DNA of 64,000 nt from Candidatus Chlorohelix allophototropha. Its GTDB lineage: Bacteria; Chloroflexota; Chloroflexia; Chloroheliales; Chloroheliaceae. The notes under the pieces are model-generated. The model was not told the DNA's origin. It was given only the letters and a program-made list of their open reading frames with translations, and made no database searches. Of the stretch, positions 1-64,000 are shown piece after piece. The translations under genes were made by a program, and so were the position numbers. Position 1 is the stretch's first letter; each line of letters begins with the position of its first letter. Location: assembly GCF_030389965.1 (NCBI RefSeq), contig NZ_CP128399.1:2408934-2472933 (forward strand). The letters are read 5' to 3'.

Positions 1-1
1 C

Positions 2-1141
2 TATAACCCAAGCCGCTTGGTTAGCCTTACTGTCGCTAGCCTTTTCCTGTGTGCTCATCCGGTAATTTTCTGGGGCAGCACCGGACGAGTGGATGCGTTG
101 GGAATCAGCCTGATACTTGCCGGACTATATGCCACCCTTAAAAGCTTGAAGGCGCAAGAAAATCCGGGCTTAAACCTGTTACTACTTAAACCCCTGCCGT
201 TATTCTGGCTGGCATTTTTCACAAAGCAATCTTTGGTTGCCGCTCCGTTGGCGCTTGCGCTTTACCTGTTTCTGGCAAGACGAAGACGGCACGCGCTTAT
301 TTTTGGCGGTATTTATACGCTTGCGGTTGGGTTGGGTGTGTTGGCGCTGTCGTTACTTACCGATGGACGCTATCTCTTCTTTATTACGATGGAGCGTTAT
401 ACCCCGTTTGCGCTCGACCAGATGCTAGGTAACTGGATTCTATTCCTGCTGCTACAAGCGCCTATTATTACAGTGGTGGTGTGGCTATCACTGCCAATTG
501 TCAGGCATCAAAACGCTTTGAGACTGCCTTTACTGTGGGGTGGGCTGGCTGCTACTACCGCACTGACCGTTGGTAAAACCGGCGCGGCAGACTATTATTT
601 CTTTGAAGCTGTTGCCGCATTATGTGTACTGGCAGGGTGTCTGCTACTTCCCGCGACCGTGTTCAAATCGCGTCGGTGGGTATGGCGAGTAGCTACTGGC
701 TTGCAGATATTGGTGCTGTTGGCTTCAATGATTCCGGTGGTGTACCAGCCCAACAATTATGATTACCTGAAAGAGCCGTTTCAACAAGCTGTTAGTTATG
801 TAAAGCAATATAGTGACACAAATGAAAAGCTCTTTATCGAACTGAGCGGTTCAGCTTTTGCAGCAGGACGCGGCGAACTGGTGTTTGATCATTTTATTTT
901 TCGCCAGCTTGCCAGAGTTGGGCAACGCGATGGACAGTTATTGATAGAAGATGTAAAGCAGCATAATTTCAAAATGATGCTCTTTGGTTTCGATGTTCTT
1001 CATGAAGAACGCAATGGGGCGTATCGCTGGCCCGAAGGATTTGAACAAACTGTGCGCCAGCATTACCGCTTGATAGATACTTTACGAGGCAGCGAAGGGC
1101 AGGATTACGCCTGGATTCTAATACCCAAAGAGGGGGAATAA
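2..1141 (+). CDS. Polytopic membrane protein, GT-C glycosyltransferase-like, 5'-truncated by window edge
   Basis: The reading frame is open from the first bases of the window, so the N-terminus lies outside; the TTG at 17 is only the first possible start inside the window and is unlikely to be real. The visible 380 residues hold about eight hydrophobic segments, followed by a soluble C-terminal tail of roughly 120 residues. A short RVDALG motif follows the first segment, as in membrane sugar transferases of the ArnT/PMT (GT-C) type that use lipid-linked sugars. The assignment rests on topology and this motif only. The next gene on the same strand is another large membrane protein and probably belongs to the same operon. 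It could equally be called a hypothetical membrane protein. Confidence 0.6.
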   Translation, partial: YNPSRLVSLTVASLFLCAHPVIFWGSTGRVDALGISLILAGLYATLKSLKAQENPGLNLLLLKPLPLFWLAFFTKQSLVAAPLALALYLFLARRRRHALIFGGIYTLAVGLGVLALSLLTDGRYLFFITMERYTPFALDQMLGNWILFLLLQAPIITVVVWLSLPIVRHQNALRLPLLWGGLAATTALTVGKTGAADYYFFEAVAALCVLAGCLLLPATVFKSRRWVWRVATGLQILVLLASMIPVVYQPNNYDYLKEPFQQAVSYVKQYSDTNEKLFIELSGSAFAAGRGELVFDHFIFRQLARVGQRDGQLLIEDVKQHNFKMMLFGFDVLHEERNGAYRWPEGFEQTVRQHYRLIDTLRGSEGQDYAWILIPKEGE

Positions 1142-1253
1142 AACAGTTAGTACCCAAATTCTAAAAGCAACCAATAAAGATAGTGCGCCCCAACTCAATA
1201 GCGATTCACATTGGCGCTGGCGTTGGATAATTTTCACGCTAAGCCTGACCGTA

Positions 1254-2786
1254 TTGCCATTGGTTTGGGCATGGCTGGTTACGCCAGCAGGTCAGCAATT
1301 TACCGGGCTGCTCTTTAACGCCAACGATGGCAATACCTATCTGGCGAAAATGGAAGAAGGGCGACAGGGCGCATGGGTGTTCCATTTGGCACATACCAGC
1401 GAACAGGGGGGCAATGGAGCAATTACCTTTGTGTTCTACCTGCTATTAGGCAAGATAGCCGGGCTTCTCCACCTCTCCAATATTCTGGTTTTCCATCTTG
1501 CACGGGTATTGGGGGGATGGTTGCTTTTAGAAGTTAGTTATCGTTTCATCACCTTACTCTTTAATGAAATAGTTCGGCAAAGGTTGGCTTTTCAGTTGGT
1601 TTGTGTGGCATCCGGCTTTGGTTGGTTGCTGGTAGCCTTTGGCGTAAATGCGCCGGATTTCTGGGTGGCAGAGGGTTATACCTTTCTGAGCATTTTCGCT
1701 AACCCCCATTTCCCATTGGCTACGGCATTATTAATACTTGTGATAATCGAAACGCTATTGGGGCTTGAACAGCGGCAATGGTTGTATTATTTTAAAGCGG
1801 CAATTGCAACACTGATTTTAGGGTTTGTGCATCCCTTCCTGCTGATTACGCTTGCCGGAGTGCTGGCGGTTTATTGGTTTTGGTTGTCTCTCGCAAACCG
1901 CCGCCCGGATTGGTGGGGCATGCTTGGGCTAATATTGGTGGGGCTGACGGGTACGCCCGGACCTTTCCTGACATGGTGGGGCACAGAAAACGACCCGCTC
2001 TTGAAAGCGTGGATGAGCCAGAACCAGACCAGTACCCTTGATCCGCTAACTTCGCTGTCAGGTTACGGGCTGTTAGTACCGCTGTCGCTTATAGCAATAT
2101 GGTGGATAGCCCGCCACCTACCCACGTTGGCTGGTAAAAATTCGCTTTTAAATCGGCGCTGGCAATTGGTGGTGATTTGGTTGTTAGTTACGGTAGGGCT
2201 GTTGGCATTGCCGCTAAATTTTTCGCGCCGCTTTCTGGAAGGAATTCACCTACCTCTGTGCTGTCTGGCTGCTGTGGGTTATTACTCTCTGGTTATAGAA
2301 CGCTTCAGGTTTGATTTAAAAGGGCGGTTGCTGGTAGGAATAAGCGCACTATCTAGCTTGGGGATGGTAGTTATTGCAGTAGCTTTAATTTACCTACCAC
2401 ATGATGATTTGAACGACCCGGTGCGGGTGCCTTATCTAAGCGCGGGGGAAATTGGCGCGATAGAGTGGCTACAGCAACATAGCAAGCCAGAGGAAGTAGT
2501 GTTGACGGGCCCGTTGCTAGGCAATGTGCTGCCGGGGCGCGTGCTAATTCATGTTTTTTACGGGCATTCAATGGAAACAATTAATTCCCAACAAAAGCTG
2601 ACAATTATGCAGCAATTTTTCGCGCTAGAAACTCCAGACTCAACCCGCCAGCAAATTATTCAAACATGGCATCTAAATTACCTGCTTTACACTTGGCGCG
2701 AACAAAAACTGGGCAAATTAAAGCCAGCCACAGAGGGCTGGCAACTGGTCTATTCCGCTGAAGGGGTACAGCTTTACCGCTTTTGA
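1254..2786 (+). CDS. Large polytopic membrane protein, function unknown (GT-C-like)
   Basis: At least 510 residues with about ten membrane segments and a C-terminal soluble part of about 110 residues. I do not recognise a specific family; the overall build (many TM helices then a small extracytoplasmic domain) resembles GT-C glycosyltransferases, and a DGNTYLAKM stretch lies in the first loop. The TTG at 1254 falls inside the first hydrophobic helix, so it is a poor start. The same frame is open upstream to a stop at 1119-1121 and encodes a plausible 36-residue N-terminus ending in RWRW before the helix, but contains no ATG, GTG or TTG. A GTT at 1146 sits behind a purine-rich AGAGGGGG. Start therefore unresolved. 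Probably cotranscribed with the preceding membrane protein. Confidence 0.65.
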   Translation: MPLVWAWLVTPAGQQFTGLLFNANDGNTYLAKMEEGRQGAWVFHLAHTSEQGGNGAITFVFYLLLGKIAGLLHLSNILVFHLARVLGGWLLLEVSYRFITLLFNEIVRQRLAFQLVCVASGFGWLLVAFGVNAPDFWVAEGYTFLSIFANPHFPLATALLILVIIETLLGLEQRQWLYYFKAAIATLILGFVHPFLLITLAGVLAVYWFWLSLANRRPDWWGMLGLILVGLTGTPGPFLTWWGTENDPLLKAWMSQNQTSTLDPLTSLSGYGLLVPLSLIAIWWIARHLPTLAGKNSLLNRRWQLVVIWLLVTVGLLALPLNFSRRFLEGIHLPLCCLAAVGYYSLVIERFRFDLKGRLLVGISALSSLGMVVIAVALIYLPHDDLNDPVRVPYLSAGEIGAIEWLQQHSKPEEVVLTGPLLGNVLPGRVLIHVFYGHSMETINSQQKLTIMQQFFALETPDSTRQQIIQTWHLNYLLYTWREQKLGKLKPATEGWQLVYSAEGVQLYRF

Positions 2787-2798
2787 GGCTAGAGATAT

Positions 2799-5207
2799 TT
2801 ATTTGGTTTTTAATCTCTTACCGGGCCACCACGTAGCATCGCCTAACAACAATACCACGCCCGGTACTAATAGTCCGCGTACAATGAAGGTATCCAGCAG
2901 AATACCGACTGCAACCACAATTCCAAGTTGGTATAAATCCCGCAGAGGCAAAGTAGTCAGCACTAGGAATGTACCTGCCAGAATTATACCTGCCGAGGTG
3001 ATAACCCCGCCGGTATTGGTAACTGCTTTCTGAGTACCTTCCACCAAACCTAATTTAGCAACCTCTTCGCGGACACGAGACATCAGGAAGATAGTGTAAT
3101 CCGCACCGAGCGCCACCAAAAAGATAAAGGCGTAGAGTGGGGTTGCATATGACAAACCATCATCGCCTTGAATTGTGGTGAACAAGAACGAGCTAATGCC
3201 AAGCGCGGCAAAGAAATTGAGCAATACCGCTGCAAGCAGGAATAGGGGCGCTACCAAACTCCGCAATAGCAGACCTAGAATAAGCCCGGTTAGTAATATC
3301 ACCAAGGGTATCACGATCAATTTATCATGATCACTGGCTTGGCGAGTATCATCCAATTGTGCCGTCATGCCGGTCAAACTAACGTTTTCACCCAGTCCTG
3401 CTTTTTGGGTGGCTTGCTTGGCTATAGTGCGGATTGGTGAAACGCTGTCAAGGGCTGGAACTCCATAAGGGTCGCTTTTTAGGGTGATTTGCAACCGAAC
3501 TACCGTGTTGCTTGGTGAAATATAGGAAATTGTTTGGGCGTATAGTCCGATAATTTGGGGATTTAGCGAGCTTCCTCCCGGCATGCTCCCGGTGGTAGGC
3601 ATCTTGCCAGACCTGATTGCCTCGGTAAGAGCGGGCGGCAGGGTTGCGAATTGCTGCTGCAAACTGGCAGGGTCAACCGAAGGCGTTTTACCATCCGGGC
3701 GGGTAGGACCACTAACCATCGCTACATTTGAATTAGTAGCAATAGCCTGACTAATCTGGTCTATTTCCACTAATTTCTGATAAGCATTAGTGCCATCTTT
3801 AAGCTGAATAACTACATCGAAGGGGGCAAGCGCGCCCGGTTCAAAGTTGTTGGCTAAAATCTTGTAACCGCTGGCAGAGGCAGTGGGCTGGCGAAACCCG
3901 GTCAGGAAGTTATAGACTTCATTTACACCGAGATTGCCCAAGCTAAGTATCAGCAAGAATACTAGACTTCCCAGAACTGCTACCAAAGGATGATGGCTTA
4001 CCTGTCGAGCAAGTTTCCCCCAGAAAGTGGGTTTTGTACTAATAGCCTTATCCTTTTTGAGATCGGGGCGAAAAGGCCAGAAGGCAAAACTACCCAGTAT
4101 CGCTAAGAGAGCAGGAACTAGGGTTAACCCGGCAATAAGCATAACCGCAATAGCAGTTGCCAAGGAAGGACCAAGCGAATGGTAAATACCTACTATCGCC
4201 AGTAATAGCACCAACAAAGCCGCTATGACCGTTCCCGCGCTGGATAAAATAGCGCTTGCCACTCCAAAATAAGCGTTGCGAAGGGCTGTTAGGCGGTCAG
4301 GCGCAGAATGTAGCTCTTCACGGTAGCGGGATATAAGGAATATGGTGTAATCGGTTCCCGCGCCAAAGAGCAGAATAGTCATGATGGAACTGTCCATCTG
4401 ACTGATTCCGAAGAGATTGGCTTTAACTGCTAAAGCCAGTATCCCGCCGATTACGCTTTGAGTAATGCCGACTGCAATCAAGGGCAGTAAAGCTAAAACT
4501 GGAGAGCGATAAATCACAATTAATAATACCAATACAAGCGCAACCGTTGTAAGGAGCAAAGTCACATCAGTTCCGGTAAAAACCAATTGCGCATCTGCTG
4601 CCACTCCACCCGCACCGGTAACTTTGACCTGTAGCGACGAACCGTGCCCATCAAGCGGGTCAGTAAACGCGCGGATAGCCTTTACTGAATCGGTCAAGCT
4701 CTTATCGCTGGAGGATAGAATATTCAGCGAAACTATCATAGTCATAGTTGTACCATTCGCCGAAACCAATTGCGAACGGGACTGTGGCACGGTATAAATG
4801 GAAAGTACCTGCCCAACCTTGGCAGGCTGATTACCCGAAACCAACCAATCGCTGACTTTCTGGGCTGTGGCAAAATCACTATCAGTTAGACCGGATGGAT
4901 TGTAAAATGCGATTATCGCGGGAAGACCTTTACGATCAGGGAAAGCCTGTTCCAACAATTTGGAAGCTCGAACCGATTCCTGATCACCAATGTCCGAAGC
5001 GAGATTATCATCATATAGGCTGGACAGTTTTGGCGGCAAACTACTCATTAAGCCTGTCAGTAAAATCCATACTATCAATACTACCCAACGCCCTCGTTTG
5101 CCGGTAACTAACTTACCTAAGCGATATACTGGGTTATTTACGGGCGGTTGGTTTCCGGTTAATTCAGGTTGTTGTACTGCGGAAGTAAAAGCGCTTTCTA
5201 CCTTCAT
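2799..5207 (-). CDS. MMPL/RND family membrane transporter
   Basis: An 802-residue exporter of the MMPL branch of the RND superfamily, acting in the cytoplasmic membrane to move lipids or hydrophobic compounds with proton drive. Two homologous halves are visible: each has one TM helix, a large extracytoplasmic loop and a bundle of further helices. The signature GAGTDYTIFLISRYREE in the first half and GADYTIFLMSRVREE in the second are the paired MMPL motifs. A GTG at 5252 would add 15 residues, but the ATG at 5207 has GAGG just upstream and gives the more typical N-terminus. The gene runs against the preceding membrane protein with only 12 bp between their ends. A palindrome upstream may be its operator. 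Substrate cannot be told from sequence. Confidence 0.9.
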   Translation of the reverse strand: MKVESAFTSAVQQPELTGNQPPVNNPVYRLGKLVTGKRGRWVVLIVWILLTGLMSSLPPKLSSLYDDNLASDIGDQESVRASKLLEQAFPDRKGLPAIIAFYNPSGLTDSDFATAQKVSDWLVSGNQPAKVGQVLSIYTVPQSRSQLVSANGTTMTMIVSLNILSSSDKSLTDSVKAIRAFTDPLDGHGSSLQVKVTGAGGVAADAQLVFTGTDVTLLLTTVALVLVLLIVIYRSPVLALLPLIAVGITQSVIGGILALAVKANLFGISQMDSSIMTILLFGAGTDYTIFLISRYREELHSAPDRLTALRNAYFGVASAILSSAGTVIAALLVLLLAIVGIYHSLGPSLATAIAVMLIAGLTLVPALLAILGSFAFWPFRPDLKKDKAISTKPTFWGKLARQVSHHPLVAVLGSLVFLLILSLGNLGVNEVYNFLTGFRQPTASASGYKILANNFEPGALAPFDVVIQLKDGTNAYQKLVEIDQISQAIATNSNVAMVSGPTRPDGKTPSVDPASLQQQFATLPPALTEAIRSGKMPTTGSMPGGSSLNPQIIGLYAQTISYISPSNTVVRLQITLKSDPYGVPALDSVSPIRTIAKQATQKAGLGENVSLTGMTAQLDDTRQASDHDKLIVIPLVILLTGLILGLLLRSLVAPLFLLAAVLLNFFAALGISSFLFTTIQGDDGLSYATPLYAFIFLVALGADYTIFLMSRVREEVAKLGLVEGTQKAVTNTGGVITSAGIILAGTFLVLTTLPLRDLYQLGIVVAVGILLDTFIVRGLLVPGVVLLLGDATWWPGKRLKTK

Positions 5208-5265
5208 GACCTCATCCACCTCTGCTTTTTTAATATAGATACAGGGAGTCACGCCGCTTTGCTAA

Positions 5266-5280
5266 ATTCGGCGACCGAAT
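5266..5280. promoter_or_regulatory. Palindrome, possible operator of the MMPL transporter
   Basis: ATTCGG-CGA-CCGAAT is a perfect 6-bp inverted repeat with 3-bp spacer, 59 bp upstream of the preferred MMPL start; TTCGGC occurs again about 13 bp further upstream. Exporter genes are often controlled by TetR- or MarR-type repressors binding such sites, but no regulator gene is adjacent. Confidence 0.3.
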
Positions 5281-5532
5281 CTAGAGTTCGGCAATTTCGC
5301 AGTCCAGCTTGTCCCGTTTCAAAAACGTGGCTTTCTTTCTACTGTGACCTCCTGAGGGAATGTGTCCGAACTACTTTACTACTTATAATATCATATGCTG
5401 CTTGTCTTTGTAGCAAAACTTGATCAATCAAACTTGACTAGCTTGAGTAGGGAGCGAAGGCAAATGAAAGAGAGCAATACCAATTAAAGCCGATGCGACT
5501 GCAAAATAAGCGTTAAGTAGAACAGTTTCAAG

Positions 5533-5556
5533 CAGGAGGGCTTTAAAACCCTCCTG
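5533..5556 (-). terminator. Hairpin after the hydrolase gene
   Basis: CAGGAGGG and CCCTCCTG form a perfect 8-bp stem with an 8-base loop, 12 bp after the hydrolase stop. There is no strong U-run on the minus strand after it, so it may be a weak or factor-assisted terminator or an mRNA-stabilising end. Confidence 0.45.
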
Positions 5557-5567
5557 TCGTTATATCA

Positions 5568-6578
5568 TTAAATCCGGGGGAGGCGCTCATGCGTGGAAGT
5601 GGCAGATTTGCCCAATGCGATTTGTTGCTCTACAAACTCGGTAAGGCGCGCATTGAGATCATCCGGCTTTTCATCCTGCGGACAATGAGCCGCATCCTTC
5701 ACCAAATACACCTCCGCCTGCGGAATCAGCTTTTGCCATTGCGGCAACATTATTTCGGGCTTCATCGCGCGGTCATGCTCACCCCACATGATGAGAGTGG
5801 GTAACTTCAGGTCTCCCGATTTCAGAGGCAACTGGAATTTAGTGAAATTGCGCGTCACCGCTAGATAGGAAAAAGCCGCGCCGGGAGTACGCAAGGGAGC
5901 GTGGAACTGCTCTACCAGTTGAGGTGTGACTTTCCGCTTGTCCCAATAAGCCTGTTCCAGCCCGGCACGTGCCGCCCATGCCGATGCGCTCATCGCCAAC
6001 GCCGCCGCTTCACCCAACAATGGCGCACTCAAGGCATTGAACATTAGCATGTCGAAACCGGGACGTTTTACCTTGCGCTCTTGATTTAGGGCTTCGACTT
6101 CCAGCTTGCCTTGATCCGGCAAGCCGGAGCTATCTACCAGTACCAACGCTTGCACGCGCTCAGGATAGTTCAGAGCGCATTGTATCGCCGCCATGCCGCC
6201 CATCGAATGTCCCACCAGTATCACACGTTCTTCGTCCTTGTGCGCCACCAGATCACGAATCTGCTTTGCCCATAGGTCAGCGCTGTAGTTTACCTTGCTA
6301 CCGGGCAGCTTCTCGCTGTAACCAAAGCCCAACAAGTCCAACCCGTACATGCGGTAGCGACCGCGCAAACTTTTGAAAGCCTCTCGCCAGTGTTCAATGG
6401 ATGCTGCGTAGCCGTGAATAAAAACCAAGGCGGGTTTATCCTTGCTCTGTTGCGCCCACACACGTTCCTGCGGGTCGGCAGCATCTAAATTTGGCAACGA
6501 TTCCCAGTAGCGAAACTTACCGGGTTTCCAAGATACGTAATGTTCATTTATGTAAAGTTTCTCATCTTTGGAAAGCAT
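5568..6578 (-). CDS. Alpha/beta hydrolase
   Basis: A 336-residue alpha/beta-hydrolase-fold protein, probably a cytoplasmic esterase, lipase-like or epoxide/C-C hydrolase. The oxyanion HGYA motif follows a hydrophobic strand (VFIHGYAAS), the nucleophile elbow is GHSMGG, the acid is the Asp of WGEHDRA, and the catalytic His is in DAAHCPQDE. A cap-like insert lies between the nucleophile and the acid. The frame allows an ATG at 6617, but the ATG at 6578 has a GAGG about 9 bases upstream and starts the conserved sequence, so it is preferred. Substrate unknown. It stands alone on the minus strand, divergent from the Ser/Thr kinase. Confidence 0.85.
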   Translation of the reverse strand: MLSKDEKLYINEHYVSWKPGKFRYWESLPNLDAADPQERVWAQQSKDKPALVFIHGYAASIEHWREAFKSLRGRYRMYGLDLLGFGYSEKLPGSKVNYSADLWAKQIRDLVAHKDEERVILVGHSMGGMAAIQCALNYPERVQALVLVDSSGLPDQGKLEVEALNQERKVKRPGFDMLMFNALSAPLLGEAAALAMSASAWAARAGLEQAYWDKRKVTPQLVEQFHAPLRTPGAAFSYLAVTRNFTKFQLPLKSGDLKLPTLIMWGEHDRAMKPEIMLPQWQKLIPQAEVYLVKDAAHCPQDEKPDDLNARLTEFVEQQIALGKSATSTHERLPRI

Positions 6579-6698
6579 ATATGTTAACCTCGAATTGTGT
6601 AAACGAAAAAAGTACAAAGCTTTCCTATTCTATACCCTTTATAGGGATAAGAGATTAAAACAATTGGAATATTTAGCAAAGATATAGTTGGTTTTATG

Positions 6699-6727
6699 TT
6701 GACACTTTTATGTTTACTTGATAGCAT
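6699..6727 (+). promoter_or_regulatory. Candidate sigma-70 promoter of the Ser/Thr kinase
   Basis: A perfect TTGACA at 6699-6704 is followed after 17 bases by TAGCAT at 6722-6727, four of six matches to the -10 consensus. This would give a leader of roughly 130 bases before the kinase start at 6867. Confidence 0.4.
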
Positions 6728-6866
6728 AAATACACTATCCAAAGATGAGCGCATGTAGCCACAAAAACGAGTTTTGCTTCTTGCTTTATAGCTACTTTCG
6801 CGCACACATTCTTTATTTATGGGAAACCTACCTGCCGCAATTGGCTTAAGCAGGAGAATAGTTGGG

Positions 6867-9800
6867 ATGATAGGTTCTTTGCTCAAAGGGAGATACCGAA
6901 TCGTCAACCAGATTGGGGTTGGCGTTTCTTCGACTGTGTTTGAAGCAGATGATATTCAGACTGGTACTAGGGTTGCAATAAAAGTTCTAAAACCAGAGCT
7001 AAACCAGAACCTTACCTTTTTGCAACGTTTTAGACGTGAAACTCGCACTACACAATCGATTAGTAGCCCATACATCGTAAAAGTTTACGATTACGATGTG
7101 CAAGACGGTCACAATTACATAGTAATGGAATTAGTACGCGGAAAAACCTTGCGCCAATTGCTGGACGAAAAAAGCCCTTTGCCCATCATCCAGAGTTTGC
7201 GTTATACCATTCAGATTCTAGACGGCGCGACAGAAGCGCATCGCGCCGGTATCGTCCATCGCGACCTCAAACCTGCCAATATAATGGTAACGCAGGATGG
7301 CACGGTGAAGGTGATGGATTTCGGTATCGCTAAAGACGCAGCAATGACTTCGATTACTTCGGACGGTTCGGTTATCGGTACGCCCTACTATATGTCACCA
7401 GAACAGGTGAAAGGGCTATCGGTTGACCCACGCTCGGATGTGTACGCTATCGGCGCAATCCTTTACGAAATGCTGACAGGCGTACCCCCATTTGAATCCG
7501 AGTCCACCTACGCCATCATTACGATGCACATCGAAAAGCCGCCCACTCCGTTGAATGTAGTAAACAACAACATTCCGATGCTGCTTAACGCAATGGTACT
7601 GAAAGCGCTTGCCAAAAGACCGGAAGACCGTTATCAGAATGCCAGTGAAATGGCTTACGCCCTGCGACTCTACCCCGGCGTTACCAGCGAAGCCGCCCGC
7701 ACCGCAGATGGTCCAACCGTGCCGATACCGCATTTGTACATGCCGCACCCTCCTGCGCAATCTGCGCCACCGCCCTTTGTACAGGAACTGATCAATAACG
7801 ATCTTACTTCACGTCCAGATATGCAAGCGCCGCCTATCCAAAACTATAATCCTACCCCGTCGCCTTACGCGCAACCGTCTGTTCCGCCTTCTGGCTCGAA
7901 CCCGCCTTATAATATGCAGGTTCCACCCCAATATGTCCGACAAAACCAGCCGCCGCCCTTTGTGCAGGAGCTAATCAATAACGACCTTACCAATCGTGCG
8001 GATATGCAAACTCCCCCTAAAAATGGGACTCCTCCGCCGCCCTATATGCAGACTCCTCCACCTTCTGGCTCGAACCCGCCCTATAACATGCAGGTTCCGC
8101 CTCAATATGCGCAAACCCCACCACCACCTTCTGGCTCGAACCCGCCTTATAATATGCAGGTTCCGCCCCAATATGCGCAGCAAAACCAGCCGCCGCCCTT
8201 TGTGCAGGAGCTAATCGGCAACGACTATACTATCCGACCGGGGATGCAAGCGCCACAACCCGTTCAGGAGCAAATCAAAAAAGAACCGACTCCGCCGCCG
8301 GTAGGCTATAATCCTACCCCACCGCCACCCATTCAAAACTATAATCAAACACCACCTCCGAACGGTCAAGCCTCGATGCCAACTGTGCCAATGCCGTTGG
8401 TTGGACGCACTCCTACACCTCCGCCACCTATTCAAGGTTATAACCCTACACCTCCTCCCATTCAGGGCTATAATCCTACGCCACAGCCGATAGGTTATAA
8501 CCCTACACCGCTGCCACCTATTCAAGGTTATAACCAGACTCCACCTCCTGCTGCTCAATCGCCAATACCTGCGGGAGCGCAATCGCCCATCCCACCCGCG
8601 ATTCAAGCGCGTACTCCTACGCCACCACCTATACCAGGTGTATCGGGTTATGGCAAAATACCCGCACCACCTCCAAACAAGAAAAAACAGGCTGTTCCTT
8701 TGTGGCTGCTTATCGTATTAGGGTTATTTGTGCTTGGGGGCGCAATTGCGCTGATAATCGTGCTGGCAAGTTCGAACGGGTCTAATACGGTGGCGCAGAA
8801 TACTACTGCCCTGCCAGTGCCAACTATTCCCAGCACTTCATCGGGGACAACCACTGGCGCGCAAGCGACTACCGCAACGACTACCGCAACGACTACCGCC
8901 GAGCAAACCGCTTTAGTAGCCACTACTGCCGGAGCATCGCCTACGCCTGATCCCGATAACACCGCCTTCAATGCTGCTTCTGCTGCTTTGCAAGCCAAAG
9001 ATTGGAAGACGGCGATTAGCCTGCTAGAAGGGCTTGCCGCCCATAACTTCAAAACGGCTGAGGTAAATGATCGCCTAAAATTGGCGTATTGCTCTTACGG
9101 ACGCGAACAATTGGGCGCAGCCGACCCCTCCGAGCTTCAAGTTATGCTGGAAAAATGTCTTGCCCTCGACCCAAATAATACCGAGGCGAAAGATGCCTAC
9201 GATCGAATTAAAAGCTACCGGGAAGGCGCAATTTTTGCTTCACAAAGTAACTGGGCAGCAGCTATACCACCACTTGAGAAGGTTTACGCTCTCGATGTGA
9301 ACTTTCGGGATACCGGTGCACTACTGTTCAACGCCTACCGCCAGTATTTGGGCGCACTCACCGACTTACGTAGTTATAACGACGCCCTAAAAGTTTGTGA
9401 CAAAGCGAGACAAATGACTAACGGAGCGGACTATTCACAAATTGACGCTTCTTGCAAGCGAGTGCAGCAATTAGCCGCACCCACTGTGCCTGCGCCTACA
9501 CCAAAACGAGCGCCTACCGCTACCCCGCGCACCTGTTTTAGCAACTTCTTCGCCTACAACGTGGGGCAACCGGGTGTAAACAATGTGGCTGACCTTGGTT
9601 CTAGCGCTATCACGGGGCTTGTAATCAACCGCAACAAAGGAGCAATCGCCGGGGCAACTGTGCGAGTGAGTACGGGCGGTTTCAGTTTCACCACACAAAC
9701 CGATGGAGGTGGACGCTACCGCATCGGCGGGCTTGGCAAGGGAGCTTGGAATGTCGTAGTAATCGCTGCGCCGGGCTACTCCATCTGCACCTCGCTTTCA

Positions 9801-9869
9801 GCAGCAGTCACGGTAAGCGGTGAGCCTTCTTTTGTCGCCTCCGCCGATTTCGTAGAATCCGAGCCATGA
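6867..9869 (+). CDS. Membrane Ser/Thr protein kinase with Pro-rich repeat linker and extracytoplasmic domains
   Basis: A 1000-residue PknB-like (Hanks-type) kinase. Domains in order: kinase domain at about 1-275, with glycine loop GVGVSSTVF, AIKVLK, catalytic loop HRDLKPANIM, DFGIAK and GTPYYMSPEQ; a Pro-rich linker of about 340 residues built from repeats (VQELINNDL, SGSNPPYNMQ, PPPIQGYN); one TM helix near 650 (PLWLLIVLGLFVLGG); a Thr-rich stretch; a helical TPR-like region at about 720-880; and a C-terminal beta-rich carboxypeptidase-regulatory-like module (AGATVRVSTGG). All catalytic residues are intact. ATG 6867 is preferred because AGGAG lies upstream and the conserved fold begins there; ATG 6819 would add 16 residues. 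The outside part lacks PASTA repeats, so wall sensing of PknB type is not indicated. A terminator follows. Confidence 0.9.
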   Translation: MIGSLLKGRYRIVNQIGVGVSSTVFEADDIQTGTRVAIKVLKPELNQNLTFLQRFRRETRTTQSISSPYIVKVYDYDVQDGHNYIVMELVRGKTLRQLLDEKSPLPIIQSLRYTIQILDGATEAHRAGIVHRDLKPANIMVTQDGTVKVMDFGIAKDAAMTSITSDGSVIGTPYYMSPEQVKGLSVDPRSDVYAIGAILYEMLTGVPPFESESTYAIITMHIEKPPTPLNVVNNNIPMLLNAMVLKALAKRPEDRYQNASEMAYALRLYPGVTSEAARTADGPTVPIPHLYMPHPPAQSAPPPFVQELINNDLTSRPDMQAPPIQNYNPTPSPYAQPSVPPSGSNPPYNMQVPPQYVRQNQPPPFVQELINNDLTNRADMQTPPKNGTPPPPYMQTPPPSGSNPPYNMQVPPQYAQTPPPPSGSNPPYNMQVPPQYAQQNQPPPFVQELIGNDYTIRPGMQAPQPVQEQIKKEPTPPPVGYNPTPPPPIQNYNQTPPPNGQASMPTVPMPLVGRTPTPPPPIQGYNPTPPPIQGYNPTPQPIGYNPTPLPPIQGYNQTPPPAAQSPIPAGAQSPIPPAIQARTPTPPPIPGVSGYGKIPAPPPNKKKQAVPLWLLIVLGLFVLGGAIALIIVLASSNGSNTVAQNTTALPVPTIPSTSSGTTTGAQATTATTTATTTAEQTALVATTAGASPTPDPDNTAFNAASAALQAKDWKTAISLLEGLAAHNFKTAEVNDRLKLAYCSYGREQLGAADPSELQVMLEKCLALDPNNTEAKDAYDRIKSYREGAIFASQSNWAAAIPPLEKVYALDVNFRDTGALLFNAYRQYLGALTDLRSYNDALKVCDKARQMTNGADYSQIDASCKRVQQLAAPTVPAPTPKRAPTATPRTCFSNFFAYNVGQPGVNNVADLGSSAITGLVINRNKGAIAGATVRVSTGGFSFTTQTDGGGRYRIGGLGKGAWNVVVIAAPGYSICTSLSAAVTVSGEPSFVASADFVESEP
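7770..8220 (+). repeat. Nearly identical coding repeats in the kinase linker
   Basis: A block of about 60 bases containing TTTGTGCAGGAGCTAATC recurs at about 7921 and 8161, almost base for base, with a diverged copy near 7770. A second unit starting TTCTGGCTCGAACCCGCC occurs near 7890, 8061 and 8130. Identity at the DNA level, including synonymous positions, points to recent duplication inside the gene rather than selection on the protein alone. Shorter PPPIQGYN-coding units continue to about 8540. Confidence 0.75.
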
Positions 9870-9913
9870 TAAAACACGCCGTTTGATTTGAGGCGTTTAA
9901 GAAATAGAAGCAG

Positions 9914-9942
9914 GCAAGGGGCATAAAGTTCCTTGCTTTTTT
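9914..9942 (+). terminator. Rho-independent terminator after the kinase gene
   Basis: GCAAGG pairs with CCTTGC around an 11-base loop and is followed directly by six T residues, 45 bp after the kinase stop. Confidence 0.7.
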
Positions 9943-10248
9943 GTTTGCCCTGAATCCATACTGTAAATGTAGTTGTACAATTGTAGTAAATCCCGCGTTT
10001 TATCTAAACAGCAGCCCTTTTGAGGTGCTCAAATACTAGAGAGCTTTATGGATAATAGAAAAGGCTGTAGCATCCTCGAATTGTAGTATAAACTACTAAA
10101 AATCAGTGAATATGCTATATAAACTGATGAATAACTCACTTTTTAAAGCCCAACCGGGCGATTGCTAAATAAGCCGTTGCGCAAGTGCATTTCTTTAGTT
10201 GGATTCAACTCCGGTCGCATATCTGAAAAGAAACAAAGTGAGGTAAAA
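9943..10248. other. Intergenic region before the DoxX-like gene
   Basis: About 300 bp, AT-rich, lying after the kinase terminator. No RNA gene or repeat is evident. Its last 87 bases are open in the frame of the next gene and could be coding if the TTG at 10162 were used. Confidence 0.4.
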
Positions 10249-10866
10249 TTGGTTAAGCAAACAAGTGACAAGGTAGCATCCCAACAGGTTGATACATTAG
10301 TAGAGCACGAAGTTGAAACCACGCTTGAGGGAAAGCTTACACCGGAGATGGTGGAACAGTTCCAGAAAGAGGTTTTTGCTTGGAAAAAGGCTTACTTTAA
10401 ACGCCACCCTATAAAAGGCGCGTTGATCGCAGCTTTTGTGACATTGCGTATTTTCTACGGTTTATTCTTTCTGTATGCTTTTTACCAGAAATTCTCAAAA
10501 CGTTGGATGACTACGGATACTATGCAGAAACATTTCCGACAGCGTTATGAAGAATTAGAACCAAATTCATTCTCGGCGCGCTATCTGAAATTTTTTGGTC
10601 TCCCCTTCTACAAACCAATTGCTTGGGTTTTGGTGCCTAGCCAATTAATAATTGCGCTGAACATGGTCTCTGGAACTGCTACAAGGAAAACCGGAGTTTT
10701 ATCACTCTTTATACTATTGAATATTGCTGCGGGTGGTTACGGCAATCCCACCTTACCTCCGTTCATAGTAAACGCTATCTTTCTGTCAGTATTGCCCTCC
10801 GGTCAATGGCTAGGATTTGACCGAAAGCTTCACGAACGGTACCCAAACAATTCTTTGTTCGTTTAG
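10249..10866 (+). CDS. DoxX-like integral membrane protein
   Basis: About 205 residues. A charged N-terminal part of about 60 residues precedes four hydrophobic segments; the stretch LRIFYGLFFLYAFYQKFSKR and the later FGLPFYKP...VPSQLIIAL are typical of DoxX/TQO-small-subunit-like membrane proteins, some of which take part in thiosulfate-quinone oxidoreduction or redox stress responses. Function here is not determined. The frame opens at a TTG at 10162 with no ribosome binding site; the TTG at 10249 has AGGT four bases upstream and is preferred, though weakly, so the N-terminus is uncertain. It stands alone, followed by a large inverted repeat. Confidence 0.6.
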   Translation: MVKQTSDKVASQQVDTLVEHEVETTLEGKLTPEMVEQFQKEVFAWKKAYFKRHPIKGALIAAFVTLRIFYGLFFLYAFYQKFSKRWMTTDTMQKHFRQRYEELEPNSFSARYLKFFGLPFYKPIAWVLVPSQLIIALNMVSGTATRKTGVLSLFILLNIAAGGYGNPTLPPFIVNAIFLSVLPSGQWLGFDRKLHERYPNNSLFV

Positions 10867-10922
10867 AAGCTAAAGCGCGGGGACGGTTCTATTCGCCCGA
10901 CGCTACTACTAAGCAGAGCGTC

Positions 10923-10972
10923 TTACTTCCCAACCAAAGCTCTGTTATTATTTTTCTTAGGTTGGGAAGTAA
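10923..10972. repeat. 13-bp perfect inverted repeat downstream of the DoxX-like gene
   Basis: TTACTTCCCAACC and GGTTGGGAAGTAA are perfect complements separated by 24 bases, between the ends of two convergent genes. T-rich sequence follows on the plus side. It may be a bidirectional terminator or the remnant of a small mobile repeat; I saw no second copy in the window. Confidence 0.55.
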
Positions 10973-11042
10973 TTTGATTTTTCGCGATACTGTACCGGGC
11001 AAGAACAACATAGTTGGGGAATAGATAGGAAGATTACGCCTC

Positions 11043-11567
11043 TTACAGATCTAACATTAGCGGTTTTAAAATGGCTTTTTCGTGCTGAAGCAACCAGCGT
11101 TTGCGCTCAAGCCCGCCCGCATAGCCGGTAAGGGTGGCGTTTGCCCCGATTACTCTGTGGCAGGGTATCACAATTGCGATAGGGTTAAGCGAATTTGCCA
11201 AACCAACTGCGCGTGCTGCGTTGGGCTTACCCAATTTTGCCGCCACTTTGCCGTAAGAGGCAACTTCTCCCGCCGGTATATCTCGCAAGGCTGCCCATAC
11301 CATTTGTTGAAAAGGTGTGCCGCCGGGATTTACGAGGATTGAATTAAGGCAATTAAAGTCTCCCGCTAGATAAGCGCGTAATAAACTGCTGAAACCACAC
11401 GGGTCGGGACTTTCTTGAAGTTGGGTATTTTCGTAGCGTTGTTGCAACAATTTGAACATACGTGCCTCATAGCCGGTATAATCCAGTGCGCACAGGCGGT
11501 TGTTCTCTACTACGATTATTATTTCTCCAATTGGAGAATCTATTCGATCAACCAACAAGTTAGGCAA
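11043..11567 (-). CDS. ogt: Methylated-DNA-[protein]-cysteine S-methyltransferase
   Basis: A 174-residue suicide DNA repair protein that removes alkyl groups from O6-alkylguanine onto its own cysteine. The active-site motif IPCHRVIG with its acceptor Cys is present, preceded by the helix-turn-helix DNA-binding part (PAGEVASYGKVAAKLG, AARAVG with the arginine finger) and followed by YAGGLERKRWLL. Length matches the Ogt/MGMT family without an Ada N-terminal regulatory domain. Single gene on the minus strand, convergent with the DoxX-like gene. Confidence 0.93.
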   Translation of the reverse strand: MPNLLVDRIDSPIGEIIIVVENNRLCALDYTGYEARMFKLLQQRYENTQLQESPDPCGFSSLLRAYLAGDFNCLNSILVNPGGTPFQQMVWAALRDIPAGEVASYGKVAAKLGKPNAARAVGLANSLNPIAIVIPCHRVIGANATLTGYAGGLERKRWLLQHEKAILKPLMLDL

Positions 11568-11680
11568 AACTCACATCCCCACAAAACATTGCAAAATAGA
11601 ACGCTAGGGCAGTATAAGTCATTCCTGAATGTTAGTAAAACTAGCTGTTGTATAGGAAATAAGTACCGCATGTTTCAAAT

Positions 11681-11709
11681 TTGATTAAAGGAAAGTTATA
11701 ATGTATAAA
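11681..11709 (+). promoter_or_regulatory. Promoter of the Nif11-type peptide gene
   Basis: TTGATT at 11681-11686, a 17-base spacer and TATAAA at 11704-11709 give a good sigma-70-type promoter about 40 bases before the start codon. An overlapping TATAAT at 11697-11702 offers a second -10. Confidence 0.5.
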
Positions 11710-11749
11710 ATGTGCCGTAATTGAATTTGATAGATAAAGGAGTTAATTA

Positions 11750-12043
11750 ATGTCGGGAGAAAATGCTTTCTCTTTTTTGCGTAGAATTGGTACTGACCTT
11801 GCACTCCAGAAGAAATTGATAAATCGCGGCAACTTCGGACCTGAGGTTTTGCTCGAAATAGCGGCGGAAGAGGGTTTTGTTTTCAACCTCGATGATTGGT
11901 TAACAGCAGTACACGCTATTTACGGGGAAACTGAAGAACTATCTGAAGATGCGCTTGAACAGGTTGCGGGCGGTAACTTCGATCTTTATAACAACAGCGC
12001 AGTTCAAAAAATCGTCAAGGTTAGCTATAACTGGATAAAATAG
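11750..12043 (+). CDS. Nif11-type RiPP precursor peptide
   Basis: A 97-residue peptide. Residues 1-75 match a Nif11-like leader: an amphipathic helical start (ENAFSFLRRIGTDLALQKKL), the central EEGFVFNLDDW element and an acidic helix ending in LSEDALEQVAGG. The Gly-Gly is the expected cleavage point for a C39-protease exporter. The remaining 22 residues (core, beginning NFDLYNN) hold no Cys, so a lanthipeptide core is unlikely; two Tyr, a Trp and several Asn/Ser/Lys are present. AAAGGAG lies 7 bases before the ATG, and a good promoter precedes it. No modifying enzyme or exporter lies in the window, so the peptide is an orphan here. It could also be a diverged nitrogen-fixation-associated Nif11 protein without a RiPP role, but the GG motif argues for a precursor. 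Confidence 0.75.
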   Translation: MSGENAFSFLRRIGTDLALQKKLINRGNFGPEVLLEIAAEEGFVFNLDDWLTAVHAIYGETEELSEDALEQVAGGNFDLYNNSAVQKIVKVSYNWIK

Positions 12044-12078
12044 CCCAATCCGATTTAATACTTCTGTGAGAGGGCTTA

Positions 12079-12768
12079 TTACAGGAAAGTTTGCAACTTC
12101 TCTTGGTCTTTAATCAATATGTAGCCTCGTTTCGCCTCAATTGCACCCGCTTTTTGCATAGTACGCAAAGCACGTCCCACCATTTCACGTACTGTTCCCG
12201 CCATCGCCGCCATTTGCTGTTGGGTAAATTGGCTGGTGACTTGCTCGCTTATGCCCACACCCAATATCGGCTCTTCTCCTAAACGATTCAGCAGAAGCTT
12301 TGCCACTCGCGCCGAAACCTGTTTCAGCGAGACTTCCGCGATAAGGGTGGTCAGATGTCGCAAGCGTGCCGAAAACACTTTTGCCACCGCGCGCGCCACC
12401 GCTGGTTCGGTTTCCAACAAGGTTCTGACCGTTTCTGCCGGTACTATCCAGATAGTACAATCATCAACCGCATCGACACTAGCCGGATTCTGCCCTCCAT
12501 CAAAAACGGGTACTTCATTAAAAGAGGTTCCTGCCCCCGCCAATCTTAAAACTTGCTCGCGACCACCCGGTTCAGCCTTGAAAATGCGAACGCGCCCCTT
12601 CACCACGTAATATAAGCCTCGGCAAGGTTCTCCCTCAAGAAAAAGTATTTGCCCTGCCTCATATTTTTCCTCATAGGTGGTTGCCGCCAATCTTTCCAGC
12701 GTAAGACTATCCGTCTCTAACCCGGCAAAGAATGGAATACCTCTAAGCAACTCCTTATTGCTCACCAT
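12079..12768 (-). CDS. Crp/Fnr family transcriptional regulator
   Basis: A 229-residue regulator with an N-terminal cyclic-nucleotide-binding-like beta-roll (about 10-130; GQILFLEGEPCRGLYYV) and a C-terminal winged helix-turn-helix (about 150-225; FTQQQMAAMAGTVREMVGRAL). There is no N-terminal cysteine cluster, so it is not an oxygen-sensing Fnr with a 4Fe-4S cluster; the effector could be a nucleotide, heme or none. It is divergent from a hemerythrin and a ferredoxin gene across a 115-bp gap, which suggests it controls them. Confidence 0.9.
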   Translation of the reverse strand: MVSNKELLRGIPFFAGLETDSLTLERLAATTYEEKYEAGQILFLEGEPCRGLYYVVKGRVRIFKAEPGGREQVLRLAGAGTSFNEVPVFDGGQNPASVDAVDDCTIWIVPAETVRTLLETEPAVARAVAKVFSARLRHLTTLIAEVSLKQVSARVAKLLLNRLGEEPILGVGISEQVTSQFTQQQMAAMAGTVREMVGRALRTMQKAGAIEAKRGYILIKDQEKLQTFL

Positions 12769-12883
12769 AACTCAATCTCTTTTACAAATAATTAGCTAAG
12801 CGACTTTTGTCCTATTCATCAGGCGCTTATGAATATATAGTTACCTTAAGTTTATCAGGTTTTAACAAATATTGGAGGAAAAG

Positions 12884-13465
12884 ATGTTGCTTAATTCTAT
12901 AAATAAAGGTGTAGCTACCGGCGTTCTGCGTGAAGAACATGAAGCTATATTAAAAGTAATGGGCTTCTTTGATAAAGCGCTCGACCGACTCGAAGCTACT
13001 AAGCCTGTTCCCCTAGATTTTCTTGAGGGAATTGTGGAATTTTTCAGCTTGTTTGCAGACAGATGCCATCACACTAAAGAAGAAGAAGTACTGTTCCCAA
13101 TGATGGAAAGTTTCGGTATCCCAAGAGAGAACGGACCAATCGGGGTAATGTTGAATGAGCATACCTTAGGACGTGACTATGTGCGCCAAATCGGTGAAGG
13201 CGTTGCACGGCTGCAATCTGGAGATAATAGCGGCAACGCGCTACTAATTACCGCCGGAACTAGTTATAGTCGTCTGCTGCGGGAACATATCTTGAAAGAA
13301 AATCAGGTTCTTTTTATGCTGGCGGATAATGTTCTGGATGCCACCATTCAGGCAAAGGCGTTGGCGCAATTCGAGAAACTGGAAGTGGAAAAGATGGGCG
13401 AAGGTACTCATGAACGGTTGCATGCCCGGATTGATATTATGGAACAGCAAGCCTCAAACTGGTAA
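12884..13465 (+). CDS. Hemerythrin HHE-domain protein
   Basis: A 193-residue four-helix-bundle protein expected to bind a di-iron centre and handle O2, NO or iron. Candidate ligands are in the order seen in bacterial hemerythrin-like proteins: His in REEHEAI, the HH-x4-E of CHHTKEEEVLFP, His in NEHTLGRDY, and HILKENQVLF. ATG 12884 is chosen because GGAGG lies 5-10 bases upstream; the longer frame starts at a TTG that is part of that site. It is 15 bp from a ferredoxin gene and divergent from a Crp-type regulator. Resembles Hr-like proteins associated with nitrosative stress, but sequence cannot separate the roles. Confidence 0.85.
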   Translation: MLLNSINKGVATGVLREEHEAILKVMGFFDKALDRLEATKPVPLDFLEGIVEFFSLFADRCHHTKEEEVLFPMMESFGIPRENGPIGVMLNEHTLGRDYVRQIGEGVARLQSGDNSGNALLITAGTSYSRLLREHILKENQVLFMLADNVLDATIQAKALAQFEKLEVEKMGEGTHERLHARIDIMEQQASNW

Positions 13466-13480
13466 CGGAGTGACCTTTTT

Positions 13481-13786
13481 ATGGCTTATGTAATTACGCA
13501 AGCTTGCCTAGATGTAAAAGAGCGTGCCTGTGTGAGTGTTTGTCCAGTAGATTGCATCTATGAGGGTGACGAATCAGATCGGATGCTCTTTATTCACCCT
13601 GAGCAGTGTATTAATTGCGGAGCTTGCGAAATGGAATGCCCTCATTTTGCCATTTATTCTGAGGAGGATGTGCCTGAAAAATTGAGGGCTTTTGTTACTA
13701 TCCAGCGACTCTTTTTTGAGGAACCAGCTAAAGCGCGGGAAGAGCTTAACCGTCTTTATCCACGTTCTAGTTGCGGTGTTCTCTAA
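13481..13786 (+). CDS. 7Fe-type ferredoxin
   Basis: A 101-residue ferredoxin with eight cysteines at 9, 17, 21, 25, 43, 46, 49 and 53. The spacing is the same as in FdxA-type 7Fe ferredoxins, where the first, second and last cysteines hold a 3Fe-4S cluster, the third and those of CINCGAC hold a 4Fe-4S cluster and the fourth is free. [10 protein letters not shown] and [11 protein letters not shown] are family signatures. It starts 15 bp after the hemerythrin stop and probably supplies electrons in the same stress response or di-iron chemistry. A strong terminator follows. Confidence 0.93.
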
Positions 13787-13841
13787 TGAGCTTGCGCTGA
13801 CTATTTTGGACTAATTACTGCTGTGAAGTTTCCATATTAAC

Positions 13842-13880
13842 AATAATGAGGTGGATTCAAGCCATCTCATTATTTATTTT
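13842..13880 (+). terminator. Terminator after the ferredoxin gene
   Basis: AATAATGAGGTGG pairs with CCATCTCATTATT (13 bp with one G-U) around a 7-base loop and is followed by a T-rich stretch. It separates the hemerythrin-ferredoxin unit from the convergent Kai operon. Confidence 0.7.
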
Positions 13881-13948
13881 TAGCACTATATGGGAGAACT
13901 AGACTCAGTTTTAGGTAATTAAAGTGCCTGAGTTGTTACAGATAAATA

Positions 13949-16159
13949 CTAATTATCTAAAGCTACCCTGAGTATCTTTGCTAGAGATTTGAAAGTATAT
14001 GGTTTGGGAAGAAATTGTGTTTTATTATCGAAATTTGTAGTATTGTTAACCATTTCAATACTATAGCCGCTGGTAAAGATAACGTTTACATCGTTGTCTT
14101 TCTCACGAATTTTTTCTACTAGATCAATGCCACTAATACCACCGGGCATTATTATATCGGTCAGTATCAAATCAATCTCTTTTTTATGTTCTTCCCACAA
14201 CTTCATGGCGCTTGTTGCATTTTGGGCTTCCAAAATTTTGTAGCCGAGTTTTATTAAAATGCTTTTCACCATTGACAATACAATAACTTCATCTTCAACT
14301 AGAAGGATGGTTTCACTTCCACCTTTTACTAAAGAGTTATATTCTTTCTGCTGTTCATTTGTCAAAAGTTCACTATCAATAGGAACATAAATATTGAAAG
14401 TTGTGCCTTGTTCCAGCGTACTATAAACAGTTATCCAACCTTTATGCTGTTTTATGATGCCATAAACGGTGGATAAACCAAGCCCTGTACCTTTTCCCAG
14501 AGCTTTGGTGGTATAAAATGGTTCAAATATATGAGGCAATACCTCTGCACTAATGCCGCTTCCGGTATCGGATACGCTTAAGCAAACATGCTTACCTAAC
14601 TGAGCCTCAAGATTATAAGTAACGTACAAAGGGTCAATGTCAACCACTGAGGTTGTGATAATCAACTGCCCACCCTTTGGCATTGCATCGCGGGCGTTAA
14701 CAGCTAGGTTAAGCAAAACCTGCTGAAGCATTCCTTCATCGCCTCTAACCGACTGCAAATTTGGATAATAATTAACTCTTAAGGTAATATCCTCGCCGAT
14801 TACGCGCCTTAACATCTTACTCATTTGTTCTATTACATCATTTATATCAAGCAAAGAGGATTTCATTACCTGACGACGGCTGAAAGCAAGCAATTGCTGA
14901 GTAAGGTTAGCTGCGCGATTTGAAGCCAACGATACTTGATTTAAATATTCGATACCATCCGAATTTAAAGATTGAGTATTTACGGTAAGGTCGGTATAAC
15001 CCTGGATTGCCGTCAATATGTTATTAAAATCATGTGCCACACCGCCAGCTAATTGTCCAACCGATTCCATCTTCTGCGCTTGTCGCAATTGATTTTCTAG
15101 ATTTAATCTTTCGGTTATATCAAAAGCATAGGCATGTACCAGTTGTTTTTCCACTATTGGGAAAAATGACCAAGTAAATGTTTTCCCATCTATCACATAT
15201 TCTGGGGCGGTTATAGACTCATCGGTCTTCAAACAATTGAATACAATATTCTGCCATTTGGAAGGTAGTATTTCAGAGGGATGGTTCTTGTGTAATTCTC
15301 CGGTCAATCTTTCAGCCGCTTCGTTAAAATAGGATAATTCAGCATTTGAGGTAAATTCAATTACTGGGTTAGGGTTATAGCGTGGAAAAGCAGCAAGGCG
15401 ACTTGCCAATTCTTCGGCAAGCTTACGCTCGCTCAAATCAAGTGAAATACTTAATGCGCCTAAGAAAACATTTGAGTCCTTAACAGTGGAAATAATTGTA
15501 AAAGTCGGAATTATGACCCCGTCTTTTCTTCGCCTTGCCAGTTCACCTTCCCAACTTCCGCTATTCTCAACTTTCAGGCGAATTTCATCCTTAAGTTGTT
15601 GGCTAATATTATCACCGGGATATAGTAGCGCAAATAAATCGTTAGCTTGCAATGAGTTACCGGACAATTCATAAAATTCTTCGGCAAACTTATTCCAGTA
15701 AATAATCTTATATTGATTGTCGGTGGCTAACACCGCATTACGAACATTGTCAAGCAATGAGGCTTGAAATCTTATTTTTTCCTCGGCAGCTTTCCTCTGA
15801 GTAATATCTGTCATTACTGCCAGATAGGCGGGGCTTCCTTCCCATGAGGTTTCAATAATATTCAATTCGGCAATAGTTCGCGCACCATCTCTTTTCAGAA
15901 TATCAATTTCAGTAGTATCGCCTGAGAATACAGGGAAACCGAAAGGAAGACTGACAATATCCGATAGAGGGCGACCAAAAAGCTTTTCGGCTTGAGGGTT
16001 TGCAAACCTAACAAAACCTTCATGGTCTATTACCAAAACCGCGCTCAACAGCTTGTTTATAATATTCCTAAAGCGGTTCTCACTGGCAAGCAATTCGCTA
16101 TCATGTTGATCAAACTCAACGTTGAGATCATTCATTTTTTTGTTCAAGTAGTTGTGCAT
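13949..16159 (-). CDS. PAS-domain hybrid histidine kinase in the Kai operon
   Basis: A 736-residue cytoplasmic kinase without membrane segments. Three PAS domains are visible at about 25-120, 130-245 and 255-350, two ending in the usual DITQRK and DLSERK linkers. The dimerisation/phosphorylation helix has His376 in GGVAHDFNN, followed by a full HATPase domain (NLAVNARDAMP, DTGSGI, GKGTGLGLS). A C-terminal receiver from about 615 carries an acidic pair (LVEDE) and phospho-acceptor Asp in LTDIIMPGG. It begins 18 bp after kaiC, so it is probably translated from the same mRNA and is the obvious candidate for reading clock output. It has no KaiB-like sensor domain as in SasA. Confidence 0.88.
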   Translation of the reverse strand: MHNYLNKKMNDLNVEFDQHDSELLASENRFRNIINKLLSAVLVIDHEGFVRFANPQAEKLFGRPLSDIVSLPFGFPVFSGDTTEIDILKRDGARTIAELNIIETSWEGSPAYLAVMTDITQRKAAEEKIRFQASLLDNVRNAVLATDNQYKIIYWNKFAEEFYELSGNSLQANDLFALLYPGDNISQQLKDEIRLKVENSGSWEGELARRRKDGVIIPTFTIISTVKDSNVFLGALSISLDLSERKLAEELASRLAAFPRYNPNPVIEFTSNAELSYFNEAAERLTGELHKNHPSEILPSKWQNIVFNCLKTDESITAPEYVIDGKTFTWSFFPIVEKQLVHAYAFDITERLNLENQLRQAQKMESVGQLAGGVAHDFNNILTAIQGYTDLTVNTQSLNSDGIEYLNQVSLASNRAANLTQQLLAFSRRQVMKSSLLDINDVIEQMSKMLRRVIGEDITLRVNYYPNLQSVRGDEGMLQQVLLNLAVNARDAMPKGGQLIITTSVVDIDPLYVTYNLEAQLGKHVCLSVSDTGSGISAEVLPHIFEPFYTTKALGKGTGLGLSTVYGIIKQHKGWITVYSTLEQGTTFNIYVPIDSELLTNEQQKEYNSLVKGGSETILLVEDEVIVLSMVKSILIKLGYKILEAQNATSAMKLWEEHKKEIDLILTDIIMPGGISGIDLVEKIREKDNDVNVIFTSGYSIEMVNNTTNFDNKTQFLPKPYTFKSLAKILRVALDN

Positions 16160-16177
16160 GCTAATGGTATAATAATT

Positions 16178-17701
16178 TTATACTTCATCCTGAAACAAAC
16201 TGCCAAGCCGCTCAACTTCACCAGCACTTACATGTATGGGATTACCGGCAATAATGCCTGTAATATTGCGGAAAGGTTTGCCAATATGCATACCTGAACC
16301 ATCAATTGAGAACTCTCGAATATCTTTATCATGTGCGGAACCGCGCATTTTCAATACAGTTAAACCTCGGCGCATTTCACCAAACATTTCAACATAACGA
16401 AGCAGGATAATAGAATCTGTTATGGTTGAAATATGAGCTTCTGTTACAGAAGAACCGCCGAGCAAGGTAGGCGTTGTAGCAGTAAATAAACCAGCAATTT
16501 CTTGATGCTTAATAAAGGCAGTCAACCCTATTACGAATTCTCGGAATCCACGCATTGTTGAGACTCTCTCAAGCGCGGATAAGCTATCAATAGCTACTCG
16601 ATTTGGGTGGAACTCTTCAATAATCATCTTCATTTTAATGAGATGATCTTCCAGTCCGGCAGTCTCAGGGTATTCACAAACTACTTTTAGTAGCCCGTCC
16701 TTTTCAAGTTGCTCATAATCCATGCCCCAGCCGGTTGCGTTTCTGAACAACTGCTCGCGACTCTCTTCAAAGGCAAAGAGCAAACAGCGTTCCTGATTTA
16801 CTGCGCCACCATGAATGAATTGGGTGCTGACTAAGGTTTTACCCGTTCCGGTTGCGCCAGAGACGAGTAATATCGAATCTCTAAAGAATCCGCCACCACA
16901 CATGTGATCCAATTCAGAAATACCGGAACTAATACGTACATTGGAAGAACGCTGCTTTAATTCCATTGCCGATAAAGGAACAATCATAATCCCTTCACCG
17001 GGAATAATTGTAAATGGATATTCGCCCTTTTGGTGGGTAGTACCTCTGAATTTTAAAATCTCAATGGTACGTCGTCGTTTTTCTTCTTCCAGCACATTAC
17101 GCAAGATAATTACATTATCTGCTACAAACTCTTCGACTCCATAACGTGCAATCTCACCGTATTCATGAATTCGTTCAGCCGTTAATATAGCGGTTACACC
17201 CATCTTTTTCATAGCCGTAGCTATTCTGAACAGTTCATTTCTAATCAGGCTGTTGTCATTAAATTGGGTAAAAATTGCGCCCAGTGAGTCCATCGAGATT
17301 CGTTTAGCTTGGATACGATTTACGGCACTTTCGATGCGGGCTAACAAAGCACCCAGATCATAATTACCTGCAATAGTGGTTTCCGAACCGGGTTCAGGAG
17401 AGGCATCTACGAAAGCCCATTTTCCTTCTTTCTCCCAACTTGTGATGTTCCAACCTATTGCTTCCATATTCTGCCGAATATCAAAAGGGGATTCTTCAAA
17501 AGTTACAAAGACTCCACTTTCCTCATATTTATCAATACCTTCCGCCAGAAATTGGGCAGCAAAAATTGTTTTAGCGCTACCGGCTGTACCGGTTACAAGA
17601 GTTGTCCGATCCTTTGGTATTCCACCATTGGCGATAAAATCAAATCCCTCGATGCCGGTTTTAAGCTTCTGAATTAAGGGAAGAATTCCATTAGAAGACA
17701 T
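16178..17701 (-). CDS. kaiC: Circadian clock ATPase/autokinase KaiC
   Basis: A 507-residue double RecA-fold protein that matches cyanobacterial KaiC along its length. CI domain: Walker A GTAGSAKT at 38-45 and catalytic Glu pair E69-E70. CII domain: Walker A GATGTGKT at 282-289 and Glu pair E312-E313. The phosphorylation loop reads VTEAHISTITD, giving Ser425 and Thr426 in the place of S431/T432 of Synechococcus and Thr420 for T426, so autokinase and phosphatase cycling is possible. Landmarks such as RYGVEEFVADNVIILRN and RSSNVRISSG are kept. The tail after the A-loop position is about 12 residues shorter than in Synechococcus, which may change KaiA docking. It starts 3 bp after the kaiB stop. 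Confidence 0.93.
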   Translation of the reverse strand: MSSNGILPLIQKLKTGIEGFDFIANGGIPKDRTTLVTGTAGSAKTIFAAQFLAEGIDKYEESGVFVTFEESPFDIRQNMEAIGWNITSWEKEGKWAFVDASPEPGSETTIAGNYDLGALLARIESAVNRIQAKRISMDSLGAIFTQFNDNSLIRNELFRIATAMKKMGVTAILTAERIHEYGEIARYGVEEFVADNVIILRNVLEEEKRRRTIEILKFRGTTHQKGEYPFTIIPGEGIMIVPLSAMELKQRSSNVRISSGISELDHMCGGGFFRDSILLVSGATGTGKTLVSTQFIHGGAVNQERCLLFAFEESREQLFRNATGWGMDYEQLEKDGLLKVVCEYPETAGLEDHLIKMKMIIEEFHPNRVAIDSLSALERVSTMRGFREFVIGLTAFIKHQEIAGLFTATTPTLLGGSSVTEAHISTITDSIILLRYVEMFGEMRRGLTVLKMRGSAHDKDIREFSIDGSGMHIGKPFRNITGIIAGNPIHVSAGEVERLGSLFQDEV

Positions 17702-17704
17702 TAT

Positions 17705-18001
17705 CTATTCCTTTACCCTTTCCTCTACCGATATGTGGAGATCAAGACCAGTTATAACTTTATTCTTGTCTGTTAAATCTCCTATTACTCGTCGTGCTGG
17801 AGGAGGTATTTGCTTAACCAGCGTAGGGGTTGCTATGATCTTGTCTTCTTCAGCCAAATTAGGCCTTTCCAAAACATCAACAATTGTTATCTCATATTGA
17901 CCTGGAATAATTTCATCACAAATTTGGTAAAGATTTGAGATAGCACGTTCGGATTTAGAAGTGTGACCAGTTATGTAAAGTTTAAGCAAATACTTGCTCA
18001 T
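17705..18001 (-). CDS. kaiB: Circadian clock protein KaiB
   Basis: 98 residues, full length for the family (about 100). YLLKLYITGHTSKSERAI, the invariant AEEDKIIATPTLVK and RRVIGDLTD blocks match KaiB closely; the thioredoxin-like/fold-switching core is therefore complete. KaiB binds the CI ring of KaiC in the night-like state and sequesters KaiA. It lies 3 bp from the kaiA-like gene and 3 bp from kaiC, so the three are almost certainly cotranscribed. Confidence 0.95.
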   Translation of the reverse strand: MSKYLLKLYITGHTSKSERAISNLYQICDEIIPGQYEITIVDVLERPNLAEEDKIIATPTLVKQIPPPARRVIGDLTDKNKVITGLDLHISVEERVKE

Positions 18002-18004
18002 TAT

Positions 18005-18853
18005 TTAAACTCCAGGCTCGCGTCCATTTACGAAGGATTTATTTCTGGTTTCATACACATAATAATTACGATAATAAGATACCAGATGCCCCATTAGTTC
18101 CAATAAGAGGTAACGACCTTCTTCGGCATATATTTTTGCTTGTTCGGGTGGGCGGCTAACGGTTGCTATTTTTAAAGCTTTTTGATGCAGCAGCACAATA
18201 TCACGGGGACCGGCTTTCAAAAAACCCAATCCGTCTGCAATGCTACGCAAACGTTCAGAGATATTATGATTGACCTTGAAAATTTGCGATTCAACCGCTT
18301 CATGGAGTAGTTTCGCATAATCTTGTATCAGCTCAGAAAATGTATCAGTTGCAATTTCTGCAAGAGAGGCTACCCCAAAAGCCTGTGCCGTAATTCCAGT
18401 ACCCGGTGGCGTTGAAAGCCTTTCAAATTCTTTATATTCTCTGCTTGCTGCTGTATTTGTGCCATTTCCTTGCACAAATACGCTGAACACCCGTCTAATG
18501 ATAATATCATTATTAATCTGTCCTCGAACGAGATAATCTTTAGCGCCAATATCTAAAACTGATTCCACGAGAGTTTCTTCATAGTTATCAAGAATAACTA
18601 TTACAGGTAGGTTGATGTTAATCTCGTGTAATTTCCTGATACTAGATTTAAGTACATCTAAAGTTTGTGAAGGGTAACTTAAGATTACTAAATCAGAATT
18701 CTCATTACTCAAGAGTTTTGTTGCAGTAGTCAGATCGGCAGTTGTGATCAATTCAAAGCGAATATTTTTGGATATATTGATACTAGATAGTGACTGAGTT
18801 AATTCGTCACTAGCTTGACCAATAACCAGAATACTTACTCTCTCTACACCCAT
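18005..18853 (-). CDS. KaiA3-like clock protein: pseudo-receiver plus KaiA-like C-terminal domain
   Basis: Residue numbers here count from the upstream TTG (18889), giving 294; the ATG at residue 13 (18853) gives 282 and is preferred. Residues 17-135 form a receiver-like fold with the ending GAKDYLVRG, but the phospho-acceptor position in DLVILSYP is Ser71 rather than Asp. Residues about 175-280 are all-helical and line up with the KaiA C-terminal domain: LIQDYAKLLHEA, FLKAGPRDIVLLHQKAL against the KaiA VPV-x-EIHMEL region, and EGRYLLLELMGHLVSYYR against DYRLTLIDVIAHLCEMYR. This receiver-plus-KaiA-C order, directly upstream of kaiB and kaiC, is that of KaiA3. Expected role: stimulating KaiC autophosphorylation. 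The alignment was made by eye. A generic response-regulator-like protein is the alternative. Confidence 0.7.
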   Translation of the reverse strand: MGVERVSILVIGQASDELTQSLSSINISKNIRFELITTADLTTATKLLSNENSDLVILSYPSQTLDVLKSSIRKLHEININLPVIVILDNYEETLVESVLDIGAKDYLVRGQINNDIIIRRVFSVFVQGNGTNTAASREYKEFERLSTPPGTGITAQAFGVASLAEIATDTFSELIQDYAKLLHEAVESQIFKVNHNISERLRSIADGLGFLKAGPRDIVLLHQKALKIATVSRPPEQAKIYAEEGRYLLLELMGHLVSYYRNYYVYETRNKSFVNGREPGV

Positions 18854-18914
18854 AGTTGTAATTGCCTTACCAACACTCTTTTGTAGCAATGAAAACCCAC
18901 AGTCGATTAGTACT

Positions 18915-18923
18915 ATTATAGCA
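18915..18923 (-). promoter_or_regulatory. Extended -10 promoter of the Kai operon
   Basis: On the minus strand TGC-TATAAT (extended -10) lies about 26 bases before the TTG and 62 before the ATG of the kaiA-like gene. No good -35 is seen, as expected for extended -10 promoters. The surrounding 18890-19044 gap is AT-rich and contains no other gene. Confidence 0.45.
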
Positions 18924-19044
18924 TAGCCAGCTTTAAGTACATAAAATTGATTGTCCTTTCGATTTCATTAATATATTTATTTAGTTTCTTTTTTATTAAT
19001 TCGTTTGTTTGTATTTAGATAATATTTTTCAAGGGGAATTAACC

Positions 19045-21945
19045 CTAGTCAGCCGAGGGTATCGGGGGCAGCCATTCACTTAGGTGCTTTTCGAGTTGCT
19101 GTAATGTAACAGGTTTGGCTATGTAATCGTCCATTCCAGCAACAATACACGCCTCCCGAGTTTCAGACATCACATTGGCTGTCATTGCAATAATCGGAAT
19201 ATGCTTACCGCTAATCTTCTCTTTGGCTCGAATCATACGAGTGGTTTCAAATCCATCCATTACTGGCATCAAACAATCCATCAAAATCATTCCATAATTA
19301 AAGCGTTCTAACGCCGCTAAGGCTTCTTCACCATTTGCAGCTATGTGCGCCGCATAACCCAGTCGCTCTATTTGGTTGGCAGCGAGTTTTTGATTGGCGA
19401 GTATATCTTCTACCACCAATATCATACGTCCGGCTTTTAATTCTTTTGTAAAAGATATTTTTGACCTAATAGCTGTTTTGGGCAGGCTTTTGCCTTGATT
19501 TCTTGATTTTCTTACCAACTCTTCAAGCGTATCTATAAGTGGTAATTGTTTAAATGGACGGTTCAAATCCACACTGAAATATTCACGCAATTCCTTACGC
19601 CCATCAAGGCGGCTTTCATAATCTGAAAGCAATATCAGATGTTTGGTTTTTAAGTCATGATTAGTTTTTATAGTCTTAGCCAGTTCTAACCCGCTCATAT
19701 CATCCAAGTTGTTATCAATCAAACAAAAATCAACCTGTTCATCTGCAAGCCTAGAATTAAAATATTCCAAAGCAGCTTTACCGTTTGATAGCCGCTTAAT
19801 TTCCAGTTTTATCGGCTCTAAATAACGATATATAATATCTCTTACATTTTGGCTGCTGCTCACCAAAACAAGCTCGCGTCCTCTGAGAAGTGAACTTTCA
19901 AGTATAGTTGCACCTTCCAGAACCTTAAAGGGAATTCTAAACCAGAAAGTAGTTCCCTTACCTTCTTCGCTCTCAACTCCAATTTCGCCGTTCATCTTCT
20001 CAACCAATCGGCGAGTAATCGCTAAGCCTAAACCCGTTCCACCATATTGGCGGGTAGTTGAATTATCTGCCTGCCTAAACGGCTGGAAAATAAGATCTCT
20101 CGTATTCTGAGGAATACCGATACCATTATCACGCACGTAAAATTTCAGAATACAGTTATCTTTAGTTTCCTCAATACAAACGACCTGTACTACAACTTCG
20201 CCTTTATCCGAAAATTTAATGGCATTGCTCAGTAAATTAAGCAGGATTTGCCTTAAACGTCCGGCATCACCACTAATACGTCTGGGTATATCAAGCGCTA
20301 TATAAGTAAGGAGTGATAACCCTTTTTCAACTGCTTTTGCTGCAAGCAAATCTGCGGCGCTTTCCACTACGCTGGTAATTTCCACAGGTTCTTCATCAAA
20401 GATCAGTTTATCGGCTTCAATTTTTGAGAAATCCAGAATATCATTTATTATTGACATCAGGGAATTAGCCGAATCTTTAATAACTGTAGCAAATTCAAGT
20501 TGCTCTTCATCAAGCCCTGTATCTACAAGCAATTCAGACATACCAATGATACCGTTCATTGGTGTCCGAATTTCATGACTGACAGTAGCAAGGAACTCCG
20601 ATTTAAGCCGGGAAGTTTCCAGCGCTTCATCACGCGCCGCCCTCAAAGCCTGTTCTATCTGGCGGCGTTCTGTCATATCTGTGACAACTGCCACCGAACC
20701 TATGACTTTGCCATCACTCCAACGCGGAGAGCCAGTAATAAGGGCATAAGTGTAAATGCCTGAACTATGGCGAAGGCGTATTTCATAAGTGAAGGTTTTG
20801 CCTGCTTTACGTAATTCCCATATTTGCTCCATATAGGGAATGTCTTCTTCAAAAACAAAATCGAAGGGAGACTTACCAATCAACTGGCTTGATTTATAGC
20901 CCAGTATTGCCGCATAAGCCGGATTGACATATTCGAACTTGCCATCCTGATCTGCCACCGTCAAGCCTTGCCCCATCGTATTCATCACTTTTAGGGCAAA
21001 ATCTCGCTGGGTACGTAATTCTAACTCTATATTTTTACGTTCGGTAACATCCTGTGAAACCCCAAGAGTTTGGGTAAGCTTACCCGCAGCATCGCGTTTA
21101 AAAGCAATAACACGGTCACTAAACCAATGTAATTCGCCATTGGCATGTAACATCCGGTATTCTATCTCAACAATTTTTCCGGGGTCACTTTCTTGAAGAG
21201 TATTCAAGGCAGCGTGTAGTAAATGATAATCTTCAGGGTAGATTAACTTACTAAGTACACCTTCCCCGATTTCAGCAATTTGCTGCTTGGTATAACCCAA
21301 TAATGATTCGATTCCCGAATTCACGTATAAATTACGATCCTTGACGGTATCATAAACATATAATAAGTAAGGGATAGTATGAGTAATGCTTTCAACGAAG
21401 CGTTGACTTTCCAGAAGTTCTTGCTGACTTTGTATCTTCTGCGCCAGCAATACTGTTAGGTCATTTTGGTTTAATTCATTCTGCGCTAGTAGAGCAAGGT
21501 CACGGAGGCTTTCTCTATCGGTATCGCCGAACTTACGTGGTACAGTATCTATCAGACAAAGTGTACCCATTTTATAACCTGCGGTACTCGTTAGAGGGTA
21601 TCCGGCATAGAAGTTTATATGTGGCTCACCAATAACCAGTGGATTGTCAAAAAAGCGTGGGTCTTCTAGGGCATCTTCTACAACAAATATCGTATCACTT
21701 AGAATCGCATGAGCACAAAAAGAAACAGTACGAGGAGTCTCTCTTACATCGAGACCAATACAGGCTTTAAACCATTGCCGATTTTCATCAACAAGACTTA
21801 CTAAAGCAACTGGAACATTAAATATGCGCGTCGCTAAACGAACAATGCGGTCAAAGCGTTCTTCGCTATTTGTATCAAGTAGATTTAATGCCCTGAGGCT
21901 TTTCAACCTCTCGGCATCATCGGCAGGTATTCGCGGTGTTAACAT
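19045..21945 (-). CDS. GAF-PAS-PAS hybrid histidine kinase with two receiver domains
   Basis: 966 residues, no membrane segments. Order: GAF domain (about 25-160, with FCAHAIL and GTLCLIDT), PAS (185-305, ending DVTERK), PAS (315-430, ending DMTERR), HisKA with His457 in [13 protein letters not shown], HATPase ([27 protein letters not shown]), a receiver-like domain at about 690-800 whose sequence ([12 protein letters not shown]) keeps an Asp, and a standard receiver at about 835-960 ([11 protein letters not shown]). It is the last gene of the partner-switch operon, 4 bp after a single-domain response regulator. BarA/TorS-like arrangements pass phosphate on to an Hpt protein, none of which is seen here. 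Confidence 0.9.
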
Positions 21946-21949
21946 TTAC

Positions 21950-22318
21950 CTATTTTTTTTCAAGCACTGAGTCAATCGTCTGGAGAATTTCACCACTACT
22001 GGCTGGTTTTGTAAGGAAGCCATTAGCGCCTTCTTTTCGGGCAATAATTCGATCCTCATCCTGACCGCTTGCAGTCAACATTATAAAAGGAATTGTCTCT
22101 AAAATTTTATCATGGCGCATCCTGCGCAACAATTCCATACCATCCATTCTGGGCATAGCCAAATCAGCTATTACCAGATTTACCGGGGATTTCTCAAGCA
22201 AAGTCAAGGCTTCTACGCCGTTTAAAGCCTGAAGAACATCAAAGCCATGCTTTCGAAGGGTAAATCCAAGCGTCCTATGAATTATAAGACTATCGTCAAC
22301 TACCAATATCGTAGACAT
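21950..22318 (-). CDS. Single-domain response regulator
   Basis: 122 residues that form one CheY-like receiver: acidic pair in VVDDS, phospho-acceptor Asp in VIADLAMPRMDG, Thr in IMLTASG and Lys in FLTKPAS. No output domain. It lies between the STAS gene and the hybrid kinase with gaps of 24 and 4 bp, so it is likely phosphorylated by that kinase and may act on the phosphatase or kinase of the partner switch. Confidence 0.93.
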   Translation of the reverse strand: MSTILVVDDSLIIHRTLGFTLRKHGFDVLQALNGVEALTLLEKSPVNLVIADLAMPRMDGMELLRRMRHDKILETIPFIMLTASGQDEDRIIARKEGANGFLTKPASSGEILQTIDSVLEKK

Positions 22319-22342
22319 TATAATAACACCTTGAATGATAGG

Positions 22343-22681
22343 CTAGAAGCTTTTTCGAGCTTCTTCTGCGGTTTCAAAAGTATCAAAGACCCGATCAAAC
22401 CGGGTTAGGCGTAAAATTCGCCGAGCCACTTCAAGTTTCGGCATTACCATTTTCACATCTCCCTCTAGTTGGCGAGCATGCTTTAGCAAAGTTACCATTA
22501 CAGCCATTCCTGCACTATCCATAAATTCAAGATTAGTTAGATCAAGCACATAACGGGTAACTGATTGCCCTTGTAACTCATCCAATTTTGACCTTAATTG
22601 AGTAGCGGTAAATGCATCCAGTCGCCCTTCTATTTCCAGAGTTACAATCTTGATTACTTGTTCCAAAACATTGATTTTCAT
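22343..22681 (-). CDS. STAS-domain anti-sigma factor antagonist-like protein
   Basis: 112 residues of STAS fold. The phosphorylatable Ser lies in FMDSAGMAVMV, the RsbV/SpoIIAA signature. Starts 2 bp after the HATPase gene that would phosphorylate it; the upstream PP2C phosphatase would reset it. One of two STAS proteins in the operon. Confidence 0.9.
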   Translation of the reverse strand: MKINVLEQVIKIVTLEIEGRLDAFTATQLRSKLDELQGQSVTRYVLDLTNLEFMDSAGMAVMVTLLKHARQLEGDVKMVMPKLEVARRILRLTRFDRVFDTFETAEEARKSF

Positions 22682-22683
22682 AA

Positions 22684-23139
22684 TTATATTTCTTTCTTGC
22701 TTAGCGGAAGGATTTTTTCGATTGTCCAGCGATTGTAAATACCATCGCGCCTGTATTCAAAAGAGTCGGTCAGTTGCTCGACTAGAAATAGACCGTACCC
22801 ATGTACCTGAGCATTCTCAAGGTCTGGAGTTCTTTTGACATTACTCTGAAAGGCTTTTCCGGTATCAGTGATTTCTACTGAGATACTTAAGGGTTCACTT
22901 ATCACTCGAAACTCTAGCCAAATACGATAACCCGGTTTTTCCTCATAGGCATGTCCAACCACATTAGTACAAATTTCGTGAATAGCCAGTTGCAAACTAT
23001 ATGCGAGGGTTTCCGGCTCTTCTAGGTCTTCAATTCTTTCAAGGATGCCATTCAGCACTGCACCGAGCAGATTCAAATATTTATAATCAGCAGGCAATTC
23101 CAGTTTGATTAAAATTCCTGGGTCTTGTTTGTTGTTCAT
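22684..23139 (-). CDS. RsbW-like HATPase (anti-sigma factor/Ser kinase type)
   Basis: 151 residues of GHKL ATPase fold: AIHEICTNVVGHAY is the N-box, VEITDTGKAF the G1 box and VHGYGLFLVEQL the G2 region. Such proteins phosphorylate STAS antagonists and hold a partner, often a sigma factor. The start overlaps the stop of the PP2C gene by one base. No sigma factor gene is present nearby, so the partner may be something else. Confidence 0.9.
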   Translation of the reverse strand: MNNKQDPGILIKLELPADYKYLNLLGAVLNGILERIEDLEEPETLAYSLQLAIHEICTNVVGHAYEEKPGYRIWLEFRVISEPLSISVEITDTGKAFQSNVKRTPDLENAQVHGYGLFLVEQLTDSFEYRRDGIYNRWTIEKILPLSKKEI

Positions 23140-24653
23140 TACTCAATACCTTTCAAAACAACCAAGGTACGGTCATCTGATTGCTCAACTCCCGCTTCAT
23201 GTTCCAGAACTTTTTTGAATAATAAATCTGATATGTGCTGCGCGCTTAAGCTGCGATTATTTTTTACCAATTCAAGTAAACGGTCATAACCATACATTTC
23301 ACCTACACTATTAAAAGCTTCACTAAAACCATCGGTGGCAACTACAAGTAAATCACCATATTCTAGTTTTACTTCCTGCCGTTCTGATAGTGAAATCGGT
23401 AACACCCCCAATGCAGTGCCATCAGCTTCAAAGAACTGAATAGAGCCATCAGCCTTACAATATATAACCGGAGAATGCCCTGCATTGGCATAGCTCAAAC
23501 ACCGGGTAGCAGGCTCATAAAACCCATAAAAGGCTGTTATAAACATTGACAGGTCAGAGCAATCTCCATATAAATCTTCATTTACGCGGCTCATCAGTTT
23601 TGCAGGATCCATCGTTTTACTGAAGCGAGAGGCATTTTGAAAAGCTATACGTGCCATAGCCATCATTAGTGCGGCGGGAAGTCCTTTGCCAGAAACATCT
23701 CCCACCACAAAATTGAGAGATCCGTTTGATTGGCTTATAAAATTGTAAAAATCCCCTCCAACTTGACGAGCAGGACAAGATGCCGCATAAATATCTAGTC
23801 CTTTCACACTTGGAAATTTCTGAGGTAACAAGCGCAGTTGAATACTGGATGCCAACTCAAGCTCTGAACGCATGCGGGCTTGGGAGAGCGTTTCTGAATA
23901 TAGAATGGAGTTTTCGAGTTGCGCTCCGGCGTATTGGGTAATCGCCTGTGCAAGTTTGATAACAGGCATGGAAAATGCCTCGGTATGATTAGCCAGCCCC
24001 AAACCGGCAAACGGCGCATTATTAACCGTTATTGGCAGAAATAGTAAATTTTTTGTTCCGTTACAGCCGCAATTCACCACAAGTGGTTTGCCGTTTGCTT
24101 GCGTCCTATGTAGCAGTTCCTGTGCTTGCTGCTCTTCGAGAAAATTCTCAGGATATTGAATCAACAGCGCAGGCTTGATCGGTTCAGCCAACAGCGCAAA
24201 CGCTTTATCACAAGAACATAAGCGCGCGGCTTCCCGGCATAATGTAGCAAGTATTTCTTCCGGGCTTAAATAGCGGCGCATTGAACGAGAAAGATCGTAA
24301 AGAGCGAGAAGCTGATCCTGATTCTGAACCAGTTCAGAAGTTAACATCCCCAATTCCACTTCGTATCGAATCAAGTTATCCAAAGCGGTAGCGTCAGCTT
24401 CCAGACGATCAAAAACTAATTGCTCATCCAGTCCTTGAATGCGCAGTTCTCCGATTATCTCGCCATCTACCTCTAGAGGGGCTATAACCACCCCCGCTGA
24501 ATTGCCGGGATAGTCCCAGCGCATAATTTGTTCGCCGCCACCAACTATTTCAAAGGAGGTTGCGCCCGCTGTATGCCACAAGTTAGCGAGTTTTTCAAAG
24601 TAAGAAAAGCGCGACATTACCAACTCGCGTAATGCCTGCAAAGCTTCATTCAT
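23139..24653 (-). CDS. PP2C-type (SpoIIE/RsbU) Ser phosphatase with GAF-like sensor
   Basis: 504 residues. The N-terminal half has a GAF-like domain (about 130-255, AARLCSCDKAFALLAEP) after a poorly defined sensor. The C-terminal 230 residues are the SpoIIE phosphatase: QVGGDFYNF, VGDVSGKGLPAALMMA, ANAGHSPVIY and VATDGFSEA with the metal-binding Asp residues. It would dephosphorylate the STAS proteins. ATG 24653 is chosen since it overlaps the STAS stop by 8 bases (ATGAATGA), a sign of translational coupling; the longer frame from 24695 has no site. Confidence 0.9.
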   Translation of the reverse strand: MNEALQALRELVMSRFSYFEKLANLWHTAGATSFEIVGGGEQIMRWDYPGNSAGVVIAPLEVDGEIIGELRIQGLDEQLVFDRLEADATALDNLIRYEVELGMLTSELVQNQDQLLALYDLSRSMRRYLSPEEILATLCREAARLCSCDKAFALLAEPIKPALLIQYPENFLEEQQAQELLHRTQANGKPLVVNCGCNGTKNLLFLPITVNNAPFAGLGLANHTEAFSMPVIKLAQAITQYAGAQLENSILYSETLSQARMRSELELASSIQLRLLPQKFPSVKGLDIYAASCPARQVGGDFYNFISQSNGSLNFVVGDVSGKGLPAALMMAMARIAFQNASRFSKTMDPAKLMSRVNEDLYGDCSDLSMFITAFYGFYEPATRCLSYANAGHSPVIYCKADGSIQFFEADGTALGVLPISLSERQEVKLEYGDLLVVATDGFSEAFNSVGEMYGYDRLLELVKNNRSLSAQHISDLLFKKVLEHEAGVEQSDDRTLVVLKGIE

Positions 24654-24984
24654 CGAAAGCCTTGACCGCTTCCAACTCGCTAGCAAATATATCAATTGCC
24701 CGGTTGATTTTGGTTAGCTCAAAGATAATCCTAACCGGTTGCTGCAAATTGCAGAGGTGCAAATCTCCGCCCTTATCGCGAGAGTGCTTCATACCTTGTA
24801 CCAGCGCAGCAAGCGCAGAGGAGTCAAGGAAATGTACCCCTGTGAGATTTATTACCAGCTTTGGTTTGCCTTGAGTTGTTTTATCTTCAAACCATTGCTG
24901 AACCGGTTTCAACTCATACGCATCAAAACGACCCTTTAATTCAAGAATTGAAACCTCGCCCGATACCCTACTGAACATTTCCAT
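24646..24984 (-). CDS. STAS-domain protein
   Basis: 112 residues; FLDSSALAALVQG is the STAS loop with the serine pair where RsbV-type proteins are phosphorylated. First gene of the switch portion, 8 bp after a glycosyltransferase gene and overlapping the PP2C gene. Confidence 0.9.
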   Translation of the reverse strand: MEMFSRVSGEVSILELKGRFDAYELKPVQQWFEDKTTQGKPKLVINLTGVHFLDSSALAALVQGMKHSRDKGGDLHLCNLQQPVRIIFELTKINRAIDIFASELEAVKAFDE

Positions 24985-24992
24985 AATGAGCT

Positions 24993-26201
24993 TTACCTCT
25001 TAACTTTCGGCTTTTTTGAGACTAACGTCTGCATATGCAACAAATACCAATCCACTACATCTGAAACCGGCAACCCGGTAGCAGCAGCAAAGTTTTGAGA
25101 AGCAATCTCAAGACGACGTTCCGGATTATCCAATATATTCGCTATAGCATGCGCTAGACTTTCGGTATTATCCGGTTCAAAAAACTCCCCGGTAAAACCT
25201 TCTTCCGCTACTAAAGCGGCAAAATCCCCAATGTTTGGTAACACCACTGCGCGAGCATATTCCCCGGCTTGATGTAACACACCGGAACTACCGGTAGTGG
25301 AATTATAAGGAAAGACCACCACAGAAGCCTCACCAAATACTTTAGGCACATCTTCTTCAGCCACATAGCCGGTAAAGGAGATGGATTTTACCTCGGAGTA
25401 GGTTTGTTTAACCGACTCAAGATAGCCCGGAGAATTGGGGCTGTCAGTTCCGGCAATTACTAGCTCCATATTGGGATGGTTTTTAGCTTGCAGAATTTTA
25501 TAAGCTTCTACCAGCGGTTCAACCTTTTTGTAAGTGCCGAATTTTCCAAACGTCATAATGCGTTGTGGACCCGGTGGCGGTTCAAAAACAGGGTCTGCAC
25601 CAGCCTCAAATGAGCCATGCGGAGTCAGCAGCACATTTTTAGCTTTGTACTTAATCTCCAGAATTTCTACATATTTTGGAATGGTAACTGCTACCAAATT
25701 GGAGAGTAGCAATAAACGAGTGAAAATATAGCCAAAAGCGCGAATAGCTTTTTCCAGTAAGGGGTTCCCGCCAAAACCAGCTTTCTTTAGGTCAATTGTC
25801 TCCATAATGTTATGCAACAAGGTGACAACCGGGAAGCCCGCAAGCCTGACCAAAGCAGGGGTTGTAAGCCCCAAAGCCGCCGCTACCTTGCCACTGCCGA
25901 AACTGGCAAATTGGAGATTGAGCATTACAATATCCGGTTTTTCCTGCTGCACTACTTTTAATATGCGCAAAGCGTTGGTCTTTGAGTCAAAATCCCAGCA
26001 AGGGATAATACGAGTGGGCGCATAACCATCATTTTCAAACTCCGGATACTTCTCATTACCCGGCAAGGCATCAACCAATAGCACCAATTCTTTAACTTCG
26101 CGTTTCTGGCGTAGATAGCGCACAAAATGATAGGCATATTCATTGAGCGAACCTTTGCCGGGTGGAAAGGTTGTTACCAGCGCAATTTTATAACTAGGCA
26201 T
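24993..26201 (-). CDS. GT4-like glycosyltransferase
   Basis: 402 residues with the GT-B build: an N-terminal Rossmann half (ALVTTFPPGKGSLNEYAYHFVRYL) and a C-terminal half with a sugar-nucleotide region (IMTFGKFGTYKKVEPLVEAY, ASVVVFPYNSTTGSSGVLHQAGEYARAVV, followed by the EX7E-like FFEPDNTE). Likely transfers a sugar to a lipid or polysaccharide at the cytoplasmic membrane face. Its start overlaps the upstream GT2 gene by 8 bp and the STAS gene follows after 8 bp, which ties glycan synthesis to the partner switch in one transcript. Confidence 0.82.
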   Translation of the reverse strand: MPSYKIALVTTFPPGKGSLNEYAYHFVRYLRQKREVKELVLLVDALPGNEKYPEFENDGYAPTRIIPCWDFDSKTNALRILKVVQQEKPDIVMLNLQFASFGSGKVAAALGLTTPALVRLAGFPVVTLLHNIMETIDLKKAGFGGNPLLEKAIRAFGYIFTRLLLLSNLVAVTIPKYVEILEIKYKAKNVLLTPHGSFEAGADPVFEPPPGPQRIMTFGKFGTYKKVEPLVEAYKILQAKNHPNMELVIAGTDSPNSPGYLESVKQTYSEVKSISFTGYVAEEDVPKVFGEASVVVFPYNSTTGSSGVLHQAGEYARAVVLPNIGDFAALVAEEGFTGEFFEPDNTESLAHAIANILDNPERRLEIASQNFAAATGLPVSDVVDWYLLHMQTLVSKKPKVKR

Positions 26202-26964
26202 TGGAATACACCCCTTTTATATCGTTCATTTTTATTTTGACTAAATCACGCAAGAAACGTTGAACTTCTTTGGAGGTATCCACTTTCGAGCCGGGCGCAT
26301 CGACCCATTCCACCGGGACTTCTGCTATTTTGTAGCCCAATTTTGAACTGAGGTAAAGTATCTCTAGGTCAAAGGAAAAGCCGCTGATAGTTTGTGCTGC
26401 GTATAGGCGGTGTGCCGCCTGCTTTGTGAAAAGCTTAAAGCCGCATTGCGTATCTCGCACACCGATTCGGAACACATAACGTACAATCCAACGCAAACCA
26501 CCGCTCAGTATCCGCCGCAAAACGGTGCGGTGTGCTTCCTGTGAGCCACTAGCAGCCCGCGAACCTACCGCGACATCATATTTTTCTTTATCGAGCTTAG
26601 CCAACAACTTATTGAGTTCTTCAACCGGAGTGGAGTTATCGGCATCATCGAAAAGAATGAATTTGCCACGCGCCGCCAGCATCCCTCGCCTAACTGCGCT
26701 GCCTTTCCCGCCATTTTTTTCTGCTACCAACACTCGCAGATTCGCCAACCCAAGCTCTTTGATAAGCTTGACAGTGTTATCTTTTGAACCATCGTCAGCG
26801 ATAATTAATTCCCAATCGTAACCAAAGCTGCAAACGTGCGAAGCTATCGCGCCAATTGTAGGCACAATCCGTTCTTCTTCATTATATGCAGGGATGACTA
26901 TGGAGAGGTAAGGTTCGCCCTGGATAGCAACTGTTTTCCAACGTTCGTATGCATCGTAGCTCAT
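26194..26964 (-). CDS. GT2 glycosyltransferase, dolichyl/polyprenyl-phosphate glucosyltransferase-like
   Basis: 256 residues with the GT-A core: SIVIPAYNEEERI, the DDGSKDNT metal/nucleotide motif, FDDADNSTP and the FKLFTKQAA region typical of Alg5-like enzymes that load a polyprenyl phosphate with a sugar. No C-terminal membrane domain. AGGGG lies 9 bases before the ATG. First gene of the long minus-strand run ending at 19045. Confidence 0.85.
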   Translation of the reverse strand: MSYDAYERWKTVAIQGEPYLSIVIPAYNEEERIVPTIGAIASHVCSFGYDWELIIADDGSKDNTVKLIKELGLANLRVLVAEKNGGKGSAVRRGMLAARGKFILFDDADNSTPVEELNKLLAKLDKEKYDVAVGSRAASGSQEAHRTVLRRILSGGLRWIVRYVFRIGVRDTQCGFKLFTKQAAHRLYAAQTISGFSFDLEILYLSSKLGYKIAEVPVEWVDAPGSKVDTSKEVQRFLRDLVKIKMNDIKGVYSNA

Positions 26965-27518
26965 TTTTAGCGCCCCTTAAAAACTAAATGTGATTATATT
27001 TTTAAATAATAACGCGGTTGTGTTACGGCATTTTTACAATATTATTACTCTAATATTAAGAATATTAATACCTCTTTAACTTTTTCGATAAAACCCAATG
27101 CTTGATATTATTTTATTACTACATACCATTTAGAACAATTGATATTGTAAAAGTTTAATATTTTTTTAATGCCTGAAGATAAATCCATATTGCTTGTCGA
27201 TAGGTTATAAGCAGGCTACTTACTGAAAAATCGGATAGTAAGCGAAGCAATCTGTGCGCTTGGAATTGACTCCCCTTTCCGGTTGTGTTAAAAAAACCCT
27301 ACCACTTTTTGCAGCCAATATATATTTCGCAACATTTAATAAAAGGTATTACTTTCACGCTCAGTTTGTGTTTAAGAAACCTAGAGTTTTGGGCACTTAT
27401 TCCAATAACTATGGTCAAAATCTTAGCGTTAATTGGTATAATGTAATACCGCCTTTATGGTGACGATGATGTCAGACGAATTATTTAATGATACATTCGT
27501 AATAAGGAAGGGAATAAA
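26965..27518. other. AT-rich divergent intergenic region
   Basis: 554 bp between the minus-strand glycosyltransferase run and xylA. Very AT-rich, with no convincing gene or RNA. It holds an extended -10 at 27434-27442 and the inverted repeat ACGAAT-N13-ATTCGT at 27476-27500 in the xylA leader, which may be an operator. Confidence 0.5.
27434..27442 (+). promoter_or_regulatory. Extended -10 promoter of xylA
   Basis: TGG-TATAAT (extended -10), about 77 bases before the xylA ATG; the -35 is poor. The longer string TTGGTATAAT recurs exactly before the SDR gene at 63131. Confidence 0.5.
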
Positions 27519-28688
27519 ATGGGAGACCAATTTACACCTACAAAAGATGAGAAATTTACTTTTGGTCTTTGGACAGTAGGTAATAGAGGAAGAGACCCCT
27601 TTGGCGAAGCGGTGCGCGATACCATTTCGCCAATTCGCAGTCTAGAAAAGCTCTCAAAACTGGGAGCATGGGGCGTAAATCTGCATGATAACGACCTCGT
27701 ACCTTTTGGAGCAAGCCTTCAAGAGCGCAACCGGATTGTGAAAGAGTTCAAGAAAGCATTAGATGATACCGGAATGGTAGTGCCAATGGCTACCACCAAT
27801 CTTTTTTACCATCCCGTTTTCAAGGATGGCGCCTTCACCAGCAATGATAAGCGTGTACGCCACTATGCGCTACAGAAAACCATGCAAGCAATGGATTTGG
27901 GTGCAGAAATAGGCGCAGAAATTTATGTGTTCTGGGGAGGGCGTGAAGGCACTGAGGTTGATGCCTCTAAAGATGCACGTGAAGCAATTAAACGAATGCG
28001 CGAGGCAATGAATTTCCTGTGCCACTATAACATTGATATGGGCTATGGCTATAAGTTTGCGCTAGAAGCGAAACCAAACGAACCCCGCAGCGACATTTAT
28101 TTCCCTACCACCGGACATATGCTGGCGTTTATTGAAACGTTGGATCACGCTGATATGGTAGGCGTTAACCCTGAAGTAGCGCATGAGCAAATGAGCGGGT
28201 TAAATTTCTACCATGTAGTCGCGCAAGCAATCGAAGCGGGAAAATTATTCCATATTGATCTGAACGACCAAAAACCCGGTCGCTATGATCAAGATTTGCG
28301 CTTTAGCAGCGAGAGCATCAAAAGTATGTTCTATCTAGTTAAACTATTGGAAGAAAGCGGCTATAACGGACCACGCCATTTTGATGCGCACGCCTACCGT
28401 TCGGAAGATGAAGAAGGCGTATGGGCTTTCGCCCACGGTTGTATGCGCTCCTATATGATACTTAAAGATAAAGCGCGGCGTTTTGAAGAAGACCCTGAAA
28501 TACAGGGTATTCTCAAGGAATTGAAATCATTAGGCAGCGATTCACCATTCGATACTGCAAATTACAATAGCGCTACCGCTGAGGCGCTCAAAGCCGCCAG
28601 CTTTGATATTGACAATATCGCCAAACTGGGCTTGATGTATGAGCAACTTGACCAGCTTGTAATTGATTTGTTATTAGGAATCCGCTAA
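27519..28688 (+). CDS. xylA: Xylose isomerase
   Basis: 389 residues, the size of class I (actinobacterial type) enzymes. It converts D-xylose to D-xylulose, and glucose to fructose, with two divalent metals. Visible: the catalytic His region [18 protein letters not shown], the metal Glu of [26 protein letters not shown] and [17 protein letters not shown] lies 5-8 bases before the ATG. No xylulokinase or xylose transporter adjoins, so its pathway partners are elsewhere. A hairpin and a small unknown gene follow. Confidence 0.96.
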
Positions 28689-28707
28689 TAACTAAGATTG
28701 CTATTAT

Positions 28708-28733
28708 GGGAACGTATCTCACGATACGTTCCC
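28708..28733 (+). terminator. Perfect hairpin between xylA and the next small gene
   Basis: GGGAACGTATC and GATACGTTCCC form an 11-bp stem with a TCAC tetraloop, 19 bp after the xylA stop. No T-run follows, so it may be an mRNA 3' end protector, a partial terminator or a regulator site for the small gene beginning at 28760. Confidence 0.5.
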
Positions 28734-28759
28734 AACGTTTGAGCCGAAAGGAAAATTCC

Positions 28760-29053
28760 ATGCTGAGTATGGCTGCTGCATTAAAAGGTTTCGAGAAAAA
28801 CGGGAAAGTTTCCAAGCTCACCGATAATGGCGCTTACAAGGTTACTCTACATCGACAGCTAGAGAGGGAAGATCAAGGACAATTTCTGATCGAGGTTTAT
28901 AAAGTACCACGTAAAGGCGAGAAAGCTCCTGAAAAGCCAGAGTTAAATTTGCGCTATGATAACCTGACTAAAGCGCTCTCAATTGCCAACCAAGCGCTCA
29001 GGGGAGGTCTTGATTCTTTGATTTTTTTCAATCGTCTTCCCCAAGATCGTTAA
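28760..29053 (+). CDS. Small protein of unknown function
   Basis: 97 residues, soluble, rich in Lys and Leu; no family recognised. The frame opens at 28706, but that part covers the hairpin; the ATG at 28760 has AAAGGAAA just upstream. The predicted fold is mixed: a short helix, two strands (GAYKVTLHRQ, FLIEVYKVPRK), and a C-terminal helix (LTKALSIANQALR). It follows xylA and may share its transcript. Confidence 0.6.
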   Translation: MLSMAAALKGFEKNGKVSKLTDNGAYKVTLHRQLEREDQGQFLIEVYKVPRKGEKAPEKPELNLRYDNLTKALSIANQALRGGLDSLIFFNRLPQDR

Positions 29054-29403
29054 GGCTAATAGTTATAAATTTTGGAATTTAGTTTCAATGGGAATTTTGT
29101 TAGTAACTAAAAATGGTAAATATTGTAGCTCTATGCAAATTTTTACTATAAGCCAAAGCACATAATAGGCTCAACCTCTTGAGAGTTATAATGAACTCAA
29201 AATCACCTGCTTTGTGCCACTCCAAATTAATACTCATAGTTCGCGGGAATTTTAGACAACAACCGTTTCTCTGAATTCATACAAAAAATCAGCTACTTGC
29301 GCCGTTACACATCTTAAGCTAAACTTAATATTATTCGAATTATGTCACCTAACATTTATGATCGGTATTTAAGCCGCACATAATCGACAGGAAGGGGCTT
29401 GAC
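29054..29403. other. Intergenic region before the M20-like gene
   Basis: 350 bp, AT-rich. A TATAAT at about 29190 and the repeat CTCAA-CCTC-TTGAG nearby are the only signals; no gene or stable RNA is evident. Confidence 0.4.
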
Positions 29404-30867
29404 ATGTCCTCCGAAGCCGCAGGAAACATTGACCGGGAACTGGACGATTATATAACCGCAAATCTGCCCCGCTTCATCACTGAATTGGGCGCTTTGTGTT
29501 CTCCAACTACCACTCAATCTTCCCGTCGCTCGAAAAATGATCCTGACGATATCACCCGCCTTATTATCAATATGCTAAAAGAGCGTGGCTTGAAAACGGA
29601 GAACTGGTCTCTCAATAAACGTAGCACTATATTTGCACGTGGGGAGCAACGCTCTGAATCTAACACGCTGCTTTCATATAACACATATGAAATTATGCCA
29701 CCCGGTCAAATGGATGAATGGCAGAGCGCAATGTTTGGCTTAAATGAGCGGGATGGCAAACTCTATGCTAAAGGGGTTGCAGATAATCGTGCTAATTTGG
29801 TTGCACGGTTGGCAGCCTACGAAGCATGGCGTGAAGTGTATGGCAGCGTACCTTGCAACGTTAAGTTTCTGGTAGAGGGACGCACCGGTGATGGGCAAAG
29901 TCTTGCCTCAAAACTTCTTGCTGAGAAAAGTGGAGTTTTAAAAGCCGATGCCTGTTTGTGGGATTCAGGGGAAAATACGCCTGAAGGTATTCCTGTAATA
30001 GGTTTGGGGCAAAAAGGCTATCTTTGTATTGAACTACGCAGCAAAACTCTTTCGCAGGATGGCAATAGCGCCCTCGCCGGGATTTTGCCCAGCGGCGGTT
30101 GGCGACTTATATGGGCGATGAGCGCTATCAAGAATGATAATGAAGATATCCAGATAGATGATTTTGATGCTGATATACAAGTGCCAACCCATGAAGACAG
30201 CTCATTTATTATGCAAACTGCCAAGCGTTATACAAATCGTTTGGAAGAACGGCTCACACGGTTTGGGGTAAGCGAGTACCTGATGGGGTTAAAAAGCTTA
30301 CCACTATTGATAACCGAGTTCTTTACGCCTACCGCTAATATTACTGGCTTTGTAGGCGGCTATTTAGGCGATGATGTAAAAACGGTTTTGATGGCTAGTG
30401 GGCATGCTCGGTTGGATTTCAGGCTTGTGCCAAATCAAGACCCCGCTACTGCGCTAGACTTGATACGCAAACATCTGTACAATCGTGGTTATACCGATAT
30501 AGAAGTAACACAGGTTGGAGTAAGCGAAAAACCCGTTCGCACCTCACCAACCCACCCCTTTGTAAAGCTAGCAATAGAAAGTCTCGGACAAGCGATTGAC
30601 CTTGCCCCGCTGGTAATTCCTCTTGCACCCACAGTTGGTCCGATGCATGCCTTCAAAGAAGCGCTTGGAGATTTGCCGCTGATTTGTACCGGCACTTATT
30701 ACGATGGGGCGCAAAGACAAACTGCCAACGAGAATATTCGAATCGCCGATTTCCTTAACCATATCAAATTTACTACCCGTCTATTGGGCAATCTTAATAA
30801 TTACACTCGATCTGATGCGACCGAGAAAATTACAGAAACGGTTACCTCTAAACAGGCTTCTGGCTAA
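29404..30867 (+). CDS. M20-family metallopeptidase homologue lacking metal ligands (probable pseudoenzyme)
   Basis: 487 residues with the M20/ArgE-DapE-CNDP fold, both the catalytic and the dimerisation domains. Compared with active M20 enzymes: the HxD of GHYDVQPP is replaced (T94 and E96 in NTYEIMPP); the bridging Asp is kept (D127 in GVADN); the catalytic Glu-Glu of EGEEEIGS is lost (EGRTGDGQS); the Asp of WDSG (D187) is kept; the dimer-domain His of HSG reads Asn; and the last ligand His before NE is Gln (RQTANEN). Two of five metal ligands remain, so peptidase activity is unlikely. The frame itself is intact and the stop overlaps the next start (TAATG), suggesting a kept non-catalytic role or a changed chemistry. 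Confidence 0.8.
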   Translation: MSSEAAGNIDRELDDYITANLPRFITELGALCSPTTTQSSRRSKNDPDDITRLIINMLKERGLKTENWSLNKRSTIFARGEQRSESNTLLSYNTYEIMPPGQMDEWQSAMFGLNERDGKLYAKGVADNRANLVARLAAYEAWREVYGSVPCNVKFLVEGRTGDGQSLASKLLAEKSGVLKADACLWDSGENTPEGIPVIGLGQKGYLCIELRSKTLSQDGNSALAGILPSGGWRLIWAMSAIKNDNEDIQIDDFDADIQVPTHEDSSFIMQTAKRYTNRLEERLTRFGVSEYLMGLKSLPLLITEFFTPTANITGFVGGYLGDDVKTVLMASGHARLDFRLVPNQDPATALDLIRKHLYNRGYTDIEVTQVGVSEKPVRTSPTHPFVKLAIESLGQAIDLAPLVIPLAPTVGPMHAFKEALGDLPLICTGTYYDGAQRQTANENIRIADFLNHIKFTTRLLGNLNNYTRSDATEKITETVTSKQASG

Positions 30868-32507
30868 TGCTTAGCTCAATTATAGCTTTTGCCCGATTAC
30901 ATCCGGGTTGGACACTATTTCTTGTTGCCTTGCTCTACCGCATTTTCACTGCCTCTTTCTATTCACAACCCGGTTATACCGACGCTTATTACTATACAAA
31001 CTCGGCTATTCAATTCTGGAATGGCAATGGCTTTCGGGATGACTATATCTGGAACTATCTAGCACGTCCGCTACCGGAGAGCGTTATCGGCAACCCTAGC
31101 CATTCCTACTGGATGCCTTTTACGTCATGGCTCATTGCGGCAGGTTATTCACTGACTTTTGGGGAGAATTATTGGGCGGGACGTTTGCCGAATATGCTGC
31201 TAACCGCTTTGATTCCACCCCTTAGCTATCGTCTTGGGATGGCAGTTGGCGGCATTAGATATGGTTGGTTAGCCGGGGGGTTGGCAGTTTTCTGCGGATT
31301 CTATGCTCCGGTCTTTTCAATGCCCGATAACCATGCACCCTATGCTTTTATCAGTTTGCTATTTCTAATGCTGACAGCCGAGTGGATAAACCCGGGCAGT
31401 TTTTTACCAATGCCCCGCAAGCTTATTCCGGTAGCATTGGGGCTTCTGGCAACTATTGCTTATCTGACTAGGGTAGATGGAGTGTTTTTGCTGCTAGTTC
31501 CGCCACTATGTTTAGTATTGCTAAAAAAAGGCATAAACTGGCGCGGGGTAGTTCTGATGTTTGGAATAGCTGCTTTGTCGGTAATCCCGTGGATTGTTCG
31601 AAACTTCATAGTTAGTGGGCAGCTTTTCCCCGGTGGTGGCACTAAAACTATCTTTCTGAGGAATTACAACGACTTTTTCAGCTTTGATAAACCGCTTGAT
31701 TTAGCCTATTACCTGAACCTCACAGACCCTTCCCCACAATGGGGTATCGGCGCATTGATCATGAGTAAGTTGAATGCGCTAGGACAAAACCTGCTGATAA
31801 TTGCCCGACCTGCCATAATAATGTTTACACCGTTTGCCTTGTTCGGGTTGTTCAGCCGCAAGCGCAGCGATACTAGTCTGGTGGCGACCTTATATAAAGG
31901 GGCGTTATGGCGCAACCCCATATTACTTCCTTTTACTATATACCTCCTATTGCTTTACATAACTATGTCGCTAGTTTTTACTTTTCCGAGCTATCGGGGG
32001 AGTGTTTACCATTCTGGGGGTGGGTTACTACCCTATATTTATGTGGCTATCGCCGCAGGTATAGATTTGGTGGCGCGTTGGTGGGGTAAGTTAAGCCGCC
32101 CGCAAGCCGAACAGAGCCGCCGTAATTTTCTGGCGTTTGTAGTTATACTCGGTGCAATTTTAATTTCCATCGGCTGGACTCTTTCACAATCGGCTAATTG
32201 GGATGCTGATTATCGGGAATTGCAACAGGTGAGTGCGTGGCTGGATTCCAATACTCCACCCGGAGTAATGGTCATGACTCCCGACCCCACCGCTTACTGG
32301 TATGCAAACCGCAAACCCTCCATTATTATTAATTCTGACCCGCTCGATAAGGTATTACAGGTGGCGAAACGCTACAATGCAGGCTATTTATTGTTACAAC
32401 CCATCGCTACCACCGCAATGACCGCTTTGTACCATGATAAAGCTTCCCCCGGACTTAAATATTTGGTTACAATTGGTACTTCGCAAATATACCAGATTGA
32501 ACCTTAG
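30867..32507 (+). CDS. Membrane glycosyltransferase, ArnT/PMT (GT39)-like
   Basis: 546 residues with about eleven TM helices. The first extracytoplasmic loop holds the GT-C-type acidic pair region (GYTDAYYYTNSA), and YLTRVDG appears after mid-protein. The C-terminal soluble part is about 80 residues. Such enzymes move sugars from polyprenyl-phosphate donors outside the cytoplasmic membrane. Translationally coupled to the M20-like gene (1-base overlap). Substrate unknown. Confidence 0.75.
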   Translation: MLSSIIAFARLHPGWTLFLVALLYRIFTASFYSQPGYTDAYYYTNSAIQFWNGNGFRDDYIWNYLARPLPESVIGNPSHSYWMPFTSWLIAAGYSLTFGENYWAGRLPNMLLTALIPPLSYRLGMAVGGIRYGWLAGGLAVFCGFYAPVFSMPDNHAPYAFISLLFLMLTAEWINPGSFLPMPRKLIPVALGLLATIAYLTRVDGVFLLLVPPLCLVLLKKGINWRGVVLMFGIAALSVIPWIVRNFIVSGQLFPGGGTKTIFLRNYNDFFSFDKPLDLAYYLNLTDPSPQWGIGALIMSKLNALGQNLLIIARPAIIMFTPFALFGLFSRKRSDTSLVATLYKGALWRNPILLPFTIYLLLLYITMSLVFTFPSYRGSVYHSGGGLLPYIYVAIAAGIDLVARWWGKLSRPQAEQSRRNFLAFVVILGAILISIGWTLSQSANWDADYRELQQVSAWLDSNTPPGVMVMTPDPTAYWYANRKPSIIINSDPLDKVLQVAKRYNAGYLLLQPIATTAMTALYHDKASPGLKYLVTIGTSQIYQIEP

Positions 32508-32513
32508 CCTATT

Positions 32514-32543
32514 TTTACAAACGCTGCTTTCTGCTGTTATAAT
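32514..32543 (+). promoter_or_regulatory. Promoter placing the ABC transporter mRNA start at its AUG
   Basis: TTTACA at 32514-32519, 18 bases, then a perfect TATAAT at 32538-32543. The ATG of the ABC gene is at 32551, only 8 bases past the -10, so the transcript may be leaderless; there is no good ribosome binding site before this ATG. Confidence 0.5.
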
Positions 32544-32550
32544 CAAGCAC

Positions 32551-33567
32551 ATGACTCAGACAAAGTTGGCAAATTTGCAGGGATTAGAATTTACCCCAAA
32601 CCAAACGGTTTACGCAGTTGAACACATCGCTAAGCGTTACGGGCGCGGTAAAGCAGCACAATCGGCGCGTCCCGCCAATCTGGATATTTCTCTCGAAATA
32701 AAGCAGGGTGAAGTATTTGGATTATTGGGCAGCAACGGTGCAGGCAAAAGCACTCTTATTAAGCAGATGGTGAATTTGCTCTCTCCCGATGAGGGGCGGA
32801 TTTCCCTTTTTGGAGTTGATATTGCCAAAAAACCCGACATAGTAACGCGCAAGGTGGCTTATATGCCCCAAAAACCTAACGCTCTGCTAGACTTAACAGC
32901 GGAAGAAGCCATTTATTTTACCGGGCATATGCGTGGAATGAGCAGACATGATGCTAAAAAAGCGGCTGCCCAGTTAGTTGAGCAATGGGGTTTGGGAGAG
33001 GTAAGGCGCAAGGCAGTGCGCAACATGAGCGGGGGGCAAAATCGGCTTGTCAGTCTTGCGATTACGCTGGTTGGCGACCTTCCGGTGATGATTCTAGATG
33101 AACCGACCAATGAACTCGATCCGGCTTTTAGAAGACAAGTGTGGGATCATCTGAAAGAGCAAAATACCGTACACGGCACTACCATCATATTGGTAACGCA
33201 TAACGTGCAAGAAGCAGAGCATGTTATCGGGCGTGTAGCGATTATGAGCAAGGGGCGCATGGTTGGAATGGGGCGGGTTAGCGAGTTAAAGAGCAAAATT
33301 GACCAAAGTGTACGCCTTGAGCTATTTATAAAACCGGATCGCGCTGAAATTTGCGAGTCCCAACTGGTTGCGTTGGAGCAGGCGCGCCAACTGAAACCCT
33401 ACCATTGGGTGGTGTTAGTGCCGCGCGAGAATGCCGAAGAAGATATTTATAAGGTATTAGGTGGGATACGGCTGGATAATCTGGAGGATTTCCGGGTGCA
33501 AACTGCTTCGCTGGAAGATGTATATATGGCTTTCACCGGACGCACTATCGAGGATGAGGACGAGTAG
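32551..33567 (+). CDS. ABC-2 type transporter ATP-binding protein
   Basis: 338 residues. Walker A GSNGAGKST, Q-loop YMPQKP, signature MSGGQNR, Walker B VMILDEPTNELDP and switch His in VTHN are all present; a C-terminal extension of about 95 residues follows, as in ABC-2 exporters. ATG 32551 is chosen because the upstream part of the frame overlaps the previous gene and has no family match. Forms an exporter with the permease 9 bp downstream; substrate unknown. Confidence 0.9.
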   Translation: MTQTKLANLQGLEFTPNQTVYAVEHIAKRYGRGKAAQSARPANLDISLEIKQGEVFGLLGSNGAGKSTLIKQMVNLLSPDEGRISLFGVDIAKKPDIVTRKVAYMPQKPNALLDLTAEEAIYFTGHMRGMSRHDAKKAAAQLVEQWGLGEVRRKAVRNMSGGQNRLVSLAITLVGDLPVMILDEPTNELDPAFRRQVWDHLKEQNTVHGTTIILVTHNVQEAEHVIGRVAIMSKGRMVGMGRVSELKSKIDQSVRLELFIKPDRAEICESQLVALEQARQLKPYHWVVLVPRENAEEDIYKVLGGIRLDNLEDFRVQTASLEDVYMAFTGRTIEDEDE

Positions 33568-33576
33568 AAAATAACT

Positions 33577-34320
33577 GTGACACGCTTTTTCTCCAACTTT
33601 TGGGATTTGTTTCTAATTCAATTGGCTAACTGGCGCTGGTCGTGGGCAGCGACAATGATTAATGGGCTGCTTGTCCCGCTTACCACCTTCTTTTTTTTCA
33701 AACTGTTAGCCACATCGGGTAACACCGAGCAAGATTTATACTTGTTGAGCGGTAATATTATTGTTTCGCTGCTTTTTACCACAATGTATGGAACATGCGC
33801 TCGTTTTTCCTTTATGCGCACTTTCGGGGTGCTGGATTATTACGCTACCTTGCCGGTTTATAAGGGTTTGTTGGTGCTGGCGGTAAATGCCGGATTCCTA
33901 GTTTTAACCCTTCCTACCGCTTTATTGACTGTCTTGATGGGTCAGTATATTTTCAATATTACTATCAGCCTTTCACCACTGTTTTTGTTAATAGTGCCGC
34001 TTGCCAGCTTTTCACTATCAGCAGTAGGGGCATTGGTAGGAGTGACTGCGCCAAATTTCGATACTGCTACTTCAATTAGTGGGGTGCTTCAATTCATTTT
34101 CATGGGCTTAAGTCCCATCTTGGTAGCAGCCGACCGTTTACCCGAATTTGTCCAGTGGATTGGTAAAGCCTTACCAAGCACCTATGCTGCCGAAGCCTTG
34201 CGCCTAAGTTTGATCGGTCAATTTAACGAGAAATTCTGGTTGGATGTTGTCATCCTATTGGTAGTTAATACACTAATAATGCTATATGTGGGTAGCAAGA
34301 TGGAATGGCGCAGCGCCTGA
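33577..34320 (+). CDS. ABC-2 type transporter permease
   Basis: 247 residues with six membrane helices and the ABC-2 layout; the motif LPSTYAAEALRLSL before the last helix is typical of drug or polysaccharide ABC-2 permeases. GTG start. Partner of the preceding ATPase. Confidence 0.85.
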   Translation: MTRFFSNFWDLFLIQLANWRWSWAATMINGLLVPLTTFFFFKLLATSGNTEQDLYLLSGNIIVSLLFTTMYGTCARFSFMRTFGVLDYYATLPVYKGLLVLAVNAGFLVLTLPTALLTVLMGQYIFNITISLSPLFLLIVPLASFSLSAVGALVGVTAPNFDTATSISGVLQFIFMGLSPILVAADRLPEFVQWIGKALPSTYAAEALRLSLIGQFNEKFWLDVVILLVVNTLIMLYVGSKMEWRSA

Positions 34321-34441
34321 TTAAAAAAATTTAAATCTCCTATTTTTACCCTATTTTTTCATTGGGTTTTCCATATAATAATATTGACTATAACTCGCCA
34401 ATATTTTATTTCGATTACTATGAGTGAAAGTAGAGGGCATT

Positions 34442-34996
34442 GTGTCCGATTCACATTACCTTGCCAAACAAGTTACTTTTGAAGGCTTGATCAAAGGGTT
34501 GAGCATACAAAATGATAGTGTGCTTCTAGAAGAATTGCTGCATGTTACGGGCTATAATTTCTTCAAACCAGAAGCGAATTATCCATTTCGTGATTTGGTA
34601 TTGTGTATTAATTTTTTAAGGCAGAAATTGTTTCCAGAATTAACCGATGCGCAGGCTTATTCTAAAATTGCCCGTGCTCAGGTAGAGGGCTACATTTCGC
34701 AAACAATCTTCGGTCGGATTACTTACGCTGCTCGTAAGGGTGGTGGAGGTTTTAAGGCACTCGAACTGGCAATTAAAAACCATTCTGCTAACTTTAACTT
34801 TGGTAAACGCACAATAACCAGCACAGGTGAAAATAAGGCTCAGGTAACATTTGAAAATGATCCTTCAAACCCTGTTTATGTTGCAGCAATGTTATCTGCC
34901 ATACTAGAATTACAGGGCGTACAAGATATCAAAGTAACATACCGGGGTGTTGCAAAACATCATTTTATTTATGATTTAGGCTGGTTAGAGAAGTAA
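34442..34996 (+). CDS. DUF2378 (TIGR02265)-like protein
   Basis: 184 residues, soluble, helical N-terminus and mixed C-terminus. YISQTIFGRITYAA and the final FIYDLGWL-type ending resemble the DUF2378/TIGR02265 family known mainly from myxobacteria; function unknown. GTG 34442 has AGAGGG 5 bases upstream and is preferred to the GTG at 34424. Confidence 0.55.
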   Translation: MSDSHYLAKQVTFEGLIKGLSIQNDSVLLEELLHVTGYNFFKPEANYPFRDLVLCINFLRQKLFPELTDAQAYSKIARAQVEGYISQTIFGRITYAARKGGGGFKALELAIKNHSANFNFGKRTITSTGENKAQVTFENDPSNPVYVAAMLSAILELQGVQDIKVTYRGVAKHHFIYDLGWLEK

Positions 34997-35377
34997 ATTT
35001 GCCTTTTGAAAACTATTTGGCGTTTTTGGGATTTTACAGAACGCTACCTTTTGATATCTAAATTAACCAAAGGGCAAGAAGTGTTGCCATAACCTGCCCA
35101 TACAAGTAATGTCCTAATTGAAGAAAGGCATTACTTGTATGAACCCTAACACGCTTAAAGAATTTTGTACGAAAGCTACGGTTGCACGGTTTGCCGCAGC
35201 GAGTGTGGGTTAGGACAGACGAAAAGGGGCATAAACCGGGTGGATGTGCGCTATATTGAAGAATGGCGACCTTATCGCCGCACTCGCGAACAGTTCGGGG
35301 AAATATTGGCATAGCAATTTTGAAGGCTGTTACAACCAAAGAGTTCAGGCTAAATCAACAAAGAAGGTGAGCTAGCA
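34997..35377. other. Intergenic region with inverted repeat and possible gene remnant
   Basis: 381 bp. ATACAAGTAATG at 35100-35111 and CATTACTTGTAT at 35129-35140 are a perfect 12-bp inverted repeat with 17-base loop. After it, two short plus-strand open stretches in different frames (one reading VRYIEEWRPYRRTREQFGE to a stop at about 35313) look like pieces of a broken gene or mobile element end. No transposase is recognisable. Confidence 0.4.
35100..35140. repeat. 12-bp perfect inverted repeat
   Basis: ATACAAGTAATG / CATTACTTGTAT with 17 intervening bases. Could be a terminator-like hairpin (no T-run) or the end of a decayed element. Confidence 0.5.
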
Positions 35378-35737
35378 ATGATAAACCCTAAAAGATACTA
35401 CCGACATTTAAAAGAAACCTTGAAACACATTGAACGGTTGGATTGGTTTGCTAACGAAACTCACAAACATGGCTACGAAATCAAATATCTGATAAATCAG
35501 TTACAAGAGAAGGTTAACTCAAATAACAATGAGTTAAGTCAACAAATCGATCACCTACAGCAGATAATAGCACAACCGATTGCACAGAATCCTGAATATA
35601 TTCTATCCTACAACCCGGAACTAATTCCCTCTAACGAATTACTAAAGCTGGAGGGAGTGATGGTAATGGAAGAGTGGTTTCGCTGGGCAGAAGAATGGAG
35701 TTGGCAGCAATTACGGGGGGCTGGAAAGAAACAGTAA
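35378..35737 (+). CDS. N-terminal part of a frameshifted SAM methyltransferase
   Basis: 119 residues ending EWSWQQLRGAGKKQ. The N-terminus has coiled-coil character (LINQLQEKVNS...LSQQIDHLQQII). The sequence EWFRWAEEWSW leads directly into where a methyltransferase core is expected, but the frame ends in a stop; the core continues in the +1 frame. The break lies at a run of six G at 35715-35720: with five G the reading would run on as LRGLERNSKVLEIGCG. GAAGGTGAG precedes the ATG. Probably one gene with the next entry. Confidence 0.6.
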   Translation: MINPKRYYRHLKETLKHIERLDWFANETHKHGYEIKYLINQLQEKVNSNNNELSQQIDHLQQIIAQPIAQNPEYILSYNPELIPSNELLKLEGVMVMEEWFRWAEEWSWQQLRGAGKKQ

Positions 35738-35738
35738 G

Positions 35739-36374
35739 GTGCTTGAGATTGGGTGTGGGTTGGGACGTATCGCTTTTCCTTTGCGTTTCCTGATCTCACA
35801 ATACGGCTCTTATGATGGCTTTGAAATCACTAGGGAAAAAGTAGATTTTCTCCAAGCAAATTTCCAGAAAACCTTCCCGAATTTTCGCTTTGTGTGGGCT
35901 AATATTCATAACACCTATTACAACCCATATGGCGAGATGGATGCCCGAGAGTATATATTTCCTTATACCGACAACAGTTTTGACCTAATCTATGCTGCAT
36001 CAGTATATACTCACCTTTTGCCGGACTATACAGCACATTATTTCAGCGAAGCCGCGCGGGTTTTGAAAAAGGGTGGTCGCTGCGTTTTCAGCTTCTTCTT
36101 GTTAGATAACTACCAACCGGGACGGGTTCGACTTAATCTATTTAGCAGCCCTATATTTAATTTCGATTTTTCCTACCAGAATTACGGCGATGAATTTGCG
36201 ATTGGGAATACGGAAAACCCGGAAGAAATGACCGCTTATCGCTTGGGTATGGTAGAACGATTTGCAGCAGAAGCCGGATTGGAACTAGCGCAACCGCCTA
36301 TAGACGGCAAATGGTCGGGCAAGAGCCAGAAATGGCTCAGTACGCAGGATTTGGTAATACTGGTAAAACCTTGA
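35739..36374 (+). CDS. Class I SAM-dependent methyltransferase, C-terminal part of frameshifted gene
   Basis: 211 residues. Motif I is VLEIGCGLGRIAFPL, motif II region YDGFEITREKVDF, and NSFDLIYAASVYTHL and RVLKKGGRCVFSF are later core motifs, so SAM binding is intact. The GTG at 35739 lies inside motif I and is not a credible natural start: residues NSK just before it fit the fold. Joined to the preceding frame it would give a protein of about 331 residues. Substrate unknown. Confidence 0.7.
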   Translation: MLEIGCGLGRIAFPLRFLISQYGSYDGFEITREKVDFLQANFQKTFPNFRFVWANIHNTYYNPYGEMDAREYIFPYTDNSFDLIYAASVYTHLLPDYTAHYFSEAARVLKKGGRCVFSFFLLDNYQPGRVRLNLFSSPIFNFDFSYQNYGDEFAIGNTENPEEMTAYRLGMVERFAAEAGLELAQPPIDGKWSGKSQKWLSTQDLVILVKP

Positions 36375-36399
36375 ACGATATGGAATATACAGAACTTAT

Positions 36400-36428
36400 T
36401 TGATTACTCTGTAACCAAATGGTATAGT
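36400..36428 (+). promoter_or_regulatory. Promoter of trpB
   Basis: TTGATT at 36400-36405, 17 bases, TATAGT at 36423-36428. Gives a leader of about 155 bases before trpB. I saw no T-box or trp leader peptide in it. Confidence 0.5.
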
Positions 36429-36589
36429 TAAGAAAGACACTTGAGGCAAAATTGCTTTTCGTTGTATATTCGCTCGGTCAGGCAAAAATAGGAATTCCGG
36501 TTTTCAAGTTACAATAGAAATAAAAGCTCTGCCCCAAACTACCGCTTAATGTGGCTAATACAAAGTGATTTCGCTCAGGAGGAACCCTT

Positions 36590-37951
36590 ATGGTAGCTCA
36601 TCCCACCAAAATCGAATTGGATGAAAAGGAAATGCCTACCGCCTGGTACAATATCCAGGCTGATTTGCCCGTACCGTTGCCACCACCCTTGCATCCCGGC
36701 ACGCACCAACCAATCGGACCGGCAGACCTCGCCCCACTTTTCCCGATGGAATTAATCAAGCAGGAAGTTAGCACTGAGCGTTATATAGACATCCCGGAAG
36801 AAGTGCAGGAAATTTACAAGCTATGGCGACCAAGCCCGCTCTATCGCGCCCTTCGCTTAGAAAAATTGCTGGATACGCCAGCCAAAATCTACTTCAAGTA
36901 CGAAGGGGTCAGTCCGTCCGGTAGCCACAAATCCAATACCAGCGTTCCCCAAGCTTATTACAACATGAAAGAAGGGGTAAAGCACATCACTACCGAAACG
37001 GGCGCGGGGCAATGGGGTACTGCACTCTCGATGTCTTGCGAAATGTTCGGGATTGAATGCACCGTTTACATGGTAAAGGTGAGTTACCAACAGAAACCGT
37101 ACCGCCGCGCCCTGATGGAAACCTACGGCGCAAAAGTAATCGCCAGCCCTTCCAATACCACCGCTTCTGGGCGCAAAATCCTAGAAACTTCGCCTGACTC
37201 TCCGGGCAGCCTCGGCATGGCAATCAGCGAAGCGGTAGAAATCGCGGCGCAACGTGACGACACCCGTTATTCCCTCGGAAGTGTGCTAAACCACGTCTTG
37301 ATGCACCAAACCATCATCGGGCAGGAAGCCAAACTGCAATTGGAGAAAGTGGGCGATTATCCCGATATCATCATCGGTTGCACAGGGGGCGGCAGCAATT
37401 TCGCAGGTATAACCTTCCCCTTCATCAAGGATAAATTCGCGGGTAAGAATATCCGCGTCATTGCGGTTGAGCCTGCCGCTTGCCCCTCTCTCACCAAAGG
37501 GGTTTACACCTACGACTTTGGCGATACCGGGCAGCTAACCCCGCTGGTCAAGATGCACACCCTCGGTCACGATTTTGTACCGGAAGGTATCCACGCCGGA
37601 GGGTTGCGCTATCACGGTATGGCTCCGTTGGTCAGTCACCTGATGGAGTTGGGCGCAATCGAAGCCCGATCGTACCACCAGAACGCCACCTTTGAAGCGG
37701 GTGTCACTTTCGCCCGGACGCAGGGTATCCTGCCCGGACCTGAGCCAACTCACGCCATCAAAGCAGCAATTGACGAGGCGATTCGTTGCCGCGAGGAGGG
37801 CGTTTCCAAAACCATCCTGTTCAACCTGAGTGGTCATGGGCACTTCGATTTAGGCTCTTACGATAGATACCTAAAGGGTGACTTGGTTGACATCGAATAC
37901 TCAAGCGAGCAAGTGCAGGAAGCTTTGTCCCATCTACCGGTAATTGCATAG
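36590..37951 (+). CDS. trpB: Tryptophan synthase beta chain, TrpB2 type
   Basis: 453 residues, the length of the TrpB2 subfamily, with its long Pro-rich N-terminus. PLP-binding Lys114 in SGSHKSNTS; phosphate-binding [15 protein letters not shown] is the substrate region. It makes tryptophan from indole and serine. TrpB2 usually works without TrpA, and no trpA or other trp gene lies nearby. AGGAGGAA lies 6 bases before the ATG. A terminator follows. Confidence 0.92.
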
Positions 37952-38013
37952 GTTATAAAATTGCCCCATCGCGTGGTTTTCGCAGCCATCTCACCGGGGC
38001 ACAACTGCAAAGT

Positions 38014-38039
38014 AGCCGTTGCCAACAACGGCTTTTTTT
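38014..38039 (+). terminator. Terminator after trpB
   Basis: AGCCGTTG and CAACGGCT form an 8-bp stem with a CCAA loop, followed by seven T. Confidence 0.8.
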
Positions 38040-38049
38040 ATTCAAACAA

Positions 38050-38077
38050 TTGGCAGGATTGCGAAAGGGCTTATAAT
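38050..38077 (+). promoter_or_regulatory. Promoter of the DUF2103-like gene
   Basis: TTGGCA at 38050-38055, 16 bases, TATAAT at 38072-38077, about 48 bases before the GTG at 38125. Confidence 0.5.
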
Positions 38078-38124
38078 AGAGATGGAAGTGAAACTAACCG
38101 ATTATATAGGGGAAAGGTTATAAA

Positions 38125-38424
38125 GTGTCAGACAAACCACGCGGTTTATTGCGCGGCGCAAAGTTCAACGGCAAACATAGTACGGTAATTGCCCCGGCTT
38201 TTCCAGTTATCGAACTTTTACGCGACGATAGCCGGGTTACTAAAATCGTTATCGGGGTTATCAAGCCACGCAAGGGAAACGGTATTGGCTTGAAAGCCAC
38301 CACTATTGACGCAGGTTTGCGGATTATGGTTTCCGGGCCGTCCAGTGTACAGCAGTTCTACGCCTATACCGCCGAACCGGAGGGGGTTACAACCGCGCTT
38401 GAACAATTGATGAGCGAGAGATAG
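38125..38424 (+). CDS. Small DUF2103-like protein
   Basis: 99 residues, GTG start behind AGGGGAAAGG. FNGKHSTVIAPAFPVIELL followed by VTKIVIGVIKP recalls DUF2103, a small putative metal-binding family found in cyanobacteria; the match is by memory of the family pattern and not certain. Soluble alpha/beta. Its own promoter and the preceding terminator make it a separate unit; it ends 2 bp before the convergent glycosyltransferase. Confidence 0.6.
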   Translation: MSDKPRGLLRGAKFNGKHSTVIAPAFPVIELLRDDSRVTKIVIGVIKPRKGNGIGLKATTIDAGLRIMVSGPSSVQQFYAYTAEPEGVTTALEQLMSER

Positions 38425-38426
38425 AG

Positions 38427-39833
38427 TTAAAGGCTTTCTGCTATTTTCTTCAGAGCAAAGTCGTCTTCTGCTATCCCCACTTCGGCGGCAGCCTGTGCCA
38501 CCTCCTCCAGCAAAGAATAGGGTGTTAGTGTGTCCGCGATTACCTCTTTTGTAACAGGCTGACTAACAGGCGTAAAACTCGAAAGCGGTTGCAGCTTTTC
38601 ATCGAAAGCGGTGGGTGGTTCTGGCTCAATATCCGCTACTCGCCCCAACACCCGACACAAAAACAGATAATAATCATGCGCTGCATCCGAAAGACGCGCC
38701 TGTAATGCCACATGACGGCGGGCATTAAAGCCCAGTTGGGCAGCAAGGTCAGAGCGACGCACTAACAAGCGCAGGTATTCCAGAAGCAATTCTTCTTCGG
38801 CTTCGTCCACATCCACCTTAACGCAAGTGTCGTCCGGCAGTTCTTCAAATGCGCCCGTCCGCGACACCAAAACCGGGCGACTCGCGCCCATTATACGCAA
38901 AAGGCTAGCAGAGGTTTCCCCAGCGGTAGGGTAACGCATATTAATACACACATCCGCCGCCGCTAAATAATTGGCATATTTCTCACCACTAGCGTAGCCC
39001 GTCAACTCCACTTTGCCCTGCAACCCCAACGCTGTTATCATCCCCATTACATTGTAGTTGGGCGAAGGGCTACCGACCAGCACAAAGCGCGATTGGGGAT
39101 ACTCCCTACTGAAAGCACGAAAAGCCCATAGAGCGCTATCCAACCGCTTATAGGGGTTTAGATGCCCCAATGAAGTCAGAATAAACTCATCCTGCGCTAA
39201 ACCAAGCCGTTCTCGCGCTATTTTCTTCTCTACCAGCGGGGGCAACGGAACGCCCATCCGCGCAATACCTGTGAGCTTTTCAGGGAATCTAGCTTTAATA
39301 AGCCCCTGCGCATAAGAACTATGCACCAACACCGCTTGCGCCGCTTCTATCGCCGGTTCGCACAGGGGGTAACGAAACAGCACTTCCGGCAAACGTCCCT
39401 TGATTACCTCACGCGCGGTAGCTTCGCCTTCAGTCCCGTAGTGTCTACCCATCTCGCGAATGTATTCTTGCGCCTTGCCGTTGTTTAGGTATTGACCGAT
39501 CAAGAAGTGATGTAGCACGTAATCATGCAACACCAGCACGCCCTTTTTGCCGTATTCAAGCAGGCTGCGATATATATAGGCATGCGCCGCGCTGTTGCCC
39601 ATGTGAAACAGATATGTATCATAATTACCCGCTTGAGCGCGAAACTTTGAAACGGGATATGTCTTGAACTGTTGCAATAAGGTCTTATTCGTAGGGTTTA
39701 GGTTTTCATCAAGGTACAGATCAATATCAGCATAACGGGCAAGATAGGGCAAAAGTTCTTCGCTGTAGTCGCTTATACCGGATTGCACCGGGTTTATCGG
39801 GCTAAAAAACGCCAATTTGAGTTTCGCGCTCAA
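38427..39833 (-). CDS. GT4-like glycosyltransferase
   Basis: 468 residues, GT-B fold. N-terminal AFFSPINPVQSGISDYSEELLPYL and VLVLHDYVLHH; C-terminal LTSLGHLNPYKRLDSALWAF, FVLVGSPSPNYNVMG, and NMRYPTAGETSASLLRIMG donor-binding motifs. The last 70 residues are an acidic tail not needed for the fold. Follows the saccharopine-dehydrogenase-like gene by 19 bp. Acceptor unknown. Confidence 0.82.
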   Translation of the reverse strand: MSAKLKLAFFSPINPVQSGISDYSEELLPYLARYADIDLYLDENLNPTNKTLLQQFKTYPVSKFRAQAGNYDTYLFHMGNSAAHAYIYRSLLEYGKKGVLVLHDYVLHHFLIGQYLNNGKAQEYIREMGRHYGTEGEATAREVIKGRLPEVLFRYPLCEPAIEAAQAVLVHSSYAQGLIKARFPEKLTGIARMGVPLPPLVEKKIARERLGLAQDEFILTSLGHLNPYKRLDSALWAFRAFSREYPQSRFVLVGSPSPNYNVMGMITALGLQGKVELTGYASGEKYANYLAAADVCINMRYPTAGETSASLLRIMGASRPVLVSRTGAFEELPDDTCVKVDVDEAEEELLLEYLRLLVRRSDLAAQLGFNARRHVALQARLSDAAHDYYLFLCRVLGRVADIEPEPPTAFDEKLQPLSSFTPVSQPVTKEVIADTLTPYSLLEEVAQAAAEVGIAEDDFALKKIAESL

Positions 39834-39852
39834 TTCAAATCCCTCTCACGCA

Positions 39853-40947
39853 CTATTCTACTTCTACCTTTACGCCGCAGTTAGTAGCCAGATAATCCAA
39901 CGCGGCGCGGGCTTCAAAAGCCTGTGCTGCCCCTAACACCCCGCCGCTTTTGCCCGGAAACTCACCTGAAAGAATTTGGGAGGCGCAATAAGCAATAATC
40001 TGAGCAGTTAGTCCGTACATATCCACACCGCTCAAAGCTACCCGGCGCGCCCCTTTGCGTCCCACTGCCTCTGCCACTACTGACCAGCGACTTGCCTCGC
40101 GTTGCTGTAAATCAGGTCCACCTTTTTTGACAAACGGTCGGACTATAACCCTAATAAGTTCACCAAAAAAGGGGAGTAATAAGAAGCTAATCCGTGATAA
40201 CCAGTAAGTACCGCTCCCGACCGCCATATAGGTTTTTACATTGTTACACTTTATATGTCTTGGCAAGGTCAGGTTTTCGCCAAAAGGCGCGATAAGGGCG
40301 CGGCGTACTCCGAGCGGTGCTGGAAAGCGAAAACTCCGCCCTTCTGAAGCAATTAGCTTTATTTGAGTCTGGTAGTCCTGCCAAGCCAAACCCGGTTTGC
40401 GTAGCACTTCCAGCAACGAAAGAGTCGAACCGCTGCTGATGCCCCGACCTTTAAGCGCGACCGCATTTGCCACTGATATTGTATCCAGCGGCTCAAGCCC
40501 ATTTGCCGCTAAGGTCGCCGCCCAATTTCCTAGCGCATACTCTACCCCGCAACCGGGAATTATCGCCACCTGTTTTTCCTGAGCTAGAGCATGGTAACGG
40601 TTAATCACCCGCGCCATATATTCCTGCTCGCCTGTTATATCAAGATAATGCACCCCCGCTTTAAGCGCGGCTTTAACCACCGCTTCTCCATACAGCGTGA
40701 AAGGACCTACGCAATTAACCAGCAGGATAGGGTGATTTTCAAAAAGAGCGGCAAGCGATTTGGGTTGCAGTGGATCGGCAACGATAATTTCGCAATGCTC
40801 AAGACCCGGTAAACGGCGCATTGCTTCCAGCCTTACCCCGTCGCGCCCCGCCAGCACCACTTCAAATCCGTGTTGAGCCAGTACAGGCGCAGTAAGGCTG
40901 CCGGTGTAACCGCTTGCCCCAAAAAGCACTAGCCTATTTCCTGACAT
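39853..40947 (-). CDS. Saccharopine dehydrogenase-like / trans-acting enoyl reductase-like NAD(P) enzyme
   Basis: 364 residues. N-terminal Rossmann motif VLFGASGYTGSLTAPVL, then VLAGRDGVRLEAM and NCVGPFTLYGEAVVKAALKAGVHYLDITGE, the core of the saccharopine-dehydrogenase NADP-binding family and its lipid enoyl-reductase branch. A hydrophobic stretch near 250 (RISFLLLPFFGELI) suggests membrane contact. Adjacent by zero bases to the FAD enzyme upstream, so the two may act in one lipid or terpenoid pathway. Confidence 0.8.
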   Translation of the reverse strand: MSGNRLVLFGASGYTGSLTAPVLAQHGFEVVLAGRDGVRLEAMRRLPGLEHCEIIVADPLQPKSLAALFENHPILLVNCVGPFTLYGEAVVKAALKAGVHYLDITGEQEYMARVINRYHALAQEKQVAIIPGCGVEYALGNWAATLAANGLEPLDTISVANAVALKGRGISSGSTLSLLEVLRKPGLAWQDYQTQIKLIASEGRSFRFPAPLGVRRALIAPFGENLTLPRHIKCNNVKTYMAVGSGTYWLSRISFLLLPFFGELIRVIVRPFVKKGGPDLQQREASRWSVVAEAVGRKGARRVALSGVDMYGLTAQIIAYCASQILSGEFPGKSGGVLGAAQAFEARAALDYLATNCGVKVEVE

Positions 40948-42468
40948 TTAAACCCTCGCCGATGAAATCCAACCGCTAATCAGGCGGGCAAAAAATTCTG
41001 GTTTATCATACTTTTCCAGTTCAAAAACAGGCAGCCCCTTTTCTTCCAGCGCCGCATTAGCCGCCAATATTGCCGTAGCGACCGCCCGTTCTAGAAACAG
41101 GGCGGGCAAAGGATTCCGCACCCAATCGCCGCAACAGCTTAAACCCGGAAATGGAGTTCGCACGCCCATATGATGAGCTAAAGAACCAATTCCAAAAAGG
41201 GTGTGGGAGGGAGGGTTGCGTTGGAAGGTGACATGTAAAATTTTACCCTTCAACTTCGGAAATATCCGCTCTACCGCTTCCCGCGCCTGAGCAATAATCG
41301 TCGCATCATCCAGATCAAGAGTCTCCTGGCTGTAAATATGAGTTTCCAAAGCGCTACCGCCCGTTGCAGTATGCCATTCTTTGAACGAATTCAGAATACG
41401 ATGCAGCCAGAAAAAGTTATCTAATATAAAATCGCCACTGATAATACCCGCTTCGGCAGTGCGCTTGCGAGGCGACTCGGAGAACCAAAAGCGCAAGACT
41501 CCCGTATGGCGACCTTCGGGCCATTTCATATCAGCAGTAATCGCTGCGGTGGTTGGGCTATTGTTAAAGATACGGCTGGCGGCGGGCGCATCGGTAGCCA
41601 CTATTACATGCAATGCTTCGATTTTTTCCCCATTTTCCAGAAATACTACCCAACCTGTTTCACCCACACGTTCAAGCCGTTCTACCCTTGCGTCCTTACG
41701 AATCTCAGCACCAGCCCGAACAATTTTTTCTGCCATCGGCGCAATCAACGCGGTTTCCGGGTCGGTGGGCAAGTAGTGGAAACGCTGGCTGTCTCGCCGC
41801 AGCAGCGAATAAAAGCGTAAGAAAGCAATAAAACCCGCTGCCGGAACCTGATCTAGATGTGCCGATAAGCCACTACGCGCCAAAGTTGCTAGAAATGCGG
41901 TCATGCGCGGAGGCCAGCCTTTGCACAAATCCGCAACAGTTTTACCTTCTAAGCTTACACCTTCAACCAACGGGTCAATCGCGGTAGCAGTCAGCAAAGT
42001 ACCTAGCACTACCGGGATTTTGAAAATATCACTGAAAGTTAGCATCCGCACGAAAGGGGGGTAAAATGACAACGCGCCGTAATGGAAAGGGGCAGGCCAA
42101 AGTATAGTACGACGCACACCTCGCCCCATCTCACAGCGTAGAATTTTACCGTTCGACTCACCGTGAACCCATTGCTGGCGATCTGCAAAAACCAGTTCCG
42201 GCATAAAGCCGTGCCGGGCAGCCATCGCTTTGAGGTTCTTGTATTGCCACCACAAGCCATGAATCCCATGTTCGGCAGGAAAGCTCCAGCGCCGCCCATC
42301 GGCAGAAGTAAGCTCAACTGCCGGTTTTGTACTCCAACGACCACCCAGAAAGGCAGGTTCAGCCTCCAGCACGAGCGGCAACAATCCCCGCTCGGTCAAA
42401 TGTAAAGCGGCAGTCAGTCCTGCTACACCACCCCCGATTATCACACAGGCACGAGGCTCAGATTGCAT
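40948..42468 (-). CDS. FAD-dependent oxidoreductase, carotenoid desaturase (CrtI/CrtU)-like
   Basis: 506 residues. FAD-binding dinucleotide motif VIIGGGVAGLTAALHL, the GGRW glycine-arginine motif and C-terminal SCCGDW FAD site. The segment EHGIHGLWWQYKNLKAM recalls the HG-HG-x-QYYNL region of CrtU-type carotenoid desaturases, but specificity cannot be assigned. Starts 1 bp after the zapE stop and is followed immediately by the Rossmann enzyme. A generic amine-oxidase-family flavoprotein is the fallback. Confidence 0.78.
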   Translation of the reverse strand: MQSEPRACVIIGGGVAGLTAALHLTERGLLPLVLEAEPAFLGGRWSTKPAVELTSADGRRWSFPAEHGIHGLWWQYKNLKAMAARHGFMPELVFADRQQWVHGESNGKILRCEMGRGVRRTILWPAPFHYGALSFYPPFVRMLTFSDIFKIPVVLGTLLTATAIDPLVEGVSLEGKTVADLCKGWPPRMTAFLATLARSGLSAHLDQVPAAGFIAFLRFYSLLRRDSQRFHYLPTDPETALIAPMAEKIVRAGAEIRKDARVERLERVGETGWVVFLENGEKIEALHVIVATDAPAASRIFNNSPTTAAITADMKWPEGRHTGVLRFWFSESPRKRTAEAGIISGDFILDNFFWLHRILNSFKEWHTATGGSALETHIYSQETLDLDDATIIAQAREAVERIFPKLKGKILHVTFQRNPPSHTLFGIGSLAHHMGVRTPFPGLSCCGDWVRNPLPALFLERAVATAILAANAALEEKGLPVFELEKYDKPEFFARLISGWISSARV

Positions 42469-42469
42469 T

Positions 42470-43564
42470 TTATATTCCTTCTGAAATTAACTCATGTAGG
42501 CGAGAGAGGCAACGTCGATACTTTTTAGCGTACCCTTTATCACGATATTCCGGCAAGAACAGGTCTGGTAGTGTGCATCTTGCCGACACCGCAAGTTTTA
42601 CCCGCTGGTCGTACAGTTTGTCGATGAAATGTACGAAACGGAGCGCGTCAATCTGTTCGTGGAAAGGTGCAAGCCCTTCGATAAATACTACTTCCAGTGG
42701 CACAAGCAAGCGCGAGTAGCGAATAGGATGGTGCGCTGCCAAATGTTTTAGCAATTCATCAAAAGTGGTATATAACTTTGAGCTTTTAAGCGGCATATAG
42801 TGTGTGTAGGCGTTGTGCAGCGCAGCGGAATCAGACGCATAAATACCTTCCGAAAGGACATTCTCACCGTAAGCACGATGGCGATAATCCTCACCCTCTA
42901 ACCTAATCGACTCGAAACTTTGGGCGATGATACCGATTTCACGCTTGAAATCATCCGCATTGAAACGCCCTTGTCCTAACTCACTTGGTAGCGTGTTTGA
43001 AGTGGTCAAGATATGGGTGTTGCCACCCTCCATCACACCTCGGATGAAAGTTTTGGCGAGCATGGTATTTCCCACATCATCCAGTTCAAACTCATCCACA
43101 CAGATGAGGCGATAGGGTTTGAAAGCTTCTATTGCCGGTGCCATCCCTTTAGCACCAATCGCATAAGCCAGTTCTTGAAAGGAAAGATAGGCTTTGGGGG
43201 CAGGTGCTTCCAAATAGGCAGAAGCAAGAAGATGAGTTTTGCCCACCCCATAGCCACCATCAAGGTAAAGCCCCTTTATAGCAACCGGCGTTTTCTTCTT
43301 TAAAAAGCCAAGAAGACCCCCACGCTCGCCACGCTCTGCTTGTATCCCACTCACATATTCGCGTAGCCGTTGTAGTGTACTTGCTTGAGAAGGCTGCTTC
43401 GGGTCAGGACGATAGCTTTCAAACGAAACATGGGAAAAACGGGGAGTAGGCACAAAACCCCCGACCACCTCTTCAATACTAACCTCACAGTCAATCTGGT
43501 CAAAGGTCAGGGTACGGTTGGGCAATTCAAGCCCATCTTGTGATTTTTGCAACGATGTATTCAC
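42470..43564 (-). CDS. zapE: AFG1-like ATPase ZapE
   Basis: 364 residues, AAA-type. Walker A GGYGVGKTHL, Walker B LICVDEFELDD, sensor-1 region ILTTSNTLPSEL and the later FVHFIDKLYDQRV are ZapE/Afg1 marks. In E. coli ZapE modulates the Z ring, which fits its position just after ftsZ. Confidence 0.9.
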   Translation of the reverse strand: MNTSLQKSQDGLELPNRTLTFDQIDCEVSIEEVVGGFVPTPRFSHVSFESYRPDPKQPSQASTLQRLREYVSGIQAERGERGGLLGFLKKKTPVAIKGLYLDGGYGVGKTHLLASAYLEAPAPKAYLSFQELAYAIGAKGMAPAIEAFKPYRLICVDEFELDDVGNTMLAKTFIRGVMEGGNTHILTTSNTLPSELGQGRFNADDFKREIGIIAQSFESIRLEGEDYRHRAYGENVLSEGIYASDSAALHNAYTHYMPLKSSKLYTTFDELLKHLAAHHPIRYSRLLVPLEVVFIEGLAPFHEQIDALRFVHFIDKLYDQRVKLAVSARCTLPDLFLPEYRDKGYAKKYRRCLSRLHELISEGI

Positions 43565-43893
43565 CTGCTGAGTGTAGCCGATTAATCAATACGCTGTCAA
43601 TACTAGCGTGTTGAGAAAAGTGGAGAATTACTACTTGTAGTAAGCGCACATTTGTGCTATTTTATAGCAAAATAAAGCGATCCCTTGTGAGGACCGCTGC
43701 TTGGTTTGCGTTAAAAGAGAATGTATCAACGCACCTATCCGGATTGACGTTAGTAGCGTCTAGGATAAGAGGTCAATACAAAGATATGTCCATTGAAAAG
43801 TGATTTTGAGTTCCGGTTTAGGCGGCGATTCGCCCGGTTACCAGCGGGCGATATCTCTCACAAAACCGTAGTTTATTTAACTCAAAATCGGTG
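43565..43893. other. Intergenic region between ftsZ and zapE
   Basis: 329 bp. Next to the ftsZ stop lies a nested inverted repeat: ATTTTGAGTT at 43803-43812 pairs with AACTCAAAAT at 43879-43888, CGGTTT at 43815-43820 with AAACCG at 43863-43868, and CGCCCG with CGGGCG inside. A small palindrome TGCTAT-TTT-ATAGCA lies at 43655-43669. No gene is evident. Confidence 0.5.
43803..43888 (-). terminator. ftsZ: Large nested stem-loop after ftsZ
   Basis: Three nested inverted repeats in 86 bp, beginning 6 bp after the ftsZ stop on the minus strand. Lacks a clear U-run, so it may act as transcript end, processing site or RNA stabiliser. Confidence 0.4.
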
Positions 43894-45060
43894 CTACTGA
43901 TTCCCGCGGTTCTGGCGATAGCGTAGGAACGGCGGAATATCCAAATCATCGTTAGCCGCAGGGCGATAAGGATACGGCTCAGCCGGCGCAGTAGGCTGGT
44001 AGTTGGTCTTGCCGGAAGGCTGTTGCAACGGTTGGTTGGTATAGTGCGGCACTTGCACCGGGCGCAATTGCGGCTTGCGTACCGCATCAAAGCCTGTTGC
44101 AATCACCGTCAGCTTCACTTCACTACCCATACGTGGATCAATCACTGCACCGACTATAATATTAGCGTCAGGATCGGCGGCTTGCTGAATTATCTCCGCT
44201 GCTTCGTAAACTTCGAGAATACCGAGATCATCTCCACCGGTAATATTGAACAGCACTCCGCGCGCCCCTTCAATTGATAGCTCCAGCAAAGGACTTTCAA
44301 TTGCCTGTTTGGCGGCATCAATACAACGATTATCGCCCGTACCATGTCCAATTGCCATCAAAGCAGACCCTGCATCGGTCATAATGCTCTTAACATCAGC
44401 AAAGTCGAGGTTGATTAAGCCCGGAACGGTAATCAGATCAGAAATACCTTGAATACCTTGCCGCAATACATCATCCGCAATTCTGAAGGCTTCTACTATG
44501 CTGGTCTTCTTATCGGCAACCTGCAACAGCCTATCGTTAGGAATTGTGATTAAGGTATCTACATGCTCTTTAAAGCGGGCAATGCCTTCTTCGGCAGAAG
44601 CCTTGCGGCGATTGCCTTCAAAACTAAACGGTTTGGTTACCACGCCCACGGTAAGCGCGCCGATTTCCTTAGCGATCTGGGCTATGATAGGGGAAGCGCC
44701 TGTACCTGTACCACCGCCCATACCGCTGGTGATAAATATCATGTCCGCGCCCTTTAGCGCTTCAAACAATTCCTCGCTGCTTTCTTCAGCAGCCTTAGCG
44801 CCGATTACCGGATTACCGCCCGCGCCAAGTCCTTTGGTAACTTTATCGCCAATCCGAATACGGGTAGGGGCTTTGCTATAGAGCAAGGCTTGAGCATCGG
44901 TATTCACTACGTAAAACTCAATACCGGTAAGACCACTCTCAATCATACGGTTCACTGCATTGGAACCGCCGCCACCTACGCCCACAACCTTTATCTGCGC
45001 GAAGCTTTCCAGATCCACGCTATTTATTAACTGCTGATCATGCATCCTTTTTGATGTCAT
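43894..45060 (-). CDS. ftsZ: Cell division protein FtsZ
   Basis: 388 residues, tubulin-like GTPase that forms the Z ring. [13 protein letters not shown] at the start, tubulin signature [10 protein letters not shown], and T7-loop region [11 protein letters not shown] are complete. A linker of about 50 residues rich in Pro/Gln ends in the conserved C-terminal peptide DIPPFLRYR that binds FtsA. Last gene of the dcw cluster, 123 bp after ftsA. Confidence 0.98.
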
Positions 45061-45183
45061 TAGGGTTATCTCCTTTTAACGCAACCCGCTTGTTGCCGGT
45101 TTCTCTCTCCCCATTACTGTGCTATCCCCGACCGATAAACCCAGTTTGGAACTCAATACCCGGCTATAAGTCCCGATTAACTA

Positions 45184-46524
45184 CTATTGTGACGGTAAAA
45201 AATTTCGCAACCAGCCAGAAAATTTCCTGCCAACCCCACCGCCGCCACTGCTGGCGCGGCGCGGTTCCTGCAAAATATCTTCGCCGTTCATCTTCTTCAG
45301 ACCCCACAACACCAGTCCCACGCCGGCGCTGTAGGCGGGATTGTTCAAGGCGTCTCCGCCCATTCCACTCATCCCCCGTGGGACACCTACACGAACGGGC
45401 ATTCGCAATATATGCGCCGCCGCATCGGTAATACCCGTCAAACTGGCAGAACCACCCGTAAGCACAATGCCTGCGGGGATCATCGCATCGTAGCCACTTT
45501 TCTTGATCTCGCCTTGCACCATCTCAAAAAGCTGGCGCGCACGAGCATAGATTACCTCATTCAAAGTTTTTCTGGAAACGCGCTGTTTACTACCGATTTC
45601 GAAAGCTTCCACTTCGATCATTTCATCCGGCTGTTCATCCACTTTAGGATTCTCATCTACTTTGCGCAATTTCCAGTTATCGTGTCCGTAATAACCCCCG
45701 TAATAACCCTTCATAGAGCCGATTACCGAAGCATCACCGTACTTTGTCTTCAACCGTTCAGCCGTTTCAAGCGGAGTACGCAATACAATGGCGATGTCGT
45801 TGGTAATATGATTGCCGCCAATCGGTAATACCGCGGTGTGCCAGATAGTACCGTCAATGTATATTGCAATATCGGTTGTGCCGCTGCCGATATCCACCAA
45901 CACGACACCCAGACGCTTCTCCGCCTCTCCTAGCACCGCTTCGCTGGCTGCCAGCGATTCGAGTACCAACTCTTCCACTTCGATGCCTACGCGCTGTACC
46001 GCCTTGTAAAGGTTATTCAAAATGCTGACCGCTCCAGTAACAATATGAGTCTCTACTTCAAGACGGTAGCCACTCATACCGATTGGGTCGCGTACCCCAT
46101 CCTGCCCATCAATTACGTAGGTGCGCGGGATAACATGTAAAACTTCGCGCTGGGGCGGTATAGCTACTGCACGAGCAGAGTCCATTACCCTTGCTACATC
46201 TTCATGCCCTATCTCGCGATCGAATTTGCTCACCGCAACCACGCCCCGACTATTGATGCTGCTTACATGGCTGCCCGTTACCCCTACATTAGCCGCGCCA
46301 ACTTTTATTCCGGCAAGCCTTTCAGCTTTTTCCACCGCACTGGCGATACTTTGCGAGGTTTCTTCGATATTTACCACTACGCCTTTAGCCAACCCTTTGC
46401 TAGGGCTTACTCCGTATCCGGTAATATCAATATGCCCATCTTTGGTCACCTGCCCGATAATGCAGCTGATTTTAGAAGTGCCAATGTCTATTCCCACCAA
46501 GGGTTTTTCACGGTTAACAGCCAT
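45184..46524 (-). CDS. ftsA: Cell division protein FtsA
   Basis: 446 residues, actin-like. GIDIGTSKISCIIG is phosphate-1, VDIGSGTTDIAIY phosphate-2 and GIVLTGGSASLTG the adenosine motif; a 1C domain lies between. The C-terminal SGWLRNFLPS is an amphipathic membrane-targeting helix. It begins 5 bp after the cysteine-synthase-like gene. Confidence 0.97.
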   Translation of the reverse strand: MAVNREKPLVGIDIGTSKISCIIGQVTKDGHIDITGYGVSPSKGLAKGVVVNIEETSQSIASAVEKAERLAGIKVGAANVGVTGSHVSSINSRGVVAVSKFDREIGHEDVARVMDSARAVAIPPQREVLHVIPRTYVIDGQDGVRDPIGMSGYRLEVETHIVTGAVSILNNLYKAVQRVGIEVEELVLESLAASEAVLGEAEKRLGVVLVDIGSGTTDIAIYIDGTIWHTAVLPIGGNHITNDIAIVLRTPLETAERLKTKYGDASVIGSMKGYYGGYYGHDNWKLRKVDENPKVDEQPDEMIEVEAFEIGSKQRVSRKTLNEVIYARARQLFEMVQGEIKKSGYDAMIPAGIVLTGGSASLTGITDAAAHILRMPVRVGVPRGMSGMGGDALNNPAYSAGVGLVLWGLKKMNGEDILQEPRRASSGGGGVGRKFSGWLRNFLPSQ

Positions 46525-46528
46525 ATGT

Positions 46529-47476
46529 TTACTCCACCAAATCGGTGCTCAGATACTTTAATCCGCTATCGCATACCAGCGTTACGATAAGGTCGCCCGG
46601 TAACGCCCGTTTTGCTAATTGCAGCGCGGCAGCTACGTTTGCGCCACTGCTGAAGCCCCCAAAGATACCTTCCTGCTTCGCCAAAGCGCGAGCAGTAAAA
46701 GTGGCTTTTTCATCTGTTATCCCGATAGTCCCATCGCAAAGCCCCGAATCCCACAAAGGCGGCATCAGCGCATAACCTGCGCCTTGCAATTTGTGCGCCG
46801 AATTTGTAACGGGCTTGCCCCCGATTACCTGTGCTGTTTCCGGCTCAACTACAAAACACTTGATAGCCGGGTTATAGTGTTTCAATGCACGCGCCGTTCC
46901 AACAAAACTACCGCCGGAACCGGCAATTGCCACAAAAGAAGTTACTTTACCGTCGGTTTGTTCCCATATCTCTTTTCCGGTTGCCAGTTCGTGCGCCGCT
47001 GCATTCGCCGGATTATTAAACTGGTCAGGGCGAAAAGCATTTAATTCCTTCACCAGCGCTTGTGTCCGTTCTTCCACCAGCGCCAAATCCTCGCCGCTAA
47101 CTTTACCCGGTACGCTACCAATCGCCTGTGGCACTAGCGCTACCTCCGCGCCTAAACCTGCCAGCATTTTGCGCCGTTCAATACTGTTGCCTTCGCTCAT
47201 CACCGCAACCATGCGATAGCCCTTGATGGCGCATACTATCGCCAGCCCTGCACCCATATTGCCGCTGGTCAGTTCGACCACCGTACCACCCGGCTTTAAT
47301 AAGCCCTGCTTCTCGGCTTCCTCAATCATCCGAAGCGCAGCACGATCTTTAACGCTTGCGCCGGGATTTACCGACTCAATCTTAGCCAGTACCCTTGCCG
47401 GTAAGCCTTCCGCCAATCTGTCCAGCGCTACCAACGGGGTATTACCGATTGTTTCTAAAATACTATTAAAGAACAT
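46529..47476 (-). CDS. Cysteine synthase (O-acetylserine sulfhydrylase) family PLP enzyme
   Basis: 315 residues. PLP Lys in NPGASVKDRAAL, substrate loop TSGNMG (usual TSGNTG), phosphate loop GSGGSFVG and late FSSGANVAA. All residues needed for PLP chemistry are present; the Thr-to-Met change in the substrate loop could shift specificity. It overlaps the ftsQ stop by one base and ends 4 bp before ftsA, thus it is translationally embedded in the division cluster, an unusual place. Confidence 0.85.
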   Translation of the reverse strand: MFFNSILETIGNTPLVALDRLAEGLPARVLAKIESVNPGASVKDRAALRMIEEAEKQGLLKPGGTVVELTSGNMGAGLAIVCAIKGYRMVAVMSEGNSIERRKMLAGLGAEVALVPQAIGSVPGKVSGEDLALVEERTQALVKELNAFRPDQFNNPANAAAHELATGKEIWEQTDGKVTSFVAIAGSGGSFVGTARALKHYNPAIKCFVVEPETAQVIGGKPVTNSAHKLQGAGYALMPPLWDSGLCDGTIGITDEKATFTARALAKQEGIFGGFSSGANVAAALQLAKRALPGDLIVTLVCDSGLKYLSTDLVE

Positions 47477-48411
47477 CAGCTTATAACCGGCTTATCGGTA
47501 AAGCGCAAATCTGCCAATGACCATTTCAAATCGGTTCGAGCCTGCAACGCCTTCAGCAAATTGATTTTCTTATCCAGTTCTGCGTCTGTTCCAAAAAGCG
47601 CTTTCCATGTTCCGGTTTTGCCATTTCCTACCACTATTAAGCCGGTTGTAGGCGAGTAATCCAGCGAGGTGATTTTTATACCCTCCGTTTGCAATCTATC
47701 AAGAATTGGGGCAGCACTTGAAACCGCGACCCCCTCCACCTTTTCACCTACCTTCTTCTGAGTAGTATCTAGGCTATTTATAACAGGCAGAGTGGAAGCA
47801 TCACTTCTTGGTTGCGCGGAAGATTCAAGAATCACTCCATCAGGGTCAACCATATAGTACATGTCACCAATTTTCCATACAGCCCCGGTTTTACGTTCTA
47901 TTACCTCAATTCGCAGTTCATTGGGTAGTGCCTTTGTCACCTTAACATCGAGAATATAGGGTTTCTGGCGCAATTTAGCAGCTATATCATCTTCCTTTAG
48001 CAAGAAATAATTTTGCTGATTCGCGCCAGTAGTATCTATAACAGCCTTTGCATCCAGATACTTGCTGCCAGTAACCTTAATGTTAGTCATTTTGAAATTC
48101 GAGGCAGTTAAAATCCAGTAAACCAGACCTAATGCCAAAACCAGACCGACCAATAAGGGTATTCTGCCACTTTTGAAATCGGCTTTGAGTGTATCACTAA
48201 AACGGCGCGAGCCGCGCACTCCGCTCAAGACTGTACTGGTCAGCTTAACCCTCTCAGGTTTTTTCTTTTTCTTGCGGGTTGGTTTTACTTTCTCAAACTC
48301 AGGACGTTCAATACGTACTTGCGGGCGCGTATAGCGTGAGGAAGTATAGGAAGGCTCCTCATTACTACTGCGCGGCACTCTGCTTCTGTATCTCGGTCCT
48401 CTTGAACTCAT
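47476..48411 (-). CDS. ftsQ: Cell division protein FtsQ/DivIB
   Basis: 311 residues. A basic cytoplasmic tail of about 95 residues, one TM helix (IPLLVGLVLALGLVYWIL), then the POTRA domain (MTNIKVTGSKYLDAKAVIDTTGA) and the FtsQ beta domain. Tail longer than usual. Follows ddl by 6 bp. Confidence 0.93.
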   Translation of the reverse strand: MSSRGPRYRSRVPRSSNEEPSYTSSRYTRPQVRIERPEFEKVKPTRKKKKKPERVKLTSTVLSGVRGSRRFSDTLKADFKSGRIPLLVGLVLALGLVYWILTASNFKMTNIKVTGSKYLDAKAVIDTTGANQQNYFLLKEDDIAAKLRQKPYILDVKVTKALPNELRIEVIERKTGAVWKIGDMYYMVDPDGVILESSAQPRSDASTLPVINSLDTTQKKVGEKVEGVAVSSAAPILDRLQTEGIKITSLDYSPTTGLIVVGNGKTGTWKALFGTDAELDKKINLLKALQARTDLKWSLADLRFTDKPVIS

Positions 48412-48417
48412 ATCTTC

Positions 48418-49575
48418 CTAACCGGGTTTAACCTCATTGCGATTTTTATCGGCATGGCGTTCTATCGCCAACTCTACCAAACGATCAACCAATTGCGGGT
48501 AACTCAAGCCGCTTGCTTCCCACATCATCGGGTACATACTCAGCGAGGTAAAACCCGGAATGGTGTTAACCTCATTGAGAAATAGCTGCCCACTATCCTT
48601 ATCCTGAAAGAAATCCACTCTGGTCATACCGGCACAATCCAGCGTCAGATAGGCTTTAATTGCCAAAGTACGGATGCGGTCGCTCAATTCTTCCGGGATT
48701 TGCGCCGGGATAAAAAACTGCATACCCTGACTATCAATGTACTTGGCTTTATAGTCATAAAATTCGGCGCTATGTGCCAATTCGCCCACCACCGAAGCTA
48801 TCGGCTCATCGTTGCCCAGTACCGCTACTTCCAGTTCGCGCGGGCGTACCCCTTTTTCGACCATAATCTTGCGATCATAGCGAGCGGCGTTATCTATGGC
48901 GTTCGTCAGTTCACTTTTATCTGTAGCTCTACCAATGCCAACGCTGCTACCCATATTGACAGGCTTTACGAAGCAGGGATAGCCGATCTTTTCTTCAAGT
49001 TCCGCCAGAATTGAGGCTTTCTTTTCAGGTTTATCCCAATCGCGCCGCTTGAACGCTACATAGTCAATGACTGATATTCCGGCAGAGCGGAACAATTCGC
49101 GCTGCGCCACTTTATCCATCCCAACCGCTGAAGCCAACACTCCGGGTCCAACGTATGGCACGTTCGCCATCTCAAGCAAGCCCTGTAAAGTGCCATCTTC
49201 GCCGTAAGGTCCATGCAAAACCGGAATCACCACATCCAGACCGCTAGTTAACGTCTTTCCGGGCGATACAGCCAATCCAGTAGCAGTTTGCTCAATTGTC
49301 GCCAAGCCGTTTACGGTAGGGTCGCCCACGATTGTAACGGGCAACGCTCCGACAGTGGCTTCCGCCATCAACCGAGCAGGGTTTACCTCGCTCGTTCCTC
49401 TTTCGCCCAGATAAAGCCAGTTACCTTCAAGGGTAATGCCGATCAGGGTAATATCATATTTTTCAGGGTCGAGCGCTGCCGCAACAGATTTGGCAGAATT
49501 AAGCGATACTTCATGCTCTGCGCTTCTACCACCGAATATTAGACCAACTCTAATTTTGTGTTTTTCTTCGCTCAT
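48418..49575 (-). CDS. ddl: D-alanine-D-alanine ligase
   Basis: 385 residues, ATP-grasp. GGRSAEHEVSLNSAKSV, HGPYGEDGTLQGLLE, PCFVKPVNMGSSVGI and FLNEVNTIPGFTSLSMYP are the standard Ddl blocks. Makes the D-Ala-D-Ala dipeptide used by MurF. Confidence 0.97.
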   Translation of the reverse strand: MSEEKHKIRVGLIFGGRSAEHEVSLNSAKSVAAALDPEKYDITLIGITLEGNWLYLGERGTSEVNPARLMAEATVGALPVTIVGDPTVNGLATIEQTATGLAVSPGKTLTSGLDVVIPVLHGPYGEDGTLQGLLEMANVPYVGPGVLASAVGMDKVAQRELFRSAGISVIDYVAFKRRDWDKPEKKASILAELEEKIGYPCFVKPVNMGSSVGIGRATDKSELTNAIDNAARYDRKIMVEKGVRPRELEVAVLGNDEPIASVVGELAHSAEFYDYKAKYIDSQGMQFFIPAQIPEELSDRIRTLAIKAYLTLDCAGMTRVDFFQDKDSGQLFLNEVNTIPGFTSLSMYPMMWEASGLSYPQLVDRLVELAIERHADKNRNEVKPG

Positions 49576-49579
49576 TTTA

Positions 49580-50560
49580 TTAATTTAAGGGCGTGTCCCA
49601 ATCGCCCAATATCTCCAATTCCAGTTCTAGTTCTGCGCCAAACTTTTCTTTAACAGTTTTTTGCGCCAGTTTTATCAACGCCATTACATCGGAAGCCTGC
49701 GCCCCACCCAGATTGACGATAAAATTTGCGTGTCGTGGCGAGATTTGCGCCCTCCCAATAATCTTACCCTTGAGTCCGACTTCCTCAATCATTTTGCCGG
49801 AAGCCGGGAAGGGGGCAGGCGGGTTCTTAAAGACACTGCCTGCGCTTGGTTCCTGCGGCTGTTTTTCGCGCCGCCAGTTCGTCATTTCATCAATCGTTTC
49901 TTTGAGGCTAATCGAATCGCCTTTACGCAATTCAAACTCCGCCCATAGAATCAACTCGTTACCCGGTTCGCCTATTGCCGCTTTATCCATACCTACGTGT
50001 TCACGCCAGCGGGTATGGCGGTATGCCATTCCTAATTCTTCAGGGGCAAACAACTTGCGCTCACCTTGCCGAGTGGCAACCGCTACGCGCCTCAGCACTT
50101 TTGAAAAATCGCTGCCATGCGCCCCGGCGTTGCTGACAATTCCGCCACCCACACTGCCCGGAATTGTGGCGGCAAACTCGAACCCCGCCCAACCCTCTTT
50201 TGCCATGCGCCGCGCCACATTCCCTAGTAATGCGCCGCTTCCGGCTTTTAGTACGGCGGTTTCGTCCGGTTGTGGGGTTATTGTAATTTCCGCCATCCGG
50301 TTCTCAACCGCCATTCCGCGCCAACCGAGATCACTTATCAGCACATTGCTGCCGTTTCCCAACACCAGCAACGGTACACTCAGTTCCCAGCAAGTGCGCA
50401 ACACCGCCAGCATATCCTCTTCGCGGGTGATTCGAGCGAAGAAATCCGCCGCCCCACCGATTCGATATGAGGTATGTTTGGCAAGTAGCTCGCCCAGTAC
50501 CAGTTTCTTACCTAAAACGTGCTCCAAAGCCAGTTTTGCGCCTTGAAAGTCAAAGCTCAT
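49580..50560 (-). CDS. murB: UDP-N-acetylenolpyruvoylglucosamine reductase
   Basis: 326 residues. HTSYRIGGAADFFA, LGNGSNVLISD and PGSVGGGIVSNAGAHG form the FAD site; SAGSVFKNP holds the catalytic Ser. It is the type II form without the extra domain. Overlaps murC by 4 bases. Confidence 0.97.
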   Translation of the reverse strand: MSFDFQGAKLALEHVLGKKLVLGELLAKHTSYRIGGAADFFARITREEDMLAVLRTCWELSVPLLVLGNGSNVLISDLGWRGMAVENRMAEITITPQPDETAVLKAGSGALLGNVARRMAKEGWAGFEFAATIPGSVGGGIVSNAGAHGSDFSKVLRRVAVATRQGERKLFAPEELGMAYRHTRWREHVGMDKAAIGEPGNELILWAEFELRKGDSISLKETIDEMTNWRREKQPQEPSAGSVFKNPPAPFPASGKMIEEVGLKGKIIGRAQISPRHANFIVNLGGAQASDVMALIKLAQKTVKEKFGAELELELEILGDWDTPLN

Positions 50561-51942
50561 AACAGCAAGTCTGCAATCTTCCAGATATCACCCGCCCCAA
50601 GCATCAGCAGCACATCGCCGGGCTGAAGAATCTCTTTCAATATGACGCTGGCATTCTGATATGTAACAACTTGCGTCACTTTACCGGGGTGCTGCATAAG
50701 GCTTAGAATATCCTCGCTGGAAACACCCAGCGTATCGGTTTCCCTCGTCCGAAATATTTCCATCAAAAGCACCCGGTCTGCCTGCGTAAATGCGGCGGCA
50801 AACTCATTAAGAAACGTTTTGGTGCGTCTATGCGTGTGGGGTTGGAAAAGAGCAACCAACCGCCTACCGCTATAACGCTGCCGTGCCGAGGCGAGCGTTG
50901 CCATAATTTCAGTGGGGTGGTGAGCGTAATCATCCACCACTAACACTCCGTTTTTCTCGCCCTTTACCTCAAAGCGGCGGGCAGTTCCCTGAAATTCCGA
51001 AATCAGTTCGCAAAATTTGGCGGGTGGTATATGCGGTGCGGCGGTTATGCACATCGCCAGCGCACCCACCGCGTTGCTCACATTGTGTAAACCGGGCAAT
51101 GCCAGTGAAACCCGCGCTTGTATGTTTTTACCCTGCCAGAGCGTGAAATCATTACCACCCAGCGAATTAGACTCAATATTGGCAGCGCGCCAGTCCGCCA
51201 TTCCATCCAGTCCGTAAAGATAAACCCCTGAACCGCGTTCCTTGAGGAATTGCTCACCCATCAAACGAGCATTCGGCTCATCGGCACAGAAGAACAAACG
51301 ACGTGATTGGGTGGCAAACTGATGAAAAGCCGCCTTCAGGGTTTCAAAATCGCCGTAATAATCCAGATGGTCACCCTCTATATTATTCACAAGGGCAGCA
51401 TCAGGGCGATACTCAAGAAAACGACGTGCATATTCGTCCGCTTCTACTACCGCGTACTCACCTTTACCCATTCCCCCGGAGCATCCCAAATCCCTTGAAA
51501 TTCCTCCGATGTAAAAGGTTGGCTCTAACTCTGCTCTAGAAAGTAACGCAGCCACCAAATTAGTAGTGGTTGTTTTGCCATGGGTACCCGCTATAGCAAG
51601 GCAACGTTTGGAGTTGACCAGTAGAGCTACCATTTGTGCGTTTGTTAAAGTGCGAATACCGCGTGCCTGAGCTTCAATCAGTTCCGGGTTATTGGCAGTG
51701 GAAGCAGCGGTTGTAACCAACAAGGTAGCATCTTTTAGATTAGAGGGATCATGCCCCTCATATACCGTAACGCCACGCTGCCGCAGCCTTTCGCCATTCT
51801 CACCCGGTTTCAGGTCGCTTCCTGAAATTTTACAGCCTATATCCAGCAACATTTCTGCCAATGGGTACTGCCCTGCGCCTGCTATACCCAGCAAAAAAAC
51901 GTGACTGGTATCGAGTTCATCTAATCCCGGCAAAGTTATCAT
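50557..51942 (-). CDS. murC: UDP-N-acetylmuramate-L-alanine ligase
   Basis: 461 residues. P-loop AGTHGKTTTTNL, VVEADEYARRFL, DDYAHHPTEI and FQPHTHRRTKTF are Mur ligase marks; N-terminal GIAGAGQYPLAEML binds UDP. Overlaps the preceding membrane-protein gene by 4 bases. Confidence 0.97.
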   Translation of the reverse strand: MITLPGLDELDTSHVFLLGIAGAGQYPLAEMLLDIGCKISGSDLKPGENGERLRQRGVTVYEGHDPSNLKDATLLVTTAASTANNPELIEAQARGIRTLTNAQMVALLVNSKRCLAIAGTHGKTTTTNLVAALLSRAELEPTFYIGGISRDLGCSGGMGKGEYAVVEADEYARRFLEYRPDAALVNNIEGDHLDYYGDFETLKAAFHQFATQSRRLFFCADEPNARLMGEQFLKERGSGVYLYGLDGMADWRAANIESNSLGGNDFTLWQGKNIQARVSLALPGLHNVSNAVGALAMCITAAPHIPPAKFCELISEFQGTARRFEVKGEKNGVLVVDDYAHHPTEIMATLASARQRYSGRRLVALFQPHTHRRTKTFLNEFAAAFTQADRVLLMEIFRTRETDTLGVSSEDILSLMQHPGKVTQVVTYQNASVILKEILQPGDVLLMLGAGDIWKIADLLL

Positions 51943-52703
51943 TTCCTCAGAAATACATTTACCCCGATCAATAGTATCAGAGTAGCTCCTGCAAGCCCCA
52001 GAAAGAGTCTTACAAAATCAATGCCGCCTTCTTTGTTGGTGGGCGGGTTAAAAAATACCACAAAAATTAGATAAAACAGCAAAAACCCTCCCATTATCAA
52101 CGGCAGATAATCCAACCAAGCAAGCAGTGGAAAGCGTTCGCCCGTTTCCCTAAGTTTAATCTCGCCGCCGCCGATCTGGGGAGCGCCGTTACCTCCGATC
52201 TGGGGTACGGCTATTTTTACGTTATCAAGAAAAGTCAGCCGTAAATCCTTACCCAGAATTTTAGTAATATTGCTGTATATATAATTTAAAAAGAACAAAC
52301 CGTTGAAAAACCCTACCAACGCCCCCAACAGACTTTTATCGCTAGGTGGGCGGAACTTATTAGGTTTTCCCGGAACCGGCAACGGTCTTTTACGACCGTA
52401 CAAATAAGCAAAGCCGACCAACAATAGGAACAATACGGTCTGTAAGCCCGTTTTGAAGTTGTTGTCGAGCTTGATCTGGAAAGCGCCGGTGCCTTTTGCT
52501 ACTGCATTTACCCTATCACTGATAAATTGGGCAATAACATTAATAATACCTATTAAAATATCCAGTACGCCCGGCACGATGAAAGCGGTCACCACCAGAG
52601 CGAAGCTCCACACGAACTCGCGGTAAGAACCTCGTGCATAACCCCGAACTGTAAAGACCCCGATCAGAATCGTTACAATTAACCATAAAAAGCTTACGGT
52701 CAT
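51939..52703 (-). CDS. Unknown membrane protein in the murG position
   Basis: 254 residues with five or six TM helices: two at the N-terminus, one near 90, one near 135 and two at the C-terminus. A small repeat (VPQIGG, APQIGG) sits in an extracytoplasmic loop. The start (GYARGSYREFVWSF) recalls CvpA-like proteins, but weakly. It lies exactly where murG is expected, overlaps murC by 4 bases, and lies 21 bp after ftsW. It has no glycosyltransferase motif, so it does not replace MurG. Confidence 0.7.
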   Translation of the reverse strand: MTVSFLWLIVTILIGVFTVRGYARGSYREFVWSFALVVTAFIVPGVLDILIGIINVIAQFISDRVNAVAKGTGAFQIKLDNNFKTGLQTVLFLLLVGFAYLYGRKRPLPVPGKPNKFRPPSDKSLLGALVGFFNGLFFLNYIYSNITKILGKDLRLTFLDNVKIAVPQIGGNGAPQIGGGEIKLRETGERFPLLAWLDYLPLIMGGFLLFYLIFVVFFNPPTNKEGGIDFVRLFLGLAGATLILLIGVNVFLRK

Positions 52704-52724
52704 CTTTATTGGGACCCTAAGACC

Positions 52725-54335
52725 CTAGTCGTCAGTGCTGTTATTGCGCCGCGCCAGATTATTGTAAACTTTAGCCCAATCGCGCCGGGGCTTGCGCAGT
52801 TTTACGCCCCCTATTTGCGGCTTATCAGCCTGAGATTCAAAATCCAAAAAGGATTTACTGGCTACCGCAGGCAAGTTTTGCTTTAGCGCCAACCGTTGGC
52901 TATCTCGGCGGGCTTGCTCCTCGGATTTCTGTCTTGCCATTTCTATCTCAATTTGCTCGCGCCAAGCTATTTCGGCTTTTTCCTGCGCAGTGCGAACCTC
53001 CCAAGCTTTTCGGGCTGTTTCAAGGTCTTGATTTTCTTGCTCAGAAATAACCGTTTGATGCAATTTTTGCTGCGCTTCGCGTCTTTCTCTCTCAGCCGCA
53101 CGTTGCTCACGCAATAAATCGCGTTGTTTGCGCTCAAGCTCTCGTTGTAATGCCATTTCAAGAATACGGGGATTATCCACCTGTTGCCTAGAAACATTCA
53201 GCAAAAGCCCAATCGCAGTCATTGAGATAGCCAGCGAAGAACCGCCATAGCTGATAAAGGGCAACGGAATGCCCGTAAACGGTACTAGGTTAGATACCAC
53301 CGCAATATTAAGAAACGCCTGAAAAACAATATAACTGGTGACACCTACTGCTACCAATCGTCCAAAACCATCCGGCGCATGCAAAGCAATACTATAGCCC
53401 CGCCATGCCAATGCCAAGAACAGGAATACTACCAGTGCAGTGCCAACCAAACCCAATTCTTCGCCTAGCACTACAAATATGCTATCGGTATATTGAGTAG
53501 GCAGCCAAAAAAACTTGCTCCGCCCTGCCCCAAGCCCTACACCAAACAAGCCTCCTGAGCCTAACCCTAGCAATGCCTGAGCAGTATGGGTGGTAACATC
53601 GGACAACGGATCGAAGTAGGCTTTAAATCGCTCTAGTCGCCACGGTGAAGTAACCGTCATCAGGTATATAACGCTACCGGCAAGGCTAACGCCCGTAATC
53701 AAATGCAAAAGATTTGCTCCGGCTACGAAGAACATCGCCAACCCGATAAAGCCGATAACCAGCGAAGTACCCATATCCGGTTCGCGTTCGACTAACCCGA
53801 TTATTACCCCAATGGTAATGGCAAACGGAAATAGCCCGTACCAAAACTTGCGAACCTTGTCGCCTTTGCTACTCAACCAGTGTGCTGCATATATAATCAG
53901 GATAAGTTTGCCAAACTCGCTAGGCTGGAACTGCGCCTGAACACTTTTACCAACCGGAAATATCCAACGCTTTGCACCAGCTATAGACGGTGCGAATTGG
54001 TCGGGTAGGATTAATACTAATATTAGCAGCGCCAATACACCGACCATAGCAATTACGCTATACTTGCGCCAAAAATGGTAATCTACTTTTACCCCAATAA
54101 AAAGTCCTACCAGCCCTACCACAACCCATGTAATTTGTTTGAACAAAATTGAGGCAGAGTTATAGTCTGGAGGAGTATTTACCGCTTCCACAAAACTGGC
54201 GCTATAAATAATTACTGTGCCTAGAGTCAAAATAACCGCTACCAGCACCAACAGCCAGTAGTCGGGTTTACCTCCGGTCAGAGATTTGACCAAAGCTTTA
54301 TTTTGATTTGGTTTGGTTATATCTGTTGTAACCAT
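52725..54335 (-). CDS. ftsW: Peptidoglycan glycosyltransferase FtsW with long charged C-terminal extension
   Basis: 536 residues. The first 375 are the SEDS core with ten TM helices; GREPDMGTSLV-type loop (VEREPDMGTS), LGLGSGGLFGVGLG, and GIPLPFISYGGSS are family signatures. The remaining 150 residues are a Glu/Arg/Gln-rich coiled coil followed by a basic tail, not part of usual FtsW. Works with the PBP encoded upstream. Confidence 0.95.
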   Translation of the reverse strand: MVTTDITKPNQNKALVKSLTGGKPDYWLLVLVAVILTLGTVIIYSASFVEAVNTPPDYNSASILFKQITWVVVGLVGLFIGVKVDYHFWRKYSVIAMVGVLALLILVLILPDQFAPSIAGAKRWIFPVGKSVQAQFQPSEFGKLILIIYAAHWLSSKGDKVRKFWYGLFPFAITIGVIIGLVEREPDMGTSLVIGFIGLAMFFVAGANLLHLITGVSLAGSVIYLMTVTSPWRLERFKAYFDPLSDVTTHTAQALLGLGSGGLFGVGLGAGRSKFFWLPTQYTDSIFVVLGEELGLVGTALVVFLFLALAWRGYSIALHAPDGFGRLVAVGVTSYIVFQAFLNIAVVSNLVPFTGIPLPFISYGGSSLAISMTAIGLLLNVSRQQVDNPRILEMALQRELERKQRDLLREQRAAERERREAQQKLHQTVISEQENQDLETARKAWEVRTAQEKAEIAWREQIEIEMARQKSEEQARRDSQRLALKQNLPAVASKSFLDFESQADKPQIGGVKLRKPRRDWAKVYNNLARRNNSTDD

Positions 54336-54340
54336 TGTTT

Positions 54341-55756
54341 TTAAAGCCTGCTTACAATTTCGCGGAATCGCTCACCACGTTCAACCTCATGTGTGAAAAG
54401 CCCGAAACTGGCACAACCGGGAGATAGTAGCACTAGACCTCCCTCTTTTGCCAATTCTGCTGACAGCTTAACCGCCGCAGGAAAATCATCGAATGGCCCG
54501 TGTAACAGTTTCTCCGGTACGCCTGCCTGAGCCAAGGCTTCTTGCAAACGGGGAGTTGCACTCCCCTTAAGCAACACTACCGCTTTAACCCGGTTTTGCG
54601 GATTGGCAATGGCAGTAGCCATCCCCTCAAATTGAAGATTTTTATCCGCGCCACCCGCTATCAATACAATATCCTTGTTTTCGCTCTGCCGCATCGCTTC
54701 TAATGCTGCCAATACCCCTGCCGGAGAAGTGCTGGTAGTATCGTTAATAAAACGCACCCCGTTGATTTCTCTTACAAATTCCAGCCTGTCCGGCACACCC
54801 TTGAAATTCTCAATGCCGCGCCGGATTGCCTCAGTAGGCGCGCCTACCGCTTTTGCCAAAGCAGTTGCCGTAAGAGAATTCATCAGGTTATGTGCGCCGG
54901 GTAGTTTCAAGGTATTACTTGAGCAAATTTCTTCCTCGTTACCATCCCAATCGCGCCAGATAATCACTTCATCCTTCAAAAATGTCCCGGCTTTATCTTT
55001 AGGTAAAGGATTAAGAGCGAACCAACCTACCTTACCGGGCGCATCTTCGGCAAAGGTGCGAACCAACGCATCGTTCAGGTTGAGAAATACGACACCATCT
55101 TTACCCTGATTCCGATAAATCCAGCGTTTGGAGTTAGCATACTCTGCCATACTGCGATAACGGTTCAGGTGATCGGGCGACAAATTGGTCACTGCCGCAT
55201 ATGACGGACTGATACCCTGTTCTCCAAACCCTTCTAGTTGCCAACACGAGATTTCCAGCACTACCGGGGTGTCTTCCCCGATCTCATCCAGTTTGTTGAG
55301 CGCCGAGATTCGCAAGTTACCCGCGACTACTGTATCGCTGCGCCATTCTTTCAAAATCGCGCCCAATAATACAGTGCTGGTGGTTTTACCTCTTGTACCA
55401 GTCACACCTATAATTTTGTGTGAGCGACATAGTTTGTAAAAGAGCGTAAGTTCCATTTCAATTTGCGCACCGGCTTCTCGCGCCATCTTCAAATAAGAAG
55501 ATTCGAGGGGCACTGCCGGATTTCTTATGACTAGTTCGGCGTTGCGAAAGTCTTCTTCGCGGTGTTCGCCAAATACATACTTTATGGGCAACCCTTCTAG
55601 CTTTTCGAGGGTGGGCTTTAACACTTCAGGGCTTCGTAGGTCGGTAACGATAACTTCAGCGCCCTGTGCCACCAAAAACTTCGTGACCCCTAGTCCGCCA
55701 TCGTGCAATCCCAAACCCATTACCAGCGCTCTTTTACCTTTAAGTTCCATTTTCAC
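54341..55756 (-). CDS. murD: UDP-N-acetylmuramoylalanine-D-glutamate ligase
   Basis: 471 residues. GVTGTRGKTTSTVLL P-loop, NLSPDHLNRY, and FINDTTSTSPAGVLAALEAM in the C-terminal domain. Overlaps mraY by 4 bases and ftsW follows after 5 bp. Confidence 0.96.
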   Translation of the reverse strand: MKMELKGKRALVMGLGLHDGGLGVTKFLVAQGAEVIVTDLRSPEVLKPTLEKLEGLPIKYVFGEHREEDFRNAELVIRNPAVPLESSYLKMAREAGAQIEMELTLFYKLCRSHKIIGVTGTRGKTTSTVLLGAILKEWRSDTVVAGNLRISALNKLDEIGEDTPVVLEISCWQLEGFGEQGISPSYAAVTNLSPDHLNRYRSMAEYANSKRWIYRNQGKDGVVFLNLNDALVRTFAEDAPGKVGWFALNPLPKDKAGTFLKDEVIIWRDWDGNEEEICSSNTLKLPGAHNLMNSLTATALAKAVGAPTEAIRRGIENFKGVPDRLEFVREINGVRFINDTTSTSPAGVLAALEAMRQSENKDIVLIAGGADKNLQFEGMATAIANPQNRVKAVVLLKGSATPRLQEALAQAGVPEKLLHGPFDDFPAAVKLSAELAKEGGLVLLSPGCASFGLFTHEVERGERFREIVSRL

Positions 55757-56889
55757 AATAGCGCCAACGCTACCCCTATCATCCCCATTACCAAGCTAAA
55801 CAGCCAGAACCGCATCGTTACCTGAGTTTCAGACCAACCGCTTTTTTCAAAGTGATGGTGTAGAGGAGCCATTTTGAACAGGCGTTTTCCGTCTGTCCAT
55901 TTGAAATAAAAGACCTGCAAAACCACCGATGCCATTTCTAAGATGAAAATCCCACCTATCAAAGGCAACAATAGCCATTGGTTAGTCTGGAAAGCCAGAA
56001 TCGCCAGTAACGCGCCTAGCGTCAACGAACCTGTATCACCCATAAAGACTTGCGCCGGATGGGCGTTATACCATAGAAAGCCCAGACAAGCCCCCGCTGC
56101 GGTAAAGCCGAGTAATACCACCTGCGGCTGTTCTTGCAAAAAACCGATAATAGCGTAAGCTACAAAAGCGGTGGCACAGGTGCTACCGGCGAGAGTATCA
56201 AGACCATCGGTAAGGTTAACCGCATTTGCCATTCCGGCAATCACAATGGTGGCAATCGGTACATATACCCAACCCAGCGATAGCGGTTCGCGCACGAAGG
56301 GAACATATACTTTTTGCAATTCCAACGGACCAAACAGGATTATTGCCGCTACCAAAGACATCACCAGTAGCCAGGCTAATTTAAACCGAGCCGTTAAGCC
56401 CCGCCGCGCCAGCCATTCACGCTTAAGGCGCTGCCAGCGATTTTCACCCGGTACAGGTACTTCACTGCCCTCGCGTCCAACTAGGCTGAGCATATCATCA
56501 ACTGCACCAAGCAATCCGCAAGCAATCAACATTCCGATTGGGAGTAACACCGAGAGCCTACCGGTAGGTAGCAAGTTGAAAATCACCGTGACAATTAGGA
56601 TTGAGCCAATTATCATCAAACCGCCCATGGTTGGCGTTCCGCTCTTTACCATGTGCGACTCAGGTCCTTCCAACCGGATACGCTTGCCAATTTTCTTGGC
56701 TTTAAGCCATACCAGCAAGGGCTTGCCGATTGCCCATGAAACCAAAAATGCCAGCGCACTCAGCAGTAAGCCTATAATCATTACAGGGGTTTCAAGCCCC
56801 TTACCCGGATTACTTTGACCTACTATCTCATACTGCTGCATACCGAGAAGCCAGCCTACCTGCGAACTCCAATCATTAATCATATTCAT
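55753..56889 (-). CDS. mraY: Phospho-N-acetylmuramoyl-pentapeptide-transferase
   Basis: 378 residues with ten TM helices. SGTPTMGGLMI, GAVDDMLSLVGR, NAVNLTDGLDTLAG and MGDTGSLTLG are MraY motifs with the metal-binding Asp; APLHHHFEKSG is near the end. Makes lipid I. Overlaps murF by 4 bases. Confidence 0.97.
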   Translation of the reverse strand: MNMINDWSSQVGWLLGMQQYEIVGQSNPGKGLETPVMIIGLLLSALAFLVSWAIGKPLLVWLKAKKIGKRIRLEGPESHMVKSGTPTMGGLMIIGSILIVTVIFNLLPTGRLSVLLPIGMLIACGLLGAVDDMLSLVGREGSEVPVPGENRWQRLKREWLARRGLTARFKLAWLLVMSLVAAIILFGPLELQKVYVPFVREPLSLGWVYVPIATIVIAGMANAVNLTDGLDTLAGSTCATAFVAYAIIGFLQEQPQVVLLGFTAAGACLGFLWYNAHPAQVFMGDTGSLTLGALLAILAFQTNQWLLLPLIGGIFILEMASVVLQVFYFKWTDGKRLFKMAPLHHHFEKSGWSETQVTMRFWLFSLVMGMIGVALALL

Positions 56890-58367
56890 GGCTGACCTTC
56901 TAACAATCCGGCTATCACCTCTTCAAGAGCTATCCCACGTGAGGCTTTTACCAGCAAATAGTCGTTTTGTTGTAATAGGTCCCGTAATATTTGAGTAGCT
57001 TCGCGTTTGGTTTCTGTGAAAATAACCTGTTCTTGTCTTAACCCACTTTTTAACGCCTCTTCAGCGGTAAAACGCGAGGATTCCCCTGTTACTACCAGTA
57101 TATCCACTACTTGGGCAGCACGCCTACCTACAATGCGATGCGCCTCCTCGGTGTAATAGCCCAGTTCAAGCATATCGCCTAGCATGGCGATTTTGCGCCC
57201 CTGCGTTTTAGTATCTGCCAGCAAATCTAGCGCAGCTACCGTAGATACAGCGCTGGCGTTGTAACAATCATCAATAATGACTGAACCGTTAAGACCGGGT
57301 TTCACCAGCACCCGTATCTGTGCGCTGGTATCTTTCAAACCTTGTTCAATTTCGTCCCAATTCAACCCACACAACAGTCCGATTGCACTAGCGGCTAATG
57401 CGGTGTACACATTATGGCGACCCGGCAAGGGTAGCCGTAAATGATATTTTAACCCTTTGTAATTAGCGGTAAAAGCGATACCTTCCAAACCATTGGTCTG
57501 AATATCACTCGCCCACAGGTCGAATGAAGGGTCAAAACCGTAGTAGAAAACCTGAGCCTGAGTTTGACTTGCCATTGCCTTGACAAGCGGGTCATCCCCA
57601 TTCAGAACCGCCCAACCGTCCGGCGGCAAACTTTGCACTAACTCTGCTTTGTTTTTGGCAAGGTTTTCGAGACTGCCCATTCGCCCAACATGGCTATGGC
57701 TAACCCCTAGTTCAACCCCAATATGTGGTTTTGCAACAGCACAAACGCGAGTTAACTCGCCAAATTCCCAGCCACAACCCATTTCAATAACCGCTTGCTG
57801 GTATTCCTCTTGTAATTCGAGTAGTACCGGCATCAAACTATATTCATTGTTATAGCTTTTTGGCGATTTAAAAACGTGGTAGCGCTGGTTAAGCACTGCT
57901 ACAGCCAGTTCTTTGGTGCTGGTTTTACCAACACTGCCCGTAATTCCAACTACATTGAGCGTAGAATATTGCGCCCGCCAATCGGCAGCCAGTTGTTGAA
58001 ACGATTTGAGCGTATCCTCTACCGCTACGACAGGTACTGCTGGCAAATTTTCCTGAGTAGCAAGCCAATTCTTTCGCACTAATAATGTAGAAGCACCCGC
58101 TGCAATGGCAGCCTCAATATAATTATGACCATCGGTGTTTTCACCGGATAACGCTACAAATAACGTACCGGGAACTACCTGTCGGCTATCGTAAACAACT
58201 TTAGAATAGGTCGGATTTTCGCTTGTTAACGTGCTTATATCAGGATAGTTGGCGATGAGATGATTGTCGGGTAGATTTCCGCCCGATTGATTCAAACCCG
58301 GTAGCGGCATATACAGCTTGCCGCCCGTAGCTCGTATCAGTTCAGGCAAGGTGAGTAGCTTTTTCAT
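56886..58367 (-). CDS. murF: UDP-N-acetylmuramoyl-tripeptide-D-alanyl-D-alanine ligase
   Basis: 493 residues. GITGSVGKTSTKE P-loop, SYNNEYSLM, VIDDCYNASAVS and AMLGDMLELG are MurF-specific. Adds D-Ala-D-Ala from Ddl. Starts after a 300-bp gap that follows the PBP gene and its terminator, so it may head a second transcript of the cluster. Confidence 0.97.
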   Translation of the reverse strand: MKKLLTLPELIRATGGKLYMPLPGLNQSGGNLPDNHLIANYPDISTLTSENPTYSKVVYDSRQVVPGTLFVALSGENTDGHNYIEAAIAAGASTLLVRKNWLATQENLPAVPVVAVEDTLKSFQQLAADWRAQYSTLNVVGITGSVGKTSTKELAVAVLNQRYHVFKSPKSYNNEYSLMPVLLELQEEYQQAVIEMGCGWEFGELTRVCAVAKPHIGVELGVSHSHVGRMGSLENLAKNKAELVQSLPPDGWAVLNGDDPLVKAMASQTQAQVFYYGFDPSFDLWASDIQTNGLEGIAFTANYKGLKYHLRLPLPGRHNVYTALAASAIGLLCGLNWDEIEQGLKDTSAQIRVLVKPGLNGSVIIDDCYNASAVSTVAALDLLADTKTQGRKIAMLGDMLELGYYTEEAHRIVGRRAAQVVDILVVTGESSRFTAEEALKSGLRQEQVIFTETKREATQILRDLLQQNDYLLVKASRGIALEEVIAGLLEGQP

Positions 58368-58667
58368 TTATTAATTCAGCATCCTCATAAACAACGAAGA
58401 GGTTCTGATGAACCTGTTTGTGAATAGTAAAAGGCTTGCCGATTTTAACAGATAAGCTACGACCGTGCAATCTTGGGATAACTCGCTTCTATGGGATTTG
58501 TCACCTAATTATTACCCGATTTCAAACTCTAGTCAATCCTTTTTTTTATGATTTTGGTACTACTTTTTACAATAATCTTTAAATCCGGTTAAAATACCGG
58601 GGAAAAATGCATCCCGCCCTATTACGGGCGGGTGGTTGTCGGGAGAAGGAGCAGTAACCTTAGTCGG
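58368..58667. other. Gap within the dcw cluster between the PBP gene and murF
   Basis: 300 bp. Holds the terminator at 58603-58632 near the PBP end and an AT-rich stretch that probably contains the murF promoter on the minus strand. No gene is seen. Confidence 0.5.
58603..58632 (-). terminator. Terminator after the PBP gene
   Basis: CCCGCCC and GGGCGGG pair around a six-base loop; on the minus strand the stem is followed by ATGCA and five U. Splits the dcw cluster into two transcription units or lowers read-through. Confidence 0.65.
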
Positions 58668-60527
58668 TTACTGGTTGGCAGGTGTCACCGGTTCGGTTGG
58701 TGGTATGTTGTAATATCGCAACAAGAATTCAACAATATTTTGAACCGCCGGTGCCGCCGTATTGGAACCAAAAGTATTGATATTGTCCAATCGCACCAAT
58801 ACGAGAAATTGCGGGTTATCAGCCGGTGCATAGGCAACGGTAGAACCAATATACATATCAGGACTGTAACCACCGGAAGGCAACGCAATTTGGGCAGTAC
58901 CGGTCTTGCCAGCGATTCGATATCCTTTAACATCAACAAGATGCGTTTCGCCACCTGTAACCGCCTGAACCAGCACTTCAGTGGTGGTACGAGAGCTTTC
59001 AGGTGAAATTATCTGCCGCACTACCTGTGGCTTTGTCTCTTCGATTACCTTACCATCCCGCGAAATTTTGGAAACCACGTAGGGTTTAACCAATTTGCCA
59101 CCATTAGCAACTGCCGAAACAGCCGTTACCAGTTGAACTGGTGTTACCGCTACCGCTTGTCCAAAGGAATTCATATCGAAATCGAGCATTGTCCAGCTTT
59201 TATTTTCTGGCCAGCGAATAATCCCTTCAACCTCACCGGAGAGATCAATCCCGGTAGTAGCGCCAATGCCGAAATTGTGCAGATAATTATAATATTTGGT
59301 TGGACCAAATTTCTCTGCTATCCACATTGCACCGACATTGCTAGAATGTTGGATGGTTTTGATAACAGTTTGATTGTCGTATCCAACCCTGTTGTAATTA
59401 CAAACGGTATATCCGTATTTAATCACGCAACCCGGTAAGGTTCCGGCATTGGTTTCAGGAGTCACTGCACCGGTATCAATACCGATAGCGGTAGTAAATA
59501 TCTTGAAAGTGCTGCCGGGTTCGTAAACGTCACTTACGTTCGGATCGCGAAATCGGGAAGTATCGGTCTTATTGAAATTGTTTGGATCATAATCCGGGTA
59601 ACTTACCCACGCTAGAATTGCGCCTGTTTGCGGATTCATCACAATTGCGCTAGCCGCCGTTGCTTTCCAGCGGAACATAGCTGCCAGAGTTTCGCGCTCT
59701 ACCTTACTCTGAATGGCGCTATCAATGGTCAGGGTCAGGTCGGCGCCTTCAACGGAGGGGCTTATCTGTTGCGCACCTAGCGCAATCGGGTTACCGGTGG
59801 CATCGCGTTCTGCCAGAATCTTACCGGGCTGTCCGCTCAACTCATCATTATAGTAACCCTCAACCCCATACGCCCCTTTCATCTCAAAATTAGTAAAGCC
59901 CAGTATATGCGCCAGTAATGTACCATTAGGATAGACTCGGCGTGGTTTCGGCTCTAAATAAATACCATCCAACTTTGCCGCACGAATTTGCTCAGCAGTG
60001 GTAGCATCTACTTCTTTAGCAATCGTATTCCAAGTATTTGTGCCTTCTTTATTAAGTACCAGCGCCGATTTTATTTGGTCTCTTGGTACATTTGGCAATA
60101 GCTTCTGTAATTTATCCAGATTCTCAGTAAGTTTTGCTTCAGTAAGGTCGCGTGGCACACCCCAGACTATATAAACAGCCGAGTTTCCTGCCAACAACAT
60201 ATTATTAGCATCATAAATCAAGCCACGTCTAGCGGTAATTTCGCTGGTCTGAAGATGCAGTTGTTTGGCGATACCAGAAGTGGTTGAGGCTTGATCTACC
60301 TGCCAGTGAAAAAGATTAATTACCAACGCAAATGCCACTAGTGTAACTACGCCGGCTGTAAGTCGCGTGCGAGTATAGGGAGAAAGACCCCATTTCTTCC
60401 GACGGGGCGGCAACGGCTTCCTCTTAAGCTCTGGCTCAGGTACTGGCAATTCCGGCGCATCAATAGTTGGCGACTGGAAGTCAAACCTGAGTGGTGTGCG
60501 ATTACGGTAGCGAAGCTTATCGCTCAC
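58668..60527 (-). CDS. ftsI: Class B penicillin-binding protein, FtsI/PBP2 type
   Basis: 619 residues. Cytoplasmic basic tail, one TM helix (LTAGVVTLVAFALVINLF), dimerisation domain, then transpeptidase with STFK (catalytic Ser), SSN, and KTGTAQ. No PASTA repeats, unlike many relatives with Ser/Thr kinases. Cross-links septal peptidoglycan with FtsW. Confidence 0.95.
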   Translation of the reverse strand: MSDKLRYRNRTPLRFDFQSPTIDAPELPVPEPELKRKPLPPRRKKWGLSPYTRTRLTAGVVTLVAFALVINLFHWQVDQASTTSGIAKQLHLQTSEITARRGLIYDANNMLLAGNSAVYIVWGVPRDLTEAKLTENLDKLQKLLPNVPRDQIKSALVLNKEGTNTWNTIAKEVDATTAEQIRAAKLDGIYLEPKPRRVYPNGTLLAHILGFTNFEMKGAYGVEGYYNDELSGQPGKILAERDATGNPIALGAQQISPSVEGADLTLTIDSAIQSKVERETLAAMFRWKATAASAIVMNPQTGAILAWVSYPDYDPNNFNKTDTSRFRDPNVSDVYEPGSTFKIFTTAIGIDTGAVTPETNAGTLPGCVIKYGYTVCNYNRVGYDNQTVIKTIQHSSNVGAMWIAEKFGPTKYYNYLHNFGIGATTGIDLSGEVEGIIRWPENKSWTMLDFDMNSFGQAVAVTPVQLVTAVSAVANGGKLVKPYVVSKISRDGKVIEETKPQVVRQIISPESSRTTTEVLVQAVTGGETHLVDVKGYRIAGKTGTAQIALPSGGYSPDMYIGSTVAYAPADNPQFLVLVRLDNINTFGSNTAAPAVQNIVEFLLRYYNIPPTEPVTPANQ

Positions 60528-60545
60528 AGTGCTATCTCCTGCTGC

Positions 60546-61055
60546 CTAATTTAGTCTCGCCGGTAGATTATCGCGCCAACGACTGGGTAACATTTGGCTT
60601 AAAATGCGCCACCAATCACTAACCTGATAAAGACGTGGGTTTTTATTAGAACCATCTACCGCGCTAGGTGGCGCTGCCGGAATATCCATATAAACAAATT
60701 TGGTAGCTTCGGTCATATGGAGCTTTTCACGAGCTTCTTGCTCAATACGCCGCAAGTTCACCAACTTACCGATGTCCGCATTTATAGCTTCGGCTTGCTG
60801 GTTTAAAACTGCTTCCCGCTCATCAATTCTCTCTATATCATAGCCAAGTTGAACAATGGTACTGGTTTGGTTAAGCCAGATCAGAGCGGCAGCAGAAATC
60901 ATCAGCCCAAACAGTGCAATTCGCACCGCCAATTGCATATTTCTGGCTCGCCTAATTAGCTGTTCGCGAACAGCTTTCATCTTAAATGCAGCTACCGTAC
61001 CTATGAACCCGGTGTTTGAAGGGCGAGCGCCCGGATCGTCCATGGGAATTTGCAT
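60546..61055 (-). CDS. FtsL/DivIC-like septal protein
   Basis: 169 residues: cytoplasmic part of about 40, one TM helix (LAVRIALFGLMISAAALIWL), then a coiled coil (DIERIDEREAVLNQQAEAINADIG) and a tail of 60. Size, topology and place between rsmH and ftsI are those of FtsL, whose sequence is poorly conserved. ATG 61055 has GAGG 7 bases upstream; the longer frame starts at a TTG at 61079. Confidence 0.8.
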   Translation of the reverse strand: MQIPMDDPGARPSNTGFIGTVAAFKMKAVREQLIRRARNMQLAVRIALFGLMISAAALIWLNQTSTIVQLGYDIERIDEREAVLNQQAEAINADIGKLVNLRRIEQEAREKLHMTEATKFVYMDIPAAPPSAVDGSNKNPRLYQVSDWWRILSQMLPSRWRDNLPARLN

Positions 61056-61127
61056 GCTATCCTCAAATCCTGCAAGCAACCTGAATTGCTTTAATCTATA
61101 TGAGTTTTCAGTATGCCGGTAGGGTCC

Positions 61128-62096
61128 CTATATTTTTTCTGCTATTCGCAGTTTTGCGCTACGGCTACGCCGATTAGAAGCTTGTTCTTCTGTTCCAGCT
61201 TCCAGCGGCTTTTTCGTAATAATTTTGAGCGTTGGTATTTTGGCTTGCGCCAGATACACCGGAACGCCCGGCAAATTCTCTCTCTCACTAGCAGCATCTC
61301 GAATGAAATGCTTTACAATACGATCTTCCAGCGAGTGGAATGTGATAACCACCAGTCTTCCACCCGGTTCGAGTGTTTCCATCGCCGCATCTAGTCCTGA
61401 ACGGAGATTTTCTAGTTCGCGGTTAACAGTTATTCGCAATGCCTGAAATACTTTGGTAGCCGGGTGAATCGGCTTTTTTTCACGCCCTACGCTTCTACCG
61501 CCCGAAACTCTTTGGAGTAAATGCGCCAGTTCCAAAGTAGTTTTAAATTGAGCGTGTTGGCGTGTCTCGACAATTGCTCTGGCAAAGCGGCGCGCTTGCG
61601 GCTCTTCTCCGACCTCGAAAAAGATTTTTACCAAATCTTCTTCGCGCCATTCATTTACAATGCGAGCGGCAGTCAAATCTCCCTGAGTTTCTCCTAGGCG
61701 CATATCCAGCGGACCATCTCCTTGAAAGGAGAATCCGCGAGCGGGGTTATCCAGTTGCATAGAACTGACCCCTAAATCCAGCAAAACCCCTTGCACCGGC
61801 GAAAAATTTAATTCGCGTGCTACCTGCGCCATCCCGGAAAAATTACTTTGAACCAGCTTTGCATTATCACTGAAAGGTTCTAGCCTTTTTCGAGCAATCT
61901 CCAAAGCAATTGAATCAACGTCTAGTCCTAAAAGTTGACCGTCAGGGGCAATTCGCTCCAGTATTCCAAAAGCATGACCACCTGCGCCCAATGTGCCATC
62001 TATGTAGCGACCGCCCGCTCTTAGATTCAGAGCCTCCAGCGATTCACGCCACAATACCGAGAAATGAGGAGAGTTGCCTAAAGGCTGGGTCATCAT
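61128..62096 (-). CDS. rsmH: 16S rRNA m4C1402 N4-methyltransferase
   Basis: 322 residues. YIDGTLGAGGHAFGIL (SAM site), GVLLDLGVSSMQLD, RGFSFQGDGPLDMRL and VVITFHSLEDRIVK are RsmH signatures. Overlaps mraZ by one base (TAATG). Confidence 0.97.
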   Translation of the reverse strand: MMTQPLGNSPHFSVLWRESLEALNLRAGGRYIDGTLGAGGHAFGILERIAPDGQLLGLDVDSIALEIARKRLEPFSDNAKLVQSNFSGMAQVARELNFSPVQGVLLDLGVSSMQLDNPARGFSFQGDGPLDMRLGETQGDLTAARIVNEWREEDLVKIFFEVGEEPQARRFARAIVETRQHAQFKTTLELAHLLQRVSGGRSVGREKKPIHPATKVFQALRITVNRELENLRSGLDAAMETLEPGGRLVVITFHSLEDRIVKHFIRDAASERENLPGVPVYLAQAKIPTLKIITKKPLEAGTEEQASNRRSRSAKLRIAEKI

Positions 62097-62539
62097 TACA
62101 CCAATTGTAGGTTGCCCATACGTGCCGCCATTTCGCTGCCTTTCTCTTCGACCACTTCCTGCTCATGCTCCCAGCGTTCTTTACTCCAGATTTCGATACG
62201 GTTATTCACGCCTATTACCATTACCGTTACATCTTCGCCTTCAATGGCGGCATATTTGCGTAATTCCTGCGGAACAGTAATGCGCCCCTGCTTATCAAAC
62301 TCGCATGGGGATGCGCCGGAAAAGAAATTGCGCTGTAAGGCGCGAGCATCTGGATCGGTGGTGGGAAGGGCTTCATATTCGGAGGCAAGTTTCTGAAACT
62401 CGACATCGGTGTAAAGTGCGAGGCATTTATCTACGGAGCGAGTAATAAACATTCCGGCTTCTAGTGCATTCCGGAACTTGATAGGAACGGCAAGCCGACC
62501 CTTGATATCTACATTATGTTCGTAGCTACCAAAAAACAC
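62096..62539 (-). CDS. mraZ: Transcriptional regulator MraZ
   Basis: 147 residues with two SpoVT/AbrB-like halves: VDIKGRLAVPIKFR and FDKQGRITVPQELR. Represses the dcw promoter by binding tandem boxes, which are present just upstream. Confidence 0.97.
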   Translation of the reverse strand: MFFGSYEHNVDIKGRLAVPIKFRNALEAGMFITRSVDKCLALYTDVEFQKLASEYEALPTTDPDARALQRNFFSGASPCEFDKQGRITVPQELRKYAAIEGEDVTVMVIGVNNRIEIWSKERWEHEQEVVEEKGSEMAARMGNLQLV

Positions 62540-62612
62540 AGCCTTACTCCCGAAATAGGCTCTCTTTTACACGCAAACTTACAGATTCAGAACGATTTAA
62601 GTAGTAAGTGTC

Positions 62613-62647
62613 CCCACAAATCACCACTTAATGCCTCAAATCACCAC
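62613..62647 (-). promoter_or_regulatory. mraZ: Four MraZ-binding boxes
   Basis: On the minus strand GTGGT, GAGGC, GTGGT and GTGGG follow one another at exact 10-bp steps, 74 bp upstream of mraZ and downstream of its promoter. MraZ is known to bind GTGGN repeats with 5-bp spacers. Confidence 0.7.
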
Positions 62648-62658
62648 TTCTTGAGGTA

Positions 62659-62686
62659 ATTATACATAATATTCTATGTATTACAA
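62659..62686 (-). promoter_or_regulatory. dcw cluster promoter
   Basis: Minus strand TTGTAA at 62686-62681, 16 bases, TATAAT at 62664-62659; the boxes for MraZ start about 12 bases downstream of the -10, so repression would block initiation or early elongation. Confidence 0.5.
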
Positions 62687-62890
62687 GGGTTTTTATGATT
62701 TGACTCAAAAAGTTTATAAATTTGTAAGGAGGGTAGGTCAAATTAAACCCCGACGTGGTTATCAGATTAGTACATACGTGCTAATAGTTTACATGTAACC
62801 GATTGTTAAAGTGCTTTTGTCCCGTGGGAATTAATTATTTCTGGGGTGCAGGTCCCATTGTTCTAGGGTAATACTTTGCAAATAAAAAGA

Positions 62891-62956
62891 ACCCGATTTG
62901 GAACCCGAAAGGTGGACCGAATTTTTGGAGAGACCGAGAGGACCGAAAATGACCGA
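62891..62956. repeat. Cluster of six ACCGA/ACCCGA motifs
   Basis: ACCCGA at 62891 and 62903, ACCGA at 62916, 62933, 62942 and 62952, all in the same direction within 66 bp. Most are preceded by G or GA. May be a regulator-binding array. Confidence 0.5.
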
Positions 62957-63075
62957 TTTAAAGCAGTATCATAGGATATTACACAAGTTATAACATAGTT
63001 GACCTTAAAGAGTCAACTGCGAATTACTGCCATTTTCCAGATATTTCCGGCTTAAACTGCCCTCTGCTCAAATCT

Positions 63076-63084
63076 TGGTATAAT
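63076..63084 (+). promoter_or_regulatory. Extended -10 promoter of the SDR gene
   Basis: TGG-TATAAT, about 46 bases before the ATG; -35 poor. Confidence 0.5.
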
Positions 63085-63130
63085 ACTCCTTACATTTCCA
63101 GCCTAATACAATTTAGAGAGGAGTAACGAG

Positions 63131-63907
63131 ATGAGCGATAGTGGTTTTGATTTGTCCGGTAAAGTAGCAGTAGTAACAGGCGCATCACGTGGTATCGGAG
63201 AAGCAATTGCGGTGAGATTGGCAAAAGCCGGAGCAGACTTAGTAATTGCCTCACGTAAAACAGAAGGGTTAGATGAAACTGCCGCCACTATCGAGGCATT
63301 AGGCCGAAAGGCGCTGATTGTTCCCACTAACACCAGCAATAAAGATCAGGTATATGCGCTAATAAACAAGTCTATAGAAACCTTTGGCGGTATAGATATT
63401 TTAGTAAACAACGCCGCCACTAACCCACATTATGGTCCCTTGCTCGAAAGCGAAGACAGCCATTGGGAAAAAACTATTCAGGTCAATTTGCAGGGCTATT
63501 TCTGGGCAATTAAAGCCTCCGTGCCTTCAATGCAAAAGCGTGGCGGTGGCAAAATAATTAATGTAGCTTCTATCGCCGGTCTGCATTCGCTCGCATGGCA
63601 AGGTCTGTATGGCATTACTAAAGCCGGAGTTATTCATATGACTATGACACTTGGCAATGAATTGGGTGCTTCAAATATACAGGTAAATGCAATTGCGCCC
63701 GGCTTTATCAAGACTAAGATGAGTAGTGTACTTTGGCAAAATGAAGGACTAGCCAACAAAATGATTGCTCAAACCCCTGCCGGACGTATCGGCGACACCG
63801 AAGACATAGCAGGAGTAGCCTTATTTCTGGCATCTTCCGCTTCTAATTATATTACCGGGCAAACGCTTGTTGCGGATGGCGGTATTACAAATGTCTATAC
63901 CTCTTAA
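63131..63907 (+). CDS. Short-chain dehydrogenase/reductase (FabG-like)
   Basis: 258 residues, classical SDR. Cofactor motif TGASRGIG with following Arg residues (ASRKTEG) that favour NADP; NNAA; catalytic Ser in NVASIAG and YGITK with Tyr and Lys. The C-terminal GGITNVY ends like FabG relatives. GAGAGGAG lies 7-9 bases before the ATG. Alone on the plus strand, so it need not belong to fatty acid synthesis. Confidence 0.92.
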   Translation: MSDSGFDLSGKVAVVTGASRGIGEAIAVRLAKAGADLVIASRKTEGLDETAATIEALGRKALIVPTNTSNKDQVYALINKSIETFGGIDILVNNAATNPHYGPLLESEDSHWEKTIQVNLQGYFWAIKASVPSMQKRGGGKIINVASIAGLHSLAWQGLYGITKAGVIHMTMTLGNELGASNIQVNAIAPGFIKTKMSSVLWQNEGLANKMIAQTPAGRIGDTEDIAGVALFLASSASNYITGQTLVADGGITNVYTS

Positions 63908-63919
63908 ATAGCACCGCAA

Positions 63920-63954
63920 TAAAAAAACCCTCTCCTGAGAAATTCAGGAGAGGG
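63920..63954 (-). terminator. Terminator of the groEL gene
   Basis: CCCTCTCCTGA and TCAGGAGAGGG form a perfect 11-bp stem with a 5-base loop; on the minus strand it is followed by seven U. It lies between convergent groEL and SDR ends and may stop both. Confidence 0.8.
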
Positions 63955-63972
63955 AGAGCGGTTAAAGCTCTT

Positions 63973-64000
63973 TTAGTAATCCATACCACCGCCCGGCATC
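63973..64000 (-). CDS. groEL: C-terminal end of chaperonin GroEL (partial)
   Basis: The minus strand reads MPGGGMDY then TAA, the Gly-Met tail typical of GroEL; the rest lies beyond the window. The call rests on this tail and the strong terminator after it. Confidence 0.75.

What the first reader, a model, noticed from the sequence alone, without database searches (positions are those of the whole stretch)
11750..12043. Orphan Nif11-class RiPP precursor with a Cys-free core
Leader with Nif11-like features ending ALEQVAGG, then a 22-residue core with Tyr, Trp, Asn, Ser and Lys but no Cys. No modifying enzyme or exporter lies within the window. It has its own strong promoter. Orphan Nif11 precursors often serve promiscuous enzymes elsewhere; a Cys-free core rules out lanthionine rings.
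Basis: partly seen in the sequence, partly recalled or inferred. Interest (0 to 1): 0.65.

Follow-up and report, generated by a model that had tools for sequence, protein, structure and literature searches.

The report
Solitary Nif11-leader secreted peptide precursor
This small gene encodes the precursor of a short secreted peptide with a well-known type of detachable leader; its exporter lies on the organism's other chromosome, and it probably yields a plain cationic helical peptide rather than an exotic modified one, so it is a new member of a known kind.

Summary
ORF 11750-12043 is a 97-residue protein with a 75-residue Nif11 leader (TIGR03798, 47.3 bits, cut-off 32.3) ending ELSEDALEQVAGG and a 22-residue Cys-free core, NFDLYNNSAVQKIVKVSYNWIK. 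It is a solitary gene. The window holds no modifying enzyme or exporter. The genome's size matches 'Ca. Chlorohelix allophototropha' (Chloroflexota).

Elsewhere in the genome there is one complete NHLM/C39 exporter (chromosome 2), a radical SAM C-methyltransferase and a cyclase-less LanM, the last two each beside its own Nif11 precursor. There is no LanC domain and no YcaO. All 16 double-Gly Nif11 cores found in this family lack Cys, so that trait is not special here. The leader groups (support 0.97) with the genome's other precursors that lack a linked enzyme. The core is amphipathic as a helix (p = 0.007), whereas cores beside the radical SAM in related genomes are strand-like.

Best reading: cut after GG and exported by the unlinked NHLM transporter, released as a plain or little-modified cationic helical peptide. 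In-trans modification remains possible. It is a new member of a known kind. The side finding, a cyclase-less LanM with an aldo/keto reductase and Cys-free precursors, is the more unusual item.

The parts
11750..12043 (+). Nif11-leader precursor gene, 97 aa
   Evidence: ORF; PF07862 and TIGR03798 above curated cut-offs
11750..11974 (+). Leader, residues 1-75, Nif11 domain
   Evidence: TIGR03798 matches residues 1-75 over the full model; up to 47% identity to leaders of a paralogue array at C1:2007-2010 kb
11936..11974 (+). C39 recognition and cleavage motif ELSEDALEQVAGG, residues 63-75 (L-12, S-11, L-7, V-4, G-2, G-1)
   Evidence: Register computed; same positions as the TIGR03798 consensus ELSDEELEAVAGG (PMC2887384) and the residues required by LahT150 (PMC6363468)
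11975..12040 (+). Core peptide NFDLYNNSAVQKIVKVSYNWIK, 22 aa, no Cys, 2 Ser, charge +2, pI 9.4
   Evidence: Translation, composition; helical hydrophobic moment 0.63, p 0.007
11736..11742 (+). Ribosome-binding site AAAGGAG, 7 nt before ATG
   Evidence: Read from the sequence
11674..11702 (+). Possible promoter TTCAAA-17-TATAAT (weak -35, perfect -10)
   Evidence: 10 of 12 matches; chance 0.085; not proof

Best explanation
The gene makes a secreted peptide by the double-glycine route. The Nif11 leader carries the precursor to the genome's single NHLM exporter (HlyD-like, C39-peptidase ABC and second ABC subunit) on chromosome 2. The C39 domain grips L-12, L-7 and V-4 and cuts after Gly75, and the 22-residue core NFDLYNNSAVQKIVKVSYNWIK is released. 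I infer that the core acts without rings and most likely with no or little modification, as a cationic amphipathic helix working on membranes or as a signal, in the manner of class II bacteriocins. Shown: leader family, motif, exporter with intact C39 residues, absence of LanC and YcaO, and amphipathicity above shuffles. Inferred: that this exporter takes this substrate, that no enzyme acts on it, and the biological role.
For: Leader above the TIGR03798 cut-off with the exact C39 motif. One complete NHLM exporter, TIGR03794/03796/03797 all above cut-off, at C2:225.8-232.9 kb, with Cys, His and Asp of C39 in place and no precursor near it. Among 61 genomes, the four with Nif11 leaders above cut-off are all among the five with the NHLM ABC1 above cut-off; the one family member without leaders lacks it too. 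This leader clusters (0.97) with the six other enzyme-unlinked precursors of the genome. The core's helical moment is high (p 0.007), as in two enzyme-unlinked precursors of a related genome (p 0.04 and 0.08), while three radical-SAM-linked cores are strand-like (p 0.004, 0.008, 0.07). The AlphaFold model places a helix at residues 83-96, at low confidence.
Against: Most characterised Nif11 precursors are modified (general knowledge). Other enzyme types not searched for could act in trans. Another enzyme-unlinked precursor (L011) and most array cores show no helical signal. The core helix in the model has pLDDT near or below 50 and was folded from a single sequence. The pairing with the exporter is by co-occurrence in one family, so not independent of phylogeny. 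No orthologue was found to show that the core is under selection.
Confidence: 0.5

Rival explanations
1. The core is modified in trans by the radical SAM C-methyltransferase (TIGR03975) at C1:1606.3-1608.2 kb or by the cyclase-less LanM at C1:752.3-754.3 kb, then exported: methylated, or dehydrated and reduced, but ring-free.
For: Both enzymes exist in the genome and sit beside Nif11 precursors with Cys-free cores. Leaders share 36-37% identity. Prochlorosin precursors are often far from their LanM (PMC7268733).
Against: Each enzyme has its own adjacent precursor with a different leader type. This leader falls in an enzyme-less clade. The core has only two Ser and no Thr, while LanM-linked cores have 4-7 Ser/Thr and radical-SAM-linked cores 4-6.
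Confidence: 0.27
2. It is a substrate of some other unlinked enzyme (for example a Lys- or Tyr/Trp/Asn-directed one) not searched for here, shared with the array at C1:2007-2010 kb.
For: Seven precursors with one leader subtype in one genome could reflect one shared enzyme; the core has Tyr, Trp, Asn and Lys.
Against: No candidate enzyme beside the array or beside this gene; this core shares no similarity with the array cores beyond shuffles.
Confidence: 0.15
3. A silent remnant or a non-secreted Nif11 protein: a stray paralogue of the array, transposed and no longer matured or exported.
For: Solitary, lineage-specific, adjacent to housekeeping-type genes; paralogues lie among insertion sequences.
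Against: Intact frame, good ribosome-binding site, intact motif at the positions needed by C39, exporter retained.
Confidence: 0.08

Closest known systems
Nif11-derived peptide precursors (N11P, TIGR03798; Haft et al. 2010, PMC2887384)
   Same: Whole leader model, ELSxxxLxxVAGG motif, leader 75 and suffix 22 (family averages 69 and 23), variable core, paralogue expansion, NHLM exporter in the genome
   Different: No linked modifying enzyme or transporter; core poor in Ser/Thr and free of Cys
Prochlorosins and cyanotins (Nif11-leader precursors of Prochlorococcus and other cyanobacteria)
   Same: Nif11 leader, diverse cores, precursors remote from the enzyme; some cyanotin cores also lack Cys (PMC7268733)
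   Different: The genome has no LanC cyclase domain, so no lanthionine product is possible
Unmodified double-glycine class II bacteriocins and peptide pheromones
   Same: GG leader, C39 ABC export, short cationic amphipathic core; weak sub-threshold hits to Bacteriocin_IIc and ComC covering the GG region
   Different: Long Nif11 leader instead of a short one; no recognisable immunity gene or two-component system beside it; activity untested

Membership tests
Nif11-leader precursor family (TIGR03798) | Leader scores above the curated cut-off over the model length | tested here: met
   47.3 bits against 32.3, positions 1-68 of 68
Nif11-leader precursor family (TIGR03798) | Double-Gly cleavage motif with L-12, L-7, V-4 | tested here: met
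   Residues 63-75 ELSEDALEQVAGG, compared with PMC2887384 and PMC6363468
Nif11-leader precursor family (TIGR03798) | Conserved leader with hypervariable core among relatives | tested here: met
   Leaders 25-47% identical to this one, no core scores above shuffles
RiPP (post-translationally modified peptide) | Modifying enzyme encoded with the precursor | tested here: not met
   None in the window; nearest candidates are over 0.8 Mb away and have their own precursors
RiPP (post-translationally modified peptide) | Core is actually modified | not testable with these tools
   Needs mass spectrometry
Class II lanthipeptide | Cys in core and LanM with LanC-like cyclase domain | tested here: not met
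   Core has no Cys; no PF05147 in the genome; the only DUF4135 protein lacks the cyclase
TOMM / azole peptide | YcaO cyclodehydratase | tested here: not met
   No PF02624 in the genome
Unmodified double-Gly bacteriocin | C39 ABC exporter available in the genome | tested here: met
   TIGR03796 1134 bits on chromosome 2, catalytic residues present
Unmodified double-Gly bacteriocin | Cationic amphipathic core | tested here: inconclusive
   pI 9.4, charge +2, helical moment p 0.007, but 16 cores were tested and the structure model is of low confidence
Unmodified double-Gly bacteriocin | Antimicrobial or signalling activity | not testable with these tools
   Needs an assay

The most novel reading that the evidence does not exclude
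In this Chloroflexota family one Nif11 leader family and one unlinked NHLM exporter serve three separate product lines: radical-SAM-methylated strand-like peptides, ring-free dehydrated and reduced peptides made by a cyclase-less LanM with an aldo/keto reductase, and enzyme-free cationic peptides such as the one at 11750-12043. A leader family regarded as a mark of RiPPs would thus also be a general export tag for plain peptides.
Probability: 0.35. Interest if true: 0.5.

Novelty: new member of a known kind. Interest (0 to 1): 0.3.

Why it matters
It would show that a Nif11 leader is not by itself evidence of post-translational modification, which matters because annotation pipelines name such genes RiPP precursors. 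It also points to peptide secretion in an unusual phototroph, with one exporter serving unlinked precursors on another chromosome.

Tried and rejected
Searches for an orthologue or a conserved core found none: GTDB species genomes, 400 genomes across the phylum, viral contigs, plasmids (only a 36% leader match in a Nostoc plasmid). The Foldseek search of the single-sequence model found nothing significant. I suspected that the core resembles array member 5 or the LanM-linked core KFNLTISRFYITTDTVSVVIKK; neither scores above shuffles. Lanthionine and azole formation rejected. NPQPLPP, found in array cores, is in no paper held. IQ-TREE gave no output, so the leader tree rests on FastTree alone.

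Full report
What is there. The ORF at 11750-12043 (+) encodes 97 residues. It passes the curated cut-offs of PF07862 and of TIGR03798, which matches residues 1-75 over the whole model. The leader ends in ELSEDALEQVAGG, which fits the TIGR03798 consensus ELSDEELEAVAGG (PMC2887384) and places Leu, Leu and Val at -12, -7 and -4, the three positions that the C39 protease LahT150 needs (PMC6363468). The 22-residue core NFDLYNNSAVQKIVKVSYNWIK has no Cys, two Ser, charge +2 and pI 9.4. The ATG is supported by AAAGGAG 7 nt upstream and by a model match that starts at residue 1.

Surroundings. The gene stands alone between an alkylguanine-DNA-methyltransferase-like gene (11043-11567, -) and a Crp/Fnr-like regulator (12079-12768, -), so it is probably its own transcription unit (neighbour names are my reading of the sequences). 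The proposed promoter has a perfect -10 but a weak -35; a pair this good appears in 8% of Markov sequences of that region. Nothing in the 64 kb looks like a RiPP enzyme or exporter.

The genome. It has 6,086,194 bases in five contigs, the first two of 2,961,161 and 2,453,413. This fits 'Ca. Chlorohelix allophototropha' L227-S17 (2.96 and 2.45 Mb chromosomes, 375 kb chromid, 241 and 55 kb plasmids; PMC10972752). That identification rests on sizes only. The genome has nine double-Gly Nif11 precursors. They are this one, an array of five at C1:2007.4-2009.6 kb among insertion sequences, one at C2:2136.5 kb, one beside a radical SAM C-methyltransferase (TIGR03975, 603 bits; C1:1606 kb), and one beside a cyclase-less LanM and an aldo/keto reductase (C1:754 kb). 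There is no LanC-like domain, no YcaO and no second DUF4135 protein. Array member 5 ends in AAG rather than AGG. Two further Nif11-like matches at C1:2912.9-2913.4 kb are below cut-off and were not counted.

The exporter. C2:225.8-232.9 kb encodes a complete NHLM system, TIGR03794, 03796 and 03797, each above its cut-off, with the C39 residues in place and no precursor seen in the 20 kb around it. Among 61 genomes searched, the four with Nif11 leaders above cut-off (all of this family) are among the five with the NHLM ABC1 above cut-off; the remaining family member lacks both. These genomes are related, so the correlation is weaker than it looks.

Which fate for this core. Sixteen double-Gly precursors from four genomes of the family were compared. 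Every core lacks Cys. Leaders are alignable; no other core is similar to this one beyond shuffles. The leader of this gene groups, with support 0.97, with the six other precursors of its genome that have no linked enzyme, apart from the radical-SAM-linked and LanM-linked leaders. Three radical-SAM-linked cores of related genomes alternate like a beta strand (p 0.004, 0.008, 0.07); the core here is amphipathic at 100 degrees (p 0.007), as are two enzyme-unlinked cores of a relative (p 0.04, 0.08). These p values are not corrected for testing 16 cores at two angles, and the other enzyme-unlinked precursor and most array cores show no such signal. A single-sequence AlphaFold model puts a helix at residues 83-96, with pLDDT mostly below 50, so it is only compatible with this.

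Conclusion. Membership in the Nif11-leader precursor family is tested and met. Membership in the lanthipeptides and azole peptides is tested and not met. Whether it is a RiPP in the strict sense is open. The most likely course is cleavage and export by the NHLM system and release of a plain or little-modified cationic peptide; modification in trans by the radical SAM enzyme or the cyclase-less LanM is the main rival. The finding is real but ordinary. The Cys-free core is the rule in a lineage whose searched genome has no lanthionine cyclase.

Side result. The cyclase-less LanM (673 aa, aligned to residues 16-573 of the 979-residue LicM2), the aldo/keto reductase and Cys-free precursors recur together in a second genome of the family (reductase 63% identical, LanM 39%). 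In 43 LanM loci examined from a scan of species genomes, that second genome's locus is the only one with this trio; the great majority encode LanM proteins of about 940-1260 aa, and most of the precursors found beside these carry Cys. Ring-free dehydrated and then reduced products are a reasonable inference, untested.

Noticed in passing
L012:6327-9739 (C1:751.3-754.7 kb) and L051:7315-11082: Cyclase-less LanM (DUF4135 only, 673 aa) with an aldo/keto reductase and Nif11 precursors with Cys-free, Ser/Thr-rich cores, conserved in two genomes of the family; suggests ring-free dehydrated and reduced peptides. Not seen in the other LanM loci scanned.
   Followed up: partly
L027:3794-7981 (C2:225.8-230.0 kb): The NHLM_micro_ABC2 subunit carries an extra N-terminal part of about 700 residues that reads as repeated FHA domains, 1395 aa in all.
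   Followed up: no
L009:11427-13557 (C1:2007.4-2009.6 kb): Tandem array of five Nif11 precursors between transposase genes; three cores begin (I/L)NPQPL(P/T)P, and the last member ends its leader in AAG instead of GG.
   Followed up: partly
L047, L048, L049 around 8-12 kb: In three related genomes the radical SAM C-methyltransferase and its Nif11 precursor (strand-like cores such as VRSISITITIKF) lie beside a conserved protein of about 106-123 aa and a long protein of 937-974 aa with a helix-turn-helix-like start.
   Followed up: no
L023:9798-10073, L054:10039-10257: Nif11-like short proteins without GG, below the TIGR03798 cut-off, next to a long cyclase-domain-like protein; the C-terminus (F/W)FR(L/V)GP is conserved, unlike the variable cores of the double-Gly precursors.
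   Followed up: no
L010:7392-7601: A 69-residue ORF with a double-Gly-like leader (EEVLSDEALDNVSGG) but no Nif11 domain hit, near the radical SAM locus.
   Followed up: no
window 12079-13786: Crp/Fnr-like regulator, a hemerythrin-like protein and a ferredoxin follow one another just downstream, a redox-looking group.
   Followed up: no
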